Source: Clostridiaceae bacterium (GTDB lineage: Bacteria; Bacillota; Clostridia; Saccharofermentanales; Saccharofermentanaceae). Taken from it: 64,000 bases of DNA. A program made the translations under genes and the position numbers. The stretch lies in the NCBI GenBank assembly GCA_012729635.1, contig JAAYCT010000025.1, positions 1 through 64,000 of the forward strand. Reading direction: 5' to 3'. Positions 1 through 64,000 of this stretch are shown here, in pieces (within the stretch, counting starts at the first letter, position 1; each line of letters opens with the position of its first letter). The notes under the pieces were generated by a model. The model searched no databases. It had not been told where the DNA came from and saw only the letters and a program-made list of their open reading frames with translations.

Positions 1-69
1 ACATCGGAGACTTCCGGAACATCGGAGACTTCGGAAACATCGGAAACGTCCGAGACAACCGCTCCATAG
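1..69 (+). CDS. C-terminal end of an unidentified protein with a Thr-Ser-Glu repeat tail (partial)
   Basis: Frame 1 is open from the window edge to TAG at 67-69. The 22 visible residues are almost entirely repeats of Thr-Ser-Glu with one Gly variant, ending Thr-Thr-Ala-Pro. Such acidic, Ser/Thr-rich tails are common at the C-termini of Firmicute envelope proteins, including penicillin-binding proteins, but nothing here identifies the family. A strong terminator follows about 65 bases downstream, which fits the end of a plus-strand transcription unit. Confidence 0.6.
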   Translation, partial: TSETSGTSETSETSETSETTAP

Positions 70-130
70 AAGAAATTTCGGTTTCGATTCATCCTTTTCC
101 GGCAAGAAATTCTCCTGAATGGATAAAATA

Positions 131-165
131 ATAGCGCCCGATCGAAATGGATCGGGCGTTTTCTT
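131..165 (+). terminator. Rho-independent terminator
   Basis: A 9-bp perfect stem (135-143 with 150-158, arms CGCCCGATC and GATCGGGCG) with a 6-base loop is followed by TTTTCTT. It ends the plus-strand unit whose last gene stops at 69. It lies just past the end of the minus-strand lysC, so it may also limit read-through from that side. Confidence 0.85.
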
Positions 166-173
166 GCCGATAA

Positions 174-1532
174 TTACTTATTAAAAAACTCGTTGTAGAG
201 AACGCGTACCGCATACGAGCAATATTCTTCTCGTATCCCGAACATTACCGAGATCTCGGATGCGCCCTGATTGATAATTTCCAGGTTAATCCCTGCCTTG
301 GAAAGGGCTTGAGCTGCTCTTGCGGTTGTACCGACCGTATTGGCCATCGCTTCTCCGACAATCATGACGATCGCCAAATTTCGACGGACAAACACATCAT
401 CCACGTTCAACTCGTTACGAATCCGAGTTTCGATTCGAGATTGCTTTTCAGGCGATAAATCAGCGGAACGCAATACGATTGAGACCGAATCAATTCCGGA
501 AGGCATGTGTTCAATGGAAATACCTTCTTCCGCGATAATGGAGAGAACCTTAACCGCAAATCCGATTTCCCGATTCATGAGGTATTTACGGATGCTTAAT
601 GTGCAGAAACCGTTTTCTCCCGCGATGCCGGTAATCAATGAGTCATACACCGATCTTTTTGCCACAATGTATGTCCCATCCCGGGCGGGATTATTCGTGT
701 TACGTATATGAACCGGTATACCTTTTCGGAAAGCGGGATACAATGCTTCTTCATGAAGAACCGAAAAACCGGCATAAGCAAGTTCTCGCATTTCCGCGTA
801 GGTGATTTCCCGGACAGGGAACGGGTTGGTAACCAGACGAGGATTTACGGCGTATACACAGTCGACATCGGTCCAGTTTTCATATACCTTCGCATCAATA
901 GCAGAGGCAAGAATCGAACCCGTGACATCGGAGCCGCCCCGGGTAAAAGTGATGATTTCACCCTCCGGCGAATACCCATAGAATCCCGGGAATACACACA
1001 CTCCCTCGATATCGCGTAATTTTGAAAGATTGTCATAGGATTCCTGAAGTACGACCGCTCTCCCGGAAGCGACGGAAAGAAGCATACCGAAGTCTTTCGG
1101 ATCACAATACTGAGACTTCACGCCGATACTGTTGAGATAAGCGGCGACGGTAAGCGCGCAACAATGTTCACCGAGAGATTTGACGGCATCAATATATCGA
1201 TCGGTCGACTCGGGTATATTTTCGATGGTTTGAATAATGTGATCCCTGATGACCGGCAGTATTTCTTCGATTCTCAGTGCGGTTGCGATATCGGAAAAAC
1301 GATCAAAAACCCTGCTGAAATAAATGTCTCCGTCCGATCCGGCCAGTCGCTCGCCTGCCAGAGAAATCAGCAAATCGGTTACCTTGGTATCGTTTGCTGA
1401 GCGAACGCCGGGAGCGGAAACGACCACAACACTTCTTTCGGGACAGCCGATAATGATATCGCAGACCTTTTTTACCTGCGAAGCGTCCGCCAGAGAGGAT
1501 CCGCCGAATTTTGCAACGATAATATTCTTATC
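174..1532 (-). CDS. lysC: Aspartate kinase (aspartokinase)
   Basis: Phosphorylates L-aspartate with ATP, the first step of the aspartate pathway to lysine, diaminopimelate, threonine and methionine. The N-terminal amino-acid-kinase domain opens with KFGGSS and has the FTRGGSDVTG substrate region in mid-protein. The C-terminal third holds paired ACT domains, the usual site of feedback inhibition. I prefer the GTG start at 1532: a GGAAGGG ribosome site lies upstream and the protein then begins just before the KFGGSS strand, as in relatives. An in-frame ATG at 1556 is the alternative, but it would leave only about 10 bases of leader after the predicted promoter. At about 452 aa it is a monofunctional, thrA-like (longer) aspartokinase. 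asd (57 kb) and ddh (25 kb) belong to the same pathway but are not linked to it. Confidence 0.93.
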   Translation of the reverse strand, partial: DKNIIVAKFGGSSLADASQVKKVCDIIIGCPERSVVVVSAPGVRSANDTKVTDLLISLAGERLAGSDGDIYFSRVFDRFSDIATALRIEEILPVIRDHIIQTIENIPESTDRYIDAVKSLGEHCCALTVAAYLNSIGVKSQYCDPKDFGMLLSVASGRAVVLQESYDNLSKLRDIEGVCVFPGFYGYSPEGEIITFTRGGSDVTGSILASAIDAKVYENWTDVDCVYAVNPRLVTNPFPVREITYAEMRELAYAGFSVLHEEALYPAFRKGIPVHIRNTNNPARDGTYIVAKRSVYDSLITGIAGENGFCTLSIRKYLMNREIGFAVKVLSIIAEEGISIEHMPSGIDSVSIVLRSADLSPEKQSRIETRIRNELNVDDVFVRRNLAIVMIVGEAMANTVGTTARAAQALSKAGINLEIINQGASEISVMFGIREEYCSYAVRVLYNEFFNK

Positions 1533-1572
1533 CACTGGGTAGTATTTCCCTTCCATTGGTTCAATTGAATCA

Positions 1573-1601
1573 ATTATAATGACAGACGATCCATTATTCA
1601 A
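1573..1601 (-). promoter_or_regulatory. Sigma-A type promoter of lysC
   Basis: On the minus strand TTGAAT (1601-1596) is separated by exactly 17 bases from a perfect TATAAT (1578-1573). Transcription would start near 1566, about 34 bases before the GTG at 1532. Confidence 0.7.
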
Positions 1602-1621
1602 GAAAAAAGTAAAATGTGTAT

Positions 1622-1650
1622 TTGCTTTTCGCTTGTATTCCGTGTATTCT
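1622..1650 (+). promoter_or_regulatory. Candidate promoter of yqeG
   Basis: TTGCTT (1622-1627), a 17-base spacer and TATTCT (1645-1650). The predicted transcript would start near 1657, about 20 bases ahead of the CTG at 1678. The hexamers are imperfect, so this is a moderate prediction. Confidence 0.4.
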
Positions 1651-1677
1651 CGTGGATGAATCAAAGGAGGCGATTAT

Positions 1678-2175
1678 CTGATTCTTTCTAAAAATCTGAT
1701 TCCGGATCGCGTTGTTCAAAAAGTATCCGAGTTTCCTTTTCAAGAATGGAAGGAGAAGGGATATGCATTTGCTTTTCTTGACTTGGACAACACGATTTCG
1801 AAGGATCGTGCGACGGAACCGGACGAGTATTCGTTTGAGGTCATTCGCTTAATAAGGACGGCGGGATTTCAGCCTTGCTTGGTATCCAATGCAAAATCAT
1901 CAAGATCCGCGGCATTTGCTACGTCTCTGGGAATTCCTTTCATTGACTATGCCGGGAAACCCTCTCCCAAAGGTGTTTTTCGCGCGATTCAAATAATGAA
2001 TGCAAATAAGGAACGTTGTATAATGTTCGGCGACCAGATTTTTACCGACATTTTGGCGGCCAAGAGAGCAGGAATCATGGCTGTTCTCGTGGAGCCATAC
2101 GATAAAAAAGAAATTTTCTACGTCCGACTGAAAAGAATTCCGGAATGGATCATCAGAAATATTTACGGTTTTTAA
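1678..2175 (+). CDS. yqeG: YqeG-family HAD-type phosphatase, apparent CTG start
   Basis: A 165-residue HAD-superfamily phosphatase of the YqeG type (related to phosphatidylglycerophosphatase GEP4; physiological substrate in bacteria uncertain). The nucleophile motif is FLDLDNT with Asp35 and Asp37, the Ser-Asn motif is LVSNAKSSR, Lys is in GKPSPKGVF and the acidic motif is MFGDQIFTDI. The frame is closed by TGA at 1657-1659 and contains no ATG, GTG or TTG before the TTG inside the DxD motif at 1783, which would delete the nucleophile. A perfect AGGAGG at 1665-1670 lies 7 bases before CTG 1678, and starting there gives the usual YqeG N-terminus (hydrophobic, then Ile-Pro-Asp). Neighbour efp is on the same strand. 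Sequencing error is the alternative explanation. Confidence 0.88.
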   Translation: MILSKNLIPDRVVQKVSEFPFQEWKEKGYAFAFLDLDNTISKDRATEPDEYSFEVIRLIRTAGFQPCLVSNAKSSRSAAFATSLGIPFIDYAGKPSPKGVFRAIQIMNANKERCIMFGDQIFTDILAAKRAGIMAVLVEPYDKKEIFYVRLKRIPEWIIRNIYGF

Positions 2176-2183
2176 ACAATACC

Positions 2184-2212
2184 TTGCGAATATTGTACCG
2201 GTAAAGTAGAAT
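2184..2212 (+). promoter_or_regulatory. Candidate promoter of efp and the asp23-recN operon
   Basis: TTGCGA (2184-2189), a 17-base spacer and TAGAAT (2207-2212), lying in the 98-base gap between yqeG and efp. Confidence 0.5.
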
Positions 2213-2273
2213 TTTATAGACGAAAACATATGATAATTAGGTCCTGTGGGATTGAGTAGGAGAGGGGAAATAT

Positions 2274-2831
2274 ATGATCAGTGCGGGAGAATTCAGAAAC
2301 GGATTAACATTTGAGATGGATGGCCAGGTTTTTCAGGTCGTTGAGTTTCAGCATGTTAAACCCGGCAAGGGATCGGCTTTTGTACGCACCAAATACAAGA
2401 ATGTGAAGACCGGCGCGGTCGTGGAGAGATCCTTTAATCCGAACGAGAAATTCGAACAGGCACAACTCGACAGAAATGATATGCAATTTATATATTCCGA
2501 CGGGGATCTTTATTACTTCATGGATCTTGCTACCTACGAGCAAAGACCCATTTCTAAGGACAGCATCGGAGACGGTATCCGATTCTTAAAGGAAGAAATG
2601 ACCTGCAAAGTTTTGTCGTATCAGGGTGAAGTGTTCGGAGTGGAGCTTCCGATTACCGTAGAACTTGAGATTACGGAATGTGAACCCGGAGTTAAGGGGG
2701 ATACAGCAACAAATGCAACGAAATTGGCGTTGCTGGAGACCGGCGCAACGGTGAAGGTGCCGTTATTTGTCAATCAGAACGAGATGATCCGTGTGGATAC
2801 GCGTACCGGTGAATATTTGGAGCGAGCATAA
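2274..2831 (+). CDS. efp: Translation elongation factor P
   Basis: EF-P binds the ribosome between the P and E sites and relieves stalling at consecutive prolines. The 185-residue length is typical. The N-terminal KOW-like domain carries the modification loop KPGKGSAF (Lys near residue 32 would be the modified residue), followed by two OB domains. The C-terminal part has the family pattern ending in [19 protein letters not shown] ribosome site precedes the ATG. In Bacillus this gene sits upstream of the spoIIIA operon; here it is followed directly by asp23. Confidence 0.97.
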
Positions 2832-2858
2832 TCGTTTTGATTGTCTTTGGGGGATCGT

Positions 2859-3239
2859 ATGAGCGAGAACAAGCAAATCGAATCCATTAAGGGTGAACGG
2901 TCCATGTCCAAAGGGTTTGTTGCTCAGTACGCCGCGGAAGCTGCTCTACAGACGAAAGGGGTGGCACGTTTGATGCCGTCTGCAGGTGTAGCAGTCAAAG
3001 AATCTCTCGGAGTTCTTCACGAAGGTAAGGGCGTTAGTGTTGTTTTCCATGAGAATGATGATGGCTTTGTGTCAGTAACCGTATACCCGGTAATCTATTA
3101 TGGTATGATAATACCTGAGGTGGCTTGGTCGATTCAGGAGAGGGTGAAGGCGGATGTCGAACGCTTTACCGGACTTGTGGTCGAAGCGGTGGACGTTCAT
3201 GTTTGCGGTGTAGTAACAAGAGAGGAGAATCAAGGTTGA
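2859..3239 (+). CDS. Asp23/Gls24-family alkaline shock protein
   Basis: A 126-residue soluble member of the Asp23 (DUF322) family, cell-envelope stress proteins that collect at the membrane through AmaP. The central region shows the beta-rich core VTVYPVIYYGMIIPEVA and the conserved helix with Ile-Gln-Glu-Arg-Val-Lys and Val-Glu-Arg-Phe-Thr-Gly. I chose ATG 2859 because GGGGGA lies just upstream; an in-frame TTG at 2841 lacks a ribosome site. The stop codon overlaps the TTG start of the next gene. It is comparable to Bacillus YqhY, which also lies upstream of nusB. Confidence 0.88.
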   Translation: MSENKQIESIKGERSMSKGFVAQYAAEAALQTKGVARLMPSAGVAVKESLGVLHEGKGVSVVFHENDDGFVSVTVYPVIYYGMIIPEVAWSIQERVKADVERFTGLVVEAVDVHVCGVVTREENQG

Positions 3240-3787
3240 ATCAGGTCATTCGATTTGTTTTGATTATTTATTCCTTTATTTTGGCATTGCTCTCCGTTGT
3301 GCTTCTTTACGCATTATTTGATACTACTTTTTTCGGTCAGATTTTATCTCCGCTTACCGGTGTGGTGACGGACCCCGTCAATAAATTTATTTATCTTGCG
3401 ATTGTTCTGTTACTGATGGCTTCTTGTGTATCCACGGCTTCTTATGCCATATTATCCGGAAAACTCAGCAGGACTCGAATCCGTCAGACCGATATCGGAT
3501 CGGTTGACATCGGTGTTGATGCGATGGAAAGCATCGCCCTGAATTCTGCGAAGAGTGCCCAAGTCGGTATCAAATCCGCTAAGGCGCATGTTTCTTCCGC
3601 AAAAAACGGCGCAATCCGGGTGCGAATATATACAGTGCTGTACTCAAATGTTGAAATTCCGGCAATGATGGCAAAGGTTCAGGAGAGGATCAAGAAGGAT
3701 ATCGAAAGATACACCGGAATCACGGTTGAGTCAGTTTCCGTGAAGGTAAGCCGGGTCGAACCGGTAGTCGCCAAGGTGGAAAGATAA
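3236..3787 (+). CDS. amaP: Membrane-anchored Asp23-family protein (AmaP-like)
   Basis: 183 residues with two predicted N-terminal transmembrane helices (about residues 5-27 and 47-72), followed by a C-terminal Asp23-like domain with the same IQERIKKDIERYTG-type helix as its upstream neighbour (here VQERIKKDIERYTG). In Staphylococcus AmaP anchors Asp23 at the membrane, and the pairing here suggests the same. The start is TTG 3236, overlapping the previous stop (TTGA) with AGAGGAG upstream. A small DUF2273 membrane protein follows after 5 bases, the usual companion. Confidence 0.82.
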   Translation: MNQVIRFVLIIYSFILALLSVVLLYALFDTTFFGQILSPLTGVVTDPVNKFIYLAIVLLLMASCVSTASYAILSGKLSRTRIRQTDIGSVDIGVDAMESIALNSAKSAQVGIKSAKAHVSSAKNGAIRVRIYTVLYSNVEIPAMMAKVQERIKKDIERYTGITVESVSVKVSRVEPVVAKVER

Positions 3788-3792
3788 TTCCG

Positions 3793-4029
3793 ATGAGAGC
3801 TTTCTTTGCTAAAATTCTCGAGATGATAAAAGATCGGAATGCCGGGTTGATCGGTGCGCTTTCCGGGTTTGTTTTAGCATTGCTTCTTGTGATTTTCGGT
3901 TTTTTTAAAACATTGTTTATACTTATTGTAACCCTAATCGGATATCTGTTGGGTGTTCGGCTTTTTTCGGATAAGGAGAAACTTAAAAACTTCATGGATA
4001 AATTGATTCCTCCCGGGAGGTTTCGATGA
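3793..4029 (+). CDS. DUF2273 small membrane protein
   Basis: 78 residues with a charged N-terminal helix, two hydrophobic segments (about 17-37 and 39-55) and a basic C-terminus. The sequence and position between amaP and nusB match the DUF2273 family found with Asp23 genes. Its exact role is unknown; it probably acts with AmaP at the membrane in envelope stress. Its stop overlaps the nusB start (ATGA). Confidence 0.82.
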   Translation: MRAFFAKILEMIKDRNAGLIGALSGFVLALLLVIFGFFKTLFILIVTLIGYLLGVRLFSDKEKLKNFMDKLIPPGRFR

Positions 4030-4430
4030 GCAGGAGAGAGTCGCGCGAGGCCGCTTTTCGGTTTCTCTATCAATTGGAGTTCCGGACGGATGACCCACAG
4101 GATCAGCTGGAAATTTTTTTGGAGAATTATTCGCTTCAGGAAAATGATCTGGACTTTTTCAAAATGATTGTAACGGGTGTTTCTGAGAAGAAAAAAGCTC
4201 TGGACGAGATTTATTCGCCTTATTTAATCGGATGGAAAATTGATCGTATACCAAAGACGGATTTGATCTTACTCCGAATAGCGTGTTACGAAATGCTATT
4301 TGTTGATTCGATACCAAACAGCGTATCAATCAGTGAAGCCATAATCCTTGCAAAACGATACAGCTCCGAGGAGGCAAAAAAATATATCAACGCAATTCTC
4401 GGAAAGGTTGGCTCTGAGGAAGCGAAATGA
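4026..4430 (+). CDS. nusB: Transcription antitermination factor NusB
   Basis: 134 residues, the normal length. NusB with NusE (S10) binds boxA RNA and promotes antitermination and rRNA maturation. The N-terminus has the family pattern SRREAA-like (SRRESREAAFRFLYQLEF), and the C-terminal helices contain RIACYEMLF and the signature SISEAIILAKRYSSEE. It overlaps xseA by four bases (ATGA), indicating translational coupling. Confidence 0.95.
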   Translation: MSRRESREAAFRFLYQLEFRTDDPQDQLEIFLENYSLQENDLDFFKMIVTGVSEKKKALDEIYSPYLIGWKIDRIPKTDLILLRIACYEMLFVDSIPNSVSISEAIILAKRYSSEEAKKYINAILGKVGSEEAK

Positions 4431-5644
4431 GTGATATTCTGTCGGTAGCGCAACTCAACCGATATGTGAATGACCTTTTATCGGCGGATCCCAATACCGC
4501 TTCGGTTTCGGTGAGCGGCGAAATTTCCGGATATAAAAGATATCCTTCCGGTCATGCATATTTTCAATTGAAAGATTACGAAGCACAGGTATCCTGCGTT
4601 CTTTTTCGCGGCCATTTTCAGAATTTGATGTTTGAACCCGAGGACGGACAAAAGGTGGTCGTCACCGCAAGAGCATCGCTGTATGAGCAGGACGGACGTT
4701 TTCAACTCGTAGTATACGCAATGAAAACAGACGGTATCGGCGATTTGTTTCGTCAGTTTGAAAATTTAAAGACACAGCTGAAAACGGAAGGTCTTTTTGA
4801 CGAATCGCACAAAAAGAGAATTCCATTTATTCCCAATACGATCGGGGTCGTTACATCTCCCAAAGGGGCGGTCATCCGTGACATTATCCATGTCTTGTCC
4901 CGAAGATATCCGGGCTTCCGGTTGATTCTTTTTCCGTCCGCCGTTCAGGGACAAGACGCAAAAAACCAATTGCGTGAAGGGATTGAGTATTTTGACAAAA
5001 CAGGGAAGGCAGATGTTGTGATTCTTGCACGTGGAGGAGGGTCGATTGAAGACCTTTGGGCTTTTAATGACGAGGAGCTGGCTCGAGCCATTTATCGATC
5101 AAAAGTGCCGGTCATTTCGGCGGTCGGACACGAAACGGATTTTACGATATCTGATTTTGTCGCAGATCTAAGGGCACCGACACCCTCTGCGGCGGCTGAG
5201 CTTGTGGTGCCCGATAAGGCGTTGTTGAAAAAAAGGTTACTCGAATATAACAAATTACTTAATAATTCCATTCAACATTTCTTTTCACGGCTCCGTGGGG
5301 ATCTTGAAACGAAAACATCTCATCGGGCACTCATTTCTCCCAAAATGAGATTCGAGGCGGAATTTCAAAGATTTGACTCTGTTATATACCGAATGAACAA
5401 CGCGTTCGCTTCTGGAATGATTCAGAAAAAGTCGTTCTGTAGTATACTGATTGAAAAGCTACATGCATTGAGTCCGAATTCAGTTTTGAATCGCGGTTAC
5501 GCGATTGTTACCGATCCGGCTTCGAACGTTATTTCGGACATATCCGGCGTTAAAACGGGTCAATCTATCGATATCCGGATGAATAACGGCATAATCGGCG
5601 CAGAAGTATTACGTGTTGTTTCGGGAGGCGAAAATGGAACCTGA
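4427..5644 (+). CDS. xseA: Exodeoxyribonuclease VII large subunit
   Basis: 405 residues. With XseB it forms the nuclease that degrades single-stranded DNA to acid-soluble pieces. An N-terminal OB domain (residues about 1-100, with the GEISGYKRYPSGHAYFQLKD signature) binds DNA. The central catalytic region holds SPKGAVIRDI, ARGGGS, GHETDFTISD and DLRAPTPSAAAEL, followed by a coiled-coil C-terminus where small subunits dock. The start overlaps the nusB stop and xseB follows, the standard order. Confidence 0.96.
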   Translation: MSDILSVAQLNRYVNDLLSADPNTASVSVSGEISGYKRYPSGHAYFQLKDYEAQVSCVLFRGHFQNLMFEPEDGQKVVVTARASLYEQDGRFQLVVYAMKTDGIGDLFRQFENLKTQLKTEGLFDESHKKRIPFIPNTIGVVTSPKGAVIRDIIHVLSRRYPGFRLILFPSAVQGQDAKNQLREGIEYFDKTGKADVVILARGGGSIEDLWAFNDEELARAIYRSKVPVISAVGHETDFTISDFVADLRAPTPSAAAELVVPDKALLKKRLLEYNKLLNNSIQHFFSRLRGDLETKTSHRALISPKMRFEAEFQRFDSVIYRMNNAFASGMIQKKSFCSILIEKLHALSPNSVLNRGYAIVTDPASNVISDISGVKTGQSIDIRMNNGIIGAEVLRVVSGGENGT

Positions 5645-5897
5645 CAATATTTCCGAACTCAGTTATGAAGAAGCAGTGTCCGAACTGGAAAAAATCATCC
5701 GAAAACTTGAAAACGGTCAAGTCGGTCTGGAAGAGTCGCTTAAGCTATACTCAAAAGGTGCCGAATTGGCAAAATATTGCTCCGATCAGTTGGCAGAAGC
5801 CGAGAAAAAACTTATGATCCTTTCACGGAATTCGGAAGGCGAATGGACCGAATCGAAATTCGATGCTGACGAAACAGACGGTCGGGTGTCGAATTGA
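5634..5897 (+). CDS. xseB: Exodeoxyribonuclease VII small subunit
   Basis: 87 residues; the family signature is SYEEAVSELEKIIRKLENG followed by LEESLKLYSKGAEL. Several copies bind the coiled-coil tail of XseA. ATG 5634 has GGGAGG five bases upstream and overlaps the end of xseA by 11 bases. It overlaps ispA by four bases (TTGA). Confidence 0.95.
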   Translation: MEPDNISELSYEEAVSELEKIIRKLENGQVGLEESLKLYSKGAELAKYCSDQLAEAEKKLMILSRNSEGEWTESKFDADETDGRVSN

Positions 5898-6796
5898 CGG
5901 AAGATAGCTTTACTGAGGTACGACAAGTCGTAACGGAAAAAGTGAACCGGTTTCTTCAAAACGTTTTCAACGAATATGAGACGGACCTAACTGCGCAGGC
6001 CGCTCTTTATAGTCTGTTGGGCGGAGGAAAGCGTCTTCGACCTTTATTGACCATGATAATCGGAGAAATGCTTTCCGTTCCGGAAGATATATTGATTCCG
6101 TTTGCGGGTTCGATCGAAATGATTCATACCTATTCATTAATTCACGATGACCTGCCTTGTATGGACGATGATTCCATTCGCAGAGGTCGTGCGACCTGCC
6201 ATGTTGAATACGACGAAGCAACGGCGCTTCTGGCCGGTGATGCGCTTTTAAATCGAGCCTATGAAATTCTTTTTGAGGAATGTATCTCAGGATCGAAGGA
6301 AAAAGGTAAAGCGGCATCCTATATCGCGCGATGCTCCGGAATCGGTGGAATGATCGGCGGACAATCCGAAGATATTCATGCAATGATTCATTCGATTTCT
6401 CCGGAGAGTCTCTACTCTCTTCATAAAAAGAAAACCGGGGCGCTGATATCTGCTTCGATTCTTGTACCGCATATTTTGAAGGGCGAGTATTCTCGATCCG
6501 AAGAGACCCGGGATTTCCTTTTCTCTTTTGCGGAACATCTCGGCCTGTCCTTTCAAATCAAAGATGATCTTCTTGATTATTCCTCGACCACTTCCTTGAT
6601 GGGCAAGACGGTAGGGAAGGATGAGAAGGCAGGAAAGGCAACATTTGTAACCGTATTTGGGCTTCAGAAGGCTAGATCTTTATACGACATGGAGATGAAA
6701 GCGGTATACCATGCCTTGAATGGTCTCGCCCGATTGGGGTACAATACGGTTTTGATCACTGATCTCACCGACGTAATCCATGAAAGAGAGAATTGA
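5894..6796 (+). CDS. ispA: Polyprenyl (farnesyl/geranylgeranyl) diphosphate synthase
   Basis: Condenses isopentenyl diphosphate with allylic diphosphates to make farnesyl (or longer) diphosphate. Both aspartate-rich motifs are present: DDLPCMDDD (first, with two residues inserted before the second Asp group as in bacterial type II enzymes) and KDDLLDY (second). GGGKRLRP near residue 40 is the typical N-terminal substrate motif. At 300 aa it matches the IspA family. The start is TTG overlapping xseB. dxs follows, so both ends of the isoprenoid route are co-transcribed. Confidence 0.94.
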   Translation: MTEDSFTEVRQVVTEKVNRFLQNVFNEYETDLTAQAALYSLLGGGKRLRPLLTMIIGEMLSVPEDILIPFAGSIEMIHTYSLIHDDLPCMDDDSIRRGRATCHVEYDEATALLAGDALLNRAYEILFEECISGSKEKGKAASYIARCSGIGGMIGGQSEDIHAMIHSISPESLYSLHKKKTGALISASILVPHILKGEYSRSEETRDFLFSFAEHLGLSFQIKDDLLDYSSTTSLMGKTVGKDEKAGKATFVTVFGLQKARSLYDMEMKAVYHALNGLARLGYNTVLITDLTDVIHEREN

Positions 6797-6804
6797 GTAG
6801 TCCG

Positions 6805-8676
6805 ATGTCCGATATTTTGAATCGAATATCCGATCCTTCCATGTTAACGGATCTGTCTGACGATGACAGACAGGATCTTGCTGTCGAAATCAGGGAGAAA
6901 ATCATTCAGAATGTTTCCAAGAACGGGGGACATTTGGCTTCCAATCTCGGAGTTATAGAATTGACCATTGCCTTGTTGTCCTGTTTTCGACCTCCGGAAG
7001 ATCAAATTGTTTTTGATGTCGGTCATCAATGCTATACGTATAAAATATTGACCGGAAGATCTGACGATTTTTGCTCATTGCGCTTAATCAACGGAATTTC
7101 TGGCTTTCCTTCACGAAAAGAGAGCCGGTATGACTGCTTTGGCACCGGTCACAGCAGCACGTCTATATCCGCCGCTCTCGGACTATTACGCGCAAAAAAG
7201 CTTTCCGGGGAGACGGGAAGAGTAATTGCCGTTATCGGTGACGGCGCGTTATCGGGGGGGATGGCTTACGAGGCGTTAAATGATGCGGGTCAGTACGGTG
7301 AAAACTTAATTGTGATACTAAACGATAATCAAATGTCGATCGATCGAAATGTCGGTGCAATTTCAAGACATCTGGACTCTCTTCGATCAACGTCGGCATA
7401 TCTGAGAACAAAAGACAGAACCGAGAAAATTCTCCATCGTATCCCGCTCCTCGGTAAGCCCGTATATCGTCTTCTTTTGTTTTTCAAAGACTTAATCCGT
7501 ATGATTGTACACAGAAAGAACCCGGTCATATTCGAAAGCCTCGGATTCCGGTATTACGGACCTTTTGACGGTCATGACATCGCGACGTTAATTAAAAAAT
7601 TTCGCGTTATTCGCGAGCTGAATCAGCCGATTCTTATCCATGTGTGCACCCGAAAGGGCAAAGGATATAATCCGGCGGAAGAAATGCCGTCGCAATACCA
7701 CGGGGTTGCTCCGTTTGACGTTGAAATCGGTTTCAGTAACGGTTCTTCCAAGTCCTTTACCTCCGCCTTTTCCGAAAGCATCGTTCAAATATCGGAGATA
7801 AACAACGACGTCGTTGCGATTTCGGCGGGCATGATGTCAAGCTCGGGACTGGATATGTTCAAGAATCGGTACCCGAATCGATTTTTTGATGTCGGGATAG
7901 CCGAAGAACATGCGGTAACGCTTGCCGCCGGTTTTGCTGCCAACGGCGCGATTCCGATTATCGTTATGTACTCTACTTTTCTTCAAAGAAGCTACGATCA
8001 GGTTCTTCATGACATTTGCCTTCAAAATCTACATGTAATTATAGCGATTGACCGGGCCGGTGTTGTCGGGGCGGACGGACCGACGCATCAAGGTCTTTAT
8101 GATATCTCCATGCTTTATGCGATGCCGAATATTGAATTGCTTGCGCCGAGAGATTACGCGGACCTTCATTCCATGTTTGATTACGCCGTGAATACAACAA
8201 ACGGTCCCGTAGCAATACGATATCCGAGAGCAAGCGAAAAGAAATTAACTTCCGTTCCCAATGAAAAGGGCGTCGAAAGTCAGCAATTGGCGATGGGTTC
8301 GGATGTGGTCATTTTTTCCGTCGGTTCCATGACACCGGAAGCCTACGATGCTGTTGAGATTCTACATAATGAGGGCATTTCCTGCGAGCTTATTGATTTA
8401 AAGAAAATTAAACCGATCAGTGAAGAGATGATTCTCAAAGCTTCCGAAGGAAAGCGCTTGATTGTTTGCTGTGAAGAGGGTGTGCCGTCCGGGGGTGTAT
8501 CCTCACAGATCGGCATGATTCTTGCGAGGAACCGTATTCACACCGCTTATATTTGCTTGAATATCGGGTGCGAAAACATTGTAATCGGAACAAGAAATGA
8601 AAATCTTGCGCTTCAGGGAATGGACTGCACTTCTATTGCGAAAAGGATCGCCGGGGAGATAAATAATAGTCCATAA
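6805..8676 (+). CDS. dxs: 1-deoxy-D-xylulose-5-phosphate synthase
   Basis: A thiamine-diphosphate enzyme joining pyruvate and glyceraldehyde 3-phosphate, the entry to the MEP isoprenoid pathway and to thiamine and pyridoxal. About 623 residues, as usual. Seen: FDVGHQCYTYKILTGR, the ThDP motif GDGALSGGMAYEALN...NDNQMSID, YGPFDGHDI and the transketolase pyrimidine-binding region with DVGIAEEHAVTLAAG. ATG 6805 matches the family N-terminus; an in-frame TTG at 6793 overlapping ispA is possible. It belongs to the operon running from asp23 to recN. Confidence 0.96.
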   Translation: MSDILNRISDPSMLTDLSDDDRQDLAVEIREKIIQNVSKNGGHLASNLGVIELTIALLSCFRPPEDQIVFDVGHQCYTYKILTGRSDDFCSLRLINGISGFPSRKESRYDCFGTGHSSTSISAALGLLRAKKLSGETGRVIAVIGDGALSGGMAYEALNDAGQYGENLIVILNDNQMSIDRNVGAISRHLDSLRSTSAYLRTKDRTEKILHRIPLLGKPVYRLLLFFKDLIRMIVHRKNPVIFESLGFRYYGPFDGHDIATLIKKFRVIRELNQPILIHVCTRKGKGYNPAEEMPSQYHGVAPFDVEIGFSNGSSKSFTSAFSESIVQISEINNDVVAISAGMMSSSGLDMFKNRYPNRFFDVGIAEEHAVTLAAGFAANGAIPIIVMYSTFLQRSYDQVLHDICLQNLHVIIAIDRAGVVGADGPTHQGLYDISMLYAMPNIELLAPRDYADLHSMFDYAVNTTNGPVAIRYPRASEKKLTSVPNEKGVESQQLAMGSDVVIFSVGSMTPEAYDAVEILHNEGISCELIDLKKIKPISEEMILKASEGKRLIVCCEEGVPSGGVSSQIGMILARNRIHTAYICLNIGCENIVIGTRNENLALQGMDCTSIAKRIAGEINNSP

Positions 8677-8774
8677 GAATGGCTGTGCTGACCTTTGCGT
8701 ATATCATGGTGCATTTTTATCATCCGATATGTATAATTTATTGTATGGGGCCTGAAAAGGCACGGAGGATTTCT

Positions 8775-9650
8775 ATGCGTTTAGGAATAATTTCGAACTT
8801 GGATAAAGATCCCGAGTATGCTTTCGCGCGGTATGCCGCTACAAAAATAAAGGAAATGGGCAGTCAGGCGATAGTTGATGACTTTTATTCAAATAGCGTT
8901 TTGGCAAAAGAATCCTCCGCGAAGGTTGCCGGGTATGAGGGATGTGATTTGATTTTCTGCCTGGGCGGAGACGGCACGTTTTTGTCGGCTGTTCACGAGC
9001 ACTTTTTGAAGGATATTCCGATCATAGGTGTGAACTTGGGCAGTATCGGATTTTTGGCGGAAATACAACCGAATGAGTTTGAAGAGTGTCTTTCTTTGAT
9101 TCACCGCGGCCGGTATCGTATCGAGAAAAGACTTCAGCTTCTTACGACCGTCATCCGTGAGGACGGAACCGAAAAAGGATCTGGAATCTGTTTAAATGAC
9201 GCGGTGGTTGCTCGAGGTCGACTTCTGCACGTGTTTAATCTGGATCTGTTCATTGACGATGATTATGTGGAAAGATTATCGGGCGACGGGGTTATTATTT
9301 CTACGCCAACGGGATCAACAGCTTACTCACTGGCTGCCGGTGGACCGATTGTGAAGCCGGATTTACATGCTTTTTTGGTAACTCCCATTTGTCCGCACAC
9401 ATTGCACAGCCGCAGTTATATCGTGAGTGAAGATAGTCGTGTGGAGATTCATATCCGAAAGTTCAATGATCCTCCGATCCTTTGCTTTGACGGAAGAAAT
9501 GAGATTAATCTCGAGCCGATGGATCGAGTGATAATCGGAAAATCGGAGCACTACATGAAAATTGCGCGAGTTGGTCATTCCAATTATTACCAAACGATTC
9601 GCAACAAAATCAGAGCAAGGGGTAGTTTCTATGAAGACGGCGAAAAATGA
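8775..9650 (+). CDS. nadK: NAD kinase
   Basis: Makes NADP from NAD and ATP or polyphosphate. 291 residues with the diagnostic GGDGTFLSAV (catalytic Asp in GGDG), the LNDAVV region and the glycine-rich TPTGSTAYSLAAGGPIV. ATG 8775 follows GGAGG by six bases; longer in-frame starts upstream lack this. A TATAAT-like sequence in the 98-base gap after dxs could be an internal promoter but has no good -35. It overlaps argR by 20 bases. Confidence 0.95.
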   Translation: MRLGIISNLDKDPEYAFARYAATKIKEMGSQAIVDDFYSNSVLAKESSAKVAGYEGCDLIFCLGGDGTFLSAVHEHFLKDIPIIGVNLGSIGFLAEIQPNEFEECLSLIHRGRYRIEKRLQLLTTVIREDGTEKGSGICLNDAVVARGRLLHVFNLDLFIDDDYVERLSGDGVIISTPTGSTAYSLAAGGPIVKPDLHAFLVTPICPHTLHSRSYIVSEDSRVEIHIRKFNDPPILCFDGRNEINLEPMDRVIIGKSEHYMKIARVGHSNYYQTIRNKIRARGSFYEDGEK

Positions 9651-10104
9651 ACGTCAGGAGAGTATTTTACGATTAATACGCAGCAAGGAGATCCCAACCC
9701 AGGAGGAATTGGTCAGCGAATTATGGTCGCAGGGATTGACTGTAACACAAGCCACGGTTTCTCGTGACATTAAGGACTTGGGAATCATCAAAGTTACATT
9801 GCCGTCCGGCGGATCAAAGTACAGCGTGCTGGACCGAACGGGAGATGTTGCACCCGGTCGTCTGTTGACGGTTTTCTCTCAATCGGTGTTGGGAACCGAG
9901 CAAGCTTATCATCTGGTCATCATTCGTACGCTGCCCGGCATGGCTCAGGCAGCGGCTTCCGCTTTGGACTCGATTCGTTTGCAGGATGTTATCGGCACGA
10001 TTGCCGGAGATGATACTGTCTTTGTGGCGACACCGAGCCCGGAGTGTGCAGCAGCTCTTTGTCAAACAATCAAAGACATGAACTTCGGATCTCAACAGGA
10101 GTGA
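9631..10104 (+). CDS. argR: Arginine repressor
   Basis: A 157-residue ArgR/AhrC: N-terminal winged helix (RQESILRLIRSKEIPTQEEL, then SQ/TQATVSRDIKDLGI recognition helix) and a C-terminal hexamerisation and arginine-binding domain ending GTIAGDDTVFVATPS. It controls arginine biosynthesis and catabolism genes at ARG boxes; none of its usual targets is in this window. It sits inside the end of nadK and just before recN, as in many Firmicutes. The start at ATG 9631 was chosen because it begins the winged helix. Confidence 0.95.
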   Translation: MKTAKNERQESILRLIRSKEIPTQEELVSELWSQGLTVTQATVSRDIKDLGIIKVTLPSGGSKYSVLDRTGDVAPGRLLTVFSQSVLGTEQAYHLVIIRTLPGMAQAAASALDSIRLQDVIGTIAGDDTVFVATPSPECAAALCQTIKDMNFGSQQE

Positions 10105-10113
10105 CGATAATAT

Positions 10114-11802
10114 ATGCTGATAAAATTATGCATATCCGGCTTTGCTTTAATTGATACCTTGGAGTTTGAGCCGGAAGAAGGCCTGAATGTGATTTCCGGT
10201 GAAACCGGTGCCGGAAAGTCACTGTTAATCGATGCAATCGGTGCTTTGATCGGCAACCGAATCGGAAAGGAATGTGTCCGATCCGGTAACGAGAAGGCGA
10301 TGGTTGAGGGTGTCTTTGATCACGTATCGGACGTCATTTCTGTCCCTGAGCTTATTGATTTGGGAATTTCTGCGGATGATGACGATCTCCTTTACATAAC
10401 AAGAGAGATCTATGCAGCCGGAAAGAGCATTGTTCGAATAAACGGGAAATTAGTGCCGTTATTCGTTTTAAAATCAATCGGTCCCAGACTGCTTGATATT
10501 CACGGACAGAACGATCAGCAAACGATATTTACGGTCTCAAAACATATCGAATTGTTGGATCGTTTTGCCGGAGAAAAAATGAGTCGGGCGATTTCCGAAT
10601 ATACAATTATTCTCGATCAATACAGAGTGTGTCTGGATGAAATCAAACGTCTCGGCATAGACCCGCAATCCAGACAAAGAAGGGTCGAATTACTTCAATA
10701 TCAGGTTGAAGAATTGGAACGTGCCGGTTTCAAAGTCGGTGAGGAAGAAGAACTGCATGAAAAGAAGAAATTATCTGACGCAATCGGAAAAATAAGCGTT
10801 TTAGAGCAATACTTGGCCGATGCGTTTTCGTCCGATGATAATTCATCGCCATTATCATTGATCAGAGAGTCGGAAAAACGAATGAATCAATTAGCATCGC
10901 TTACTGATGCATATCGCCCGCTTTCGGATCGAATGAAGGCAGTTATACTTGACTTGGAGGCCGTCGGCGAAGATTTTAATCGTATTCAGAAAAGGGTGAA
11001 GAGTGAAGAAATGTCACCGGATGATATCGATGATCGCTTAGACCTGTTGTATCGCCTAAAGAGTAAATACGGTGCCGGTATTCCTGAAATGATAAAATAT
11101 GAAAAAGACGCGAGGGAAGAACTGAATATTCTTGCTTCCTCCGAAGAGCGGTTAAGAGAAATGCACACGAATCGAATTTCTCTTGAGAAAGATCTTTTAA
11201 GCAAAGCGATTGCGATACGATCGGTTCGGGGTGAAGCTGCCGAACGATTATCTGATGAAATCGTTTCCGAATTGTCGGATCTCGGTATGCCGGGATCTTC
11301 GTTTGGAGTTGTCATCAGCGAAAGACCCAAAAATCGTTTTTTTTCAAAAAACGGTTGTGATGAAGCTTCGTTTGTTTTTTCGGCCAATCCGGGAGAACCG
11401 GAGAAACCATTGGAAAAAATCGTGTCCGGAGGTGAGGCTTCACGCATCATGCTTGCGGTAAAAACAATTCTGGCCCATGCGGACTCCACTCCGTCACTGA
11501 TTTTTGATGAAATTGATGCGGGTGTTTCCGGTAAAACGGCGACCGCGGTTTCATCAAAAATGAAAAGACTTGCCAGATACAAACAAGTTTTGTGTGTAAC
11601 GCATTTGGCTCAAATCGCCGCAGCGGCCGATGTCAACTATTTTATTACCAAAGAATTACTTTCGGGAAGAACGCAAACAGTGCTTCATAAGTTGGATCAG
11701 GAAGGACAGAAGAGGGAAGTCGCTCGCCTCTTGTCCGGGGAAACGGATGTGCAATCCCTGAATCTATCGGAACATATGATTTCTGCCAAAGAAAACGAAT
11801 AA
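10114..11802 (+). CDS. recN: DNA repair protein RecN
   Basis: An SMC-like ATPase acting early in double-strand-break repair. 562 residues. Walker A is GETGAGKSLLIDAI, followed by LLDIHGQNDQQ. The middle (about 150-370) is coiled coil. The ABC signature is KIVSGGEASRIMLA and Walker B is LIFDEIDAGVSG, with the switch histidine in THLAQIAA. In spore formers spoIVB and spo0A follow recN; here the next gene is convergent after 7 bases. No LexA box is visible upstream, and it is likely driven by the operon. Confidence 0.96.
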   Translation: MLIKLCISGFALIDTLEFEPEEGLNVISGETGAGKSLLIDAIGALIGNRIGKECVRSGNEKAMVEGVFDHVSDVISVPELIDLGISADDDDLLYITREIYAAGKSIVRINGKLVPLFVLKSIGPRLLDIHGQNDQQTIFTVSKHIELLDRFAGEKMSRAISEYTIILDQYRVCLDEIKRLGIDPQSRQRRVELLQYQVEELERAGFKVGEEEELHEKKKLSDAIGKISVLEQYLADAFSSDDNSSPLSLIRESEKRMNQLASLTDAYRPLSDRMKAVILDLEAVGEDFNRIQKRVKSEEMSPDDIDDRLDLLYRLKSKYGAGIPEMIKYEKDAREELNILASSEERLREMHTNRISLEKDLLSKAIAIRSVRGEAAERLSDEIVSELSDLGMPGSSFGVVISERPKNRFFSKNGCDEASFVFSANPGEPEKPLEKIVSGGEASRIMLAVKTILAHADSTPSLIFDEIDAGVSGKTATAVSSKMKRLARYKQVLCVTHLAQIAAAADVNYFITKELLSGRTQTVLHKLDQEGQKREVARLLSGETDVQSLNLSEHMISAKENE

Positions 11803-11809
11803 AATTCCA

Positions 11810-12706
11810 TTAAATGGTACGTAAAGAAGCCAAGCGGACCATATCTTCGGGAATCGGGCTGGAAAACGACATATTTATCCCGGTAAACGGGTGGTTAAAG
11901 GACAGCTTTCCGGCATGTAGAGCCTGACGCTCAATATGGCTTTCTACGGATATGACTTTTTCGTCATGAATCGGGTAATCGTTCGATCGTGGCCCATACA
12001 ACCCATCGCCCACAAGCGGGTGACCGTTATGACGACAATGAACCCTTATTTGATGACATCGCCCCGTATCCAAAACGAAACGAACCATGGAAATCCCAAC
12101 AGCATGATTACTGAGGAGTGTTTTATAATGAGTAACAGAATTCTTCCCGTCATCGCGGACTATTCGGATCATAATCGATGAGTCCGATCTTCCGATCGGA
12201 AGATCAATCGTTCCTTCCGACGGTTCGAATGCGCCATATACAATCGCAGTATATTCCTTAAACATCGGGCCGGTAATAATTTGATTATGAGCATAACCGT
12301 TTTTTGCAACCACGATTAAACCGGTCGTTTCCCGATCCAATCGCATCACCGGATGAAGGCGGTCCGGAGAAAGTCTTTGAATAAAGGAATCATCCATATG
12401 TTGCCATGAAGGATGGGTGACGATTCCATAAGGCTTTTCGCAAACAACAATCCACTCGTCTTCATGGTATATTTTGATACCGCTATCCCGATTCATCCGC
12501 GGAATCATATCACTTTCATAAAGTGCATCAACGGTATCTCCCTCGAAAACAGGGTCCTTCATTCTGGAAGCTCTTCCGTTCACCAACAAAGAACCATAGA
12601 GACGGATTTTTTTAATCAGCAAACCGGACATGTTGAGTCGTCCGGATAATACTTCATAAGCGGGTTTTCCGTTTTCATCCCGAGAAATCGTCAGTTTGAA
12701 TTTCAT
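11810..12706 (-). CDS. RluA-family 23S/tRNA pseudouridine synthase
   Basis: 298 residues. An S4-like N-terminal domain (about 1-75) precedes the catalytic domain with RLDRETTGLIVVAKN (catalytic Asp) and LDTGRCHQIRVHCRHNGHPLVGD. It converts uridine to pseudouridine in rRNA or tRNA; the site cannot be told from sequence. ATG 12706 has CGGAG eight bases upstream, which I prefer to ATG 12733. It is convergent with recN, with only 7 bases between stops and no hairpin. A second, distinct family member (rluD) is at 16 kb. Confidence 0.9.
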   Translation of the reverse strand: MKFKLTISRDENGKPAYEVLSGRLNMSGLLIKKIRLYGSLLVNGRASRMKDPVFEGDTVDALYESDMIPRMNRDSGIKIYHEDEWIVVCEKPYGIVTHPSWQHMDDSFIQRLSPDRLHPVMRLDRETTGLIVVAKNGYAHNQIITGPMFKEYTAIVYGAFEPSEGTIDLPIGRSDSSIMIRIVRDDGKNSVTHYKTLLSNHAVGISMVRFVLDTGRCHQIRVHCRHNGHPLVGDGLYGPRSNDYPIHDEKVISVESHIERQALHAGKLSFNHPFTGINMSFSSPIPEDMVRLASLRTI

Positions 12707-12855
12707 TCGTGTTCTCCGAATTTTTTGATTCATTCTATCACAGAAGGGGAAGAAGAGTATTTTTTGATATTTATGGATATTTGTCGAAATTGTGAAAAAT
12801 GACTGTGTATTTTCTCATAAAATGTAGTAATTATTCACTTTGAATCCCAAAACAG

Positions 12856-12885
12856 TTGACATATCGGAGATGAAATCATTACAAT
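12856..12885 (+). promoter_or_regulatory. Sigma-A type promoter of rny
   Basis: Perfect TTGACA (12856-12861), an 18-base spacer and TACAAT (12880-12885). It lies in the AT-rich divergent gap (12707-12949) between the pseudouridine synthase and rny. I see no convincing promoter for the leftward gene in this gap. Confidence 0.75.
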
Positions 12886-12949
12886 GAATAAAGTGCAAAT
12901 AATTCTATTCGTACTATAAATTCTGAAACTTGAAAACTAAATATTGGGG

Positions 12950-14530
12950 GTGAGTACCATAGAAAAGTGGTATTGGTTGTTGTATGCAATCACTGCTTTC
13001 TTGTGTTTGCTGATCGGTATTTTCGCCGTGATTATCTATTATCGCAAGGGATTTTCCTCGCGACAGAAGAAACTAACGGACGAAATTGCCGCTTCCGAAG
13101 CGGAAGCGGAGAAACTGATCGGTGATGCGCAGAAGACAGCTGAGAGCAGAAAAAGAGAACTCCTTCTGCAAGCCAAAGAGGAGATAACCAAAGCGAAGGT
13201 TGAGTTGGATCGTGACGTTCGCGAAAGGAAGACCGAGCTTGCAAAGGAAAGACACAGAATCGAACAAAAGGAAGAAACCTTGGATCGGAAACTTGACATC
13301 ATTGAGCAAAAGGAAGCGGCGCTTGATATGCGTGTCAGCGATGTCTTGGCCATGGAGGAACGTGCACGGGATCTGGAAAGAAATAAGGTTCTTGAGCTGG
13401 AGAGAATTTCAGAATTAACCGTAGATGATGCTCGAAATCTCGTTCTGGATCAGGCGAGACAAGAATTCAGCTATGAGATGGCGGCACTTCTCAAGCAAAT
13501 GGAAGAAAAAACAAGAGAAGAAGCGGACCGAAAAGCCAAAGACATCATTGTGAGCTCAATCCAAAGATACGCTTCGGATTATGTTTCCGAAGTCACTGTT
13601 TCCGTTGTCTCTTTACCGAATGATGAAATGAAGGGCCGGATCATCGGTCGCGAAGGTAGAAATATCCGAGCGATCGAGACGATTACCGGAGTGGATCTTA
13701 TTATCGATGATACGCCGGAAGCGGTAATTCTATCGAGTTTTGATCCCGTTCGCAGGGAAATTGCGCGATTAACGATTGAGAAACTGATCGTTGACGGCAG
13801 GATTCATCCTGCAAGGATCGAAGAAATGGCTCAGAAGGCGAAGAAAGAAGTTGCACAGACGATTAAACAGGAGGGAGAACGCGCGGCGTTTGACACCGGA
13901 ATTATCGGATTGCATCCCGAGATTATCAAGTATCTCGGAAAGCTTCGTTACCGTACCAGTTACGGACAAAACGTCCTTCAGCATTCGATCGAGGTTTGCT
14001 GGATTACCGGGATGATGGCATCCGAGCTGGGCTTGGACGTCACTTTGGCGAAACGAGCGGGACTTCTTCACGATATCGGAAAAGCTGCCGATTTTGAGAT
14101 GGAAGGATCACACGTTGAGTTGGGTGGAGATATTGCCAGACGTTACAAGGAATCCGACGAAGTAATCAATGCGATTGTATCGCATCACGGTGACTTTGAA
14201 CCGGAAACTCCGATTGCCGTATTGGTTGCCGCCGCTGATGCGGTTTCTGCCGCAAGACCGGGTGCAAGAAGAGAAAATCTCGAAACGTACATCAAGAGGA
14301 TTCAAAAACTCGAGGAAATCGCATCGAGTTTCGAAGGCGTCGAGAAATCGTACGCAATCCAAGCGGGACGTGAAATTCGCGTCATGGTGAAACCCGAGGT
14401 CGTCAGCGATCCGGAAATGGTTTTGAAGGCCAGGGAAATCTGTAAGAGAATCGAAGAAGAATTGGATTATCCCGGACAAATCAAGGTCAACATAATTCGC
14501 GAGACGCGTGCGTCTGATTACGCAAAATAA
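12950..14530 (+). CDS. rny: Ribonuclease Y
   Basis: The membrane-anchored endoribonuclease that starts mRNA decay in Firmicutes. About 523-526 residues: one N-terminal transmembrane helix ([20 protein letters not shown]), a long charged coiled coil (about 30-210), a KH domain ([15 protein letters not shown]) and an HD domain (LLHDIGKA with His-Asp, and VSHHGD). The start is uncertain. GTG 12950 and TTG 12944 have no ribosome site of their own; a GGGGGTGA stretch (12946-12953) matching the anti-Shine-Dalgarno lies eight bases before ATA 12959, which may be the true start. A terminator follows, and ymdB is next, as in Bacillus. Confidence 0.95.
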
Positions 14531-14548
14531 CAAACGATCCGAAATGAA

Positions 14549-14579
14549 GTCCCGGCCCGTAAGGGTCGGGATTTTTTTT
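14549..14579 (+). terminator. Rho-independent terminator after rny
   Basis: Stem CCCGGCCC (14551-14558) with GGGTCGGG (14563-14570), a 4-base loop, then eight T. It separates rny from ymdB. Confidence 0.88.
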
Positions 14580-14665
14580 GCGATTCGCCCGGACGTGAAA
14601 TGTGAATGGAGTGAATCTCCCGTGTTTATGGTAAAATGATTTATCGAATAACGGAGGAAATACAT

Positions 14666-15451
14666 TTGAATGTTCTGTTTATCGGCGATATTGTCGGTCA
14701 GCCCGGAAGACGAATCATTAAGGAGCGACTTCGTGACTTGCGCCGTACGTATCACGCCGATGTTTGCGTGGCGAATGCAGAAAACGCCGCCGCAGGATTT
14801 GGGATTACCGCAAGTATCGCAAAGGATATCTTTTCCTCGGGGGTGGATATCATCACCATGGGGAATCACACCTTTGCGCGAAGTGATTTTTATTCGCTTG
14901 CTCAGAGTGAGCAGAGGATCGTTCGACCGGCGAATGTATCTATGGCCTGGCCGGGATTCGATTATGCCGTTTGGGACGGTAACGGGAAGGACAAGCTGCT
15001 GATTATAAACTTGTTGGGAAGGGTAGGGATGGATCCCTGCGAATCTCCTTTTCGGGCGGCAGATTCAATGATTAAAGATTATAAAGAGCAATTCGGAGCA
15101 AAAATGGTACTCCTTGATTTTCACGCGGAGGCTACCTCCGAAAAAATTGCGATGAGTTATTATCTCGATGGTCGTGTTTCGCTTGTCCTCGGCACACATA
15201 CGCACGTTCAGACTGCGGATGAAAACATTCTTGAACGGGGTACCGGCCACATTACGGATGTTGGTATGACCGGCGCTGTCAATAGTGTAATCGGTATGGA
15301 CGTTGATGCTTCGTTACGTAGATTTGTCGACTGTCTTCCGACATCATATAAAGCGGCATCGGGAGCGGCAATGATCAACGGAGTTGTTGCCGAGTTGGAT
15401 CCCGAGACCGGAAAATGTATTTCGATTATTCGCATTATGATCAAAGAATAA
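14666..15451 (+). CDS. ymdB: YmdB-family metallophosphoesterase
   Basis: A 261-residue dinuclear-metal phosphoesterase; Bacillus YmdB hydrolyses 2',3'-cyclic nucleotides and affects biofilm and motility gene expression. Metal-binding motifs are in order: FIGDIVGQPGR, NAENAAAGFG, GNHTFAR, DFHAEATSEK, GTHTHVQTAD. The start is TTG 14666, eight bases after GGAGG; longer upstream reading is not supported. An extended -10 (TGGTAAAAT near 14627-14636) could drive it. spoVS, its usual neighbour in spore formers, is missing. Confidence 0.92.
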   Translation: MNVLFIGDIVGQPGRRIIKERLRDLRRTYHADVCVANAENAAAGFGITASIAKDIFSSGVDIITMGNHTFARSDFYSLAQSEQRIVRPANVSMAWPGFDYAVWDGNGKDKLLIINLLGRVGMDPCESPFRAADSMIKDYKEQFGAKMVLLDFHAEATSEKIAMSYYLDGRVSLVLGTHTHVQTADENILERGTGHITDVGMTGAVNSVIGMDVDASLRRFVDCLPTSYKAASGAAMINGVVAELDPETGKCISIIRIMIKE

Positions 15452-15472
15452 GCAGGAAAATGAGGACAAAAA

Positions 15473-16030
15473 ATGCTGTATCTACTTATTATATTACTCG
15501 TAATCATTGATCAGACGATCAAGCAAATCATCATTCGAAACGTAGGATTACAAGAGTCCATCCCGGTCATCGACGGTTTCTTTTCAATAACACATGTCAA
15601 AAACACCGGAGGAGCTTTCAGCTTTCTCTCGGATCAGGGGTGGGGTATCTATTTTCTCGCCTCCATGTCCCTGGTTATTTCTATGATTCTAATTGTGGTT
15701 ATCTTTAAACTTCGAAACAAGAATATGTTTTGGATAAGGCTTGCCGCTACCGTCTTGGCAAGCGGATCGATTGGGAATATGATTGATCGTTTTGCCTATC
15801 AATCCGTCGTAGATTTTTTAATGTTTGATTTTGGAAGGTTCACGTTTCCGATATTCAATTTTGCAGATATGTGCATTGTTGTCGGTTCTTTTTCGCTAGC
15901 CATCCTCCTTCTGTTTGACCGGCGTTTTATGAAGGATAGCGACACTTCAAATGAAGACGGACCAGATGATCGAAAATCGGATGCGGATGGGCCAGATATC
16001 GAAACAACTACTTCTGACGAGGTTCTTTGA
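15473..16030 (+). CDS. lspA: Lipoprotein signal peptidase (signal peptidase II)
   Basis: An inner-membrane aspartyl protease that cleaves prolipoprotein signal peptides before the lipid-modified Cys. Four transmembrane helices are visible. The catalytic aspartates lie in GNMIDR and FNFADMCI, and KNTGGAFSF is the family motif. At 185 residues it is about 25-30 longer than usual because of an acidic, low-complexity tail after RRFMKD. A lipoprotein that would be a substrate is at 63 kb. rluD overlaps its stop by one base, and the lspA-rluD pair is conserved. Confidence 0.95.
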   Translation: MLYLLIILLVIIDQTIKQIIIRNVGLQESIPVIDGFFSITHVKNTGGAFSFLSDQGWGIYFLASMSLVISMILIVVIFKLRNKNMFWIRLAATVLASGSIGNMIDRFAYQSVVDFLMFDFGRFTFPIFNFADMCIVVGSFSLAILLLFDRRFMKDSDTSNEDGPDDRKSDADGPDIETTTSDEVL

Positions 16031-16947
16031 TGCGACACGTTTTGACATATGACGCTCATAACATTCGACTGGATCAATATGTTTCGTCGGCTATTCCGGA
16101 TATGTCACGCAATCGATTATCGTCATTGATTGTTTCCGGCGCGGTAACCGTCGACGGGAAAAGTGTTAAACCTTCATTCAAGCCCCATTACGGAGCCACT
16201 ATTGAGTTGGAGATTCCCGAAACGGTGATGTCAGATATCCGCGCTGAAAATATCCCCCTTGAAATTGCCTATGAAGATGATGATCTTTTGGTTGTTAATA
16301 AGCCCCAGGGAATGGTCGTTCATCCTGCGCCCGGTCATTATTCGGGAACCCTTGTAAATGCTTTAATGTTTCATTTCAATGAGCGGTTGTCTGATATTTA
16401 CGGATCATCGCGTCCCGGAATCATTCATCGCATAGATAAAGATACTTCAGGATTGCTCATTGTCGTAAAGAACAATGAAATGCACACCAAAATGTCGAGA
16501 TTGATTTCGAATCACGATGTTATTCGATCATACAGATGCTGTGTTCATGGCATCATTGATACATTAAAAGGAACCATTGATGCACCAATCGGAAGATCGG
16601 ACTCCGACCGGAAAAAAATGACGGTCAAAGGATCGGGGAAATTGGCCGTTACCCACTTTGAAGTTGTGAAGCGCTTTGCAAAGGCGACGGATCTTTCCGT
16701 TGTTCTTGAAACCGGAAGAACGCATCAGATTCGTGCGCATATGGCTTTTATCGGACATCCCGCAATCGGGGATCCGGTTTATTCCGGAAGAAGAACGTCG
16801 TATGGATTGGTCGGTCAAGCATTGCACAGCAAATCCATTCGCTTTACGCACCCGGGATCCGGTAAAGAGATTTTTGTAGAATCCGAGCTTCCCGATTATT
16901 ACAAGAAATTACTTGATACTTTGAATGCAGATGCCTACACGGAGTAA
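16030..16947 (+). CDS. rluD: RluD-type pseudouridine synthase
   Basis: 305 residues: an N-terminal S4 RNA-binding domain (RLDQYVSSAIPDMSRNRLSSL), then the catalytic domain with HRIDKDTSGLLIVVKN (catalytic Asp) and LETGRTHQIRAHMAFIGHPAIGDPVY. RluD modifies helix 69 of 23S rRNA in Enterobacteria; the target here is inferred. The ATG overlaps the lspA stop. An 8-bp perfect hairpin (16937-16944 with 16952-16959) spans its stop codon but lacks a T tract. Confidence 0.92.
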   Translation: MRHVLTYDAHNIRLDQYVSSAIPDMSRNRLSSLIVSGAVTVDGKSVKPSFKPHYGATIELEIPETVMSDIRAENIPLEIAYEDDDLLVVNKPQGMVVHPAPGHYSGTLVNALMFHFNERLSDIYGSSRPGIIHRIDKDTSGLLIVVKNNEMHTKMSRLISNHDVIRSYRCCVHGIIDTLKGTIDAPIGRSDSDRKKMTVKGSGKLAVTHFEVVKRFAKATDLSVVLETGRTHQIRAHMAFIGHPAIGDPVYSGRRTSYGLVGQALHSKSIRFTHPGSGKEIFVESELPDYYKKLLDTLNADAYTE

Positions 16948-16990
16948 ATCGCTCCGTGTACCCAAATTGAAAATTCAATACGCTACTGCG

Positions 16991-17003
16991 TATGTGGTAT
17001 ACT
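16991..17003 (+). promoter_or_regulatory. Extended -10 promoter candidate for phoH
   Basis: TGG directly followed by TATACT (16998-17003) in the gap between rluD and phoH, with no good -35. A short palindrome TACGC-N4-GCGTA lies just upstream (about 16979-16992). Confidence 0.4.
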
Positions 17004-17068
17004 TTTATCAGATTATTTTCATATTCCGATTGGATAAAACGATGGAGAAAATATCCTTGAAAGGTGCG

Positions 17069-18064
17069 GAAATGGCCGAAGCAAACCCATCGATAGACGA
17101 GAGAATATTGACCCATACTATTCATTCAAGCCTTTCGGTAAATCGTGCCTCTTTAACCGCTCTGGAGGAGTCTTTGGGTGTTGAGGTCAGAACGGATCAT
17201 GACGCCGTGATCGTGTCGGGGCCAAAGCGGGATGTTCTCCGATCCGCTATGACGATTCGTGCGATCGATCGCGCGTTTTCCCCGGGAGAAGAAATCGACT
17301 CGCAATCCATTCGCTATCTGATAAGTTTGGGAGATTCCGAGTCAATTGATCGGTTTTCTAAAATTTATTCCGAATCGATATATGTTACTCCGAAAGGTTA
17401 TTCGCTTCGGTGTAAAACGATCGGACAAAAAATTTATGCGGACGCGATACATAATAACGAGGTGGTTTTTTGTGTTGGTCCGGCAGGGTCAGGGAAAACA
17501 TATTTGGGTGTTGCCGCAGCAGTTATGGCTTTTCAGAAGAAAGAGGTTTCGCGCATTGTTCTGACTCGTCCGGCGGTAGAAGCCGGTGAGAGATTGGGAT
17601 TTCTTCCCGGTGATCTTCAGGAAAAAGTCGATCCGTATATGAGGCCGATTTATGATGCATTAAAGGATTTGCTGGGTTTTGAGTCATTCTCCCGATACTA
17701 TGAAAAAGGCCTGATTGAAGTTTCTCCTCTGGCATTTATGAGAGGACGAACACTGGATGATGCTTTTATTCTATTAGATGAGGCTCAGAATACGACCGTC
17801 GATCAGATGATTATGTTTTTAACGAGAATTGGGATGAACTCCAAGGCTTGTGTTTGTGGGGACATCACTCAGATTGATTTGCCTTCCGGGACTCGAAACG
17901 GTCTTTCTGATGCCATTAACGTGCTTTCGGATGTTAAGGGAATTGCATCGGTATTCCTTACGAGCGCCGATATTGTTCGTAATCCGATTGTACAAAAAAT
18001 AGTGCTTGCCTATCGAAAAGACCGGGCGTTGCGAAAGGAGGATGCGAATGAGCAAATCACGTAA
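17069..18064 (+). CDS. phoH: PhoH-family ATPase (PhoL type)
   Basis: A 331-residue PhoH-like protein: an N-terminal KH-like region, then a P-loop ATPase with GPAGSGKTYLG, the conserved TRPAVEAGERLGFLPGD, LDEAQNTT and GDITQIDLP. Proposed to be an RNA helicase or ATPase in rRNA maturation with YbeY, whose gene lies two places downstream. ATG 17069 follows AAAGGTG; ATG 17042 is possible. In spore formers yqfC-yqfD precede it; here rluD does. It overlaps pgpH. Confidence 0.94.
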   Translation, partial: EMAEANPSIDERILTHTIHSSLSVNRASLTALEESLGVEVRTDHDAVIVSGPKRDVLRSAMTIRAIDRAFSPGEEIDSQSIRYLISLGDSESIDRFSKIYSESIYVTPKGYSLRCKTIGQKIYADAIHNNEVVFCVGPAGSGKTYLGVAAAVMAFQKKEVSRIVLTRPAVEAGERLGFLPGDLQEKVDPYMRPIYDALKDLLGFESFSRYYEKGLIEVSPLAFMRGRTLDDAFILLDEAQNTTVDQMIMFLTRIGMNSKACVCGDITQIDLPSGTRNGLSDAINVLSDVKGIASVFLTSADIVRNPIVQKIVLAYRKDRALRKEDANEQIT

Positions 18065-20135
18065 ATCAAAGAATGCAATACGAGTCGTATTGATATGTAT
18101 CATTGTTCCGGTAATGATTGCAATCGTGTATTTGGGATCTATTCCTCAAAAGTATAATTTGTCGGTCGGATCCGTCAGCAACCTGGATATTTCCGCGCCC
18201 AGATCCGTAGTCGACACATATGAAACCGAAAAGAAAGCACTCCTTGCGATCGAATCGGTTCAACCGATTTATGTTCGGTCCGAAACAGTCGCGGAAGAAT
18301 CCGTAAACAGGGTATACCGTTTTTTTGACGAGGTAGGGGATTTGCGAGATGAGAATACCCGCGATGACGGTACGTACATTGATTCCTTCGCATCATTAAG
18401 CAGTCGGCTGAAATTGCTTATCCGGGATTCCTTCGGCATCGAATTAACCGATGACGAGGCTTTCCAATTGGTTACTTCTTCTTCCGAATTGTTCTATGAA
18501 ATAAGGGCAAACTCCATCGTCATAGCAAAGTCGTTAATGGTGGATAATCTGGATGACATCATGCTCAAAGACGCAATCGATTTGAAAACCTCTGTGATTT
18601 CGGATTCGGAAACGACATACTATATTTCTGTACGTGATCTCGTCCGATCCATTCTTTCCCAATTGATGTCTCCGAATATCGAGCCGGATGCGGTTGCAAC
18701 GGAAGCGGCTCGAGATGCTGCGTATGATGCGGCGATGATGAATCCGGTAATGGTTGAAAAGGGGTATCGAATCATAAACGTCGGAGAAGTGGTAACCGAG
18801 CGCGAGTACCAGGTTCTTCGGGATTTAAACCTGCTGGAAACCGATCAATTCGATTATCTTCTGTTGATCGGAATCATCTTTTACACGTTGATTCTCTTGG
18901 TTGTATTGTCGCTTTATCTTATTCAGGTGAAACCGATCATCATGTCCAATCCGAAAGATCTTATCGCAGTTTCGCTGTCTTTTCTTTTGCCTGTTCTGGC
19001 ATCTCTATATTTAAAAGACATATCATCGCTGATTTCGACCGTATATTTTTCTGCGGTTATTCTTGCAACTTATATGGGTATTCAGTCAGGCATCGTTATG
19101 TGCTTTTTGCAAATACTTATTATCGCTCCGATCTATAATTTTGATGTCGAGTATATCCTAGTTTCGGTTATCGGCATCTTCATTTGTTCTGTGATCGCAG
19201 GAAGAAAAACAAGGAAATTCAATTCCGCCACGTTGATTATATTTACCGCTTTTGCGTGTTTTGCTTCTTCGGTCGCGTACAATCTCGTTTTGAAATCTCC
19301 GAGGTCCGTTTTGTTTACATCCGCATTATGGGCGATTATTTCCTCAACAACTTCCGTAATTGCCGCAATCGGATCCATGCCGATTTTCGAACTGATATCC
19401 AACACGGTTTCTCCGGTTCGGTTAATTGATCTTTCTCAACCGGGGAACCCGCTCTTAAAGAGGCTGTTTCTTGAAGCTCCGGGGACCTCGCAACACAGCA
19501 TGATGGTTGCCAATCTTGCGGATTCCGGAGCGGACGCAATCGGGGCCGATGCACTTCTTGCCAAGGTAGGAGCCTACTATCATGATATCGGGAAGTTGGA
19601 GAACCCGACATATTTCAGCGAGAATCAACAGGAAGGATATAATCCGCACAATGATATTTCACCGGAGGAAAGCATGTCAATAATTGCGGCTCATGCGGAC
19701 CAGGGGGTGCGGCTTGCCAGAAAAAATCGGCTTCCGAACAGTATCGTTCAAATTATTCAAGAGCATCATGGAACAACGTGTCAAATTTTCTTTTATCATA
19801 AAGCAAAATCCTTAGCGGTTAAGAAAGGGATGCCCGAGCCTTCCATCAATGATTTTCGATATAAGGGAGGAATTCCTTCATCCAAGGAATCTGCAGTGGT
19901 CATGCTGGCGGATACTTGTGAGGCGGCGCTTCGATCAACAGGAATAACGAATCTCGATGATGCGGAGGATTTATTTCGAAAACTGTTTAAGCAAAAAATC
20001 GAGCAAGATCAGTTAAATGATTCGGGACTCTCATTTAATGACCTGGAAACGATATTAAGAGCATTTCTTCAAGTGTATGCGGGATTTTTCCATGAAAGGG
20101 TGCGGTATCCGGATGATAGTACTGTTCGTCAATAA
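18048..20135 (+). CDS. pgpH: 7TM-HD cyclic-di-AMP phosphodiesterase (PgpH type)
   Basis: 695 residues in the standard 7TMR-HDED architecture: an N-terminal transmembrane helix, an extracellular domain (about 40-280), a block of seven transmembrane helices (about 280-465) and a cytosolic HD domain with YYHDIGKLENP, DHG-equivalent AAHADQG and EHHGT. PgpH homologues hydrolyse c-di-AMP and influence wall and potassium balance. A strong ribosome site (AAAGGAGG) precedes ATG 18048. Neighbours phoH and ybeY are those of Bacillus yqfF. Confidence 0.93.
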   Translation: MSKSRKSKNAIRVVLICIIVPVMIAIVYLGSIPQKYNLSVGSVSNLDISAPRSVVDTYETEKKALLAIESVQPIYVRSETVAEESVNRVYRFFDEVGDLRDENTRDDGTYIDSFASLSSRLKLLIRDSFGIELTDDEAFQLVTSSSELFYEIRANSIVIAKSLMVDNLDDIMLKDAIDLKTSVISDSETTYYISVRDLVRSILSQLMSPNIEPDAVATEAARDAAYDAAMMNPVMVEKGYRIINVGEVVTEREYQVLRDLNLLETDQFDYLLLIGIIFYTLILLVVLSLYLIQVKPIIMSNPKDLIAVSLSFLLPVLASLYLKDISSLISTVYFSAVILATYMGIQSGIVMCFLQILIIAPIYNFDVEYILVSVIGIFICSVIAGRKTRKFNSATLIIFTAFACFASSVAYNLVLKSPRSVLFTSALWAIISSTTSVIAAIGSMPIFELISNTVSPVRLIDLSQPGNPLLKRLFLEAPGTSQHSMMVANLADSGADAIGADALLAKVGAYYHDIGKLENPTYFSENQQEGYNPHNDISPEESMSIIAAHADQGVRLARKNRLPNSIVQIIQEHHGTTCQIFFYHKAKSLAVKKGMPEPSINDFRYKGGIPSSKESAVVMLADTCEAALRSTGITNLDDAEDLFRKLFKQKIEQDQLNDSGLSFNDLETILRAFLQVYAGFFHERVRYPDDSTVRQ

Positions 20136-21609
20136 ACAAAGGAAATATGATGTTCAATGTGTGGAGCGAATGAAGATTGTCTGCCAAAAGGCGATGGACG
20201 TCGTCGCTTCGGCTTCATTTGTCGATTCTGCCCTAAAGGTAAAATCGACATGTCTTTCCGTTACCATATCGTTTGTCGGTGCCGAACACATGAAAAAAAC
20301 AAATTACGAGTATCGTGACATTAATGAGATAACCGACGTGCTTTCATTTCCGCTTTTGGACATGCAAAACGGAAAGCTTCTGAAGCCGCTCGGAGCGCAA
20401 GATATTCTTTGGCATAAGGACGGAATCGGTGAAATTTCTCTTGGGGATGTTCTGATATCACTCGATAAAGCGAAAACACAAGCGGATGACCTCGGACACA
20501 GTATGGATCGAGAGGTTGCTTTTTTGGCTGTACATGCCGCATTGCATCTGATCGGATTTGACCATATCAAATCGGAGGATGATAAAAGAATGATTTCCGA
20601 GCAAAAGAGAATGATGAAAAAACTTTATCCGAGCGAGACGGAAAAAAATGCGAATATCGATCCTTCCGGAACCGATGACCATGAAACATCATCGGTGAAA
20701 CACTCGGGATTTGCGGCAATAATCGGGAAACCGAACGTCGGGAAGTCAACCCTGTTGAATCAATTAGCCGGATACAAGTTGTCTATTATTTCCGGGAAAC
20801 CCCAAACAACACGTAATAATATTCGTGCTGTGATTAACCGTTTTGACGCACAAGTCATCTTTGTTGATACTCCGGGGATTTTAAAACCCAAAGACGGGCT
20901 TTCTCGATTTATGGCGGACTCCTCCGTTCGTGCCGTCCAATTTGCCGATGTAATCCTTTTCATGATTGACGGGCGGTTTTCAACACCTTCAGAAGCGGAC
21001 CGAAAAGCAATTGAGATTTTTTCCCGTTACGGCAAGCCGGTCATTCTTGTAATCAATAAGGTTGACTGCGTGGTTAAAGAGTCAATTCTGCCGATCATAT
21101 CCGTGTATTCGGAACTGTATCCGTTTCGAGCCATGATTCCCGTATCCGCAAAAAGCGGTGACGGCCTGGAACTGTTGTTGGATGAAACGATTTCGCTGCT
21201 ACCTTCCGGACCAAAATACTACCCGGACATTGATTTCACGGATCAATCGGAGCGATCCATCACTTCGGAGCTGATTCGTGAGCAAATCCTACATTTTACA
21301 AATCAAGAAGTACCGCACGGTACAGCGGTTCTTGTGGATCGATTTGAGGAAATATTCACGGAAAGCAATTCGGAAGAGCGAGAAATGGTTCGTGTTTTCG
21401 CGTCCATTGTCTGTGAGAAAAAGACACACAAGGCAATCATCCTGGGAAAAGAAGGACAAATGATCAAGCGAATCGGTACTTCTGCAAGAAGAAGCATAGA
21501 AGGGATGACCGGATGCAAGGTGTTTCTTGATTTGCATGTGAAGGTTAGAAACGATTGGAAAAATTTGTCTTCTCATCTGAACGAGCTGGGTTATCGTAAG
21601 GGAGATTAA
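20113..21609 (+). CDS. ybeY-era: YbeY-Era fusion: rRNA endoribonuclease joined to ribosome-assembly GTPase
   Basis: One continuous 498-residue frame holds two normally separate proteins. Residues about 1-165 are YbeY, a zinc endoribonuclease needed for 16S rRNA 3'-end maturation, with NEITDVLSFPL, GEISLGDVLIS and the metal motif HAALHLIGFDH (His141, His145, His151). A linker of about 25 polar residues follows. From about 195 to the end is Era: G1 GKPNVGKST at 205, G3 DTPG, G4 NKVD, G5-like SAKSG, then a KH domain with ILGKEGQMIKRIG that binds the 16S 3' end. No stop or frameshift separates the halves, and both active sites are intact. ATG 20113 overlaps pgpH by 23 bases and has GAAAGGG upstream. 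Genes often found between ybeY and era (dgkA, cdd) are absent. recO follows. Confidence 0.95.
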   Translation: MIVLFVNKQRKYDVQCVERMKIVCQKAMDVVASASFVDSALKVKSTCLSVTISFVGAEHMKKTNYEYRDINEITDVLSFPLLDMQNGKLLKPLGAQDILWHKDGIGEISLGDVLISLDKAKTQADDLGHSMDREVAFLAVHAALHLIGFDHIKSEDDKRMISEQKRMMKKLYPSETEKNANIDPSGTDDHETSSVKHSGFAAIIGKPNVGKSTLLNQLAGYKLSIISGKPQTTRNNIRAVINRFDAQVIFVDTPGILKPKDGLSRFMADSSVRAVQFADVILFMIDGRFSTPSEADRKAIEIFSRYGKPVILVINKVDCVVKESILPIISVYSELYPFRAMIPVSAKSGDGLELLLDETISLLPSGPKYYPDIDFTDQSERSITSELIREQILHFTNQEVPHGTAVLVDRFEEIFTESNSEEREMVRVFASIVCEKKTHKAIILGKEGQMIKRIGTSARRSIEGMTGCKVFLDLHVKVRNDWKNLSSHLNELGYRKGD

Positions 21610-21610
21610 A

Positions 21611-22387
21611 GTGTCGAGCATGAAAATTCGCGGGCTCGTCCTGTCTTCGAGGCCCCATAAAGAGCAGGATCGCCTCATTCGAGTACTGACAATCGAAAAC
21701 GGAGTGCTTCTTGCATGTGCTCCGGGTGCCGGAAAAACAGGCAGCAGACATGCACTTTCAGCTCAGTGTGGCACATTATCCGACTTCACATTCAACCATT
21801 CACGTGGTTTTTTGTACGTAAAGGAATCGGAAATGGTTGAGCCTTTTCGCGGTTTATATGAAGATATTGAAAAACTTACGGCTGCTGCCCACATACTGGA
21901 GATTACTTCGGATGTTTGCGTATCGCAGGATATATCTTCCGTAATCTATCCGGTTACGATTTGCGCACTGTTTGCATTGTCTGAAACGCAAAAGAATACA
22001 TCTCCGGTTATATCCGCCTTTGAATGGAAGGTGATGGACGTTTCCGGATATTCGGCGGATCTGAGCGCTTGCCCTTGCGGTAAATCAGAAAAGGATAGTT
22101 CATTTGCTTTTTCCTTTAATCGTTGCAGGATCTTTTGTCTTCGTCCTTCATGTCTTTCCGAGGCAGGCAAATACAAAGTAATTTCGATCGGTGCCGTTGA
22201 GGCGCTTCGCTTTTTCAAAAGAGCAGAAGCTTCGAATCTTTTTTCGTTTACCGTATCCGATGAAGTCTCGGATGAATTATCGGAAATCACACGAAAATAT
22301 CTGTGTGAGCATCTCGAGAAAAAGTACTGCAAAATGGATATGCTGGATTTAATCAAGGATTATTCGATATGCGAATCGTCGGAATGA
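21611..22387 (+). CDS. recO: DNA repair protein RecO
   Basis: 258 residues. RecO loads RecA onto SSB-coated single-stranded DNA with RecR and anneals strands. The N-terminal OB domain begins MKIRGLVLSSRPHKEQDRLI, helical middle and a zinc-finger region with Cys residues in CPCGK and CLRPSC. The GTG start overlaps nothing (one base after the fusion stop) and has AGGGAG upstream. Its 3' end overlaps the convergent nuclease-helicase gene by 28 bases. Confidence 0.92.
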   Translation: MSSMKIRGLVLSSRPHKEQDRLIRVLTIENGVLLACAPGAGKTGSRHALSAQCGTLSDFTFNHSRGFLYVKESEMVEPFRGLYEDIEKLTAAAHILEITSDVCVSQDISSVIYPVTICALFALSETQKNTSPVISAFEWKVMDVSGYSADLSACPCGKSEKDSSFAFSFNRCRIFCLRPSCLSEAGKYKVISIGAVEALRFFKRAEASNLFSFTVSDEVSDELSEITRKYLCEHLEKKYCKMDMLDLIKDYSICESSE

Positions 22388-24852
22388 TTCGGAATGTACT
22401 CTTCCGGATCAATCGAAAGTTCTGTTCGCCAGTGTTTGGGGAATAGACATCGGTATTCGCCTTGTGCATACCGATGATCCATAAGAACGACAAAACCTTG
22501 ATCCGACTCATCTCGAATCACCCGGCCGCTTGCCTGCAAGACCTTTTCCCAACCGGGGAAACGGTATGCGTATGCGTATCCGTCGCCGAATTTTTCCTGA
22601 TAATACTGTCGTAGAATTTCTCTTTCCGGTGAAATTTGCGGTATTCCGACCCCAACGATGAATACCCCCGACAACTTTTCGCCGACCAGATCAATGCCTT
22701 CGCCGAAATGTCCTCCCAAAACAGCGAAAGCAAGTAATGTCCTTGTTCCGAAGACATTAAAACTCTTAAGGAAATTCTCCTTGTCGGAAGCACTCATATC
22801 TTTGTTTTGCATAAGGATCTCGGTGTTTTTTAAAGAGCATCGATCACGGATCAGCGTGGATACAAAATTTAAATATCGAAAGGAGGGAAAATAAACGATA
22901 TAATTACCGCATGATTTTGAAACATGATCAATGATACATTCAGCGACCGAATTAACAGTTGATACTCTTTCTCTGTATACGGTTCGAATGTCTGTGCGAA
23001 AGATCAGTTTCAAATTCTCGGGCGGGAACGGGCTTTCGATAACAATCTCGTCGACGGAGTCTTCATCGGGACCGACTAATATAGTTCTGTAATAAACGGA
23101 TGGCGAAAGAGTAGCGGAAAAAAAGACACACGGATGACGCTTCTTTATTCGGGAGGAGATAAACTCCGATGCGTCAAGGCAGGATAAGGAGAAGTGAAAA
23201 GTCGGAGCAAACGGTTTCCCGCTTTCGGACCGTTTATCGATTTGGATAACAAAGATATAGGAGTCACCATAATATTGCTCAATGATAGTTATAAAAAAGC
23301 GGGCCTCGAAAAAAAAGTCAAGAATCGCTTTGCGGACCGGACCGACCGGGACGGTATCCAAAATAAAGGAGAGTCGGTAACACAAACGCCACAATTCCGC
23401 ATATAAGAATTTTGGAATCATTTTGACAGCACGAAAATCATCCGCGATAAAGACATGTTCATCCTTATATGTGCTTTCAACACGATTAATCGATTTCTCA
23501 CCCGACAGGATTAAATCATACACGGTTGAAAAGTAACGATAAATTATTTCGCTGTGCGCATCAATCTCGGGTGTTATTCCGCGGACTGCTTTGTAAAACA
23601 GATCGAAAGTTTCAAAGTTGAGCTTTGCGGTAAACATTTCTCGTGAACGATCTGCAAGATTATGTGCTTCGTCATTCAATAGAATATGTGATTGTGATGG
23701 ATCTTCAAAATATCGCTCCAAACGAATCCTCGGATGAAAAGCATGATTATAATCCCCGATAATTACATCACAATACTCGGAGAAGTCCAGAGAAAGCTCA
23801 AAAGGACAAATCGAATATTTTGCTGAAGTCTTTTGTATTTCGTCCGGGGTTATATCCGAAATCAACTTAAGATCGGAAAGCGCAGCATTTAATCGATCGT
23901 AGTATCCGATTGCATATGGGCAGACCTTGGGCTCACAGTAAATATCTTTATTGGGACACATAGATTCCTTCGATGAAAGAAGAATCGACCGAATATAAAG
24001 GCCGTTGTTGCGAAGATCGTGAAGTGTTTTTCTGCAAACGTCACGAGTTGAAATTTTTGCGGTCAGGTAGAAAATTTTATCCGCAAAACCTCTCGCGATA
24101 CATTTCAGAGCAGGAAATAGGACTCCGATCGTTTTCCCGATTCCGGTCGGAGCTTCAGCAAACAATATCTCTTTTTTTCGGATTGCGCCAACAACGCTTT
24201 CCATCAGCATTTTTTGTCCGTCACGAAGATTTATGTATGGAAAAGAGAGTCGGGTTATTGATTCATTTCGTCTCGTTCTTTCATCAACAATAAATTGCGC
24301 GATATTGCGATAACTCCTACATGTTTCATCAAAAAATATTTTGGCGTCAAGACGGGTAATTCGTTCTGTTTTGTCGGTCGGTTGCACTGTTTGTACAGAA
24401 ACATAGGAAAGAATGATTTCAAGCTCATCGATTTCCTGTTTGTCGCAAAACAGCATATGTGCGTAAAGCAATAACTGAGCGCGGTGAACCGGTCGGAATA
24501 AATCATTAACGGTTGCGTTTTGCCGATTGTGTGACTTGATCTCAATCAGTGAATACAAATCTGAATTTGACTCGTGTTTCTCGATCAGACAATCCGCACG
24601 ACCGGAAACCCTCAGAAGAAAACCGTCTTTCGAGTACTCACAAAAGAGAGGAACCTCGGTTCTCACGATTCGGTCCGGGTATCGTTGGGCAATATCATCA
24701 AAAACTTTTCGATGTAATCGTGTTCCTTCCTGTCCGGAAACCGAAGAAAACGATACGCCGGAAAGATTACCGGTTACATAAATTTGCTCCGCAAGAAGCC
24801 TTGCGGATACACTGTATGCAATCACCTCAGTTCCAGGATCTTTCGGATTCAT
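22360..24852 (-). CDS. RecB-family nuclease fused to XPD/DinG-type iron-sulfur helicase
   Basis: 830 residues. The N-terminal part (about 1-200) has the PD-(D/E)XK motifs of RecB/Cas4-like nucleases: His47, Asp87 in GRAD, Glu104 and Lys106 in IEIK, and the Gln126/Tyr130 motif in QLLLY. The rest is a superfamily 2 XPD/DinG helicase: Walker A APTGIGKT (about 233), four Cys that fit an Fe-S cluster (CPNKDIYCEPKVC at about 297-309 and ICPFEL at about 350), a DEAH box (NDEAHNLADRS), FFSATLSP, GGHFGEGIDL and the motif VI region QASGRVIRD. It probably unwinds and cuts DNA in repair; the substrate is unknown. A TATAAT lies 40-odd bases upstream (near 24893) with a poor -35. Similar fusions exist in Clostridia as unnamed ATP-dependent helicases, to my knowledge. 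Confidence 0.88.
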   Translation of the reverse strand: MNPKDPGTEVIAYSVSARLLAEQIYVTGNLSGVSFSSVSGQEGTRLHRKVFDDIAQRYPDRIVRTEVPLFCEYSKDGFLLRVSGRADCLIEKHESNSDLYSLIEIKSHNRQNATVNDLFRPVHRAQLLLYAHMLFCDKQEIDELEIILSYVSVQTVQPTDKTERITRLDAKIFFDETCRSYRNIAQFIVDERTRRNESITRLSFPYINLRDGQKMLMESVVGAIRKKEILFAEAPTGIGKTIGVLFPALKCIARGFADKIFYLTAKISTRDVCRKTLHDLRNNGLYIRSILLSSKESMCPNKDIYCEPKVCPYAIGYYDRLNAALSDLKLISDITPDEIQKTSAKYSICPFELSLDFSEYCDVIIGDYNHAFHPRIRLERYFEDPSQSHILLNDEAHNLADRSREMFTAKLNFETFDLFYKAVRGITPEIDAHSEIIYRYFSTVYDLILSGEKSINRVESTYKDEHVFIADDFRAVKMIPKFLYAELWRLCYRLSFILDTVPVGPVRKAILDFFFEARFFITIIEQYYGDSYIFVIQIDKRSESGKPFAPTFHFSLSCLDASEFISSRIKKRHPCVFFSATLSPSVYYRTILVGPDEDSVDEIVIESPFPPENLKLIFRTDIRTVYRERVSTVNSVAECIIDHVSKSCGNYIVYFPSFRYLNFVSTLIRDRCSLKNTEILMQNKDMSASDKENFLKSFNVFGTRTLLAFAVLGGHFGEGIDLVGEKLSGVFIVGVGIPQISPEREILRQYYQEKFGDGYAYAYRFPGWEKVLQASGRVIRDESDQGFVVLMDHRYAQGEYRCLFPKHWRTELSIDPEEYIPNHSDDSHIE

Positions 24853-24985
24853 TTACTTACTTCCTGAGTTATTTTGATCGGGCATATTTAGATTATACTC
24901 CAATTGGACAATGTATCGGGAAGCAACGAAATCCGATATGATTCATCATTATGAGATTTGCGAACTTAGCGCTTGCAATATTTAT

Positions 24986-25014
24986 TTGAATTCATTGGGA
25001 ATATCGTTTAAAAT
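24986..25014 (+). promoter_or_regulatory. Sigma-A type promoter of ddh
   Basis: TTGAAT (24986-24991), a 17-base spacer and TAAAAT (25009-25014), about 40 bases ahead of the ddh start. Confidence 0.65.
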
Positions 25015-25062
25015 GATGAGTGGTTCATTAATATATGAAATGTGGACGGGAGAATATTTCAA

Positions 25063-26049
25063 ATGGGAATAAGAATCGGCATTGTTGGATACGGAAATCT
25101 GGGAAGAGGAGTCGAAAATTTGCTTCGATCGAACACAGATATGACGCTTTCGGCTATATTTACTCGGAGAAACCCGGAGAGCATTAAACCCCATGACGAA
25201 AAAGTTAAGGTTATATCTCTAAATGATATAGAGAGCTTTAAAGATCAGATTGATGTGCTGATTTTATGCGGAGGAAGCGCCTCGGATCTTCCGGAACAGA
25301 CGCCGTCTGCGGCCAGATGGTTCAATGTGGTCGACAGTTTTGATACGCATGCAAAGATAAATGATCACCTGACCTCGGTGAACGCTTCGGCCTTGGCTTC
25401 CGGTCATGTAGCAATTATATCGGTCGGATGGGATCCCGGGATGTTTTCCCTGACTCGTCTGTATTCTGAGGCTATTATTCCGGTAGGGGAGACCTACACA
25501 TTTTGGGGAAAGGGCATCAGTCAGGGACATTCGGATGCGATTCGAAGAATTGAAGGGGTTTTGGATGCCCGGCAGTATACCATACCCGTTGAAGAGATGG
25601 TGGAGAAGACACGGAATGGAGAACAGATTCCGACCGACTCAACGAAAAGACATATACGAGAGTGTTATGTCGTTGCCCGGGAGGGCGCAGATATGGGTCG
25701 CATTGAAAAAGAAATTGTTACCATGCCGAATTACTTTGACGGTTATCGGACAATCGTGCATTTTATCACGCAAGCCGAACTTCAGAAGAGTCATTCGGCG
25801 ATGCCGCATGGCGGCTTTGTGATTCGATCGGGGTATACTGGCTCCGAAAGCTCAAATCGACAGTCGATCGAATATGCACTGAAACTGGACTCGAATCCGG
25901 AATTCACGGCAGGAGTTTTAGTCGCATTCGCAAGGGCGGCGTATCACTTGAATCAGGAAGGAAAGAGCGGGTGCCTGACGCCCTTCGATGTTCCTCCGGC
26001 GTATTTATTGCCGATGAAAAGGGAGGACATCATCCGAAAGTTTCTCTGA
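25063..26049 (+). CDS. ddh: meso-diaminopimelate D-dehydrogenase
   Basis: Reductively aminates tetrahydrodipicolinate to meso-diaminopimelate with NADPH and ammonia in one step, supplying lysine and peptidoglycan. 328 residues, the family length. It shows the N-terminal Rossmann motif GIVGYGNLGRGVE, CGGSASDLPEQTP, the signature SVGWDPGMFSLTR and WGKGISQGHSDAIRR. ATG 25063 has GGGAG upstream; an in-frame start at 25042 is less likely. It is a single-gene unit between its own promoter and a terminator, and matches the presence of lysC and asd. Confidence 0.95.
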   Translation: MGIRIGIVGYGNLGRGVENLLRSNTDMTLSAIFTRRNPESIKPHDEKVKVISLNDIESFKDQIDVLILCGGSASDLPEQTPSAARWFNVVDSFDTHAKINDHLTSVNASALASGHVAIISVGWDPGMFSLTRLYSEAIIPVGETYTFWGKGISQGHSDAIRRIEGVLDARQYTIPVEEMVEKTRNGEQIPTDSTKRHIRECYVVAREGADMGRIEKEIVTMPNYFDGYRTIVHFITQAELQKSHSAMPHGGFVIRSGYTGSESSNRQSIEYALKLDSNPEFTAGVLVAFARAAYHLNQEGKSGCLTPFDVPPAYLLPMKREDIIRKFL

Positions 26050-26062
26050 ATATCTGTAAATC

Positions 26063-26091
26063 AAAAAGACCGGACAATGGTCCGGTCTTTG
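26063..26091. terminator. Bidirectional terminator between ddh and the methyltransferase
   Basis: An 11-bp perfect stem, AAAGACCGGAC (26065-26075) with GTCCGGTCTTT (26080-26090), loop AATG, flanked by A-rich and T-rich sides. It suits the convergent genes on both sides. Confidence 0.8.
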
Positions 26092-26116
26092 GTTATGGGA
26101 AAAATAAACGGTTTGC

Positions 26117-26917
26117 TTACTTTACCGCGATTCTCATCCGGTATGAAAACTCAATCGAAAATTCCTTGTTGCCCAATATTTCATCAACCAGTGCTTGATA
26201 ATCGGAAACATCCCTTTCAATCAATACAGGTGCTTTCCGCAAGACCTCCTGAAGGCTCCCTTGGCTGAGCATAAGTCCGATCATACGATTTGTGTTGCAC
26301 GGCTCGGATTGCGAAAAAACAATTTCCCGTATGTATCGGAAGTGGTCGCTAATATAAAGATTTTTCAGATGATTTTCTTTGTTAAATCGCACAGATTGAC
26401 TCGCAATGTCGGGGAGTACAAGCTCAAGGCGATGAATTTTGTTGTACAGCTCGGAAAATGCCTGATCCACCCGCCAGTCCGATACCGGTGGCCAGTCGCA
26501 ATCAATCGAAGCAAAGACCCCGCCATTACGCAATATGCGATCGACTTCAATCAATGTTGAGTATGGCTCCATCCAATGAAAGGATTGACTGCAAATCACT
26601 ACGTCTGCGAATGCATCGGGAAGCCCTGTTTTATCCGCGAATCCTTTTTGAAAAGAAATGGAGGACGAGGATTTACAGCTGGCAATCTTGATCATATCCT
26701 CGTTTGGCTCAATTCCGACAACCTTTTCACAATAACCTTCCCAAACTGCGGTCGACAGGCCGGTTCCGCTACCTAGATCTACGACATTTTGGGGTCTGCA
26801 TCCCAAGTACCCGGTAATCAATGAAATGACGTGAGTGGGCATAACCGGTCGCGAATTGTCGTAGATATCGGCGAATCCTGTAAAGCGATTCGCATTTGGT
26901 TGACAGATGTGATCCAT
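26117..26917 (-). CDS. Class I SAM-dependent methyltransferase
   Basis: 266 residues with the SAM-binding motif VVDLGSGTGLST, the acidic motif II VVGIEPNEDM, DVVICSQSFHWM and a following ILRNGGVF strand, the pattern of the Methyltransf_11 group. The substrate (small molecule, quinone or other) cannot be read from the sequence. AAGGAGG precedes the ATG by seven bases, and a TATAAT on the minus strand (26948-26943) is a likely -10. It is a stand-alone gene. Confidence 0.8.
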   Translation of the reverse strand: MDHICQPNANRFTGFADIYDNSRPVMPTHVISLITGYLGCRPQNVVDLGSGTGLSTAVWEGYCEKVVGIEPNEDMIKIASCKSSSSISFQKGFADKTGLPDAFADVVICSQSFHWMEPYSTLIEVDRILRNGGVFASIDCDWPPVSDWRVDQAFSELYNKIHRLELVLPDIASQSVRFNKENHLKNLYISDHFRYIREIVFSQSEPCNTNRMIGLMLSQGSLQEVLRKAPVLIERDVSDYQALVDEILGNKEFSIEFSYRMRIAVK

Positions 26918-27032
26918 TGCTCATCCTCCTTGTCTTACTTACATTATACGAAAAATGAACACGAAATACTTCGACTTCTCTTTTGAATTTCTTATAACAA
27001 CGCATAGCAGCACAAATCAAAAATACGGAATG

Positions 27033-27063
27033 AAAAAGATCGTGATTTGTAAAAATCACGATC
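27033..27063 (-). terminator. Terminator of tRNA-Leu(CAG)
   Basis: Read on the minus strand, an 11-bp stem GATCGTGATTT with AAATCACGATC (27063-27053 with 27048-27038) is followed by five T. It lies 6 bases after the tRNA CCA end. Confidence 0.88.
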
Positions 27064-27069
27064 CTCTTA

Positions 27070-27156
27070 TGGTGCGGGAAACAGGACTTGAACCTGCACG
27101 ACCTTGCGATCACTAGCACCTGAAGCTAGCGCGTCTGCCAATTCCGCCATTCCCGC
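27070..27156 (-). tRNA. tRNA-Leu (anticodon CAG)
   Basis: 87 nt including encoded CCA. Acceptor GCGGGAA pairs with TTCCCGC, discriminator A. The anticodon stem CTAGC/GCTAG encloses TTCAGGT, giving anticodon CAG. It has the long variable arm of class II tRNAs and a T loop TTCAAGT. Confidence 0.96.
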
Positions 27157-27168
27157 AGAACAAAATTC

Positions 27169-27197
27169 ATAATACAATATGGGTAGGAAAATCGCAA
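27169..27197 (-). promoter_or_regulatory. Promoter of tRNA-Leu(CAG), overlapping the murD promoter region
   Basis: On the minus strand TTGCGA (27197-27192), a 17-base spacer and TATTAT (27174-27169), ending about 12 bases before the tRNA. On the plus strand an extended -10 for murD (TGG-TAAAAT, TAAAAT at 27215-27220) would place its -35 on the same bases 27192-27197, so the two promoters probably compete. Confidence 0.6.
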
Positions 27198-27248
27198 GTG
27201 AAAAATAAAAGTGGTAAAATACTGGAAACAGCAGTAAAGGATATGAGA

Positions 27249-28703
27249 ATGGATATAAGAAAACTCTCCGAGTTCAAAGCGTTCATTTCCGGTAAAAAGG
27301 TAGCCGTTCTCGGTGTCGGAATCTCAAACCGGCCATTGATTCGATACATTCATTCTCTCGGAGCCATGATTACCGCTTTTGACGTGCTGGATGCGGAAGA
27401 TCCGGTGCTTAAAAAGACCATCGATGATTTCGAGGCCGAAGGTGTCCGATTAAAATGGTGTTGCGGAAAGGATTATCTCGATAAATTGCCCGGCCAGGGG
27501 TTTGAGATAATTTTTCGAACACCGAGACTCAGACCCGATATCCCGGAGATCATGATGGCCGTTCGGGAGGGTGCTGTCCTGACCTCGGAAATGGAGGTGT
27601 TTTTGAGCCTCTGTCCCGCACGAACCTTTGCAGTAACCGGAAGCGACGGAAAGACGACTACGACGACGCTGATATCCTTATTTCTCAAGGCAGCAGGACA
27701 TGATGTTTATGTTGGGGGTAATATCGGAACGCCGCTTCTCAATCAAATTGATAAAATCAAAGAGACGGATTGCGTTGTACTCGAGTTATCCTCTTTTCAA
27801 TTGATGACGATGAAGACTCCGATTGATAATGCGGTCATCACCAATATTTCTCCCAACCATTTGGATTTTCATAAGAATTATGAAGAGTATATTCGTGCGA
27901 AAACGAATATATTCAAGGCACAGCCATTCTGGGGCAGACTCATTATTAATGCAGACAACCCAATTACTCGAGTATTTGGATCGAAAGCTCGCGGACAAGT
28001 GGCATATTTTTCGTGGAATAAGCAGACCAAACTTCCGGGAGACAGTGCGCTTTTGATAAACGATCATGCATATGTAGAAGACGGTGCAATATGGATTTCT
28101 TCGCGCGGACAGGAGAAAAAAATGGTTTGTACCGGTGACATATTGGTTCCCGGGAAGCACAATATAGAGAATTTTATGACAGCGGCGCTTGCGGTTTTCC
28201 CATTCGTTCGACCGGAGCACGTTTCGTCTGTCGCGCGATCCTTCGCAGGGGTTGAACACCGAATCGAACTGGTCGCCACAATAAAAGGAATTCGATATTT
28301 CAACAGCTCGATTGATTCGAGTCCGAATCGCACGATTCACACGATGGAGGCACTTGCAGACCGAGGAGAGCATGGTGTACTGATTGCCGGAGGTCAAGAT
28401 AAAAAATGTGATTATTCAGGATTGGGCCGTGCGATTCAGAAGGTATGCGACCGAATAGTCTTATGCGGAGATAACAAAGACATGATTCGTAAATCCGTGG
28501 AAGAAGAATGTGCTGTTGACTCCTTTCGGATGGAAGAAGCCTCCGATTATCGAGAAGCACTTCGAATGGCTACGGAAATGGCAAAGCCCGGAGAAATCAT
28601 CATCTTATCTCCGGCAGGGACAAGCTATGATTTTTTCCGCCATTTTGAGGAACGTGGAAAACGGTTCAAGGAATTGGTTAACGAACTATCTGTTGAGACC
28701 TGA
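27249..28703 (+). CDS. murD: UDP-N-acetylmuramoyl-L-alanine:D-glutamate ligase
   Basis: Adds D-glutamate to UDP-MurNAc-L-Ala in the cytoplasm during peptidoglycan synthesis. About 484 residues, slightly longer than the usual 450. Mur-ligase motifs: N-terminal GVGISNRPLIRYI, the ATP loop TGSDGKTTTTT, LELSSFQL and NISPNHLDFH (with the carbamylated-Lys region following), then the C-terminal domain with SPAGTSYDFF. The P-loop has Asp where most members have Asn. ATG 27249 has AAAGGAT upstream. It stands apart from other mur genes. Confidence 0.93.
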   Translation: MDIRKLSEFKAFISGKKVAVLGVGISNRPLIRYIHSLGAMITAFDVLDAEDPVLKKTIDDFEAEGVRLKWCCGKDYLDKLPGQGFEIIFRTPRLRPDIPEIMMAVREGAVLTSEMEVFLSLCPARTFAVTGSDGKTTTTTLISLFLKAAGHDVYVGGNIGTPLLNQIDKIKETDCVVLELSSFQLMTMKTPIDNAVITNISPNHLDFHKNYEEYIRAKTNIFKAQPFWGRLIINADNPITRVFGSKARGQVAYFSWNKQTKLPGDSALLINDHAYVEDGAIWISSRGQEKKMVCTGDILVPGKHNIENFMTAALAVFPFVRPEHVSSVARSFAGVEHRIELVATIKGIRYFNSSIDSSPNRTIHTMEALADRGEHGVLIAGGQDKKCDYSGLGRAIQKVCDRIVLCGDNKDMIRKSVEEECAVDSFRMEEASDYREALRMATEMAKPGEIIILSPAGTSYDFFRHFEERGKRFKELVNELSVET

Positions 28704-28802
28704 TGGAAAAAAATTATTGGATTGACGAAAATGAATTCGCTTTTTCGCGATGCAAGTTATCCATCCATTTCATTTTTTCGATCGAATCATGGTATTGTCC
28801 TA

Positions 28803-28831
28803 TTGACTCATTTTCGGGAATGTGGTAATTT
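28803..28831 (+). promoter_or_regulatory. Promoter of the leuA T-box leader
   Basis: TTGACT (28803-28808), a 17-base spacer and TAATTT (28826-28831), about 50 bases ahead of the recognisable T-box stem I. Confidence 0.5.
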
Positions 28832-28837
28832 GAACTC

Positions 28838-29148
28838 CATCGGGGGAAATCCCATTGCAACTTGTGAATTGAAATATCACGGACACGATGAGAAGGACCA
28901 GTAGGAGAACCGTCCGGACTAAAGAGAGCAGCTGTTTGGTGTGAAGCGGCGTCGGACAATCTTTGAACTCACCTTGGAGTGTACTTGTTGAAAGCGTAAG
29001 CGATTAGACGGAGTCGGAGGCCGACCGATACAGCGGCAGGATATCAGATTTGAATCTCGTATCCGGTGAGTGCGCCTAATAAGGCGAATTGGAGTGGTAC
29101 CGCGGAAGTTTACCTTTCGTCTCTTATATTGGAGACGGGAGGTTTTTT
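28838..29148 (+). promoter_or_regulatory. T-box riboswitch, leucine-specific (specifier CTC)
   Basis: A tRNA-sensing leader upstream of leuA. Seen: AAAGAGAGCAGCTG and GGTGTGAAG in stem I, the specifier context GAACTCACC with CTC at 28968-28970 (Leu), a short CGCCT-N4-AGGCG stem, the T-box sequence GGAGTGGTACCGCGG (29091-29105) whose TGGT can pair with an uncharged ACCA end, and a terminator. Uncharged tRNA-Leu(GAG) should stabilise the antiterminator and switch leuA on when leucine is scarce. The 5' boundary is approximate. Confidence 0.93.
29112..29148 (+). terminator. T-box regulated terminator
   Basis: A stem with arms ACCTTTCGTCTC (29112-29123) and GAGACGGGAGGT (29132-29143), with an internal TT/GG mismatch, followed by six T. 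The 3' arm contains the ribosome site GGGAGG of the small downstream ORF. Confidence 0.88.
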
Positions 29149-29250
29149 ATGTTTAGAAATATCATCATCACAAAAAGGAGGAATTTTAGCCGACAATCGC
29201 AATTGCTGCGAATCGGCTCAATCCTCGATTTTCTTCTAAGCGCTTCATGA
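29149..29250 (+). CDS. Possible 33-residue leader peptide between T-box and leuA
   Basis: ATG 29149 directly follows the terminator T tract, with GGGAGG (29137-29142) six bases upstream inside the terminator arm. The frame encodes 33 residues, basic in the first half and hydrophobic (Ile, Leu, Phe) at the end, and its TGA overlaps an ATG (29247) in the leuA frame. Inside it lies AAGGAGG (29175-29181) with no usable start after it, and a hairpin GCCGA-CAA-TCGCA-N5-TGCGA-A-TCGGC (29189-29217). It may be a translated regulatory leader or chance; I know of no family for it. Confidence 0.35.
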   Translation: MFRNIIITKRRNFSRQSQLLRIGSILDFLLSAS

Positions 29251-29303
29251 TTAAGACAATTCTAAGAAGAAGTAAACCGAAAATACAGATGGAGAAAATG
29301 ATT

Positions 29304-30977
29304 ATGAATTACAAAAGATATACCCGATTCCCACAGGTACCGATACAGAACCGCACTTGGCCGACACAAATCATCGAAAAGGCGCCGATCTGGTGCAGTG
29401 TTGATTTGCGTGACGGAAATCAGGCGCTGGAAGTGCCCATGACACTTTCCCAGAAATTGAAGTATTTTGACTTTTTGGTCGAGATCGGGTTCAAGACAAT
29501 CGAAATAGGATTCCCTGCAGCTTCGGAGACCGAGTATGATTTTGCACGCTATCTGATTGACAATAACCTGATTCCCGATGACGTCGCTATTCAGGTATTG
29601 ACACAATCCAGAGAGCACATCATCGCCCGTACGATGGATGCTCTGCGCGGAGCTCCCAAGGCTGTCGTGCATCTGTATAACTCAACGTCCACGCTCCAAC
29701 GCGATGTTGTTTTCAACTTCGGCAAAAAGGAGTGTATCGAATTGGCCGTTTCCGGAGCGAAAATGATCCGGGAAGCAATCGAAATGGACACCAGCCGAAC
29801 GGAATGGTTTTGCGAATACTCGCCGGAGAGCTTTTCGGGCACTGAGCCGGACTTTGCCGTGGAGATATGTGACAGCGTATTGGACATATGGCAACCGACA
29901 AAGGATAAAAAGGCGATCATCAATCTTCCGGGAACCGTTGAGATGGCCTCGCCGAATGTTTTTGCCGACCAGGTGGAGTATTTTTGTAAAAACACGCGTT
30001 GGCGCGACCGGATGATTGTTTCTATTCATCCGCACAATGATCGCGGGACCGCTGTTGCTGCAACCGAGTTGGGCTTGATGGCCGGTGCGGATCGGGTCGA
30101 GGGAACGCTTTTCGGTAACGGTGAGCGTACGGGAAATGCGGACATTGTGACCATTGCAATGAATATGTTTATGCACGGTATCGACCCGGAACTGGATTTT
30201 TCGAATATGAATCGTGTTGTGGAAATGTATGAGGAAAGCACGGGACTTCTGGTTCCTGTTCGTCATCCCTGGGCAGGAAAACTCGTATTTACGGCTTTCT
30301 CGGGCTCTCACCAGGATGCGATTAACAAGGGACTGAAACGAATGAAGCAACATCCCGATCGTTGGGAGGTTCCGTATCTGCCGATTGATCCGCGAGATGT
30401 CGGCCGGGATTACGCACCGATTATCCGAATCAACAGCCAGTCGGGGAAGGGAGGAGTCGCATACGTTTTGGAGAGCAACTTCGGACTTCAGTTGCCGAAG
30501 GCTTTTCAAAAGGACTTCGGTGTGGTCTGCACAGATTTGTCCGACAAGAAGCATTGCGAGCTTAAACCGAAGGAGATATTCGAACTGTTTGATGATATCT
30601 ATGTAAATGTCAAATTCCCTTATGAATTATCCGGGTACAGGGAGGACTCTCTGGATGAGAATCACGTAAATGTGGAAGCGAACATCAAGGCTTCGGACAA
30701 ATTGATAACCATTCACGGTAAAGGCAACGGATTGCTGGATGCGTTCTGTGACGGCATTGAGAAAGTCTTGAATCGAAAATTCTCAATCACGTCATATCAT
30801 GAGCATGCGATGGAAAGCGGATCGGATTCTGCGGCCATCACATATGTTGAAATCGAGGACGATCAAGGTAACAAACATCTCGGCGCAGGAATCTCAAGCT
30901 CGGTGACCAAATCATCACTTCGTGCAGTGGTTAGTGCAATGAACCGAATGATCACAAAAGAACAATCGAAGAAGTAA
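29304..30977 (+). CDS. leuA: 2-isopropylmalate synthase (long, LeuA2/actinobacterial-yeast type)
   Basis: Condenses acetyl-CoA and 2-oxoisovalerate, the committed step to leucine. 557 residues. N-terminal RTWPTQIIEKAPIW, catalytic TIM barrel with SVDLRDGNQAL (catalytic Arg-Asp and metal Asp), SIHPHNDRGTAVAA (metal His) and GNGERTGN, a linker, and the C-terminal LeuA dimer regulatory domain (about 430-557) that binds leucine. ATG 29304 has GGAG nine bases upstream; the in-frame ATG 29247 would add 19 residues. It is alone in its unit, controlled by the T-box and presumably by leucine inhibition. Confidence 0.95.
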   Translation: MNYKRYTRFPQVPIQNRTWPTQIIEKAPIWCSVDLRDGNQALEVPMTLSQKLKYFDFLVEIGFKTIEIGFPAASETEYDFARYLIDNNLIPDDVAIQVLTQSREHIIARTMDALRGAPKAVVHLYNSTSTLQRDVVFNFGKKECIELAVSGAKMIREAIEMDTSRTEWFCEYSPESFSGTEPDFAVEICDSVLDIWQPTKDKKAIINLPGTVEMASPNVFADQVEYFCKNTRWRDRMIVSIHPHNDRGTAVAATELGLMAGADRVEGTLFGNGERTGNADIVTIAMNMFMHGIDPELDFSNMNRVVEMYEESTGLLVPVRHPWAGKLVFTAFSGSHQDAINKGLKRMKQHPDRWEVPYLPIDPRDVGRDYAPIIRINSQSGKGGVAYVLESNFGLQLPKAFQKDFGVVCTDLSDKKHCELKPKEIFELFDDIYVNVKFPYELSGYREDSLDENHVNVEANIKASDKLITIHGKGNGLLDAFCDGIEKVLNRKFSITSYHEHAMESGSDSAAITYVEIEDDQGNKHLGAGISSSVTKSSLRAVVSAMNRMITKEQSKK

Positions 30978-31045
30978 AGTAGTTATCGTTTTATTTTTTC
31001 CGAAACGATGTACAGACCGTTTCAAGGAAAATAAAAAGAAAGAAG

Positions 31046-31069
31046 AATCGGCGTAAAAGCCGATTTTTC
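31046..31069 (+). terminator. Terminator after leuA
   Basis: AATCGGC (31046-31052) pairs with GCCGATT (31059-31065) across a 6-base loop, followed by a short T run. The preceding stretch (about 30985-31025) has overlapping inverted repeats of ATCGTTT and GAAACGAT that could form another hairpin. Confidence 0.8.
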
Positions 31070-31135
31070 GTCGTTTGGGAATGATTGACATCCATTGGTT
31101 GCTTTGTTCGCCAATGGAAGCTTATACGTCCCTCC

Positions 31136-31165
31136 GATTAAACAAAACATTCATTTTGTTTAATC
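31136..31165. repeat. 12-bp perfect inverted repeat
   Basis: GATTAAACAAAA and its exact complement TTTTGTTTAATC flank a 6-base loop, 35 bases beyond the stop of the leftward SOS-type gene. A shorter pair, CCATTGG (31092-31098) and CCAATGG (31111-31117), lies nearby. The stem is AT-rich and without a clear T tract, so it may be a weak terminator or a protein site. Apart from these hairpins and the leuA terminator I see nothing in 30978-31200. Confidence 0.7.
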
Positions 31166-31200
31166 GAGGATAACAATCAGGTGGGATATTTCTCCTCTCA

Positions 31201-31692
31201 TCAGGGCGAAAATTCGGAAGATTCGGATTCCGTAGAAAAAGTCATAACGTTGTTGTTCGTATCCTTTTGAAACGGATCGTTTTGAGTCATCTCCTGTATG
31301 TTCTCTATTCCGAGCAATTGCTTGTATTGAAACGATTCGACAAATGGCTTTAATGAACGAATCGAAAGTAACAAAATCATTAGAAATACTCCGATAATCA
31401 ATACGGTACGGGTAATGTGAATTGCTTTTTCCCTTCTGAATTTCCGGTCAATATGAGCTTGCGTAGTGTAACCGACAAGAACGTAGATTCGATTTGGAGT
31501 ATTCCTCTTCGGCATCCTCTTCTTCTCGTTAATACGAATACGAAAAAAGTGAATGATTTTTGAAGGTATATTTTTTAAATATTGTATTGTATTGCGATAT
31601 ACTGACGATCCGAGAACTGCAAACGTTCTCGCCAAGCGAGCATACCATTGATCGTTGATTTTTCCGTTATTTGAACCGCGCTGCTCGGACAT
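31201..31692 (-). CDS. Membrane protein divergent from lexA, probable SOS gene
   Basis: 163 residues with no family I recognise. Residues 1-92 are polar and basic and predicted cytosolic, one transmembrane helix lies at about 94-112 (TVLIIGVFLMILLLSI), and about 50 residues, including a Ser/Glu-rich tail, would be outside. AGGTGA five bases before the ATG and an extended -10 (TGA-TATAAT, 31724-31719) support the start. A LexA-like box lies just upstream of that -10. In Bacillus the gene divergent from lexA is yneA, an SOS division inhibitor with a transmembrane helix and LysM domain. This protein lacks LysM, but position, control and topology suggest a similar role. That is inference. Confidence 0.72.
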   Translation of the reverse strand: MSEQRGSNNGKINDQWYARLARTFAVLGSSVYRNTIQYLKNIPSKIIHFFRIRINEKKRMPKRNTPNRIYVLVGYTTQAHIDRKFRREKAIHITRTVLIIGVFLMILLLSIRSLKPFVESFQYKQLLGIENIQEMTQNDPFQKDTNNNVMTFSTESESSEFSP

Positions 31693-31732
31693 CCAATCAC
31701 CTACGTTATTTTTTGATTATTATATCATAATT

Positions 31733-31744
31733 GAGCATTCGTTC
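31733..31744. promoter_or_regulatory. LexA box 1 (controls the divergent membrane gene)
   Basis: GAGC-ATTC-GTTC matches the Firmicute LexA core GAAC-N4-GTTC with one mismatch. It lies between the expected -35 and -10 of the leftward promoter. Confidence 0.6.
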
Positions 31745-31758
31745 AGCATTTTCGTAAT

Positions 31759-31772
31759 CGAACAATCGTTTG
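31759..31772. promoter_or_regulatory. LexA box 2 (lexA autoregulation)
   Basis: CGAAC-AATC-GTTTG matches the Bacillus consensus CGAAC-N4-GTTCG at all but one of the defined positions. It overlaps the lexA -35 TTGACA (31770-31775), the usual place for self-repression. Its centre is 27 bases from that of box 1. Confidence 0.75.
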
Positions 31773-31801
31773 ACATTAAAAAATCTCAATGTTACTATAA
31801 T
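31770..31801 (+). promoter_or_regulatory. Promoter of lexA
   Basis: Perfect TTGACA (31770-31775). The -10 is either TACTAT at 17 bases (31793-31798) or the overlapping TATAAT at 20 bases (31796-31801). Confidence 0.65.
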
Positions 31802-31832
31802 CTAAATATGGATTGATCTACAGGAGGCTTAC

Positions 31833-32462
31833 ATGGACAAAAAATACAAATTCACTAGAAGCAATCTGGATCAGACTGTAGAGGCTGTGTACACTTACAT
31901 CGTCGATTTCATAAGAAAAGAGGGCTATCCTCCTTCTGTTCGGGAAATTTGCCTTGGTGTAGGTATAAAATCCACGTCAACCATACATGCTCATTTAAAA
32001 AGACTGGTCGAAATGAATCAAATCGAATACACCCCGGGAAAACGCAGGGCGATCATTGTTCCGGATCTGATTCAGGAGAATGTGACTCATCTTCCGGTAC
32101 TCGGATCGATTTCGGCCGGAATTCCGATTTTGGCTGAACAAAATATTGAACGAACTCTTCCGATTTCTGCGGATTTTCTGTCTTCCGGCGAGTATTTTCT
32201 TCTGAAAGTCCGGGGTGACAGTATGATTGGTGCTCATATTCTGGACGGTGATTATGTAATCGTTAAGCGCCAGAATAATGCGAATATCGGACAAATCATT
32301 GTAGCACGCATTGAGGATGAAGCAACCGTTAAGACTTTCGTTAAAATCGATGGTAAACCCTACCTGAAGCCAGAAAACGATAAATATTCTCCGATTTGCT
32401 TTGATACCGAGGACTGTCAGATTCTTGGAATCGTAACGGGCTTATTTCGATCTCAACTGTGA
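31833..32462 (+). CDS. lexA: SOS repressor LexA
   Basis: 209 residues. The N-terminal winged helix (about 1-75) includes GYPPSVREIC and STSTIHAHLKRL. The C-terminal S24 peptidase domain has the Ala-Gly self-cleavage site in GSISAGIP, the nucleophile Ser in VRGDSMIGAHILDGD and the general-base Lys in EATVKTFV. RecA filaments trigger its cleavage. Both LexA boxes in the divergent gap fit this repressor. AGGAGG precedes the ATG. Its 3' end overlaps hfq (convergent) by 10 bases. Confidence 0.96.
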   Translation: MDKKYKFTRSNLDQTVEAVYTYIVDFIRKEGYPPSVREICLGVGIKSTSTIHAHLKRLVEMNQIEYTPGKRRAIIVPDLIQENVTHLPVLGSISAGIPILAEQNIERTLPISADFLSSGEYFLLKVRGDSMIGAHILDGDYVIVKRQNNANIGQIIVARIEDEATVKTFVKIDGKPYLKPENDKYSPICFDTEDCQILGIVTGLFRSQL

Positions 32463-32830
32463 ACGGCGGATGTATTTGCTCCGCAGTATTCTTTTCTCAT
32501 TGGTTCACCGAAAATATACCGCACCTCTTCCTCGGGAACGACGGAAGCGATGGCCGATTTATAGATCAGATTTTGTGAGTTATCGTCCGACAGTATGATG
32601 GATTGATTATCAAAGCCGATAATAGTGCCTCTTCTCGCCTTCCCTGCTAACATATGAATGATTACGATATCTCCGTTCTTCCGACAGTTATTCAGAAAGA
32701 TTTCCTGAAGATTTGCATTTTTAAATGAGCGAAAATCCTTCGAATGAAACGAATAATCAAAATCATGATCATTGTGATGATCATTAAGAATATGAGCAGA
32801 GGATTGGGCTATTGAATTTCCGTGATACAC
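32453..32830 (-). CDS. hfq: Hfq-like RNA chaperone with N-terminal extension
   Basis: 125 residues. The Sm core (about 40-98) has NLQEIFLNNCRKNG (conserved Gln and Phe-Leu of the Sm1 proximal site) and, in Sm2, LIYKSAIASVVP. Normal Hfq is 70-100 residues and starts just before the Gln. This one has about 39 extra N-terminal residues rich in His, Asp and Asn, and the Sm2 motif reads Tyr-Lys-Ser where Tyr-Lys-His is almost invariant. GTG 32830 lies eight bases after AGGAGG; another GTG inside that ribosome site (32839) is unlikely. It follows miaA as usual, after a 112-base AT-rich gap that may hold its own promoter. Confidence 0.87.
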   Translation of the reverse strand: MYHGNSIAQSSAHILNDHHNDHDFDYSFHSKDFRSFKNANLQEIFLNNCRKNGDIVIIHMLAGKARRGTIIGFDNQSIILSDDNSQNLIYKSAIASVVPEEEVRYIFGEPMRKEYCGANTSAVHS

Positions 32831-32942
32831 TTTGAGCACCTCCTTTATGAATGCAAAGACAGCGTATCATAGAAAACATAATTACATCTATATGATATAT
32901 ACGTAAATTTATTGTGATATATCGACGATGCGCGAAAATGCA

Positions 32943-33887
32943 TTATGCATAATCCAATGTGATCGAATCGATGATAACCGAGTCCTCATCCGGATCGATC
33001 CAGATGGTTTCTTTCATGCTTCGAAACCATGTGATTTGTCTTTTGGCATAATTTCGCGTTCTTTGCTTTATGATTTCGATGGTTTCGTTATACGTTCTGA
33101 TTCCTTCGAAGTAATCGACAAACTCCTTATATCCAATGGCCTGGACGGAGGTTTCTCCGGCAAGTGATTGATTCTCCCATATCTTTTTTACCTCGTCCTC
33201 CAGCCCTTTTGCAATCATTTGATCAACTCTTTGATCGATTCTTTGGTACAACAGATCACGGGGAAGATTAACAACAAAGATCTTAAACGGGTACTTGGGT
33301 CCTTTCTGAAGAGATGATTCACGATAACTGCTCAGAGTTCGGTTGCTCTGACGATAGACTTCCAAGGCCCGAATAATTCTTTTTGCATTATTCGGGTGTA
33401 TTTTTTCTGCACTTTCGGGATCTACCCTCTTCAATTCTTCGTATGCCGAGATCCCATGATCTTTATCGTACAGCTCAGTGATCTCACGACGTATTTCCGG
33501 TATCACCGTAATCGGAGAGTACTCGATACCGTCCATTAAAGACTTCGCGTATTGACCGGTGCCGCCGCAAAAAACCGGAAGTTTTTCTTTACTGAGAAGT
33601 TCTTCGATAACACGATAGGCATCATTTAAATATCGAGCGACGGAATACTTTTCATCGGGATTTGCAATATCAATCAGGTGATGACGAATCATTTTTTGCT
33701 CGTCAACGGTCGGTTTTGCGGTTCCGATATTCATTCCTCGATAGATCTGCATGGAATCCATGGACACGAGCTCGCCGGAGAGCTCAGTGCATACCTTTAT
33801 GGCGAGAGCACTTTTCCCGGAGGCAGTTGGGCCGGCAATGATCGGTATGTGAGAGATTTGTCCGATCGGAAGGGATAATAGAGGCAT
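32943..33887 (-). CDS. miaA: tRNA dimethylallyltransferase
   Basis: Adds the dimethylallyl group to N6 of A37 in tRNAs reading U-starting codons; the donor comes from the isoprenoid route (dxs, ispA). 314 residues. P-loop AGPTASGKSALA, then SMDSMQIYRGMNIGTAKPT, FCGGTGQYAKSL and the C-terminal RNYAKRQITWFR. GGGAG lies six bases before the ATG. MiaB, which acts on the MiaA product, is encoded in the same block. Confidence 0.95.
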   Translation of the reverse strand: MPLLSLPIGQISHIPIIAGPTASGKSALAIKVCTELSGELVSMDSMQIYRGMNIGTAKPTVDEQKMIRHHLIDIANPDEKYSVARYLNDAYRVIEELLSKEKLPVFCGGTGQYAKSLMDGIEYSPITVIPEIRREITELYDKDHGISAYEELKRVDPESAEKIHPNNAKRIIRALEVYRQSNRTLSSYRESSLQKGPKYPFKIFVVNLPRDLLYQRIDQRVDQMIAKGLEDEVKKIWENQSLAGETSVQAIGYKEFVDYFEGIRTYNETIEIIKQRTRNYAKRQITWFRSMKETIWIDPDEDSVIIDSITLDYA

Positions 33888-33933
33888 AGATTTCTCCCGG
33901 TGTGGTTCCGTTATTGGAAAAGACTTCTGATAA

Positions 33934-35784
33934 TTAAATAATACGCTTAAATTCCTTATCTAGATACTTTTTCGAAAAATAAACAAACGTAGGCCTGCCA
34001 TGTGGACAGGAATACGGATTTTCCAAAACGATCAACGCATCGATTAAAGAACGAACCTCTAATGGATCCAGTCGATCATGTGCTTTCACAGCGGCTTTAC
34101 ATGCCGAGGTTGCCAGGGCAAGAAGCATTCCGTCGTCTGATTTATTCTTGTCGTTTTTTATTTGGTCAATCAGATTTTGGATAACAGTCTGCAGTGTCTT
34201 TGTATCACATACTAAGGGTGCGTATCTTACGGCATATTCCCTTTCGCCGATCCGATCCAACTCGAAACCGATATCGTTGAATCGGGAAAGGTTGTCCTCC
34301 ATAAGCATCATATCGGATAAAGACATGGAGATGACCACCGGTGAAAGTAGTTTTTGCGAAGAAACCGCGGTATCGCCTCTTCTCGCTTTTTCATGTAAAA
34401 GTTTTTCGAAAAGAATTTTCTCGTGTGCCGCATGTTGATCCATAACAATCATATTATGATCTGATTCGAAAAGAAGATAGGTTGAAAACAAAGAGCCGAT
34501 GTATCGTGCGTTTGCAAGCTCTTGTAATGATTCGGATCGCGACATCGCATTTGTTTCATTTGTTTGAGGTCGGGAAAACAGTGTGCTTATATCCTGTTGA
34601 ACCGATACATCATCCGAAGCATTCGTTTGGCTATTAAACGTCTCACGTTCTTCGGAAAATGGATATTTTGATTTATCATGGCTTGTTTCCGTGACGGGAC
34701 GAAAAGAGATTGTAGGCTGTACAACTGTCGGTATGCTCTCAAAATCAGATTTCGTGCTTACTTTTTCGTGCTTTTCGCTTCCCTCTTCAACCAAGGACTC
34801 GGACATAAGAACTCCGCGTATCGAGTGATACACCGCCCTGAAGACCTCGGAATCATTCCAGAAGCGCACCTCGGATTTTTGAGGATGTACATTCACGTCA
34901 ACAAGAGCGGACGGAACGTATATCATCAGAACCACAAAGGCATATTTTCCTTTCATAAGCAGGGTTTTGTACGCTTCGTCTATAGCGGCGGAAATCGTTT
35001 TGGAACGAATAATCCGATCATTTACAAAAACGGTTTGTTCTGATCTGCCGGATCGGGCCAAAGTCGGTCGTCCGACAAAGCCCCGTACTTTTATCTGCTC
35101 GAAATCCGACCGAACGACAATCGATTGAGATACAACGTCTTTTCCGTAAACACAGTACAGTGCTGAAACCGGATCGTTATTGCCCGGAGAGTGGAGAATC
35201 TCTTTGTCGTTTTTGGTTAAACGAAAAGAAACATCGGGACGAATTAGAACAAATCGCTCACACAGCAGGGTAATGTACTGTGCTTCCGTTTGATCTTTTT
35301 TCAGAAATTTATATCTGGCGGGGAAATTATAAAACAAATCGCGAATTTCAACACAGGTTCCCCAAACACCGCCGGACTTATCTTTTTTGATTATTTTCCC
35401 AGCCTCGGCAATCACCGTCGTTCCGAACTCGTCCCCGACTTGTCGGGAGCGAAGAACCACCCTGGATACCGCGCTGATGCTGGATAGTGCTTCTCCGCGA
35501 AATCCCATAGTGCTGAGGCTCTCCAGATCGGAAAGCTGAGATAATTTACTGGTGGCATGGCAGGAAAAAGCCGCGACTGCGTCATCTGAATCCATTCCGC
35601 ACCCGTTATCCGTAACACGCATTAACTTAATGCCGCCGTCAATAATCTCAACTGTGATTACCGTAGCGCCGGCATCAAGCGAGTTTTCGACCAGTTCCTT
35701 GATAACGGAGGCGGGTCTTTCGACGACCTCGCCTGCAGCAATTCCGTTTGCTGTTGCCTGATCGAGCAACTTAATTCTTCCCAT
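33934..35784 (-). CDS. mutL: DNA mismatch repair protein MutL
   Basis: 616 residues. The N-terminal GHKL ATPase has IAAGEVVERPASVIKELVENS, DNGCGMD and GFRGEALSSI. The C-terminal domain carries the endonuclease motif DQHAAHEKILFE, SACKAAVKAHD and CPHGRPTF, so this is a nicking MutL as in bacteria without MutH. It overlaps mutS by 14 bases and is followed by miaA. Confidence 0.96.
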   Translation of the reverse strand: MGRIKLLDQATANGIAAGEVVERPASVIKELVENSLDAGATVITVEIIDGGIKLMRVTDNGCGMDSDDAVAAFSCHATSKLSQLSDLESLSTMGFRGEALSSISAVSRVVLRSRQVGDEFGTTVIAEAGKIIKKDKSGGVWGTCVEIRDLFYNFPARYKFLKKDQTEAQYITLLCERFVLIRPDVSFRLTKNDKEILHSPGNNDPVSALYCVYGKDVVSQSIVVRSDFEQIKVRGFVGRPTLARSGRSEQTVFVNDRIIRSKTISAAIDEAYKTLLMKGKYAFVVLMIYVPSALVDVNVHPQKSEVRFWNDSEVFRAVYHSIRGVLMSESLVEEGSEKHEKVSTKSDFESIPTVVQPTISFRPVTETSHDKSKYPFSEERETFNSQTNASDDVSVQQDISTLFSRPQTNETNAMSRSESLQELANARYIGSLFSTYLLFESDHNMIVMDQHAAHEKILFEKLLHEKARRGDTAVSSQKLLSPVVISMSLSDMMLMEDNLSRFNDIGFELDRIGEREYAVRYAPLVCDTKTLQTVIQNLIDQIKNDKNKSDDGMLLALATSACKAAVKAHDRLDPLEVRSLIDALIVLENPYSCPHGRPTFVYFSKKYLDKEFKRII

Positions 35785-38518
35785 TTGTATCCTCTTCCCG
35801 ATCCGTGTTATCCGGAGTTTCCTTATTCACACGATCTATCAAAGCATATAAGTAATTCAGTGATTCGAGAGGAGTCATCTTTGAAATATCAATCGTTTTT
35901 AATTCCTCCCGTATAGGGTCCTTTCGCTCGAATGCATTTCGGGCGGTAAAAATGTCCAATTGGCCGTTCATCGGTATGGATGAAAAACTATCGAAATTCT
36001 GTTCCTGACCGAAAGTATCGGAGAAAACAAACCGATTCTTTCCGGAAATATGAGCTCCTAGAATTTTCATTCTTTTCAGTTCAACCAGAACGTCGTTTGC
36101 ACGCATAATCACTTCATCTGGAATACCGGCCAATCGTGCAACCTCGATTCCGTAACTATCGTCTGTTCCACCGTTTTCTATTCGGTGTAAAAAAATGACC
36201 CCTCCTTCTTTTTCCTGAACGAGAACATGCGCGTTAAATATACCCGGGATTCGGTTCTCCATTGCGTTCAACTCATGATAATGGGTGGCAAAAATGGTCC
36301 TGGCAAACATGACGGACGGATCGGCGATAAACTCGAGAATCGCCCAAGCGATGGAGAGTCCGTCAAAGGTGCTTGTCCCGCGGCCGATTTCATCCATTAA
36401 TATCAAACTTCTACACGTCGCACTGCGAAGGATTGAGGACGCTTCATTCATTTCAATCATAAAAGTAGATTGTCCCGATGTGATATCATCCGAGGAGCCG
36501 ATCCGTGTGAAAATACGATCTACAACGCCGATTCTAGCGTATTTTGCAGGCACAAAGCTTCCGATTTGAGCCAATAATACAATCAGTGCGACTTGTCTCA
36601 TATAGGTCGATTTCCCGGACATGTTCGGTCCTGTCAGCACCATAATTCTTCTTGAATCGGCATTCATCAAAGTATCATTCGGAACAAAAGCACCGGATGA
36701 GATCATTCGCTCTACAACCGGATGTCGACCTGACTCAATAATCAGATCCGGAGAATCATCTATGATGGGACGGTTATAATTGTCGCGCTGCGCCGTTTCG
36801 GCCAACGAAGAGATAACGTCCAAAACGGCAATCCGATCCGCAGTGCAATACAGACGAAAAGCCTGGTCTGATATTTGATTGCGAATCTGAATAAAAATAT
36901 CGTATTCGACGGATATTAACCGTTGTTGCGCTCCGAGAATCGTATCCTCCATGCTTTTCAACTCTTCGGTAATAAAGCGTTCCGCATTTGCCAAAGTCTG
37001 TTTTCGAATATAACCGTCCGGTACAAGGGATAAATTGCTTTTTGAAATTTCGATATAATAACCGAAAACGCGATTGTATCCGATTTTCAGATTTTTAATT
37101 CCGGTCCGCTCTCGTTCCTTTGACTCCAAATTTAAAATGAAATCCTTCCCATGCTTTGATGCCTGTTTCAGTTGGTCAACCTCTTCCGAGTAACCGGATT
37201 TTATGATTCCCGCTTCTTTGATCAATATCGGAGCATCATCGTCAATGGCATGTTCGATAAGCTCATATACATCGGATAAGCTGTCAAATTCTTCATCATT
37301 CTCCCCAAGGATTCCTTGGGTGAATTTTTGGGATACACTCTGTACATAGGGAAGTTTGGCTAATGTGTTTTTTAAATGAATCAAATCCCTCGGTGTAGCG
37401 GAAGCTAGTGCGATTTTTGAGGCGAGTCGCTCCAAATCAGAAATTCCGGTCATCGACTCAATCAGTTCCTGTCGGTTGATAAACGATTCGAGCATCTCCC
37501 CGATTGCATCTTGCCGTGAATGGATTTGGTCTACACGAACAAGAGGCTCATCCATCCAACGTCGCAAAAGACGTGATCCCATGGAGGTTACGGTTCGATC
37601 AATTGCCCAAAGCAGGCTTCCGCGTCGTGATTTGGTCCGGATGGTTTGAACGAGCTCAAGATTGGTTCGCGTGGGAATATCGATTTCCATTGAATCGGAT
37701 ATAGAAAATAAACGGATTTTTGATAAATGACGGACAGAAAATCGCTGAGTTTCATCAATATACCGGAGAAGCGCGCCGGATGCCGATAATGATAGGCCTC
37801 GCTCATTGGATCCGGATATGTTTGCGGATCGGTCCGGCTTTAGTCGAGACGCATTATCCGGAGAAAAATCCGAGTCCGGACGAGTTTGTACGGAAATCGA
37901 AAACAAGGATTCGATGTTTGATTTCACGGAAGTCTTACTAAAATCCGGATTGCAAATCATTTCGGACGGAGAATATTTTGAAATCAAATTGGAAAGTTGA
38001 GACTCGGTATTCCCGATAATCAACTGAGTTGCCTCAAAATCACCCGTAGTGATATCTGCCGCGGCAACGCCATATTGCATTCCGAGCCGATAAATCGACA
38101 GGATATAGTTGTTCTTCTTTTCATCAAGCGCGCCGGGATCGATTAGTGTTCCCGGAGTAAGGATGCGTGTTATTGCTCGTTTCACGATACCCTTGGCGGT
38201 AGCCGGATCTTCGATTTGATCACAAATTGCGACCTTGTAGCCTTGAGATACAAGCTTAGAAATGTACGACTGCGAAGCATGATGCGGAATTCCGCACATC
38301 GGTGCTCTCTTGTCTAATCCGCAATCTCGTCCGGTTAGTGCCAATTCGAGGACGCGCGATGCCGTGATGGCGTCATCAAGAAACATCTCATAAAAATCAC
38401 CGAGACGGAACAACAGGATTGCGTCGGGACACTGTTCCTTCTGCTCCAAATATTGGAGCATCATCGGCGTTATTTTATCTCTGTTCAACGTTTCGTAGGT
38501 CAGTGGTTGTTCTTTCAT
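35771..38518 (-). CDS. mutS: DNA mismatch repair protein MutS
   Basis: 915 residues. The mismatch-recognition domain includes RLGDFYEMF (Phe-x-Glu wedge), the lever and clamp regions follow, and the ATPase has TGPNMSGKSTYMRQ, Walker B DEIGRGTSTFDG and THYHEL. The C-terminal tail is slightly long. Its ATG overlaps the miaB stop by four bases. cotE and ymcA, found between miaB and mutS in Bacillus, are absent. Confidence 0.97.
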   Translation of the reverse strand: MKEQPLTYETLNRDKITPMMLQYLEQKEQCPDAILLFRLGDFYEMFLDDAITASRVLELALTGRDCGLDKRAPMCGIPHHASQSYISKLVSQGYKVAICDQIEDPATAKGIVKRAITRILTPGTLIDPGALDEKKNNYILSIYRLGMQYGVAAADITTGDFEATQLIIGNTESQLSNLISKYSPSEMICNPDFSKTSVKSNIESLFSISVQTRPDSDFSPDNASRLKPDRSANISGSNERGLSLSASGALLRYIDETQRFSVRHLSKIRLFSISDSMEIDIPTRTNLELVQTIRTKSRRGSLLWAIDRTVTSMGSRLLRRWMDEPLVRVDQIHSRQDAIGEMLESFINRQELIESMTGISDLERLASKIALASATPRDLIHLKNTLAKLPYVQSVSQKFTQGILGENDEEFDSLSDVYELIEHAIDDDAPILIKEAGIIKSGYSEEVDQLKQASKHGKDFILNLESKERERTGIKNLKIGYNRVFGYYIEISKSNLSLVPDGYIRKQTLANAERFITEELKSMEDTILGAQQRLISVEYDIFIQIRNQISDQAFRLYCTADRIAVLDVISSLAETAQRDNYNRPIIDDSPDLIIESGRHPVVERMISSGAFVPNDTLMNADSRRIMVLTGPNMSGKSTYMRQVALIVLLAQIGSFVPAKYARIGVVDRIFTRIGSSDDITSGQSTFMIEMNEASSILRSATCRSLILMDEIGRGTSTFDGLSIAWAILEFIADPSVMFARTIFATHYHELNAMENRIPGIFNAHVLVQEKEGGVIFLHRIENGGTDDSYGIEVARLAGIPDEVIMRANDVLVELKRMKILGAHISGKNRFVFSDTFGQEQNFDSFSSIPMNGQLDIFTARNAFERKDPIREELKTIDISKMTPLESLNYLYALIDRVNKETPDNTDREEDTNGKN

Positions 38519-39990
38519 AGGAATGACTCCAAACGACCTTCAATAGAAAATGTCTTTGCGTGGATCAGACGTACCATCGCCTTTTTCCCTTCGAGCCATG
38601 CTTCGTTGTCCGGGGTGATTTGAAAAGACCCATCGACTGGAAATGAATCCTCGGGAATCGTGAAATTGATCAGGCGGTTCGACGATGTTCTTCCCGTATA
38701 AACGGACTTGTTGGTATGACTGATCCCTTCAATTAGTATCTCCTCGAGATTTCCGATAACCGATTGATTTGATAATAAGCTATGGTTGTTTTGGAGATGC
38801 AACAATCTTGAAAAACGATCGGATATCACGCCAGGCGCAACTTCATCCGTAAATTTTTCAGCGGCAGTTCCCGGCCTTTTGGAGTAAATGAACGTAAAAG
38901 CAGAGTCAAAACGAACTCGTCTCATTAAATCAAGAGTCATTTCAAAATCCGCTTCGGTCTCTCCGGGAAAACCGACGATGATGTCTGTGGATATGGTTCC
39001 TTCCGGAATCTCATTTCTGTAATGCAAAGCAGTATCAAGAAAACGTTCACGCGTATAACCCCGATTCATTCTCTTTAAAACGTCGTTGCTTCCCGATTGA
39101 AACGGAAGGTGCAAATGACGTTCTACGGAAGAGTTTTTTGCCATAACATCAATTAATCGATCCGAAACATCCTTGGGATGGGAGGTCATAAACCGAATCC
39201 TCGAAAACCATTTATTTATTGCGATTTCGTTTAATAATTCAGGGAATTCGGGGGCTCCGGGCAAATCCTTTCCATAGGAATTGACATTTTGGCCTAAAAG
39301 CATCACTTCTTCATACCCTTGCTCCGAGAGTTGCTCTAACTGCGAAATAATGCGTCGATAATCACGCGAGCGCTCTCTTCCCCGCGTATACGGAACTACG
39401 CAGTAGGTACAGAAATTATTGCAACCGTACATGATCGGAACCAATGCTCTGAATCGTCTTTTTCGAAGCACAGGCAGGTCGTCATCATCCGGCAAGTAAT
39501 CCTCATCGGATACGTGCACTATCTTCTGCCCTTCCGAAACGCGATGATACAACATTTCGGGCAGGGTGTGAATATCCTGGGGACCGAAGACGAGATCGAC
39601 AAAATTAAAGTGTTTACGAAGACGCTCTAAGTCCGAGGATTGCTTCATCATACATCCGCATACAATAATAATCATGCGCGGATTTTCCGTCTTCAGGGCT
39701 TTAAAGTGACCCAAATTTCCAAAAAGACGTTCTTCGGCGTTCTCCCGGATTGCGCAGGTATTCAAGAGCAAAATATCCGGTGTGTTTTCATTCTCGGATA
39801 ATCCCATCAACTCAAAATAACCGGCCATCTTCTCGCTGTCTGACTCGTTAAGCTGACATCCATATGTCTTAATCGAATAAGTCGGGAATCGATCGGAAGA
39901 CACTTTTACGCGTCGAAATAAATCGCCGATTAAGACACAATATTCTCGCTGACGGTCCAATTCATCTTTGCTGACAATCACTCTGGACAT
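38515..39990 (-). CDS. miaB: tRNA-2-methylthio-N6-dimethylallyladenosine synthase
   Basis: A radical-SAM methylthiotransferase acting on the MiaA product in tRNA. 491 residues: N-terminal MTTase domain with three cluster Cys (SIKTYGCQLNESDSE, NTCAIRENAEERLFG, VCGCM), the radical-SAM motif GCNNFCTYCVVPYTRGRERS and a C-terminal TRAM domain. ATG 39990 has CGGAG upstream. It heads the leftward unit miaB-mutS-mutL-miaA-hfq. Confidence 0.95.
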   Translation of the reverse strand: MSRVIVSKDELDRQREYCVLIGDLFRRVKVSSDRFPTYSIKTYGCQLNESDSEKMAGYFELMGLSENENTPDILLLNTCAIRENAEERLFGNLGHFKALKTENPRMIIIVCGCMMKQSSDLERLRKHFNFVDLVFGPQDIHTLPEMLYHRVSEGQKIVHVSDEDYLPDDDDLPVLRKRRFRALVPIMYGCNNFCTYCVVPYTRGRERSRDYRRIISQLEQLSEQGYEEVMLLGQNVNSYGKDLPGAPEFPELLNEIAINKWFSRIRFMTSHPKDVSDRLIDVMAKNSSVERHLHLPFQSGSNDVLKRMNRGYTRERFLDTALHYRNEIPEGTISTDIIVGFPGETEADFEMTLDLMRRVRFDSAFTFIYSKRPGTAAEKFTDEVAPGVISDRFSRLLHLQNNHSLLSNQSVIGNLEEILIEGISHTNKSVYTGRTSSNRLINFTIPEDSFPVDGSFQITPDNEAWLEGKKAMVRLIHAKTFSIEGRLESFL

Positions 39991-40042
39991 AAGCACACTC
40001 CGGTCAAATCAATACTGATATCATATCAAAACGATGGGTATT

Positions 40043-40070
40043 TTGGAAATGGAGCGATATGGAGTAGAAT
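40043..40070 (+). promoter_or_regulatory. Candidate promoter of the carboxypeptidase gene
   Basis: TTGGAA (40043-40048), a 16-base spacer and TAGAAT (40065-40070), about 33 bases before the GTG start. Confidence 0.5.
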
Positions 40071-40102
40071 AGAAAAGAACATTACGAATCGGAGGACAAA
40101 AA

Positions 40103-41623
40103 GTGACTCGTTCCGACAAGAAAAGCATCACCTCCTTTATACACAATTTTCTTGGATCTTTTCGTATAATATTCAAATGCTGTACTTCGTGCTTCGTTAT
40201 TATCCTTGTGCTTTTTTCGAATTATTTTTCTGTTTCATCTCATGCATTTTTCAGCGATGGTCGATCCGTGACTTTAACCGAAGCGTCCTTCAACGCATTC
40301 GATCATGGGAAATCATCGCTTTATGAAAGCGATGATTCGGTGCCGGAAAAGACGGATTTGTTGGAAAGGAATCCGTCCGGACTGCCGGAAATTAACGGAA
40401 AGGCATTTATTCTATATGACGCCCTTTCCGGAACATTTCTCGTCGGGGATGACTGTGATACGCCTCTTTCTCCCGCCAGTACAACGAAGGTTTTAACAAT
40501 TCTTTTGGCACTGGAACAATTCGATCTTGACGATACGATAACGGTTACTAAAAACATGTATGATTATATCCCGGAGGGATATGTTCGCCTTGATCTGGTG
40601 GAAGGAGAGGTTATTACTGTTCGTGACGCAATTTATGCTTCCATTCTTACATCCGCCAATGATGCCTGTTCCGCGCTTGCGATCAAGATGGGCGGCACAA
40701 AAGAGGGGTTTGCGGATATTATGAACGCCAAAGCAAAAGAAATCGGATGCAATCAAACGCATTTCACGAACCCCTTCGGATTTTCCGATCCGGAGCATCT
40801 TACCTCGGTGCACGATATGGCGTTGATTATGCAGAAAGCCCTTGAGTATGATTTTTTTAAAGAAGTCGCCACTACCTCCGTTTATGTGATTCCGCCGACG
40901 AATAAATTTTCCGGGAAAAGGACACTGAACAATGGCAATCGATTCATTTCCACAACGACCTATTCCTATGATAAGTATGTTGCGGGAAAAACCGGGTATA
41001 CGGATTTGTCCGGCCATACCATCGTTGCCGCAGCCGAAAGCGACGGCAGAACACTGATCGGTGTCATATTCGGAGCGACATCGTCGGAAATTCGATATTC
41101 GAATCTGATTGATCTTTTCGAGTACGGCTTTTCCCGATTTACCACTACAGCAAATGATACAAGCGAGTATGACTCCGTTATACAAGAAATAATTATGCAG
41201 GTTGAAAATGTTGTGGAAGAATACGATCTTCATGTTTCGGATCACTCGGAAAAATTGCAGTCGTATATTACTGTAACGGCCGAGCAAGCACTCGGCGGTT
41301 ACAGTACGAACGTTGACCTGTCCTGTGCACAAGTCGATCCAAACCAAACCAACCAGGTCGTATCCTTCCCGATTCATCGAATATATTCAGACGGAACAGA
41401 ACTTACGGTCGGTATGCTGGATGTGACGATTTCAAAGCAATCCGAAGATGCCGGTGCGCAGGATGCGGACGCAAAGAATAATGATGAGTGGGTGAAAAAA
41501 ATACAAACAGCCATTATTGCGATACTCATTGTTATCGGACTGCTGATTGCCCTATCCGTTTTCGTTAAGATTCAAAAGCGAAGAAGAGCCATTCAAAACC
41601 GTCGTCGTTCGAAAATTCTATAA
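40103..41623 (+). CDS. dacA: D-alanyl-D-alanine carboxypeptidase (DacA/penicillin-binding protein 5 type)
   Basis: 506 residues. A membrane segment or signal peptide lies at about 20-48, then the S11 peptidase domain with the three penicillin-binding motifs: SPASTTKVL (Ser and Lys), SANDAC and KTGYT. It trims the terminal D-Ala from peptidoglycan stems outside the cell. A C-terminal domain and a transmembrane helix (about 465-490, IAILIVIGLLIALSV) with a basic end would anchor it, which differs from the amphipathic anchor of classic DacA. The start is GTG, with GGAGG seven bases upstream. Confidence 0.93.
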   Translation: MTRSDKKSITSFIHNFLGSFRIIFKCCTSCFVIILVLFSNYFSVSSHAFFSDGRSVTLTEASFNAFDHGKSSLYESDDSVPEKTDLLERNPSGLPEINGKAFILYDALSGTFLVGDDCDTPLSPASTTKVLTILLALEQFDLDDTITVTKNMYDYIPEGYVRLDLVEGEVITVRDAIYASILTSANDACSALAIKMGGTKEGFADIMNAKAKEIGCNQTHFTNPFGFSDPEHLTSVHDMALIMQKALEYDFFKEVATTSVYVIPPTNKFSGKRTLNNGNRFISTTTYSYDKYVAGKTGYTDLSGHTIVAAAESDGRTLIGVIFGATSSEIRYSNLIDLFEYGFSRFTTTANDTSEYDSVIQEIIMQVENVVEEYDLHVSDHSEKLQSYITVTAEQALGGYSTNVDLSCAQVDPNQTNQVVSFPIHRIYSDGTELTVGMLDVTISKQSEDAGAQDADAKNNDEWVKKIQTAIIAILIVIGLLIALSVFVKIQKRRRAIQNRRRSKIL

Positions 41624-41638
41624 AAGAATAATGTGAGT

Positions 41639-43009
41639 TCATTCCCCGGAAATCGTCAGCCCCTCGACGAAAAGTGAAGGAGAACCGATACTCCCGTTAT
41701 CATGCGGCGGTAATAGATATAAATCCTTTGAAATATCAAGTACGGATTGAAGAAGTGAGTAAAAATTTCCGGAAACAACAATTTGATCGACGGGTCTGTC
41801 GATCACCCCGGTTTTAACCCAAAATCCTTCGCACGATAAAGAGAAATCACCGGATATGGAATTGGTTCCGGCATGGAGTCCGGACAGGTCGGTAATTAAA
41901 AGTCCGGAGTACATTGACCGCATCATTTCCGCTTTTTCTTTTTGCCCTTCCGTGACGTATAGATTCGTAGGAGAAACATTGATCGAGCCCTTATATCCGC
42001 TTCGAAAGCCGTTTCCGGTAGAAAAGACGTGATCGACGGCTGCGGTTTTTCGATTATGGAGAAAGGATTTCAGGATGCCGTTCTCAATAAGAGCCTTGCT
42101 TTGGCCGGCCACACCTTCCGAGTCGAACGGAGACGAGTACAGAGATCGCGAGAAAACGGAATCGTCGCGGATGTTTAGGATTTCGGATGAGATTTTCTCG
42201 TTTATTTTTCCGAATAAAAGGGAAAATCCTTTGTGAACCGTTTCTGCCGAGAAAATTCCACAGAATGAATCAAGCAAGTCCGCCGCCGCACGCGAGTCAA
42301 GAATTATCGGATATTTCCCCGATGAAATAGCGGTTGCACCCAACTTTTGAACGGATCTTTCTACAACATTATCGGCAATTTCGGAAATATTAAACTGATT
42401 CGGATCTCTGCCGGCCCATAGGTAATAACCATTTTTGGTTTGAGTCCCCGAAACGCAGCGGCAATCCACATAAAGGTTGAGAAGATTATAAGAAGATAAA
42501 CAGTGAAGCCCCAATGTGTTTCGAATCAACTCGGTGCCTGAATTTCTGGAGATATACAGATGATCGACCGCAACAATTCTCGAATCTCTGGATAATATCA
42601 GTTCTTCGAGTTCTAATCCAAGTTGGGAAAAGAAATGAATCGGTTTATCGGCAAGCGCTTGTGAAAAATTATTAACCTCAGGATAGTTCTTCTGACCCTC
42701 AAATAAGGTCTCGCGTTCCTTTTCTTCCAGAGCAATACAGTTTTCACGTGCTTTTGTTATCAAAAAATCTGCGGATTTATCCGAGAAGGACTCGGAAAAA
42801 GAGTATCCCATTTGCTCGGATATTCGGCCACGAAATGAGATGCCTGATGTATCCGATGATTCGTACGTGGTTACTTCATGATTATGGATCTGGATCTGGG
42901 ATGATTGATTTGACCCGAAATATACTTCCGATTCGATAAATCCGTCCTTTTTTGACTTCCGCAAAAGCTGATCGATAAAGAAATCCGGAATGATCCTTGA
43001 ATTGCTCAT
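41639..43009 (-). CDS. pmbA: TldE/PmbA-family metalloprotease subunit
   Basis: 456 residues. It pairs with TldD to form a heterodimeric zinc protease that degrades unfolded peptides and, in some bacteria, trims peptide antibiotics such as microcin B17. It has the TldE features without HExxxH: ISFRGRISEQMGYSFSES near the N-terminus, and the C-terminal LHAGTNSISGDFS and GFWVKTG. It lies directly after tldD (two bases between). No peptide-precursor gene is visible nearby. Confidence 0.92.
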   Translation of the reverse strand: MSNSRIIPDFFIDQLLRKSKKDGFIESEVYFGSNQSSQIQIHNHEVTTYESSDTSGISFRGRISEQMGYSFSESFSDKSADFLITKARENCIALEEKERETLFEGQKNYPEVNNFSQALADKPIHFFSQLGLELEELILSRDSRIVAVDHLYISRNSGTELIRNTLGLHCLSSYNLLNLYVDCRCVSGTQTKNGYYLWAGRDPNQFNISEIADNVVERSVQKLGATAISSGKYPIILDSRAAADLLDSFCGIFSAETVHKGFSLLFGKINEKISSEILNIRDDSVFSRSLYSSPFDSEGVAGQSKALIENGILKSFLHNRKTAAVDHVFSTGNGFRSGYKGSINVSPTNLYVTEGQKEKAEMMRSMYSGLLITDLSGLHAGTNSISGDFSLSCEGFWVKTGVIDRPVDQIVVSGNFYSLLQSVLDISKDLYLLPPHDNGSIGSPSLFVEGLTISGE

Positions 43010-43011
43010 GA

Positions 43012-44397
43012 TTACTCTTCATAACCTCCGACCGTCATTTCTGATACGCGAATGGTCGGCTGTCCTACATTGGCCGGAACATTCCCGCTTACGGAACCGC
43101 AGACGCCCTGCTCAAGCTCCAGGTCATTGCCGACTCGGTCGATATTCATCAGAACTTCGCTTCCCTTGCCAATTAATGTAGCTCCGCGAACCGGTTCCAT
43201 GATCGTTCCGTTTCGGATCATATACGCCTCGGTTACAGCAAAATTGAATTCTCCGGTAGACGGGTCTACCGAGCCCCCGCCCATTTTCGCCGCATAGATA
43301 CCCAATTCGGTATCCGCGATGATTTGATCATGCGTATCCTTTCCGGAATCGATAAAGGTGTTTGACATTCTGGAAGTCGGTGCATAACGATAACTTTGTC
43401 TCCTGCCGGATCCTGTGGGGTCGGCATTCATTCTTCTGCCGCCGAGTCGATCCACCAAAAAACCGGTAAGGATTCCATTTTTTATCAAAAGGTTTCGTCT
43501 AGGCAGAACGGACTCATCATCAATCCGGTAGCTTCCCCACTCCCCGTCCAGTGTCGGGTCATCGATTGCGGTAACGATATCGGAGGCAATTTTTTTACCG
43601 AGCATGTCTGTAAACACAGATGCCTTAATTCCGACCGAGGTTGCTTCCAGTGCATGTCCGCAGGCTTCATGGAAAATTACTCCTCCGAATCCGTTTCCGA
43701 TTACGACCGGAAATCGACCGGAAGGGCAAGGCTTTGCCTTGACCATGGTGTCTGCAATCCGAGATGCATCCGAAGCGATTTCTTCAAGATTTAATTGTTC
43801 GATGCGCTCAAACCCGCCAACAATTCCGGGAGCCTTATAACCGGTTTGCTTTTCTTGTTTGAGTGTTGCAACGGATTGAATGGCTACACGGGCCCGAAGG
43901 ACACGATCTGTTACATAATTTCCTTCCGAGTTGGCGATTATGATATTTCTCTCTGAATCGGAGTAGGACGCAGAAGTCTGGGTTATTAAATTCGAGAAGT
44001 TCATTGCATGATTAGACGAGTGACGAAGCAATTCTGCCTTTCTGTCCTGACGGATAGCCAAAGGGTTAACGGAATAATCGCGAACGGCATAGTCTCTTCG
44101 CCGACTCAGCAAGAAGGATATTCCTTGCGGCGCCGAGTAAAGTTCGGCGGAAGCCTCTTGAGCAAGGCGGATAAGATTTTCTTCTCGAATATCGTTGGAG
44201 AAAACATAAATGCTTGATGTCCCGTTCAATACCCGGATTCCGACACCGAGATCAATACCGCTTGTTGCTTTCTCTACAATCCCGTTGACGGCAGAAATAC
44301 CCGACGTTTTGGTTTCCTCGTAAAAAATTTCCGAGAAGTCCCCGCCCGAAGTCAATGCGGCGATAAGGACGCGTTCAACCGTGCTCCTGTTAAGCAT
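43012..44397 (-). CDS. tldD: TldD-family metalloprotease subunit
   Basis: 461 residues. The catalytic zinc motif is HEACGHALEAT (HExxxH), followed by EGSWGSYRIDDE-like EWGSYRIDDE and the C-terminal LIGKGSEVL and CGSVSGNVPANVGQPTIRV. ATG 44397 has CGGAG upstream. Forms the active enzyme with its neighbour TldE. Confidence 0.94.
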   Translation of the reverse strand: MLNRSTVERVLIAALTSGGDFSEIFYEETKTSGISAVNGIVEKATSGIDLGVGIRVLNGTSSIYVFSNDIREENLIRLAQEASAELYSAPQGISFLLSRRRDYAVRDYSVNPLAIRQDRKAELLRHSSNHAMNFSNLITQTSASYSDSERNIIIANSEGNYVTDRVLRARVAIQSVATLKQEKQTGYKAPGIVGGFERIEQLNLEEIASDASRIADTMVKAKPCPSGRFPVVIGNGFGGVIFHEACGHALEATSVGIKASVFTDMLGKKIASDIVTAIDDPTLDGEWGSYRIDDESVLPRRNLLIKNGILTGFLVDRLGGRRMNADPTGSGRRQSYRYAPTSRMSNTFIDSGKDTHDQIIADTELGIYAAKMGGGSVDPSTGEFNFAVTEAYMIRNGTIMEPVRGATLIGKGSEVLMNIDRVGNDLELEQGVCGSVSGNVPANVGQPTIRVSEMTVGGYEE

Positions 44398-44444
44398 AAC
44401 CAACTCCGATCCACGAGTGTTTTATCAGAATGAAGACAGTGTAT

Positions 44445-46151
44445 TTATTTATAATTGCGGATAATTTTCTTTGATGTCGTCTTCTCAAATTCCTTGTCAC
44501 GATAGACTACTTTTCGAATTTGCTTATAGGATACCAATTGCTCGTTGATTTTTCGGCACTCCGCATCCAGCAGAGCCTGAATTGAATCCGGATCCGGATT
44601 TTCGCCGAATTTTTCGTTTATCGCATCCATATTCGGGAAAATGGTTGCGGTAACGATTATGTCATCCTTATTGTCATCTTCTCCGGTAACAAGTGATTCT
44701 GCGATATACGGAGATCTGGCGAGCAATCCTTCAATCTCCTCCGGGAAGATGTTTTTTCCGTTTTTGGAGATGATTACATTCTTTTTGCGTCCGGTAATGA
44801 TGACAAAACCGTTAGCGTCAATATAGCCGAGGTCACCGGTATGGAAATAACCGTCCGAGTCTATCGCCTCGGCCGTAGCTTCCGGATTTTCATAATATCC
44901 GAGCATAACATTCGGTCCTTTTCCGATGATCTCACCAATCCCGTTCTCGTCTTTATCAATGATTTTAATATCCACACCGGGAAGCGGAAGACCGGCGGCG
45001 CGATCATTAAAATCGACATCTCGATTCAGGGCGAGAATCGGTGCGCACTCGGTGAGCCCATAACCCTGGAGACATAAAAAACCGATTTTTTGCATATCCG
45101 ATAGTATCCTCGGATCAATTCCCGCTCCACCGGATATAAGCATTCGCAATTTGCCTCCGAATCCTTCGTGGATTGCGTGAAATATCTTCCGTCTTTTATC
45201 TATGCCGATAGCTCGAAGAGCTGCCGTTATTGCGAGTCCGAACTTAAATTTCCTCGCTATTTTTTTATCCGCATTCGCTTTTTTCATAATAGCGCGATGA
45301 AACATCTCCAGCATTAACGGAACAACAAGGAGAACGGTCGCCTTCGATTCCTTCAAATTTTGTGTGATATATCGTAATCCCTCGCACTGGGCAATCGTGG
45401 AACCTCTGTATATTTGACATAAAAATCCGCAAGTGCATTCATAGGTATGATGAATCGGGAGTACGGATAAGAAAACATCGGATGGATCGATGTATACCAT
45501 TTGGCACATTCCTTGAAGATTCGCACAGATATTTTTCTGTGAAAGCATAACCGCTTTCGACTTATCCGTGGTTCCGCTGGTGAAAAGGAGAATAGTCATG
45601 CCTTCCGCATCGATTTCGGCATCTATAAAATCTCTGTTTCCCTTTTCGAGCAGTTTTTTCCCTTGATCAATAAGGCTCCAAAAATAGTCGGTTTTCTTTT
45701 TTCCTTCCGGTTTATCCATACAGATGAAGTGCTTAACGGTGGTAATCTTTTCCTTAATCTCGTCGATGACAGGTTGTTTTGAAGATGAGTATACAATTAC
45801 ATTTGCGTAAGAACGGTTTAATAAACTCGCGATTTCGTTGCTCGGAAGTTCCTTATCAATCGGAACGACAATGCCGGTTCCGTTTGTGGTGGCAAGGTAC
45901 GATACGTACCATTCATATCGCGTCTCGGCCAGAATAGCGACTCGGGAGCCCTTGCCGGCCAAGTGTAAAAGAGCAGTTCCGAAGGCATCGACATCCGCTC
46001 CGTAAGCTTTGTAGGAAATGTTGGTATATTCCTCCCCCCGATTCTTCTTAATCATAAAAGCAGTTTTTTCGTTGAAAATTTTGACACTCTGACGCAACAT
46101 ATCTCTTAAGTCTTGGATTTCTCGTACTTCGTACATTTTTATTTTTTTCAT
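44445..46151 (-). CDS. Long-chain acyl-CoA synthetase (AMP-forming)
   Basis: 568 residues of the ANL adenylating superfamily. Motifs: LFTSGTTDKSKAVMLS (P-loop), SVLPIHHTYE, GYGLTECAPIL, YFHTGDLGYID and the hinge GRKKNVIISKNGKNIFPEEIE. It activates a fatty acid as acyl-AMP and then acyl-CoA; chain length is inferred from the overall pattern. ATG 46151 follows AAAGGA. It is downstream of the pyrimidine unit but separated from it by about 90 bases. Confidence 0.88.
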   Translation of the reverse strand: MKKIKMYEVREIQDLRDMLRQSVKIFNEKTAFMIKKNRGEEYTNISYKAYGADVDAFGTALLHLAGKGSRVAILAETRYEWYVSYLATTNGTGIVVPIDKELPSNEIASLLNRSYANVIVYSSSKQPVIDEIKEKITTVKHFICMDKPEGKKKTDYFWSLIDQGKKLLEKGNRDFIDAEIDAEGMTILLFTSGTTDKSKAVMLSQKNICANLQGMCQMVYIDPSDVFLSVLPIHHTYECTCGFLCQIYRGSTIAQCEGLRYITQNLKESKATVLLVVPLMLEMFHRAIMKKANADKKIARKFKFGLAITAALRAIGIDKRRKIFHAIHEGFGGKLRMLISGGAGIDPRILSDMQKIGFLCLQGYGLTECAPILALNRDVDFNDRAAGLPLPGVDIKIIDKDENGIGEIIGKGPNVMLGYYENPEATAEAIDSDGYFHTGDLGYIDANGFVIITGRKKNVIISKNGKNIFPEEIEGLLARSPYIAESLVTGEDDNKDDIIVTATIFPNMDAINEKFGENPDPDSIQALLDAECRKINEQLVSYKQIRKVVYRDKEFEKTTSKKIIRNYK

Positions 46152-46240
46152 TTTGGAATCCTTTCTCGATAAGAAATACGGCATATACATATTTTAGTAT
46201 AACCGAAGGGATAGGTGGATTCAATGCTACCGAAAGTGCC

Positions 46241-46804
46241 TTATCCGGGCAAAGAGAATTGAAGGAGTCGCTTCCGAGCTAATTTTGCATCGGGAATACA
46301 TTTTCCCAACTGCAGCCAAAAATCCGGAGAGTGGTTCATGTGATATAAATGAGTTAATTCATGGAAAACCACGTAATTAAAAAGATCATCCGGTAAATAA
46401 TACAGATATCCGTTCAGAGAAATGTTTCCGAGTGAAGAGCAGGAACCCCAAGAGGTTTTTCCAAAACGGATAAAAACGCGCGAGGGCTTTTTGCCCGTAT
46501 ATGTTGAAAGTATGAAAAAAAACCGCAATCGAACATGATCCGACAGGATCTTCTTGTCGGAATCGGAGCAACGAGGGATAATAATCCGATCCTTTCGGGC
46601 TTGCCTTCGCTTACAAATCCAATCATATCGATGATCAACGACGTAATCCGCATACTCTCCGGATAGATATTTTGAGGAAAGCAAAACAATGTCTCCCGAC
46701 TCATTTAACTTTATTGCGGTTGTCCTTCGACTCGATCGAATCCACACATACCGCAAACCGAATGATGGAGAAACCCGGATGGATTGCGATCCGCCTTTTT
46801 TCAT
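46241..46804 (-). CDS. YgjP/SprT-like zinc metallopeptidase (DUF45)
   Basis: 187 residues. The C-terminal half has the family pattern KTSWGSCSSLGNISLN, then the zinc motif HELTHLYHMNHSPDFW (HExxH with a third His). Substrate unknown. Its ATG overlaps the stop of the pyrE-like gene by four bases, so it appears to be the last gene of the pyrimidine transcript, though no pyrimidine role is known. Confidence 0.85.
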   Translation of the reverse strand: MKKGGSQSIRVSPSFGLRYVWIRSSRRTTAIKLNESGDIVLLSSKYLSGEYADYVVDHRYDWICKRRQARKDRIIIPRCSDSDKKILSDHVRLRFFFILSTYTGKKPSRVFIRFGKTSWGSCSSLGNISLNGYLYYLPDDLFNYVVFHELTHLYHMNHSPDFWLQLGKCIPDAKLARKRLLQFSLPG

Positions 46805-47670
46805 CCGTTACAATCCGAAGGCCGCGCATAACCTTTTGAAATCGCCATTTCTGCCCGCTCCTTTGCTTTTCCTCCCAAATCGATTTGCTCCTTAATAAAA
46901 GACGGGTTTTCGGAAAGGAAAACGTCCATGTATTCGGCCGGGTTTTGCATGAAATTCAGAACCATCCGATACTGCGGCTCGGTGATTCGACCGATTGCAA
47001 GTGCGGATTCAAAGAAGTCGGGAGAAATTTGAGTCAGTGTCTGAAGTCGAATTCCATCCTTCAACAAAATCTCGCCACCACCCTGTTTACGGTCGACCAC
47101 CGCAATCGTATCCGAAATGGTTGCACCGGCTTCACGAATCGCCGGTATCCAAACGCGTGTATAACTGGATGCCTCGGTGACCAGATCCGCGATATGCAGG
47201 GCCCTTTTGCCGATAAGATTCGCTTCATATGCATGGATTCCGTCCGATAAGAAATCAGCACTATAGACGGCCTGAAAATCCTTGAAAATGCAAAGATGAG
47301 GCTTTTTCAAGATGAAAGCCGGAAGAATTGAAAAAAAGAAATCGCGCCGCTCTCCGCCTGAAATGAAATCAAAATCCATATCACCGGCCTTTTTAACGAT
47401 CATGTCCGTTACCTCACGGAACGAGAGCGAGCGGTCGTAGATTTTTCTCAGGTGCTCACATATCAGCCTGGGGAAAGTCAGTCGGTCACTGGACGAAGAA
47501 GATTCAATGATGGATAAAAGCTCCAGTGCCTCAATCTCATTACTCAAAAGGAAGTGGGTGTTAATATAAAAAGGCCCCAATCGACCGGATGCATACCAGA
47601 ACGGTGATTTAGGATCACTAACGCGAACGGCGTCGGTTTCGAAAAGTAGATCAATGATTCTGTCGGTCAT
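46801..47670 (-). CDS. pyrE: Orotate phosphoribosyltransferase-like protein (divergent PyrE)
   Basis: 289 residues, much longer than the usual PyrE of about 200. The type I PRTase fold can be followed: FWYASGRLGPFYINTHFL (as in PyrE N-termini), ISGGERRDFFFSI, then the PRPP region IADLVTEASSY and the strand IAVVDRKQGG. The usual Asp-Asp of the PRPP loop is Ala-Asp, and the catalytic Lys/His loop of classic PyrE is not evident. Position after pyrD and the lack of any other pyrE in the operon make conversion of orotate to OMP its likely job. ATG 47676 is an alternative start. Confidence 0.72.
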   Translation of the reverse strand: MTDRIIDLLFETDAVRVSDPKSPFWYASGRLGPFYINTHFLLSNEIEALELLSIIESSSSSDRLTFPRLICEHLRKIYDRSLSFREVTDMIVKKAGDMDFDFISGGERRDFFFSILPAFILKKPHLCIFKDFQAVYSADFLSDGIHAYEANLIGKRALHIADLVTEASSYTRVWIPAIREAGATISDTIAVVDRKQGGGEILLKDGIRLQTLTQISPDFFESALAIGRITEPQYRMVLNFMQNPAEYMDVFLSENPSFIKEQIDLGGKAKERAEMAISKGYARPSDCNG

Positions 47671-47672
47671 GT

Positions 47673-48593
47673 TCATACCCCCCATAATTTTAGTGTTCCG
47701 ACGATATCGGATAAACTCTCGATATGATTTTCGGCTGTGTATTTTTCAAGATCGTTGATGATACATTCCGGCGTTGTTGGATGAACCATCGTAGCCGTTC
47801 CGATTTCAACGAGGGATGCGCCCGCGATCAAGAATTCCAATACATCCTTGTAGTTCATTATACCGCCACATCCGACCACAGGAATCGAAAGAACTCTGGA
47901 ACATTCATTAACCATTCTGAGGGCAATCGGTTTGATTGCCGGGCCGGAAAGGCCGCCGGTATTGTTCTGTAATATCGGGCGGGCGGAACGGATATCAATG
48001 GCCATGCCGAGCAGAGTGTTGATTGCAACAACCGCATCCGCCCCCCCCTCCTGAGCGGCTAATGCGGTGTCCGCAATGGAAGTGACATTGGGCGTTAACT
48101 TGACCCATAAAGGGATCGAAGTAATCGAACGCACAAGAGCGACCAGATTGAATATTTCCTTCGGAGAGCTACCGATGATCATGCAGCCTTCCTTTACGTT
48201 CGGACAGGATAAATTGAGCTCTAAAATATCAATTTGATCGGAATGATCATTGAGCCGCTCAGTCATCCTTACATAGTCATCCGGATCATGTCCGGCGACA
48301 TTTACAATGACTCGCGTAGAAAGAGAAGACATAAAGTCCAGATCATTTTGAAGGAAATAATCAATACCCGGATTTTGGAGGCCGACGCTGTTCAGCATGC
48401 CGGAGGGAGTTTCGGCGACTCTGCATCCGGGATTTCCGAGACGAGGAGACAAGGTCAATCCCTTGGAACAGATGCCGCCGATCCGTGAAAAACTGATGTA
48501 CTCAGAAAGCTCTCGTCCAAAATTACAGGTGCCCGAGGCAAGAATGATCGGAGATTCAAAGGTAAGCGTTCCAACGGACATTCGAAGACTCAC
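47673..48593 (-). CDS. pyrD: Dihydroorotate dehydrogenase, class 1B catalytic subunit
   Basis: Oxidises dihydroorotate to orotate with FMN and passes electrons through PyrK to NAD. 306 residues with ILASGTCNFG, GLTLSPRLGNP, NLSCPNVKEG (catalytic Cys typical of class 1B), VKLTPNVT and GCGGIMNYKD. GGGAGG lies seven bases before GTG 48593. Directly follows pyrK, as class 1B enzymes require. Confidence 0.95.
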   Translation of the reverse strand: MSLRMSVGTLTFESPIILASGTCNFGRELSEYISFSRIGGICSKGLTLSPRLGNPGCRVAETPSGMLNSVGLQNPGIDYFLQNDLDFMSSLSTRVIVNVAGHDPDDYVRMTERLNDHSDQIDILELNLSCPNVKEGCMIIGSSPKEIFNLVALVRSITSIPLWVKLTPNVTSIADTALAAQEGGADAVVAINTLLGMAIDIRSARPILQNNTGGLSGPAIKPIALRMVNECSRVLSIPVVGCGGIMNYKDVLEFLIAGASLVEIGTATMVHPTTPECIINDLEKYTAENHIESLSDIVGTLKLWGV

Positions 48594-49372
48594 CAAACCA
48601 CCTCCCTTGAATTAAAAATCGGTCCATCCGCACAGCACCTTTTATTTTCATACAAATCGTCATGATTCTTTGTTTTAATTTTACAAGTGCATACAAGACA
48701 CATTCCAATGCCGCAAGCCATTCTTCGTTCAAGGGAAACGAAACAATCCAAACCAATGTTTTCCGCCCATTGGGATACGTTCTTCATCATGATTTCGGGG
48801 CCCACGGAAAGCACCGTTGCATCATTGTATTCATTCTCGTTAAGCCGGTATAGCGCATCCATTACCGTACCTCGTATTCCGACATCTCCCGTATCCGAAG
48901 TGATCATAAAACGGTCGGAAAACGCTTCGCATTCATCGACGAGACAGGAATCGGATACGCAACGAAAGCCGCAGATATAGATTGTCTGTACGTTTGCCTT
49001 TCGTGCTTCCTTTAAGGCAAAATGCAAGGGGTATACACCGGTTCCGCCGCCGACCATAATCAGTTTCTTTGCATTTTCAAGCGGGAAATAATTGCCGAGA
49101 GGGCCGAGAACGTCAACGAGTGCACCGGGTTCTAACGATCGGATCTCAGCGCTTCCCTCCCCGACTTCGCGAACGCCGATGGAAAATGTGCCGTTTATTG
49201 AATCCGTATCATTGACTCCGAAAGGTCGTTTCAGAAACTTTGAACAGGAAACATTGACAAACTGCCCCGGTCTCGACTCTTCTGCGATTTCGGGGCACCG
49301 GAACACAAGCAACGAAGAATCGCTGTTCATTGATTTATTGTCAATCAGTTCTGCACGATGTTCTTTTTTCAT
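48590..49372 (-). CDS. pyrK: Dihydroorotate dehydrogenase electron-transfer subunit
   Basis: 260 residues. The FAD domain has KRPFGVND-type RPFGV, the NAD domain has MVGGGTGVYPLHF, and the C-terminus carries the 2Fe-2S cysteines in CGIGMCLVCTCK and RCCADGP. ATG 49372 (MKKEHRAEL) follows GAGGAG; the longer frame upstream runs into carB and is not needed. Partner of PyrD. Confidence 0.94.
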   Translation of the reverse strand: MKKEHRAELIDNKSMNSDSSLLVFRCPEIAEESRPGQFVNVSCSKFLKRPFGVNDTDSINGTFSIGVREVGEGSAEIRSLEPGALVDVLGPLGNYFPLENAKKLIMVGGGTGVYPLHFALKEARKANVQTIYICGFRCVSDSCLVDECEAFSDRFMITSDTGDVGIRGTVMDALYRLNENEYNDATVLSVGPEIMMKNVSQWAENIGLDCFVSLERRMACGIGMCLVCTCKIKTKNHDDLYENKRCCADGPIFNSREVVW

Positions 49373-49385
49373 AGACTCCTCTATT

Positions 49386-52300
49386 TTACAGTATTTTATT
49401 CTCGGATGGCATCTCGTTTTTCGGAAGGGTCTCTCTTCTCGTACGAGAAACAATTTGAGAGAAGCGAGAAAGCTCGTATATTTCGAGGTCGGTCGGCTTC
49501 ATTTCCGTTTCCAGGCACTCGATAACGGCAACCAGAGTATCCAGTGAGGTAATAATCGGAACTCCGTGCTCAATACAGGTTCTCCTGAGACGAAAGCCGT
49601 TATGTATCATTACCGAAGCATTCGCCTCCGTATTTACTAACAGACGAATTTTCCCGCTCATAATAATATCAATCGCGTTCGGAGATCCCTCTTCTATTTT
49701 TCGGACACTGCTCGTAGGGATTCCGTAACGATTCAGATAATTGGCGGTGCCGCCGGTTCCATACAGATGATACCCGAGCTGTATCAGTTTATCGGCAAGC
49801 GGAACCAGATCGGATTTGTCACTGTCCCGAACGGTGAGGAAAACACCCGTATCTCGTGCGGGAAATTTGAAACCGGATGCCAGAATTGCCTTGAAAAGGG
49901 CTTCGGAATATCGTGTTGAAAGACCGAGAACCTCTCCGGTACTTTTCATTTCCGGTCCGAGGCTCGCATCAACATCGTGAAGTTTTTCGAAGGAAAAGAC
50001 AGGCGCTTTTACAGCATAAACCCAAGGGTAACGGGCATAAAGACCGGTTCCGTATGAAAAGTCGGCCAACTTCGCTCCAAGCATGATTCGAGTGGCGACA
50101 TCCACAATCGGAATACCGGTTACTTTGCTGATATACGGAACGGTTCGGGATGATCTCGGATTCACCTCAATTACGTAAACCTCGTCGTTAAATAAAATGA
50201 ACTGAATGTTGACAAGGCCGATGATATTTAATGAAGAAGCAAGTTTTCGAGTATAATCGGTGATGATGTCACGAATCCGCTCCGGAATATAGGCGGGAAA
50301 GATTGAGATCGAATCTCCGGAATGGATTCCCGCTCGCTCCAGATGCTCCATGATACCCGGAATCAGGATGTCCTCGCCGTCACAAACCGCATCCACCTCC
50401 AACTCGGTCCCGCGAAGGTATTTATCGACCAAGATGGGGTGCTCCTGTTCGACCAAATGGATGATCCGCATATACTCGATCATCTCCTCGTCATTGTATA
50501 CAATGGCCATTCCCTGTCCGCCCAATACATACGAAGGTCGAACAAGAACCGGATAGGTCAAGGTCTCCGCCATGGACAGCGCTTCTTCCGCGGAAAAAAC
50601 GGTTCCTCCCTGAGGTCTCTTTATTCCGTTCTCTTCAAGAATTACGTCAAATCTTCTTCGGTCTTCGGCAGCATCAACCATATCCGCGGATGTCCCGAGA
50701 ATTCTGACGCCCATGTCCGAGACCGCTTTAATGAGTTTGATTGCCGTCTGACCTCCGAACTGGCATATACAACCATCCGGCTTCTCGTTTTCGATGATTG
50801 CACGAACGTCATCCGGTGTCAGAGGCTCAAAATAGAGTCGATCGGATGTATCGTAATCGGTAGAGACCGTTTCCGGGTTGTTATTTGCGATAATCGCTTC
50901 GTATCCGAGATCTCGCAGTGCCCATACCGAGTGAACCGAGCAGTAATCAAACTCAATACCTTGACCGATACGGATCGGCCCGGACCCTAAAACAAGAACT
51001 TTTTTACGATCCGTTCGTGTTGCCTCGTTGTGTGTATCGAAAGTTGAATAGTAATAGGGTGTGACCGCCTCGTACTCGCCTGCGCATGTGTCAACCATTT
51101 TATAGGTGTGAACAATCCCCATTTCTTTTCTTCTGGAAAAGACCGATTCGCGAGAGCTTCCCAGAAGAAGTGCGATATAGTAGTCCGTAAATCCCATGAG
51201 AACCGCTTGTGAGAAAAGATCATCCGGGACCGAATTCAAATTACCGTTGCTTCGTAATGACTCTTCGATGAGCACGATATTCCGAATTTTCCCGAGGAAA
51301 AATTTATCCACAAGAGTCATCTGATAGATATGCTCGATATCCTGACCTCTTCGTAAGAATTCAGCCAGGAAAAATAATCGCATATCTTCGACAATTCTCA
51401 TATGGGCAAGAAGTTCTTCGTCACTCATTTCGTGGATCCGGGGAACGAAAAGTCCGTGGATGTTCATCTCAAGCGAACGGACGGCCTTCATAAGAGCGCT
51501 CTCGACCGTATTCCCGATGGACATAACCTCGCCCGTGGCTTTCATTTGTGTGCCCAGTGTTTTTTTCGCTTTAACAAATTTATCAAAGGGGAATTTGGGT
51601 ATTTTCGCAACCACATAGTCGATAGCGGGCTCAAAACATGCGGTGGTTTTCCCGGTGACTTCATTTTTTATCTCATCCAATGAATAACCGCATGCTATGC
51701 GAGTCGCAACCTTAGCGATCGGGTATCCGGTCGCTTTGGACGCGAGCGCCGAAGAACGCGATAATCTCGGATTTACTTCGATGACCGCATATTCACTTTG
51801 AGTCGGATGCTGAGCAAACTGAACGTTACATCCGCCTACGATTTCAAGCTCCTCTACAATTCGAAGTGCGGAAGATCGGAGTCGCTGGTACTCAATATCC
51901 GATAGGGTTTGTGCGGGAGCGACAACGATGGAATCGCCGGTATGGATTCCTACCGGATCAAGGTTTTCCATCGAGCAGATGGCAACTTTATTCCCGTGTG
52001 CGTCCCGAACCGCTTCAAATTCAATTTCCTTCCATCCGGAAATACACTTTTCGATGAGTACCTGTCCGACCGGACTGGAGGTCAATCCGAGAGATGCCGC
52101 CTGCATGAGCTCATTTTTATCCGAAGCGATTCCGCCGCCGGTTCCGCCGAGAGTGAATGCCGGACGAACAATCACGGGGTATCCGATGTCCTCGGCGATT
52201 CGTAAGCAATCCGTAATTGAATGAGCGGTTTCCGAAGGAATGCACGGTTCGCCGATTCGAAGCATGGCTTCCCTGAAAAGCTCTCGATCTTCGCCCTTTC

Positions 52301-52670
52301 GAATGCTTTTTGATGACGTTCCCATTAACTGAACACCGTTTTGGGCAAGAAACCCCGATTCATATAAGAGCATTGAAAAATTCAGGCCGGTTTGTCCGCC
52401 CAGCGTTCCGAGAAGACCGTCGATATTTTCCTCAATGATAATGTTTTTGAATACATCAAATTGCAAGGGTTCAATGTAAATTCTGTCGGCTATTCCGGGA
52501 TCTGTCATGATCGTCGCAGGATTGCTGTTGACCAGCACAACGTAAAACCCTTCCTGTTTGAGCGTGCGGCATGCTTGAGTGCCTGCATAGTCGAATTCGG
52601 CGGCCTGACCGATAATAATCGGACCGGAGCCGATGACCATCACTTTTTTTATGTCTGTTCTTTTCGGCAT
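49386..52670 (-). CDS. carB: Carbamoyl-phosphate synthase large subunit
   Basis: 1094 residues with two homologous ATP-grasp halves: N-terminal GSGPIIIGQAAEFDYAGTQA, then a second GSGPIRIGQGIEFDY near residue 560, each with its ATP-grasp domain, and a C-terminal MGS-like regulatory domain (about 940-1070). It makes carbamoyl phosphate from bicarbonate, ATP and ammonia supplied by CarA. carA is not next to it nor elsewhere in this window. GGAGG precedes the ATG. Confidence 0.97.
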   Translation of the reverse strand: MPKRTDIKKVMVIGSGPIIIGQAAEFDYAGTQACRTLKQEGFYVVLVNSNPATIMTDPGIADRIYIEPLQFDVFKNIIIEENIDGLLGTLGGQTGLNFSMLLYESGFLAQNGVQLMGTSSKSIRKGEDRELFREAMLRIGEPCIPSETAHSITDCLRIAEDIGYPVIVRPAFTLGGTGGGIASDKNELMQAASLGLTSSPVGQVLIEKCISGWKEIEFEAVRDAHGNKVAICSMENLDPVGIHTGDSIVVAPAQTLSDIEYQRLRSSALRIVEELEIVGGCNVQFAQHPTQSEYAVIEVNPRLSRSSALASKATGYPIAKVATRIACGYSLDEIKNEVTGKTTACFEPAIDYVVAKIPKFPFDKFVKAKKTLGTQMKATGEVMSIGNTVESALMKAVRSLEMNIHGLFVPRIHEMSDEELLAHMRIVEDMRLFFLAEFLRRGQDIEHIYQMTLVDKFFLGKIRNIVLIEESLRSNGNLNSVPDDLFSQAVLMGFTDYYIALLLGSSRESVFSRRKEMGIVHTYKMVDTCAGEYEAVTPYYYSTFDTHNEATRTDRKKVLVLGSGPIRIGQGIEFDYCSVHSVWALRDLGYEAIIANNNPETVSTDYDTSDRLYFEPLTPDDVRAIIENEKPDGCICQFGGQTAIKLIKAVSDMGVRILGTSADMVDAAEDRRRFDVILEENGIKRPQGGTVFSAEEALSMAETLTYPVLVRPSYVLGGQGMAIVYNDEEMIEYMRIIHLVEQEHPILVDKYLRGTELEVDAVCDGEDILIPGIMEHLERAGIHSGDSISIFPAYIPERIRDIITDYTRKLASSLNIIGLVNIQFILFNDEVYVIEVNPRSSRTVPYISKVTGIPIVDVATRIMLGAKLADFSYGTGLYARYPWVYAVKAPVFSFEKLHDVDASLGPEMKSTGEVLGLSTRYSEALFKAILASGFKFPARDTGVFLTVRDSDKSDLVPLADKLIQLGYHLYGTGGTANYLNRYGIPTSSVRKIEEGSPNAIDIIMSGKIRLLVNTEANASVMIHNGFRLRRTCIEHGVPIITSLDTLVAVIECLETEMKPTDLEIYELSRFSQIVSRTRRETLPKNEMPSENKIL

Positions 52671-52712
52671 ATAATCCTCCGTTTATTTGTCATCCGAAGG
52701 CAATCCCGCATA

Positions 52713-53657
52713 CTATCCGAATTTTCTGCGTAAAGCCCCGTTTAAGTCATCTTTCATACGAAGCGCTTCATCGCGCGTTGCCGTAGAAAACTGATCCTCC
52801 TTTAGATCCGTCCTCTTCTTATATGCGCACATCAGACTCCTTGAAGCATTCACAATCGCTCCGTCACCTGAATCCGTAAATGAGCGCGCAGCAGAGTCTG
52901 AATCGCCACCTTGAGTTCCGTAGCCGGGCACAAGGATAAGGGCGTGGGGCATTCTTTTTCGAAGTGATTCTGCCTGTTCCGGCCAAGTGGCACCGACTAC
53001 GGCACCGATCGAGCTTAATCCGGAATCGCCGATCAGGGGAGCGCCCCACTCGGATATTTTATCCGCGACCGCTTCATACAGAAAACGCCCGTCATCGAGC
53101 CTTAGATCCTGAAAATCGACTGCGGAAGGGTTCGAGGTTCGAACTAAAATGAACATTCCCTTTCCCCGATCCTTTGCGATACGGATAAAGGGATCAATTC
53201 CGTCTATTCCTAAATATGCATTCAATGTAATTGCATCCGCGTCGATCATTGACTCCGAATGTCCGTCCAGCAGATCCGTTTCTCCGATAATCGCCGATGC
53301 ATAGGCTTGAGCGGTCGAACCGATATCATTTCGTTTTGCGTCTGCGATAACAATCATGCCTTTGCTTCTCGCGTAATCAATCGTACGCTTCAGAGTTATC
53401 ATTCCGTTGATTCCATACATTTCGTAATATGCAAACTGAGTTTTCACTGCCGGAATTATGTCGTACGTTGCATCGATGAGTGCCATGTTAAAGTCAAGAA
53501 TAGCCATAGCGGACGCTTTGCTCACATCCGTGATTTCGGATCGATGATGATTCAGGATGGAGGAAGGAATATAGTCCAACTTCGGGTCCAGGCCGAGAAC
53601 GGTCGGGTTATTCATGTCCTTGATTTTTCCAGTTAACCGATCAGCAAAGTTCTTCAT
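52713..53657 (-). CDS. pyrF: Orotidine-5'-phosphate decarboxylase (type 2)
   Basis: 314 residues, the long subfamily 2. Motifs: VLGLDPKLDYIP, the catalytic DAKRNDIGSTAQAYA and VPGYGTQGGD near the phosphate-binding end. It makes UMP from OMP. Its 5' end overlaps pyrC by 17 bases; carB follows after a 42-base gap. Confidence 0.94.
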   Translation of the reverse strand: MKNFADRLTGKIKDMNNPTVLGLDPKLDYIPSSILNHHRSEITDVSKASAMAILDFNMALIDATYDIIPAVKTQFAYYEMYGINGMITLKRTIDYARSKGMIVIADAKRNDIGSTAQAYASAIIGETDLLDGHSESMIDADAITLNAYLGIDGIDPFIRIAKDRGKGMFILVRTSNPSAVDFQDLRLDDGRFLYEAVADKISEWGAPLIGDSGLSSIGAVVGATWPEQAESLRKRMPHALILVPGYGTQGGDSDSAARSFTDSGDGAIVNASRSLMCAYKKRTDLKEDQFSTATRDEALRMKDDLNGALRRKFG

Positions 53658-54893
53658 ATGTGATTTGCCCTCCTTGTATGGTAAGGATACATTTCCCGAC
53701 CAGCTCGTGGTTATGGAAAGGGGTGTTTCTGGATTTGCTCAGCATCTGATTTTTATCAAAAACAAACGGTGTCATCAGGTCAAAACAAGCGATATCCGCT
53801 ATGGAGCCGATTTGTATGCTTCCTCGACCAAGCTTAAGAATCTCGGAGGGTTTTTCGGACATGCATTCAATCAGTCTGGAAAGAGATATTCTGCCTTTAC
53901 GGACCAGGTTTGTATAGGCCAAAGCAAAAGCGGTCTCAAATCCAACGATACCCTTTTCCGCCATTGAAAACTCGATTTGTTTATCGTCCGGATGGTGTGG
54001 TGCGTGATCGGTCACGATAATGTCGATGGTTTTGTCGGCAAGTCCTTCGATTATTGCCTGTCGATCTTCTTCGGTGCGCAGCGGAGGACTCATTTTGGCG
54101 TCCGTATTGTATCCGGTAACGGCCTCCTCCGTGAGCGAAAAATAATGCGGACAGGTTTCGGCCGTGACCTTAACCCCGCGAGCTTTTGCTTCCCGAATGA
54201 TTTGAACGCCGACTTTATTACTTACGTGACAAATGTGTACGGGCAGATTCAGGTATTCGGCAATGAGAAGATCCCTTGAAATCATTATGTTCTCTGCAAG
54301 CGTCGGTATGCCTCGAAGCCCCATGCGCGTGGAGAGCGGGCCCTCATTCATTGCTCCTTGAGATAGCGAAGTATCTTCGCAGTGATTCATAACGATCAAA
54401 TCAAACGAGCTTGCGTATTCGATGACTTTTCTCATCAGATCGGATGGTTCAATCGGGAGTCCGTCGTTTGAAATCGCCACGATACCGGCTTCCTTCATCA
54501 GACCGATTTCAGCCAGTTCCTTCCCGCAAAGTCCCTTGCTTGCCGCACCGATCGGGAACACATTTGTAAAACCGACTTTCTTGCTTTTGGATATGATGCT
54601 CGAAACGACGGAAGCGTTGTCACAAACGGGGTTTGTATTGGGCATACAACAAACGGAGGTATAACCGCCCTTAGCCGCAGACATAGTTCCGCTTTGAATG
54701 TCTTCCTTATATTCATACCCCGGGTCTCTTAAGTGACAATGCGCATCAATCAATCCCGGGAACAGCGCGGCTCCGGAAACATCGATTTCTCTATCGGGCG
54801 GATCATTATACGGTGCGGTAATCAAGCCGTCCCGGATATAAAGATTATCGGGAGAATCCTCGCCCATGATCCGGGCATTACGAATGATTACTT

Positions 54894-54897
<4 letters not shown>
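53641..54897 (-). CDS. pyrC: Dihydroorotase
   Basis: 418 residues, class I amidohydrolase. Metal ligands lie in LIDAHCHLRDPGYEYKED, MNHCEDTSL, HICHVSNKVG and VTDHAPHHPDDK. It closes carbamoyl-aspartate to dihydroorotate. The start overlaps the pyrB stop by four bases. Confidence 0.95.
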
Positions 54898-56530
<1,633 letters not shown>

Positions 56531-56549
56531 AAAGGTATTTGTTTAGAGG

Positions 56550-56578
56550 ATAATAAACTATTCGTTGACACTTTTCAA
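56550..56578 (-). promoter_or_regulatory. Promoter of the pyr operon
   Basis: On the minus strand TTGAAA (56578-56573), a 17-base spacer and TATTAT (56555-56550). Its -35 lies inside the spacer of the opposing tRNA-Leu promoter. Confidence 0.72.
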
Positions 56579-56594
56579 GTGGCTGTGATAATAT
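56565..56594 (+). promoter_or_regulatory. Promoter of tRNA-Leu(CAA)
   Basis: Perfect TTGACA (56565-56570), an 18-base spacer and TAATAT (56589-56594) with TGA just before it (extended -10). It ends 11 bases before the tRNA. Confidence 0.75.
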
Positions 56595-56605
56595 TTTCTG
56601 GATGT

Positions 56606-56692
56606 GGGGCTGTGGCGGAATTGGCAGACGCAGCAGACTCAAAATCTGCCGATCGTGAGATTGTATGGGTTCAAGTCCCATCAGCCCCACCA
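56606..56692 (+). tRNA. tRNA-Leu (anticodon CAA)
   Basis: 87 nt with encoded CCA. Acceptor GGGGCTG pairs with CAGCCCC, discriminator A. Anticodon stem GCAGA/TCTGC with loop CTCAAAA gives anticodon CAA. Long variable arm and T stem ATGGG/CCCAT. Confidence 0.96.
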
Positions 56693-56732
56693 GAGAATAA
56701 CCGCAACTTTTTATAGGTTGCGGTTATTCTCT
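56692..56732 (+). repeat. 16-bp perfect hairpin directly after tRNA-Leu(CAA)
   Basis: AGAGAATAACCGCAAC (56692-56707) pairs perfectly with 56717-56732 across a 9-base loop. The stem begins at the last base of the CCA end and is not followed by a clear T tract. It may help end transcription or guide 3' processing. Confidence 0.75.
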
Positions 56733-56768
56733 ATTCAAAAGACCTTAGATTGGCGCTTTTCAAAACGT

Positions 56769-56805
56769 AAAAACCGGCCTCGCTTGAAAGAAAACCGGTT
56801 TTTTT
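56769..56805. terminator. Bidirectional terminator between convergent tRNA units
   Basis: AAAAACCGG (56769-56777) and CCGGTTTTTTT (56795-56805) form a stem with a 17-base loop and have a T run when read from either strand. It lies between the rightward tRNA-Leu and leftward tRNA-Tyr. Confidence 0.75.
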
Positions 56806-56806
56806 G

Positions 56807-56891
56807 TGGTGGGAGGAGGTGGATTCGAACCACCGAAGTCGTAGACAACAGATTTACAGTCTGCTCCCTTTGGCCGCTCGGGAATCCTCCC
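56807..56891 (-). tRNA. tRNA-Tyr (anticodon GTA)
   Basis: 85 nt with CCA. Acceptor GGGAGGA/TCCTCCC, anticodon loop CTGTAAA (GTA), long variable arm, T stem GGTGG/CCACC. Confidence 0.96.
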
Positions 56892-56926
56892 ATATGCTCA
56901 TGTATTAAGATACGATAAAATGCGTT

Positions 56927-57003
56927 TGGTGGGCCTTCAGGGACTCGAACCCGGGACCGACCGGTTATGAGCCGGTTGCTCTAACCAACTGAGCTAAAGG
57001 CCC
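56927..57003 (-). tRNA. tRNA with CAT anticodon (probably Ile2, possibly elongator Met)
   Basis: 77 nt with CCA. Acceptor GGGCCTT/AAGGCCC, D arm AGCTCAGTTGGTTAGAGC, anticodon stem ACCGG/CCGGT with loop CTCATAA. The loop and acceptor resemble tRNA-Ile2, whose C34 is changed to lysidine by TilS, but Met cannot be ruled out. The T stem CCGGG/CCCTG has a C-T mismatch at its second pair. Confidence 0.9.
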
Positions 57004-57050
57004 ATGACGCTTTGAAGTGCCGAAATCACTTGTTTCAAAACGCAAGAGTG

Positions 57051-57079
57051 ATTATCACACAACTTGTTCCAAGCGTCAA
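57051..57079 (-). promoter_or_regulatory. Promoter of the CAT-anticodon tRNA / tRNA-Tyr unit
   Basis: On the minus strand TTGACG (57079-57074), a 17-base spacer and GATAAT (57056-57051), in the gap after asd. Confidence 0.6.
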
Positions 57080-57116
57080 GACATTAATCGATTTTCGGAA
57101 CCGATTTATTCAATTA

Positions 57117-58202
57117 CTATCGGGGTCGAATATACCCGTATTTTGTAAGTAATTCCGCGGTAAGTACTCCTCCCCCCGCAGCTCCACGCAATGTGTTGTG
57201 CGAAAGACAAACAAATTTATAATCAAAAATATTGTCCTTACGCAAGCGGCCGATGGTGATACCCATCCCTTTTTCGAACGAAGAATCGAGCATGGGCTGA
57301 GGACGGTCGTTTTCCTCAACATACTTGAGAAACGGATTCGGAGCGCTCGGGAGTGCAAGTCGGACGGCTTCACCTTCAAACTCCGACCAGCGTGAACGGA
57401 TTTCCTCGATCGAGGGCTTTTTCTCAAAAAGAACGCTGACCGCTGCGGTATGTCCCTCAAACACCGCGACGCGATAGCATTGAGCGGAAATAATCGGCGA
57501 CGAGGTCGGAATGATTTGGTTGTTACGGATCGAACCCCAGATTTTAAGCGGCTCCTGCTCGCTTTTCTCTTCCTCCCCGCCGATATATGGGATTAAATTA
57601 TTAACCATCTCCGGCCAGTCGGAAAAAGTTTTGCCTGCGCCTGAAATTGCTTGGTAGGTTGAAACAATCAGTTTTTGAATTCCGAAATCCTTAAGCGGAT
57701 GAAGGGCCGGAACATAGCTTTGAATGGAACAATTCGGCTTTACGGCAATAAAACCTCGTTGGGTACCGAGTCGTTTCTTCTGATAATCGATTACGGCCGA
57801 GTGCTCCGGATTAATCTCGGGTATGATCATCGGTACATCCGGAGTTGTTCTGTGTGCCGAGTTATTCGAGACGACTGGAACTTCGCGACGGGCGATTGTT
57901 TCTTCGAATTCACGGATTTGGTCTTTCGGCATATCGACCGCACAAAAAACGAAGTCAACCTCATCAAGAAATTCGTCCAGACGATCCAAGCCGAAGACGG
58001 TCATTTTCTTAACATATTCGGGCATCGGAGCGTCAATCTTCCATCGCCCTTCCACCGCCTCCGAATACGTCTTTCCCGCAGATCGCGGAGAGGCCGCAAC
58101 GGCCGAGCAGGAGAACCATGGATGTTGATCAAGCAATGCGACAAAACGTTGCCCGACAAATCCTGTCGCTCCGATGATTCCAACCTTCAATTTATGACTC
58201 AT
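57117..58202 (-). CDS. asd: Aspartate-semialdehyde dehydrogenase (archaeal/fungal type)
   Basis: Reduces aspartyl phosphate to aspartate semialdehyde with NADPH, the step after LysC. 361 residues. N-terminal GIIGATGFVGQRFVALL (NADP), SNNSAHR, the active-site Cys in KPNCSIQSYVPAL, then STYQAISGAGKTF. These features and the length fit the archaeal/fungal-type enzyme rather than the common bacterial Asd. ATG 58202 follows AAAGGG; the frame extends upstream through the promoter and is not used. A small hairpin ATGTCC/GGACAT lies in the leader. Confidence 0.92.
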   Translation of the reverse strand: MSHKLKVGIIGATGFVGQRFVALLDQHPWFSCSAVAASPRSAGKTYSEAVEGRWKIDAPMPEYVKKMTVFGLDRLDEFLDEVDFVFCAVDMPKDQIREFEETIARREVPVVSNNSAHRTTPDVPMIIPEINPEHSAVIDYQKKRLGTQRGFIAVKPNCSIQSYVPALHPLKDFGIQKLIVSTYQAISGAGKTFSDWPEMVNNLIPYIGGEEEKSEQEPLKIWGSIRNNQIIPTSSPIISAQCYRVAVFEGHTAAVSVLFEKKPSIEEIRSRWSEFEGEAVRLALPSAPNPFLKYVEENDRPQPMLDSSFEKGMGITIGRLRKDNIFDYKFVCLSHNTLRGAAGGGVLTAELLTKYGYIRPR

Positions 58203-58259
58203 ATGTTTTCGCCCTTTCGTAATGTCCGCCGCACAAGGACATATGTATTTCTTTCGAGT

Positions 58260-58288
58260 ATGATAGCATACGTTTACTCGTTTGACAA
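58260..58288 (-). promoter_or_regulatory. Promoter of asd
   Basis: On the minus strand TTGTCA (58288-58283), a 17-base spacer and TATCAT (58265-58260), about 57 bases before the asd start. Confidence 0.65.
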
Positions 58289-58390
58289 CTATATATTTCA
58301 TTCCGCCACCACAATGATATGAGCGAATATTAAACGACTCATTATCCTGATTATGATAGAATCATCATAGTGATGAAAGGGTTTAAAAAG

Positions 58391-59392
58391 ATGCCGGGCA
58401 GGGACCGAGAAATGAATACAATAGATACATTTCCGATTTTGGACCAGTATATCCATTATATGCAGGCTGTCAAGGAGCGCTCCGCTCTCACGATGAAGGA
58501 ATATCGATACGACCTGGTTTTATTCTTTCGATTCATGAAACAGGACCGGGGAATGGCAACAAGTGAATCGAAACTACAGGAGATACCAATATCGGACATT
58601 GATATTGACTTTATTAAAACGATTACATCCGATGATTTATTCGTCTTTATGATCTTTCTTTCTCGAGAGAGAAAAGCATCCTCCGCAACCCGTGCTCGAA
58701 AAGCAGCTACTTTGAAATCGTTTTTCCGATATCTGTTTTTGAAGAGAAAACTGATACCGGAAGACCCGTCCTATGAGTTAGAATCACCGAAGGTCGGAAA
58801 AAGGTTGCCGAAACACCTGAACCTGGATGAAAGCATTATGCTTCTTAAAACGGCACATGAATCGAAATCTGTTTCCGCTCTTAGAGACTACTGTATGATC
58901 ACCTTGTTTCTGAATTGCGGGCTTCGTCTTTCTGAGCTTCGAGGAATCAATCTGTCCGATATTAAGGAAGATACGCTGACGGTCATCGGGAAGGGTAATA
59001 AAGAACGTACCATCTACCTCAATGCGGCTTGCATTCGTGCGATCGATGATTGGATCATGAACCGGAATGAATATAAAATTAAGGACCGAGATGCATTATT
59101 CCTATCGGAACGAGGTTATCGAATCAGCCATCAAATGATCCAATACATCGTTAAGAAGCGACTGTTTGAATCGGGCATCGACACCAAAGTGTACTCGGTT
59201 CATAAACTGCGGCACACGGCCGCTACGCTGATGTATAAGTACGGACAAGTGGATATAAGAAGTCTTCAGACTATACTGGGGCATTCCAGTGTAGCCACCA
59301 CACAAATATACACTCATATCGATGACCAGTCGCTTCATGAGGCGGTGGACAAAAATCCTCTTTCGAAAATTAATCCGGATACTTTCGGTTGA
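58391..59392 (+). CDS. Tyrosine recombinase, XerC/XerD type
   Basis: 333 residues. An N-terminal SAM-like DNA-binding domain (about 10-125) and a catalytic domain with Arg in LNCGLRLSELRG, Lys in GKGNKERTIYL, HKLRHTAATLM (His-x-x-Arg), GHSSVATTQIYTH (His and Tyr nucleophile). It has the size and layout of the chromosome-dimer resolvases, and no integrase neighbours or att repeats are seen. ATG 58391 has AAAGGG nine bases upstream, and an extended -10 (TGA-TAGAAT, 58357-58362) lies before it. Its 3' end overlaps the DAHP synthase gene by 23 bases (convergent). Confidence 0.88.
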   Translation: MPGRDREMNTIDTFPILDQYIHYMQAVKERSALTMKEYRYDLVLFFRFMKQDRGMATSESKLQEIPISDIDIDFIKTITSDDLFVFMIFLSRERKASSATRARKAATLKSFFRYLFLKRKLIPEDPSYELESPKVGKRLPKHLNLDESIMLLKTAHESKSVSALRDYCMITLFLNCGLRLSELRGINLSDIKEDTLTVIGKGNKERTIYLNAACIRAIDDWIMNRNEYKIKDRDALFLSERGYRISHQMIQYIVKKRLFESGIDTKVYSVHKLRHTAATLMYKYGQVDIRSLQTILGHSSVATTQIYTHIDDQSLHEAVDKNPLSKINPDTFG

Positions 59393-60389
59393 TAATCCGT
59401 GCAATGGAAGCGATTTCTTTGGAAAGAGCCTGATAATCTTTGGGGGTAATTTGTTGTGCCGCATCCGATAACGCACACATCGGATTCGGGTGCACTTCGA
59501 CGATCAGTCCGTCCGCTCCCGCCGCTATGGCCGCTAAAGAAAGAGATCGAACATATTGAGCCTTTCCGGAAGCATGACTGGGATCGACTATAACGGGCAG
59601 ATGAGTTTTTGCCTTTAAAACAGGAATGGCGCTGATATCAAGGGTGCTTCTCGTTGAGGTTTCAAAAGTCCGGATCCCCCTCTCGCACATTATAATTTTG
59701 TAGTTACCCTCACTCATGACATATTCAACGGATCCGAGCCATTCGTCGATGGTTTCCGCTATGCCTCTCTTGAGCATTACCGGTATTTTTGATTTGCCGA
59801 CTGCGGACAACAAACGAAAATTTTGAGCATTTCTGGCGCCAATCTGAATGACATCAACGTATTCGGATGCGTAATCAATATCGTTTTCCGATGTGATTTC
59901 GCTGATTACCAAAAGATTATAGCGGTCTGCAACTCTTCGCAATATTTTCAGGCCTTCTTTCTCAAGACCTTGAAAGGAGTATGGAGTGGTTCTGGGCTTA
60001 TATGCTCCGCCCCGAAGGAAACGTGCGCCGCAGGAAGAGACAACCGAAGCCACCTGATCCACCTGCTCTTCGCTTTCTACTGCGCACGGTCCCGCCATCA
60101 TGGTTAATTCATCGGCGCCGACAGAAATGCCCTTTATTTCAAAAGAGGTACCTTCGGGCCGGAATGCCCGAGAGGCCAATTTATACGATTCCATGATCGG
60201 GACTAGTTTTTCGACAGCCGGTAAAAGCTCCAAGGCGCCAGGTGCGAGTCTGGACTTGTCTCCGATAACACCGATTATTAAACGCTCTGATCCCTCAGAA
60301 ACATGCGCTTTCAGGTGGCATTGATCGAGTTTTTCGAGAATTTGTTGAACCTGATCCTTTGTGGCTCCCGGCCGTACTACTATGATCAT
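59370..60389 (-). CDS. aroF: 3-deoxy-7-phosphoheptulonate (DAHP) synthase, type I-beta
   Basis: First step of the shikimate pathway, joining phosphoenolpyruvate and erythrose 4-phosphate. 339 residues: an N-terminal ferredoxin-like regulatory domain (about 1-70), as in Thermotoga, then the KDO8P-type barrel with MAGPCAVES, GGAYKPRTTPYSFQG, QIGARNAQNF and PVIVDPSHASGK. The N-terminal domain usually confers tyrosine or phenylalanine inhibition. It is a single gene. Confidence 0.94.
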   Translation of the reverse strand: MIIVVRPGATKDQVQQILEKLDQCHLKAHVSEGSERLIIGVIGDKSRLAPGALELLPAVEKLVPIMESYKLASRAFRPEGTSFEIKGISVGADELTMMAGPCAVESEEQVDQVASVVSSCGARFLRGGAYKPRTTPYSFQGLEKEGLKILRRVADRYNLLVISEITSENDIDYASEYVDVIQIGARNAQNFRLLSAVGKSKIPVMLKRGIAETIDEWLGSVEYVMSEGNYKIIMCERGIRTFETSTRSTLDISAIPVLKAKTHLPVIVDPSHASGKAQYVRSLSLAAIAAGADGLIVEVHPNPMCALSDAAQQITPKDYQALSKEIASIARIINRKYPD

Positions 60390-60447
60390 GAATCAGTCCT
60401 GCCTTTCCAAAACTACCGTTCTTCCCATACTACTTCATCCGGAAAGA

Positions 60448-61905
60448 TCAGATATCCTCAATAAAAGCCTTATATGCGAGGAACGTCATGTACAAATCCG
60501 CTTTGCTGATTACCTCATACGGGGCATGCATGGAAAGAACGGGCACACCGCAATCCAAAACATCCAAACCGTACGAGGACATTTCCGCAGAAATTGTTCC
60601 TCCGCCTCCCTCGTCTACCTTGCCGAGCTCGCCGGTTTGCCAACGGATGTTTCTCTCGTTAAATACACGAATAACCTCGGCAATGAATTCCGAATTTGCG
60701 TCGTTTGTTCCGGATTTTCCTCTGGAACCGACATATTTCTCGAGCTTGATACCGTGTGACATGTACGCAGAGTTTTTGGGGTCGGAAACGGACGCATATT
60801 TCGGATCATATCCGTTCGATACATCAGCGGAAAGCATTTTGGCCGAAGAAAGTGCCTTTCTGTAAGATAATTCGTCGAAACTTCCGGTTGATTTTATATA
60901 AAGCTCGATCCAGAAGTTTTCGTAGATCCTTGAATTCGCGCCAGTGTTCCCATAACTGCCAATCTCTTCCTTGTCGGATAACATGCAAATAATGGTTTTA
61001 CCGGGTTTTTTTTGATCGAGAATTGCAGTGAGTGCAGGATACGCGCAAACTCGGTCATCATGTCCGTAAGAAGCGATAAAGGCCCGATCAAAGCCGACAT
61101 CCCTGGCTTTCATTGCAGGAACGATCTCAAGTTCGGCGCTTACAAAGTCCTTTTCAATGATTCCGTATTTCTCGTTTAGCAAAAGAAGAATCGCGACCTT
61201 GTATGCATTTTTTGTGTCCTTCTCTATAACCGGACGACCGCCGATCAGAACATTCAGGTCTTCGCCTTTTACGATGTCGGATCCTTTACGAGACATTTGT
61301 TCGGCACCGAGATGCGGAAGCAGATCGGTGATGTAAAAAACAGGGTCATGATCCTCCTCTCCGATATTCACGCTGATTTCCGTCCCGTCTTTTCGAATCA
61401 TAATTCCATGAATAGCAAGGGGGATCGTCGTCCACTGATATTTCTTGATTCCGCCGTAATAGTGCGTCTTCAAGAAAACCATTTCCTCTTCCTCGAAAAT
61501 CGGATTCGGTTTCAAATCCAGCCGCGGCGAATCAATGTGCGCGCCCAGCATATTGAATCCTTCCGTCATTGGACGTTTTCCGATAACGGCAAGAAGCAAC
61601 CCTTTCTCCTTCACGGAATAATACACTTTGTCTCCGGGTTTCAAATCCGTATGGTTCTCAATGTTCGAAAAGCCTTTAGCTTCCGCCCGATGGATTGCTT
61701 CCTTGACAAATTCACGCTCTGTTTTTACCGTATTCAGGAATTTTTTGTATTCTTCCGCGTAACTCATTATTTTTCGTTCATCCTGCGCGGAACAGTTATC
61801 CCAAATATTCGGATATTCGGCAAGAAGATATCGATAATCCGTTTTTGCTTTTTTCTGAACCGATCTTCCGGGTTTTCCGGGTGTCGCAGATTGTTTTCCG
61901 GGCAT
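60448..61905 (-). CDS. M18-family zinc aminopeptidase
   Basis: 485 residues. GAHIDSPRLDLKP carries the first zinc His and Asp; HDDRVCAYPAL, DKEEIGSYGNTGA and DEGGGGTISAE complete the metal site, and the protein ends with VLSMHAPYEV. It removes N-terminal residues, typically acidic or hydrophobic, from peptides in the cytosol. AAAGGAG precedes the ATG by seven bases. The first 25 residues are basic and variable. Confidence 0.93.
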   Translation of the reverse strand: MPGKQSATPGKPGRSVQKKAKTDYRYLLAEYPNIWDNCSAQDERKIMSYAEEYKKFLNTVKTEREFVKEAIHRAEAKGFSNIENHTDLKPGDKVYYSVKEKGLLLAVIGKRPMTEGFNMLGAHIDSPRLDLKPNPIFEEEEMVFLKTHYYGGIKKYQWTTIPLAIHGIMIRKDGTEISVNIGEEDHDPVFYITDLLPHLGAEQMSRKGSDIVKGEDLNVLIGGRPVIEKDTKNAYKVAILLLLNEKYGIIEKDFVSAELEIVPAMKARDVGFDRAFIASYGHDDRVCAYPALTAILDQKKPGKTIICMLSDKEEIGSYGNTGANSRIYENFWIELYIKSTGSFDELSYRKALSSAKMLSADVSNGYDPKYASVSDPKNSAYMSHGIKLEKYVGSRGKSGTNDANSEFIAEVIRVFNERNIRWQTGELGKVDEGGGGTISAEMSSYGLDVLDCGVPVLSMHAPYEVISKADLYMTFLAYKAFIEDI

Positions 61906-62010
61906 GTTGTGCTCCTTTATCGATCAATATGTGATTCTTTTCTTCATTATTTGTCCATATATGATAACATACTTTTAGATTGATTTCTTTGATGAGGAGA
62001 CGATATTTTC

Positions 62011-62850
62011 ATGATCACGGACAGCCATGTTCATACTCTCTATTTCAGCGGAGACGGCAAAATGACCGTCGAAGAAATGCTGGAAGCCGCTTCCCGAAGC
62101 GGACTAACGTCCGTCGTGATTACCGACCATTATGATGATGATTTTCCGCACGATATGGAAGGCCCGATGACTTTTAATTTGTCGGATTACTATAGTGCTT
62201 TTTGCACGTGGACGAAAGCGTCCCGCGGGAAGATTTCTTTGAGGCTGGGCATTGAGCTGGGCTATCAACCTCAACTGGTTCAGAAGTACGCCGATCTGTC
62301 CGGGCAAATTCCTTTTGATTCCATTATATTATCCAACCACCTGTTTGAAGGAAAAGACCCATATTTCTTCAGGGACTGCTACGATAAAGAGAAGAGCGAT
62401 TTGCACAACGAATATGTGAGTTCACTTGCAAATATGGCGGAGGAATCCGATTCATTCGACATTCTTGGTCATTATGATTATATCGTTCGGTATTCGCCTA
62501 AAGAAAACCCGGTTATGCGATATGCCGATTGTCCGAAAGCCTTTGACCGCCTGTTTCGGGCACTTATTTCCAAAGGTAAATCATTGGAAATCAACACGCG
62601 AACCATTCAGAAATTGAGAAAATCAGGTGTTTCGGAGATTGATTCTTTCCCGGACATCGAAATTTTAGATCAATACAGATTTCTCGGCGGCAAACGTCTG
62701 ACGCTCGGTTCGGATGCGCACGAAGCATCGTCTGTCGCCGGTCTTTTCAGTGAAACGGCCCGATATCTGATCGACTTGGGGTTTCGGTATAACTTCACTT
62801 ATATCAGAAGAAAAGAAAGAAAATCACGTTTCGAAGATTTTCTGAAATAA
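62011..62850 (+). CDS. hisJ: PHP-domain phosphatase, HisJ (histidinol-phosphatase) family
   Basis: 279 residues. The PHP metal site is built from DSHVHTLYFSGDG, TDHYDDD, IELGYQ, ILSNHLF, GHYDYIVRY and GSDAHEA. The HisJ family dephosphorylates histidinol phosphate in Firmicutes, but with no his genes nearby another phosphoester substrate remains possible. GAGGAG lies upstream of the ATG. Confidence 0.82.
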   Translation: MITDSHVHTLYFSGDGKMTVEEMLEAASRSGLTSVVITDHYDDDFPHDMEGPMTFNLSDYYSAFCTWTKASRGKISLRLGIELGYQPQLVQKYADLSGQIPFDSIILSNHLFEGKDPYFFRDCYDKEKSDLHNEYVSSLANMAEESDSFDILGHYDYIVRYSPKENPVMRYADCPKAFDRLFRALISKGKSLEINTRTIQKLRKSGVSEIDSFPDIEILDQYRFLGGKRLTLGSDAHEASSVAGLFSETARYLIDLGFRYNFTYIRRKERKSRFEDFLK

Positions 62851-62875
62851 GAACAGGACGGCTGCCGGTCGTATT

Positions 62876-63466
62876 TCAGACATTGATCGCTTCCATTTCA
62901 AAGACATACCAGCGATCTTCCACCTCATATGTGATGACGGATACGGTCTGATACATATCCTTCCCGTCTCTTTTAAAATACAGGGTAATTTCGCATGTTG
63001 CGATCTGGTCAATAGCACTTTCGTCAACATATGATTTTTGGGATATTTCGGCTGCTTTTGCCAAAAAAGACGGGGAATCGCTGTCCGATGACAAATCCTC
63101 GGCTTTACCTGACTCCGTACCCAAGAATTCGATGCCGTTTATAAGAAGTGAGTCTTGGATTTGTTTGCCCCATTGTGCCGATTTGACCAAATCACTTTCC
63201 GCCATCATGGATACAAAACGGCTCGGAAAACATTGGAACATCAATAAGTGGTTGCCGGTGAAAACGGACTCGGAATACACTCGGGCAACATTTTCCGGCG
63301 ATTCATTGATTTCATCATGTGGAACCGGGTCATTCGGTCCGGTTGATTTGCATCCGGAAAAAAGAATAAGGAGAACAGTAATCAGCACAAAAAGGATGAT
63401 AGCTGATCTTCTTTTGTTCCCCACTTTAACAAAAGAAGAACGCATACGAATGCAGCGTTCTGACAT
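62876..63466 (-). CDS. Lipoprotein of unknown function
   Basis: 196 residues. A basic N-terminus, a hydrophobic stretch (about 22-36) and the lipobox LFSGC with Cys39 mark a lipoprotein processed by LspA. The mature part begins with a Pro/Asp/Glu spacer, then helical SPENVARVYSESVFTGN and a C-terminal beta-rich half, a layout like NTF2-fold or DUF4878 lipoproteins. AGGAGG lies eight bases before the ATG. Confidence 0.78.
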   Translation of the reverse strand: MSERCIRMRSSFVKVGNKRRSAIILFVLITVLLILFSGCKSTGPNDPVPHDEINESPENVARVYSESVFTGNHLLMFQCFPSRFVSMMAESDLVKSAQWGKQIQDSLLINGIEFLGTESGKAEDLSSDSDSPSFLAKAAEISQKSYVDESAIDQIATCEITLYFKRDGKDMYQTVSVITYEVEDRWYVFEMEAINV

Positions 63467-63503
63467 TTCAAGTTCCTCCTACAAGGTAACGTTAATAAAA
63501 ACA

Positions 63504-63935
63504 TTATACACTATGTTCGTCTTCTTGTAACACATCAAAGAATACCCGTTTCGCATCCGGGATTCCGCCGTTGTTCTCGTAGTATTCTTTCAAAGCGGCT
63601 TTAACTGCCTGCTCGGCGAGAAGTGAACAATGCATCTTGATGGGCGGCAAGCCGTCTAAAGCCTCCGCTACGGCTTTATTTGTAAGTGTCAGAGCCTCGT
63701 CTATCGTTTTTCCGACAATCATTTCGGTTGCCATGCTGGATGTAGCGATTGCACTTCCGCAACCGAACGTTTTAAATTTTGCATCGATGATCCGGTCGTT
63801 TTCTATTTTGAGATACACCTTCATAATATCGCCGCACTTTGCATTTCCGACGGTTCCGGTCGCTGATGCGTCTTCAATTTCGCCCACATTTCTCGGATTC
63901 ATAAAATGATCCATAACCTTATCGCTGTATAACAT
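63504..63935 (-). CDS. nifU: Iron-sulfur cluster scaffold protein (NifU/IscU type)
   Basis: 143 residues. The three cluster Cys are in GNAKCGD (with the Asp typical of IscU), FGCGSAIATSSMA and KMHCSLLAEQ. It receives sulfur from a cysteine desulfurase and builds Fe-S clusters needed here by MiaB, PyrK and the nuclease-helicase. The upstream partial frame is probably that desulfurase. Confidence 0.95.
   Translation of the reverse strand: MLYSDKVMDHFMNPRNVGEIEDASATGTVGNAKCGDIMKVYLKIENDRIIDAKFKTFGCGSAIATSSMATEMIVGKTIDEALTLTNKAVAEALDGLPPIKMHCSLLAEQAVKAALKEYYENNGGIPDAKRVFFDVLQEDEHSV
63513..63540 (-). promoter_or_regulatory. Promoter of the lipoprotein gene, inside the nifU 3' end
   Basis: On the minus strand TTACAA (63540-63535), a 16-base spacer and perfect TATAAT (63518-63513). 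The -35 and spacer lie in the last codons of nifU. Confidence 0.65.
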
Positions 63936-63955
63936 TTCTTTCCCTCAATTCCAAT

Positions 63956-64000
63956 TTAATAATCGATTATTTTTTCATATCGGTTTCGTTCAGGCATTTT
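63956..64000 (-). CDS. C-terminal end of a gene upstream of nifU (possibly cysteine desulfurase)
   Basis: The minus strand is open from the window edge to TAA at 63958-63956. The last 14 residues read KMPERNRYEKIIDY. The 20-base gap and position before nifU suggest nifS/iscS, but the tail is too short to identify. Confidence 0.45.
   Translation of the reverse strand, partial: KMPERNRYEKIIDY

Follow-up and report, generated by a model that had tools for sequence, protein, structure and literature searches.

Within the window, the 64,000-nucleotide stretch of contig JAAYCT010000025.1 analyzed here, a single open reading frame appears to encode both YbeY and Era, raising the question of whether this locus holds a genuine fusion and what the joining of these two proteins might do. 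We conclude, with a probability of roughly 0.8, that it holds a genuine, fixed YbeY-Era fusion, one chain of which would supply both factors at the 30S platform in a 1:1 ratio. The fusion itself is read from its frame, intact domains, sole copies, family-wide conservation, recurrent origin and lost era translation start, and its function by analogy with stand-alone homologs.

Architecture of the fused gene

The fused ybeY-era gene (positions 20113–21609, + strand) comprises 498 stop-free codons in one frame of the window's contig. An in-frame ATG also occurs at 20077; the start conserved in the family is the ATG at 20113, located six residues ahead of the profile start and preceded by a likely ribosome-binding region (AAAGGG..., 20094–20112, +) whose pairing with the anti-SD is similar across the family. 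This region lies within the 3' end of a gene encoding a PgpH-like 7TM-HD phosphodiesterase (18006–20135, +; Pfam 7TMR-HDED, 7TM-7TMR_HD and HD), which overlaps the fusion start by 23 nt, as it also does in other family members. Because the fusion starts within the last codons of the PgpH-like gene and this overlap is kept, translational coupling of the two is suggested. A PhoH/YbeZ ATPase gene (16925–18064, +; Pfam PhoH, 295 bits) lies two genes upstream of the fusion, and recO (21611–22387, +; Pfam RecO_N and RecO_C) directly 3' of it. Convergent with recO is a gene for an XPD/DinG-type helicase (22360–24852, −; DEAD_2 and Helicase_C_2), whose extra N-terminal ~200 residues have no Pfam match.

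The initial annotation had described one frame holding a complete YbeY with three metal-binding histidines and a complete Era with G motifs and a KH domain, and the open frame, Pfam, NCBIfam and motif analyses all bear this out. Pfam places YbeY at residues 36–171 (E 1.8e-34), MMR_HSR1 at 201–316 and KH_2 at 413–482 (E 1.6e-15) of the 498-residue protein, so that YbeY precedes Era within a single open frame, as in the published architecture. The YbeY domain (20113–20625, +; residues 1–171) scores 113.8 bits with the NCBIfam model TIGR00043 (cut-off 45); the Era domain (20701–21606, +) scores 332 bits with the Era equivalog NF000908 (cut-off 237) and is likewise above the curated cut-off of TIGR00436. 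The YbeY metal site, HxxxHxxxxxH, is present as HAALHLIGFDH (H141, H145 and H151), and the conserved arginine is R68. In Era, the G1–G4 motifs of TRAFAC GTPases occur as GKPNVGKST, TTR, DTPG and NKVD, and the GxxG of the KH domain as GKEG. The domains are joined by a variable linker (20626–20700, +; about residues 172–196, ~26 residues) with a disordered core at residues 181–192 (pLDDT <50).

The Era part of the predicted structure is confident and matches the stand-alone Era 3iev with a Z-score of 38.7 over 296 residues (38% identity). The model is poor at YbeY residues 54–110, because few homologs were allowed in the alignment, leaving the YbeY part only partly reliable, and domain packing was therefore not read from it. 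The structural comparison, which covered mostly residues 191–494, listed no YbeY chain; by sequence, the YbeY part matched the PDB entries 7y7o (E 1.2e-16) and 1oz9 (E 5.2e-13).

The fused proteins of relatives retain the metal histidine triad and the Era motifs, with domains extracted by profile, since a simple regular-expression scan had missed many of them. One fused relative (L212, genome G469) carries a repeat-rich insertion (KQADKQATNLA-type) inside its YbeY domain, ahead of the metal motif; its linker is acidic and >80 residues long. The alignment of L212 looked defective, yet HGSLHLLGFDH is present past the insertion, and we rejected the idea of a degenerate YbeY.

Distribution and origin of the fusion

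The window's genome is a draft of 2.15 Mb in 44 contigs with 96.65% completeness. It contains one YbeY and one Era-like match at E ≤ 1e-30, both of them the fusion, and its only other KH_2 domain belongs to ribosomal protein uS3, in its operon. Separate functional ybeY or era copies, which the initial annotation had named as grounds for discarding the fusion, were looked for and not found in this draft, which is ~3% incomplete; with a single YbeY and a single Era at that threshold, we reject their presence elsewhere in the genome.

As the initial annotation had proposed, the domain pair was searched for across Clostridia and mapped on a tree. An order-level scan of 148 genomes included 75 of the window's family, 72 of which carry both domains in one stop-free frame; among the three exceptions, one had no Era match, one lay near a contig edge and one contained a frame break. 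The closest named relative, the Clostridiales MAG Zod_Metabat.14 (L035), is 64% identical, and its copy is cut by a contig end. Outside the order, stop-free fusions occurred only in G014 (family f17) and in G084 and G057 (family f26) in a class sample of 391 genomes. A phylum-level sample of 398 genomes, scanned with a 21-row fusion alignment, is thin, and its first-look filter could miss divergent cases; among the matches listed, every one that spanned both domains in a genome other than the window's contained at least one stop. Three loci that match coordinates had suggested as further fusions (L041, L058 and L059) were rejected, having the unfused order ybeY-dgkA-cdd-era. A tree of 90 concatenated YbeY and Era rows, built by a quick method and with several long branches, gave eight changes between the fused and separate states, at least five of them forced by strongly supported branches; the direction of change was not inferred. 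On this sequence evidence, ybeY and era have been joined, or the joining reversed, repeatedly.

Gene order, mapped at 84 loci, indicates how this may have come about. Distant relatives (L234, L235, L239, L240 and L242) have the order phoH-pgpH-ybeY-dgkA-cdd-era-recO. In the window's order, ybeY lies immediately 5' of era: the two are fused in families f1 and f2 and in most genera of f87, and abut as separate genes in f3 and in the f87 genera g227, g228 and g243. The dgkA-type kinase (PF01219), which serves a lipid step, was undetected in 19 of 20 genomes of the window's order, the window's genome included, and lies on a different contig in the remaining one; it was present in 8 of 14 control genomes. 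cdd is retained in the window's genome, on another contig. The loss or relocation of dgkA and cdd from between ybeY and era therefore made fusion possible. The earlier remark that the two genes are usually neighbors but separate holds as to their being separate; in Clostridia they are near each other, typically with dgkA and cdd between them. In E. coli K-12, ybeY lies beside ybeZ, with no era within the 4 kb shown.

The joining step itself is shown by a pair of sisters in genus g21. In the unfused L247, ybeY ends in RDAGSV and a stop, followed by AAAGGAG and the era ATG, so that stop, SD and start fall within 72 nt; the fused L225 reads through as LDYIRTSSVFRSGF, with 30 nt between the domain edges. 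In f3 members such as L187, the genes are separate, yet the frame of era remains open a long way 5' of its start and across ybeY, which is read in a different frame (563–593 aa); this is probably an effect of composition.

Among fused genes, pairwise comparisons gave 29–33% identity in the linker versus 67–88% in the domains. Between the window's genome and its nearest relatives, where synonymous sites are near saturation, the domains are 67–73% identical (dN ~0.20–0.24) and the linker 29–32%; a second pair, L117 and L118, likewise combines conserved domains with a diverged linker. These values place both domains under purifying selection and the linker under little. The gap between domain edges ranges from ~4 to ~95 residues across fusions, one longer, insertion-bearing case apart, a spread that would suit a tether better than a new rigid machine.

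The main rival to a fusion kept for its function is a near-neutral joining, in which ybeY came to abut era after dgkA and cdd had disappeared from between them, and the stop and start were deleted without functional gain. A common adjacent but unfused state, the occurrence of L225 beside its unfused sister within one genus, and a linker hardly conserved in length or sequence are all consistent with such a course, whereas retention throughout nearly the whole family, repeated arrival at the same joining, and the argument that Era tolerates very few fusions (Era review, PMC10582724) speak against it. We regard near-neutral joining as a serious contender at a little under even odds; its probability overlaps that of the functional fusion because it concerns why the fusion spread, not the role of the protein.

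One translation product or two

A fused gene might also yield two products, full-length YbeY-Era and Era alone from an internal start. The window does have a GTG just 5' of the Era domain, and many members of g225 have an ATG four codons ahead of it, but the window's GTG shows no pairing with the anti-SD (+0.4 kcal/mol). Of 69 fused genes, 0 have strong SD pairing at the Era boundary (-7 kcal/mol or better), versus 28 of 44 separate era genes, and 22 of the 69 lack any start codon there. To judge from these sequences, era no longer has a ribosome-binding site of its own in the fused genes; separate synthesis of Era is therefore unlikely, and with boundary pairing absent or weak and a start codon often missing we consider dual products improbable. 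The fused chain may be split into two proteins by proteolysis after translation. The fixed 1:1 ratio put forward in the initial annotation thus agrees with the lack of an internal Era start bearing a ribosome-binding site, and holds only if the chain stays uncleaved. A sequencing or assembly error that removed a stop between two genes, the other doubt raised at the outset and one that a draft in 44 contigs might invite, has a negligible probability and is excluded because the same stop-free fusion, with differing linkers, recurs in 72 of the 75 family genomes.

Putative role and comparison with known systems

Work on the separate proteins has established that Era contacts h45 and the 3' end of 16S rRNA and undergoes a GTP cycle. 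We know of no solved structure that shows where YbeY binds on the 30S subunit. Both physical and genetic interactions connect YbeY with uS11 and Era (PMC5101352, PMC10582724), and loss of ybeY is suppressed by Era overexpression or by era(T99I) (PMC10582724, PMC9159920). Era is argued to act when the platform closes and uS11 is recruited, and to be gone before final 16S 3' processing (PMC10582724).

From these homologs, we infer that a single YbeY-Era chain would deliver the two factors at 1:1 to the platform of the nascent 30S subunit. Its Era KH domain would bind the 16S rRNA 3' end, the GTPase cycle would time release, and the tethered YbeY would act nearby with uS11. The predicted fold matches 3iev, an Era bound to the 16S 3' end; a search of the draft genome for its own 16S 3' end with one exact pattern gave no match. 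The tether would set the stoichiometry and raise the local concentration of two factors that, elsewhere, already associate when made as separate proteins. The initial annotation had placed nuclease and checkpoint jointly at the 16S 3' end, which is plausible by analogy: a shared site agrees with the Era review (PMC10582724) and with the published interactions among YbeY, Era and uS11 (PMC5101352), but joint 3'-end trimming fits less well than cooperation at the platform with uS11, because of the argued early departure of Era.

A further possibility, which we hold only tentatively and lean against, is that the fused factor works as a single obligate machine for assembly, with YbeY and Era required to share one pre-30S particle simultaneously. 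In some relatives only ~4–6 residues separate the domain edges, and in L214 the last metal histidine is 27 residues from the Era P-loop; such near-absent linkers would therefore strictly bound the distance at which YbeY can be placed on the 30S subunit, and the fusions would constrain that placement if the obligate reading were true. A sole-copy, family-wide fusion whose linkers come in many lengths, and which has unfused sister genomes, offers a natural comparison for simultaneous action of the two factors, and the fusion could serve as a handle for trapping YbeY and Era on one particle by cryo-EM.

The novelty implied by the initial annotation did not stand: the architecture is already known, since the 2023 Era review (PMC10582724) describes it in Clostridia, and the window's protein is another member. 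That review calls YbeY N-terminal to Era "by far the most frequent" Era fusion and, based on InterPro, reports it from Clostridia, some Selenomonadales and Thermoleophilum album. What is new is this genome's copy, the family-wide conservation and the detail of gene order and tree, which give a clearer account of origin.

Compared with stand-alone YbeY (UPF0054; 7y7o and 1oz9), the window's YbeY shares the three metal histidines and the conserved arginine, and differs in bearing Era at its C terminus. It is likewise with stand-alone Aquifex Era (3iev, solved with MgGNP and the 16S 3' end): the GTPase and KH domains and all motifs are shared, whereas the window's Era lacks its own start and is placed after YbeY. 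The published YbeY-Era fusions have the same domain order and come from the same bacterial group as the window's protein, with no difference in the features tested. The RNase III-Era fusions of some Rickettsia (PMC10582724), not seen here, similarly join an rRNA nuclease to Era, but the nuclease differs from YbeY.
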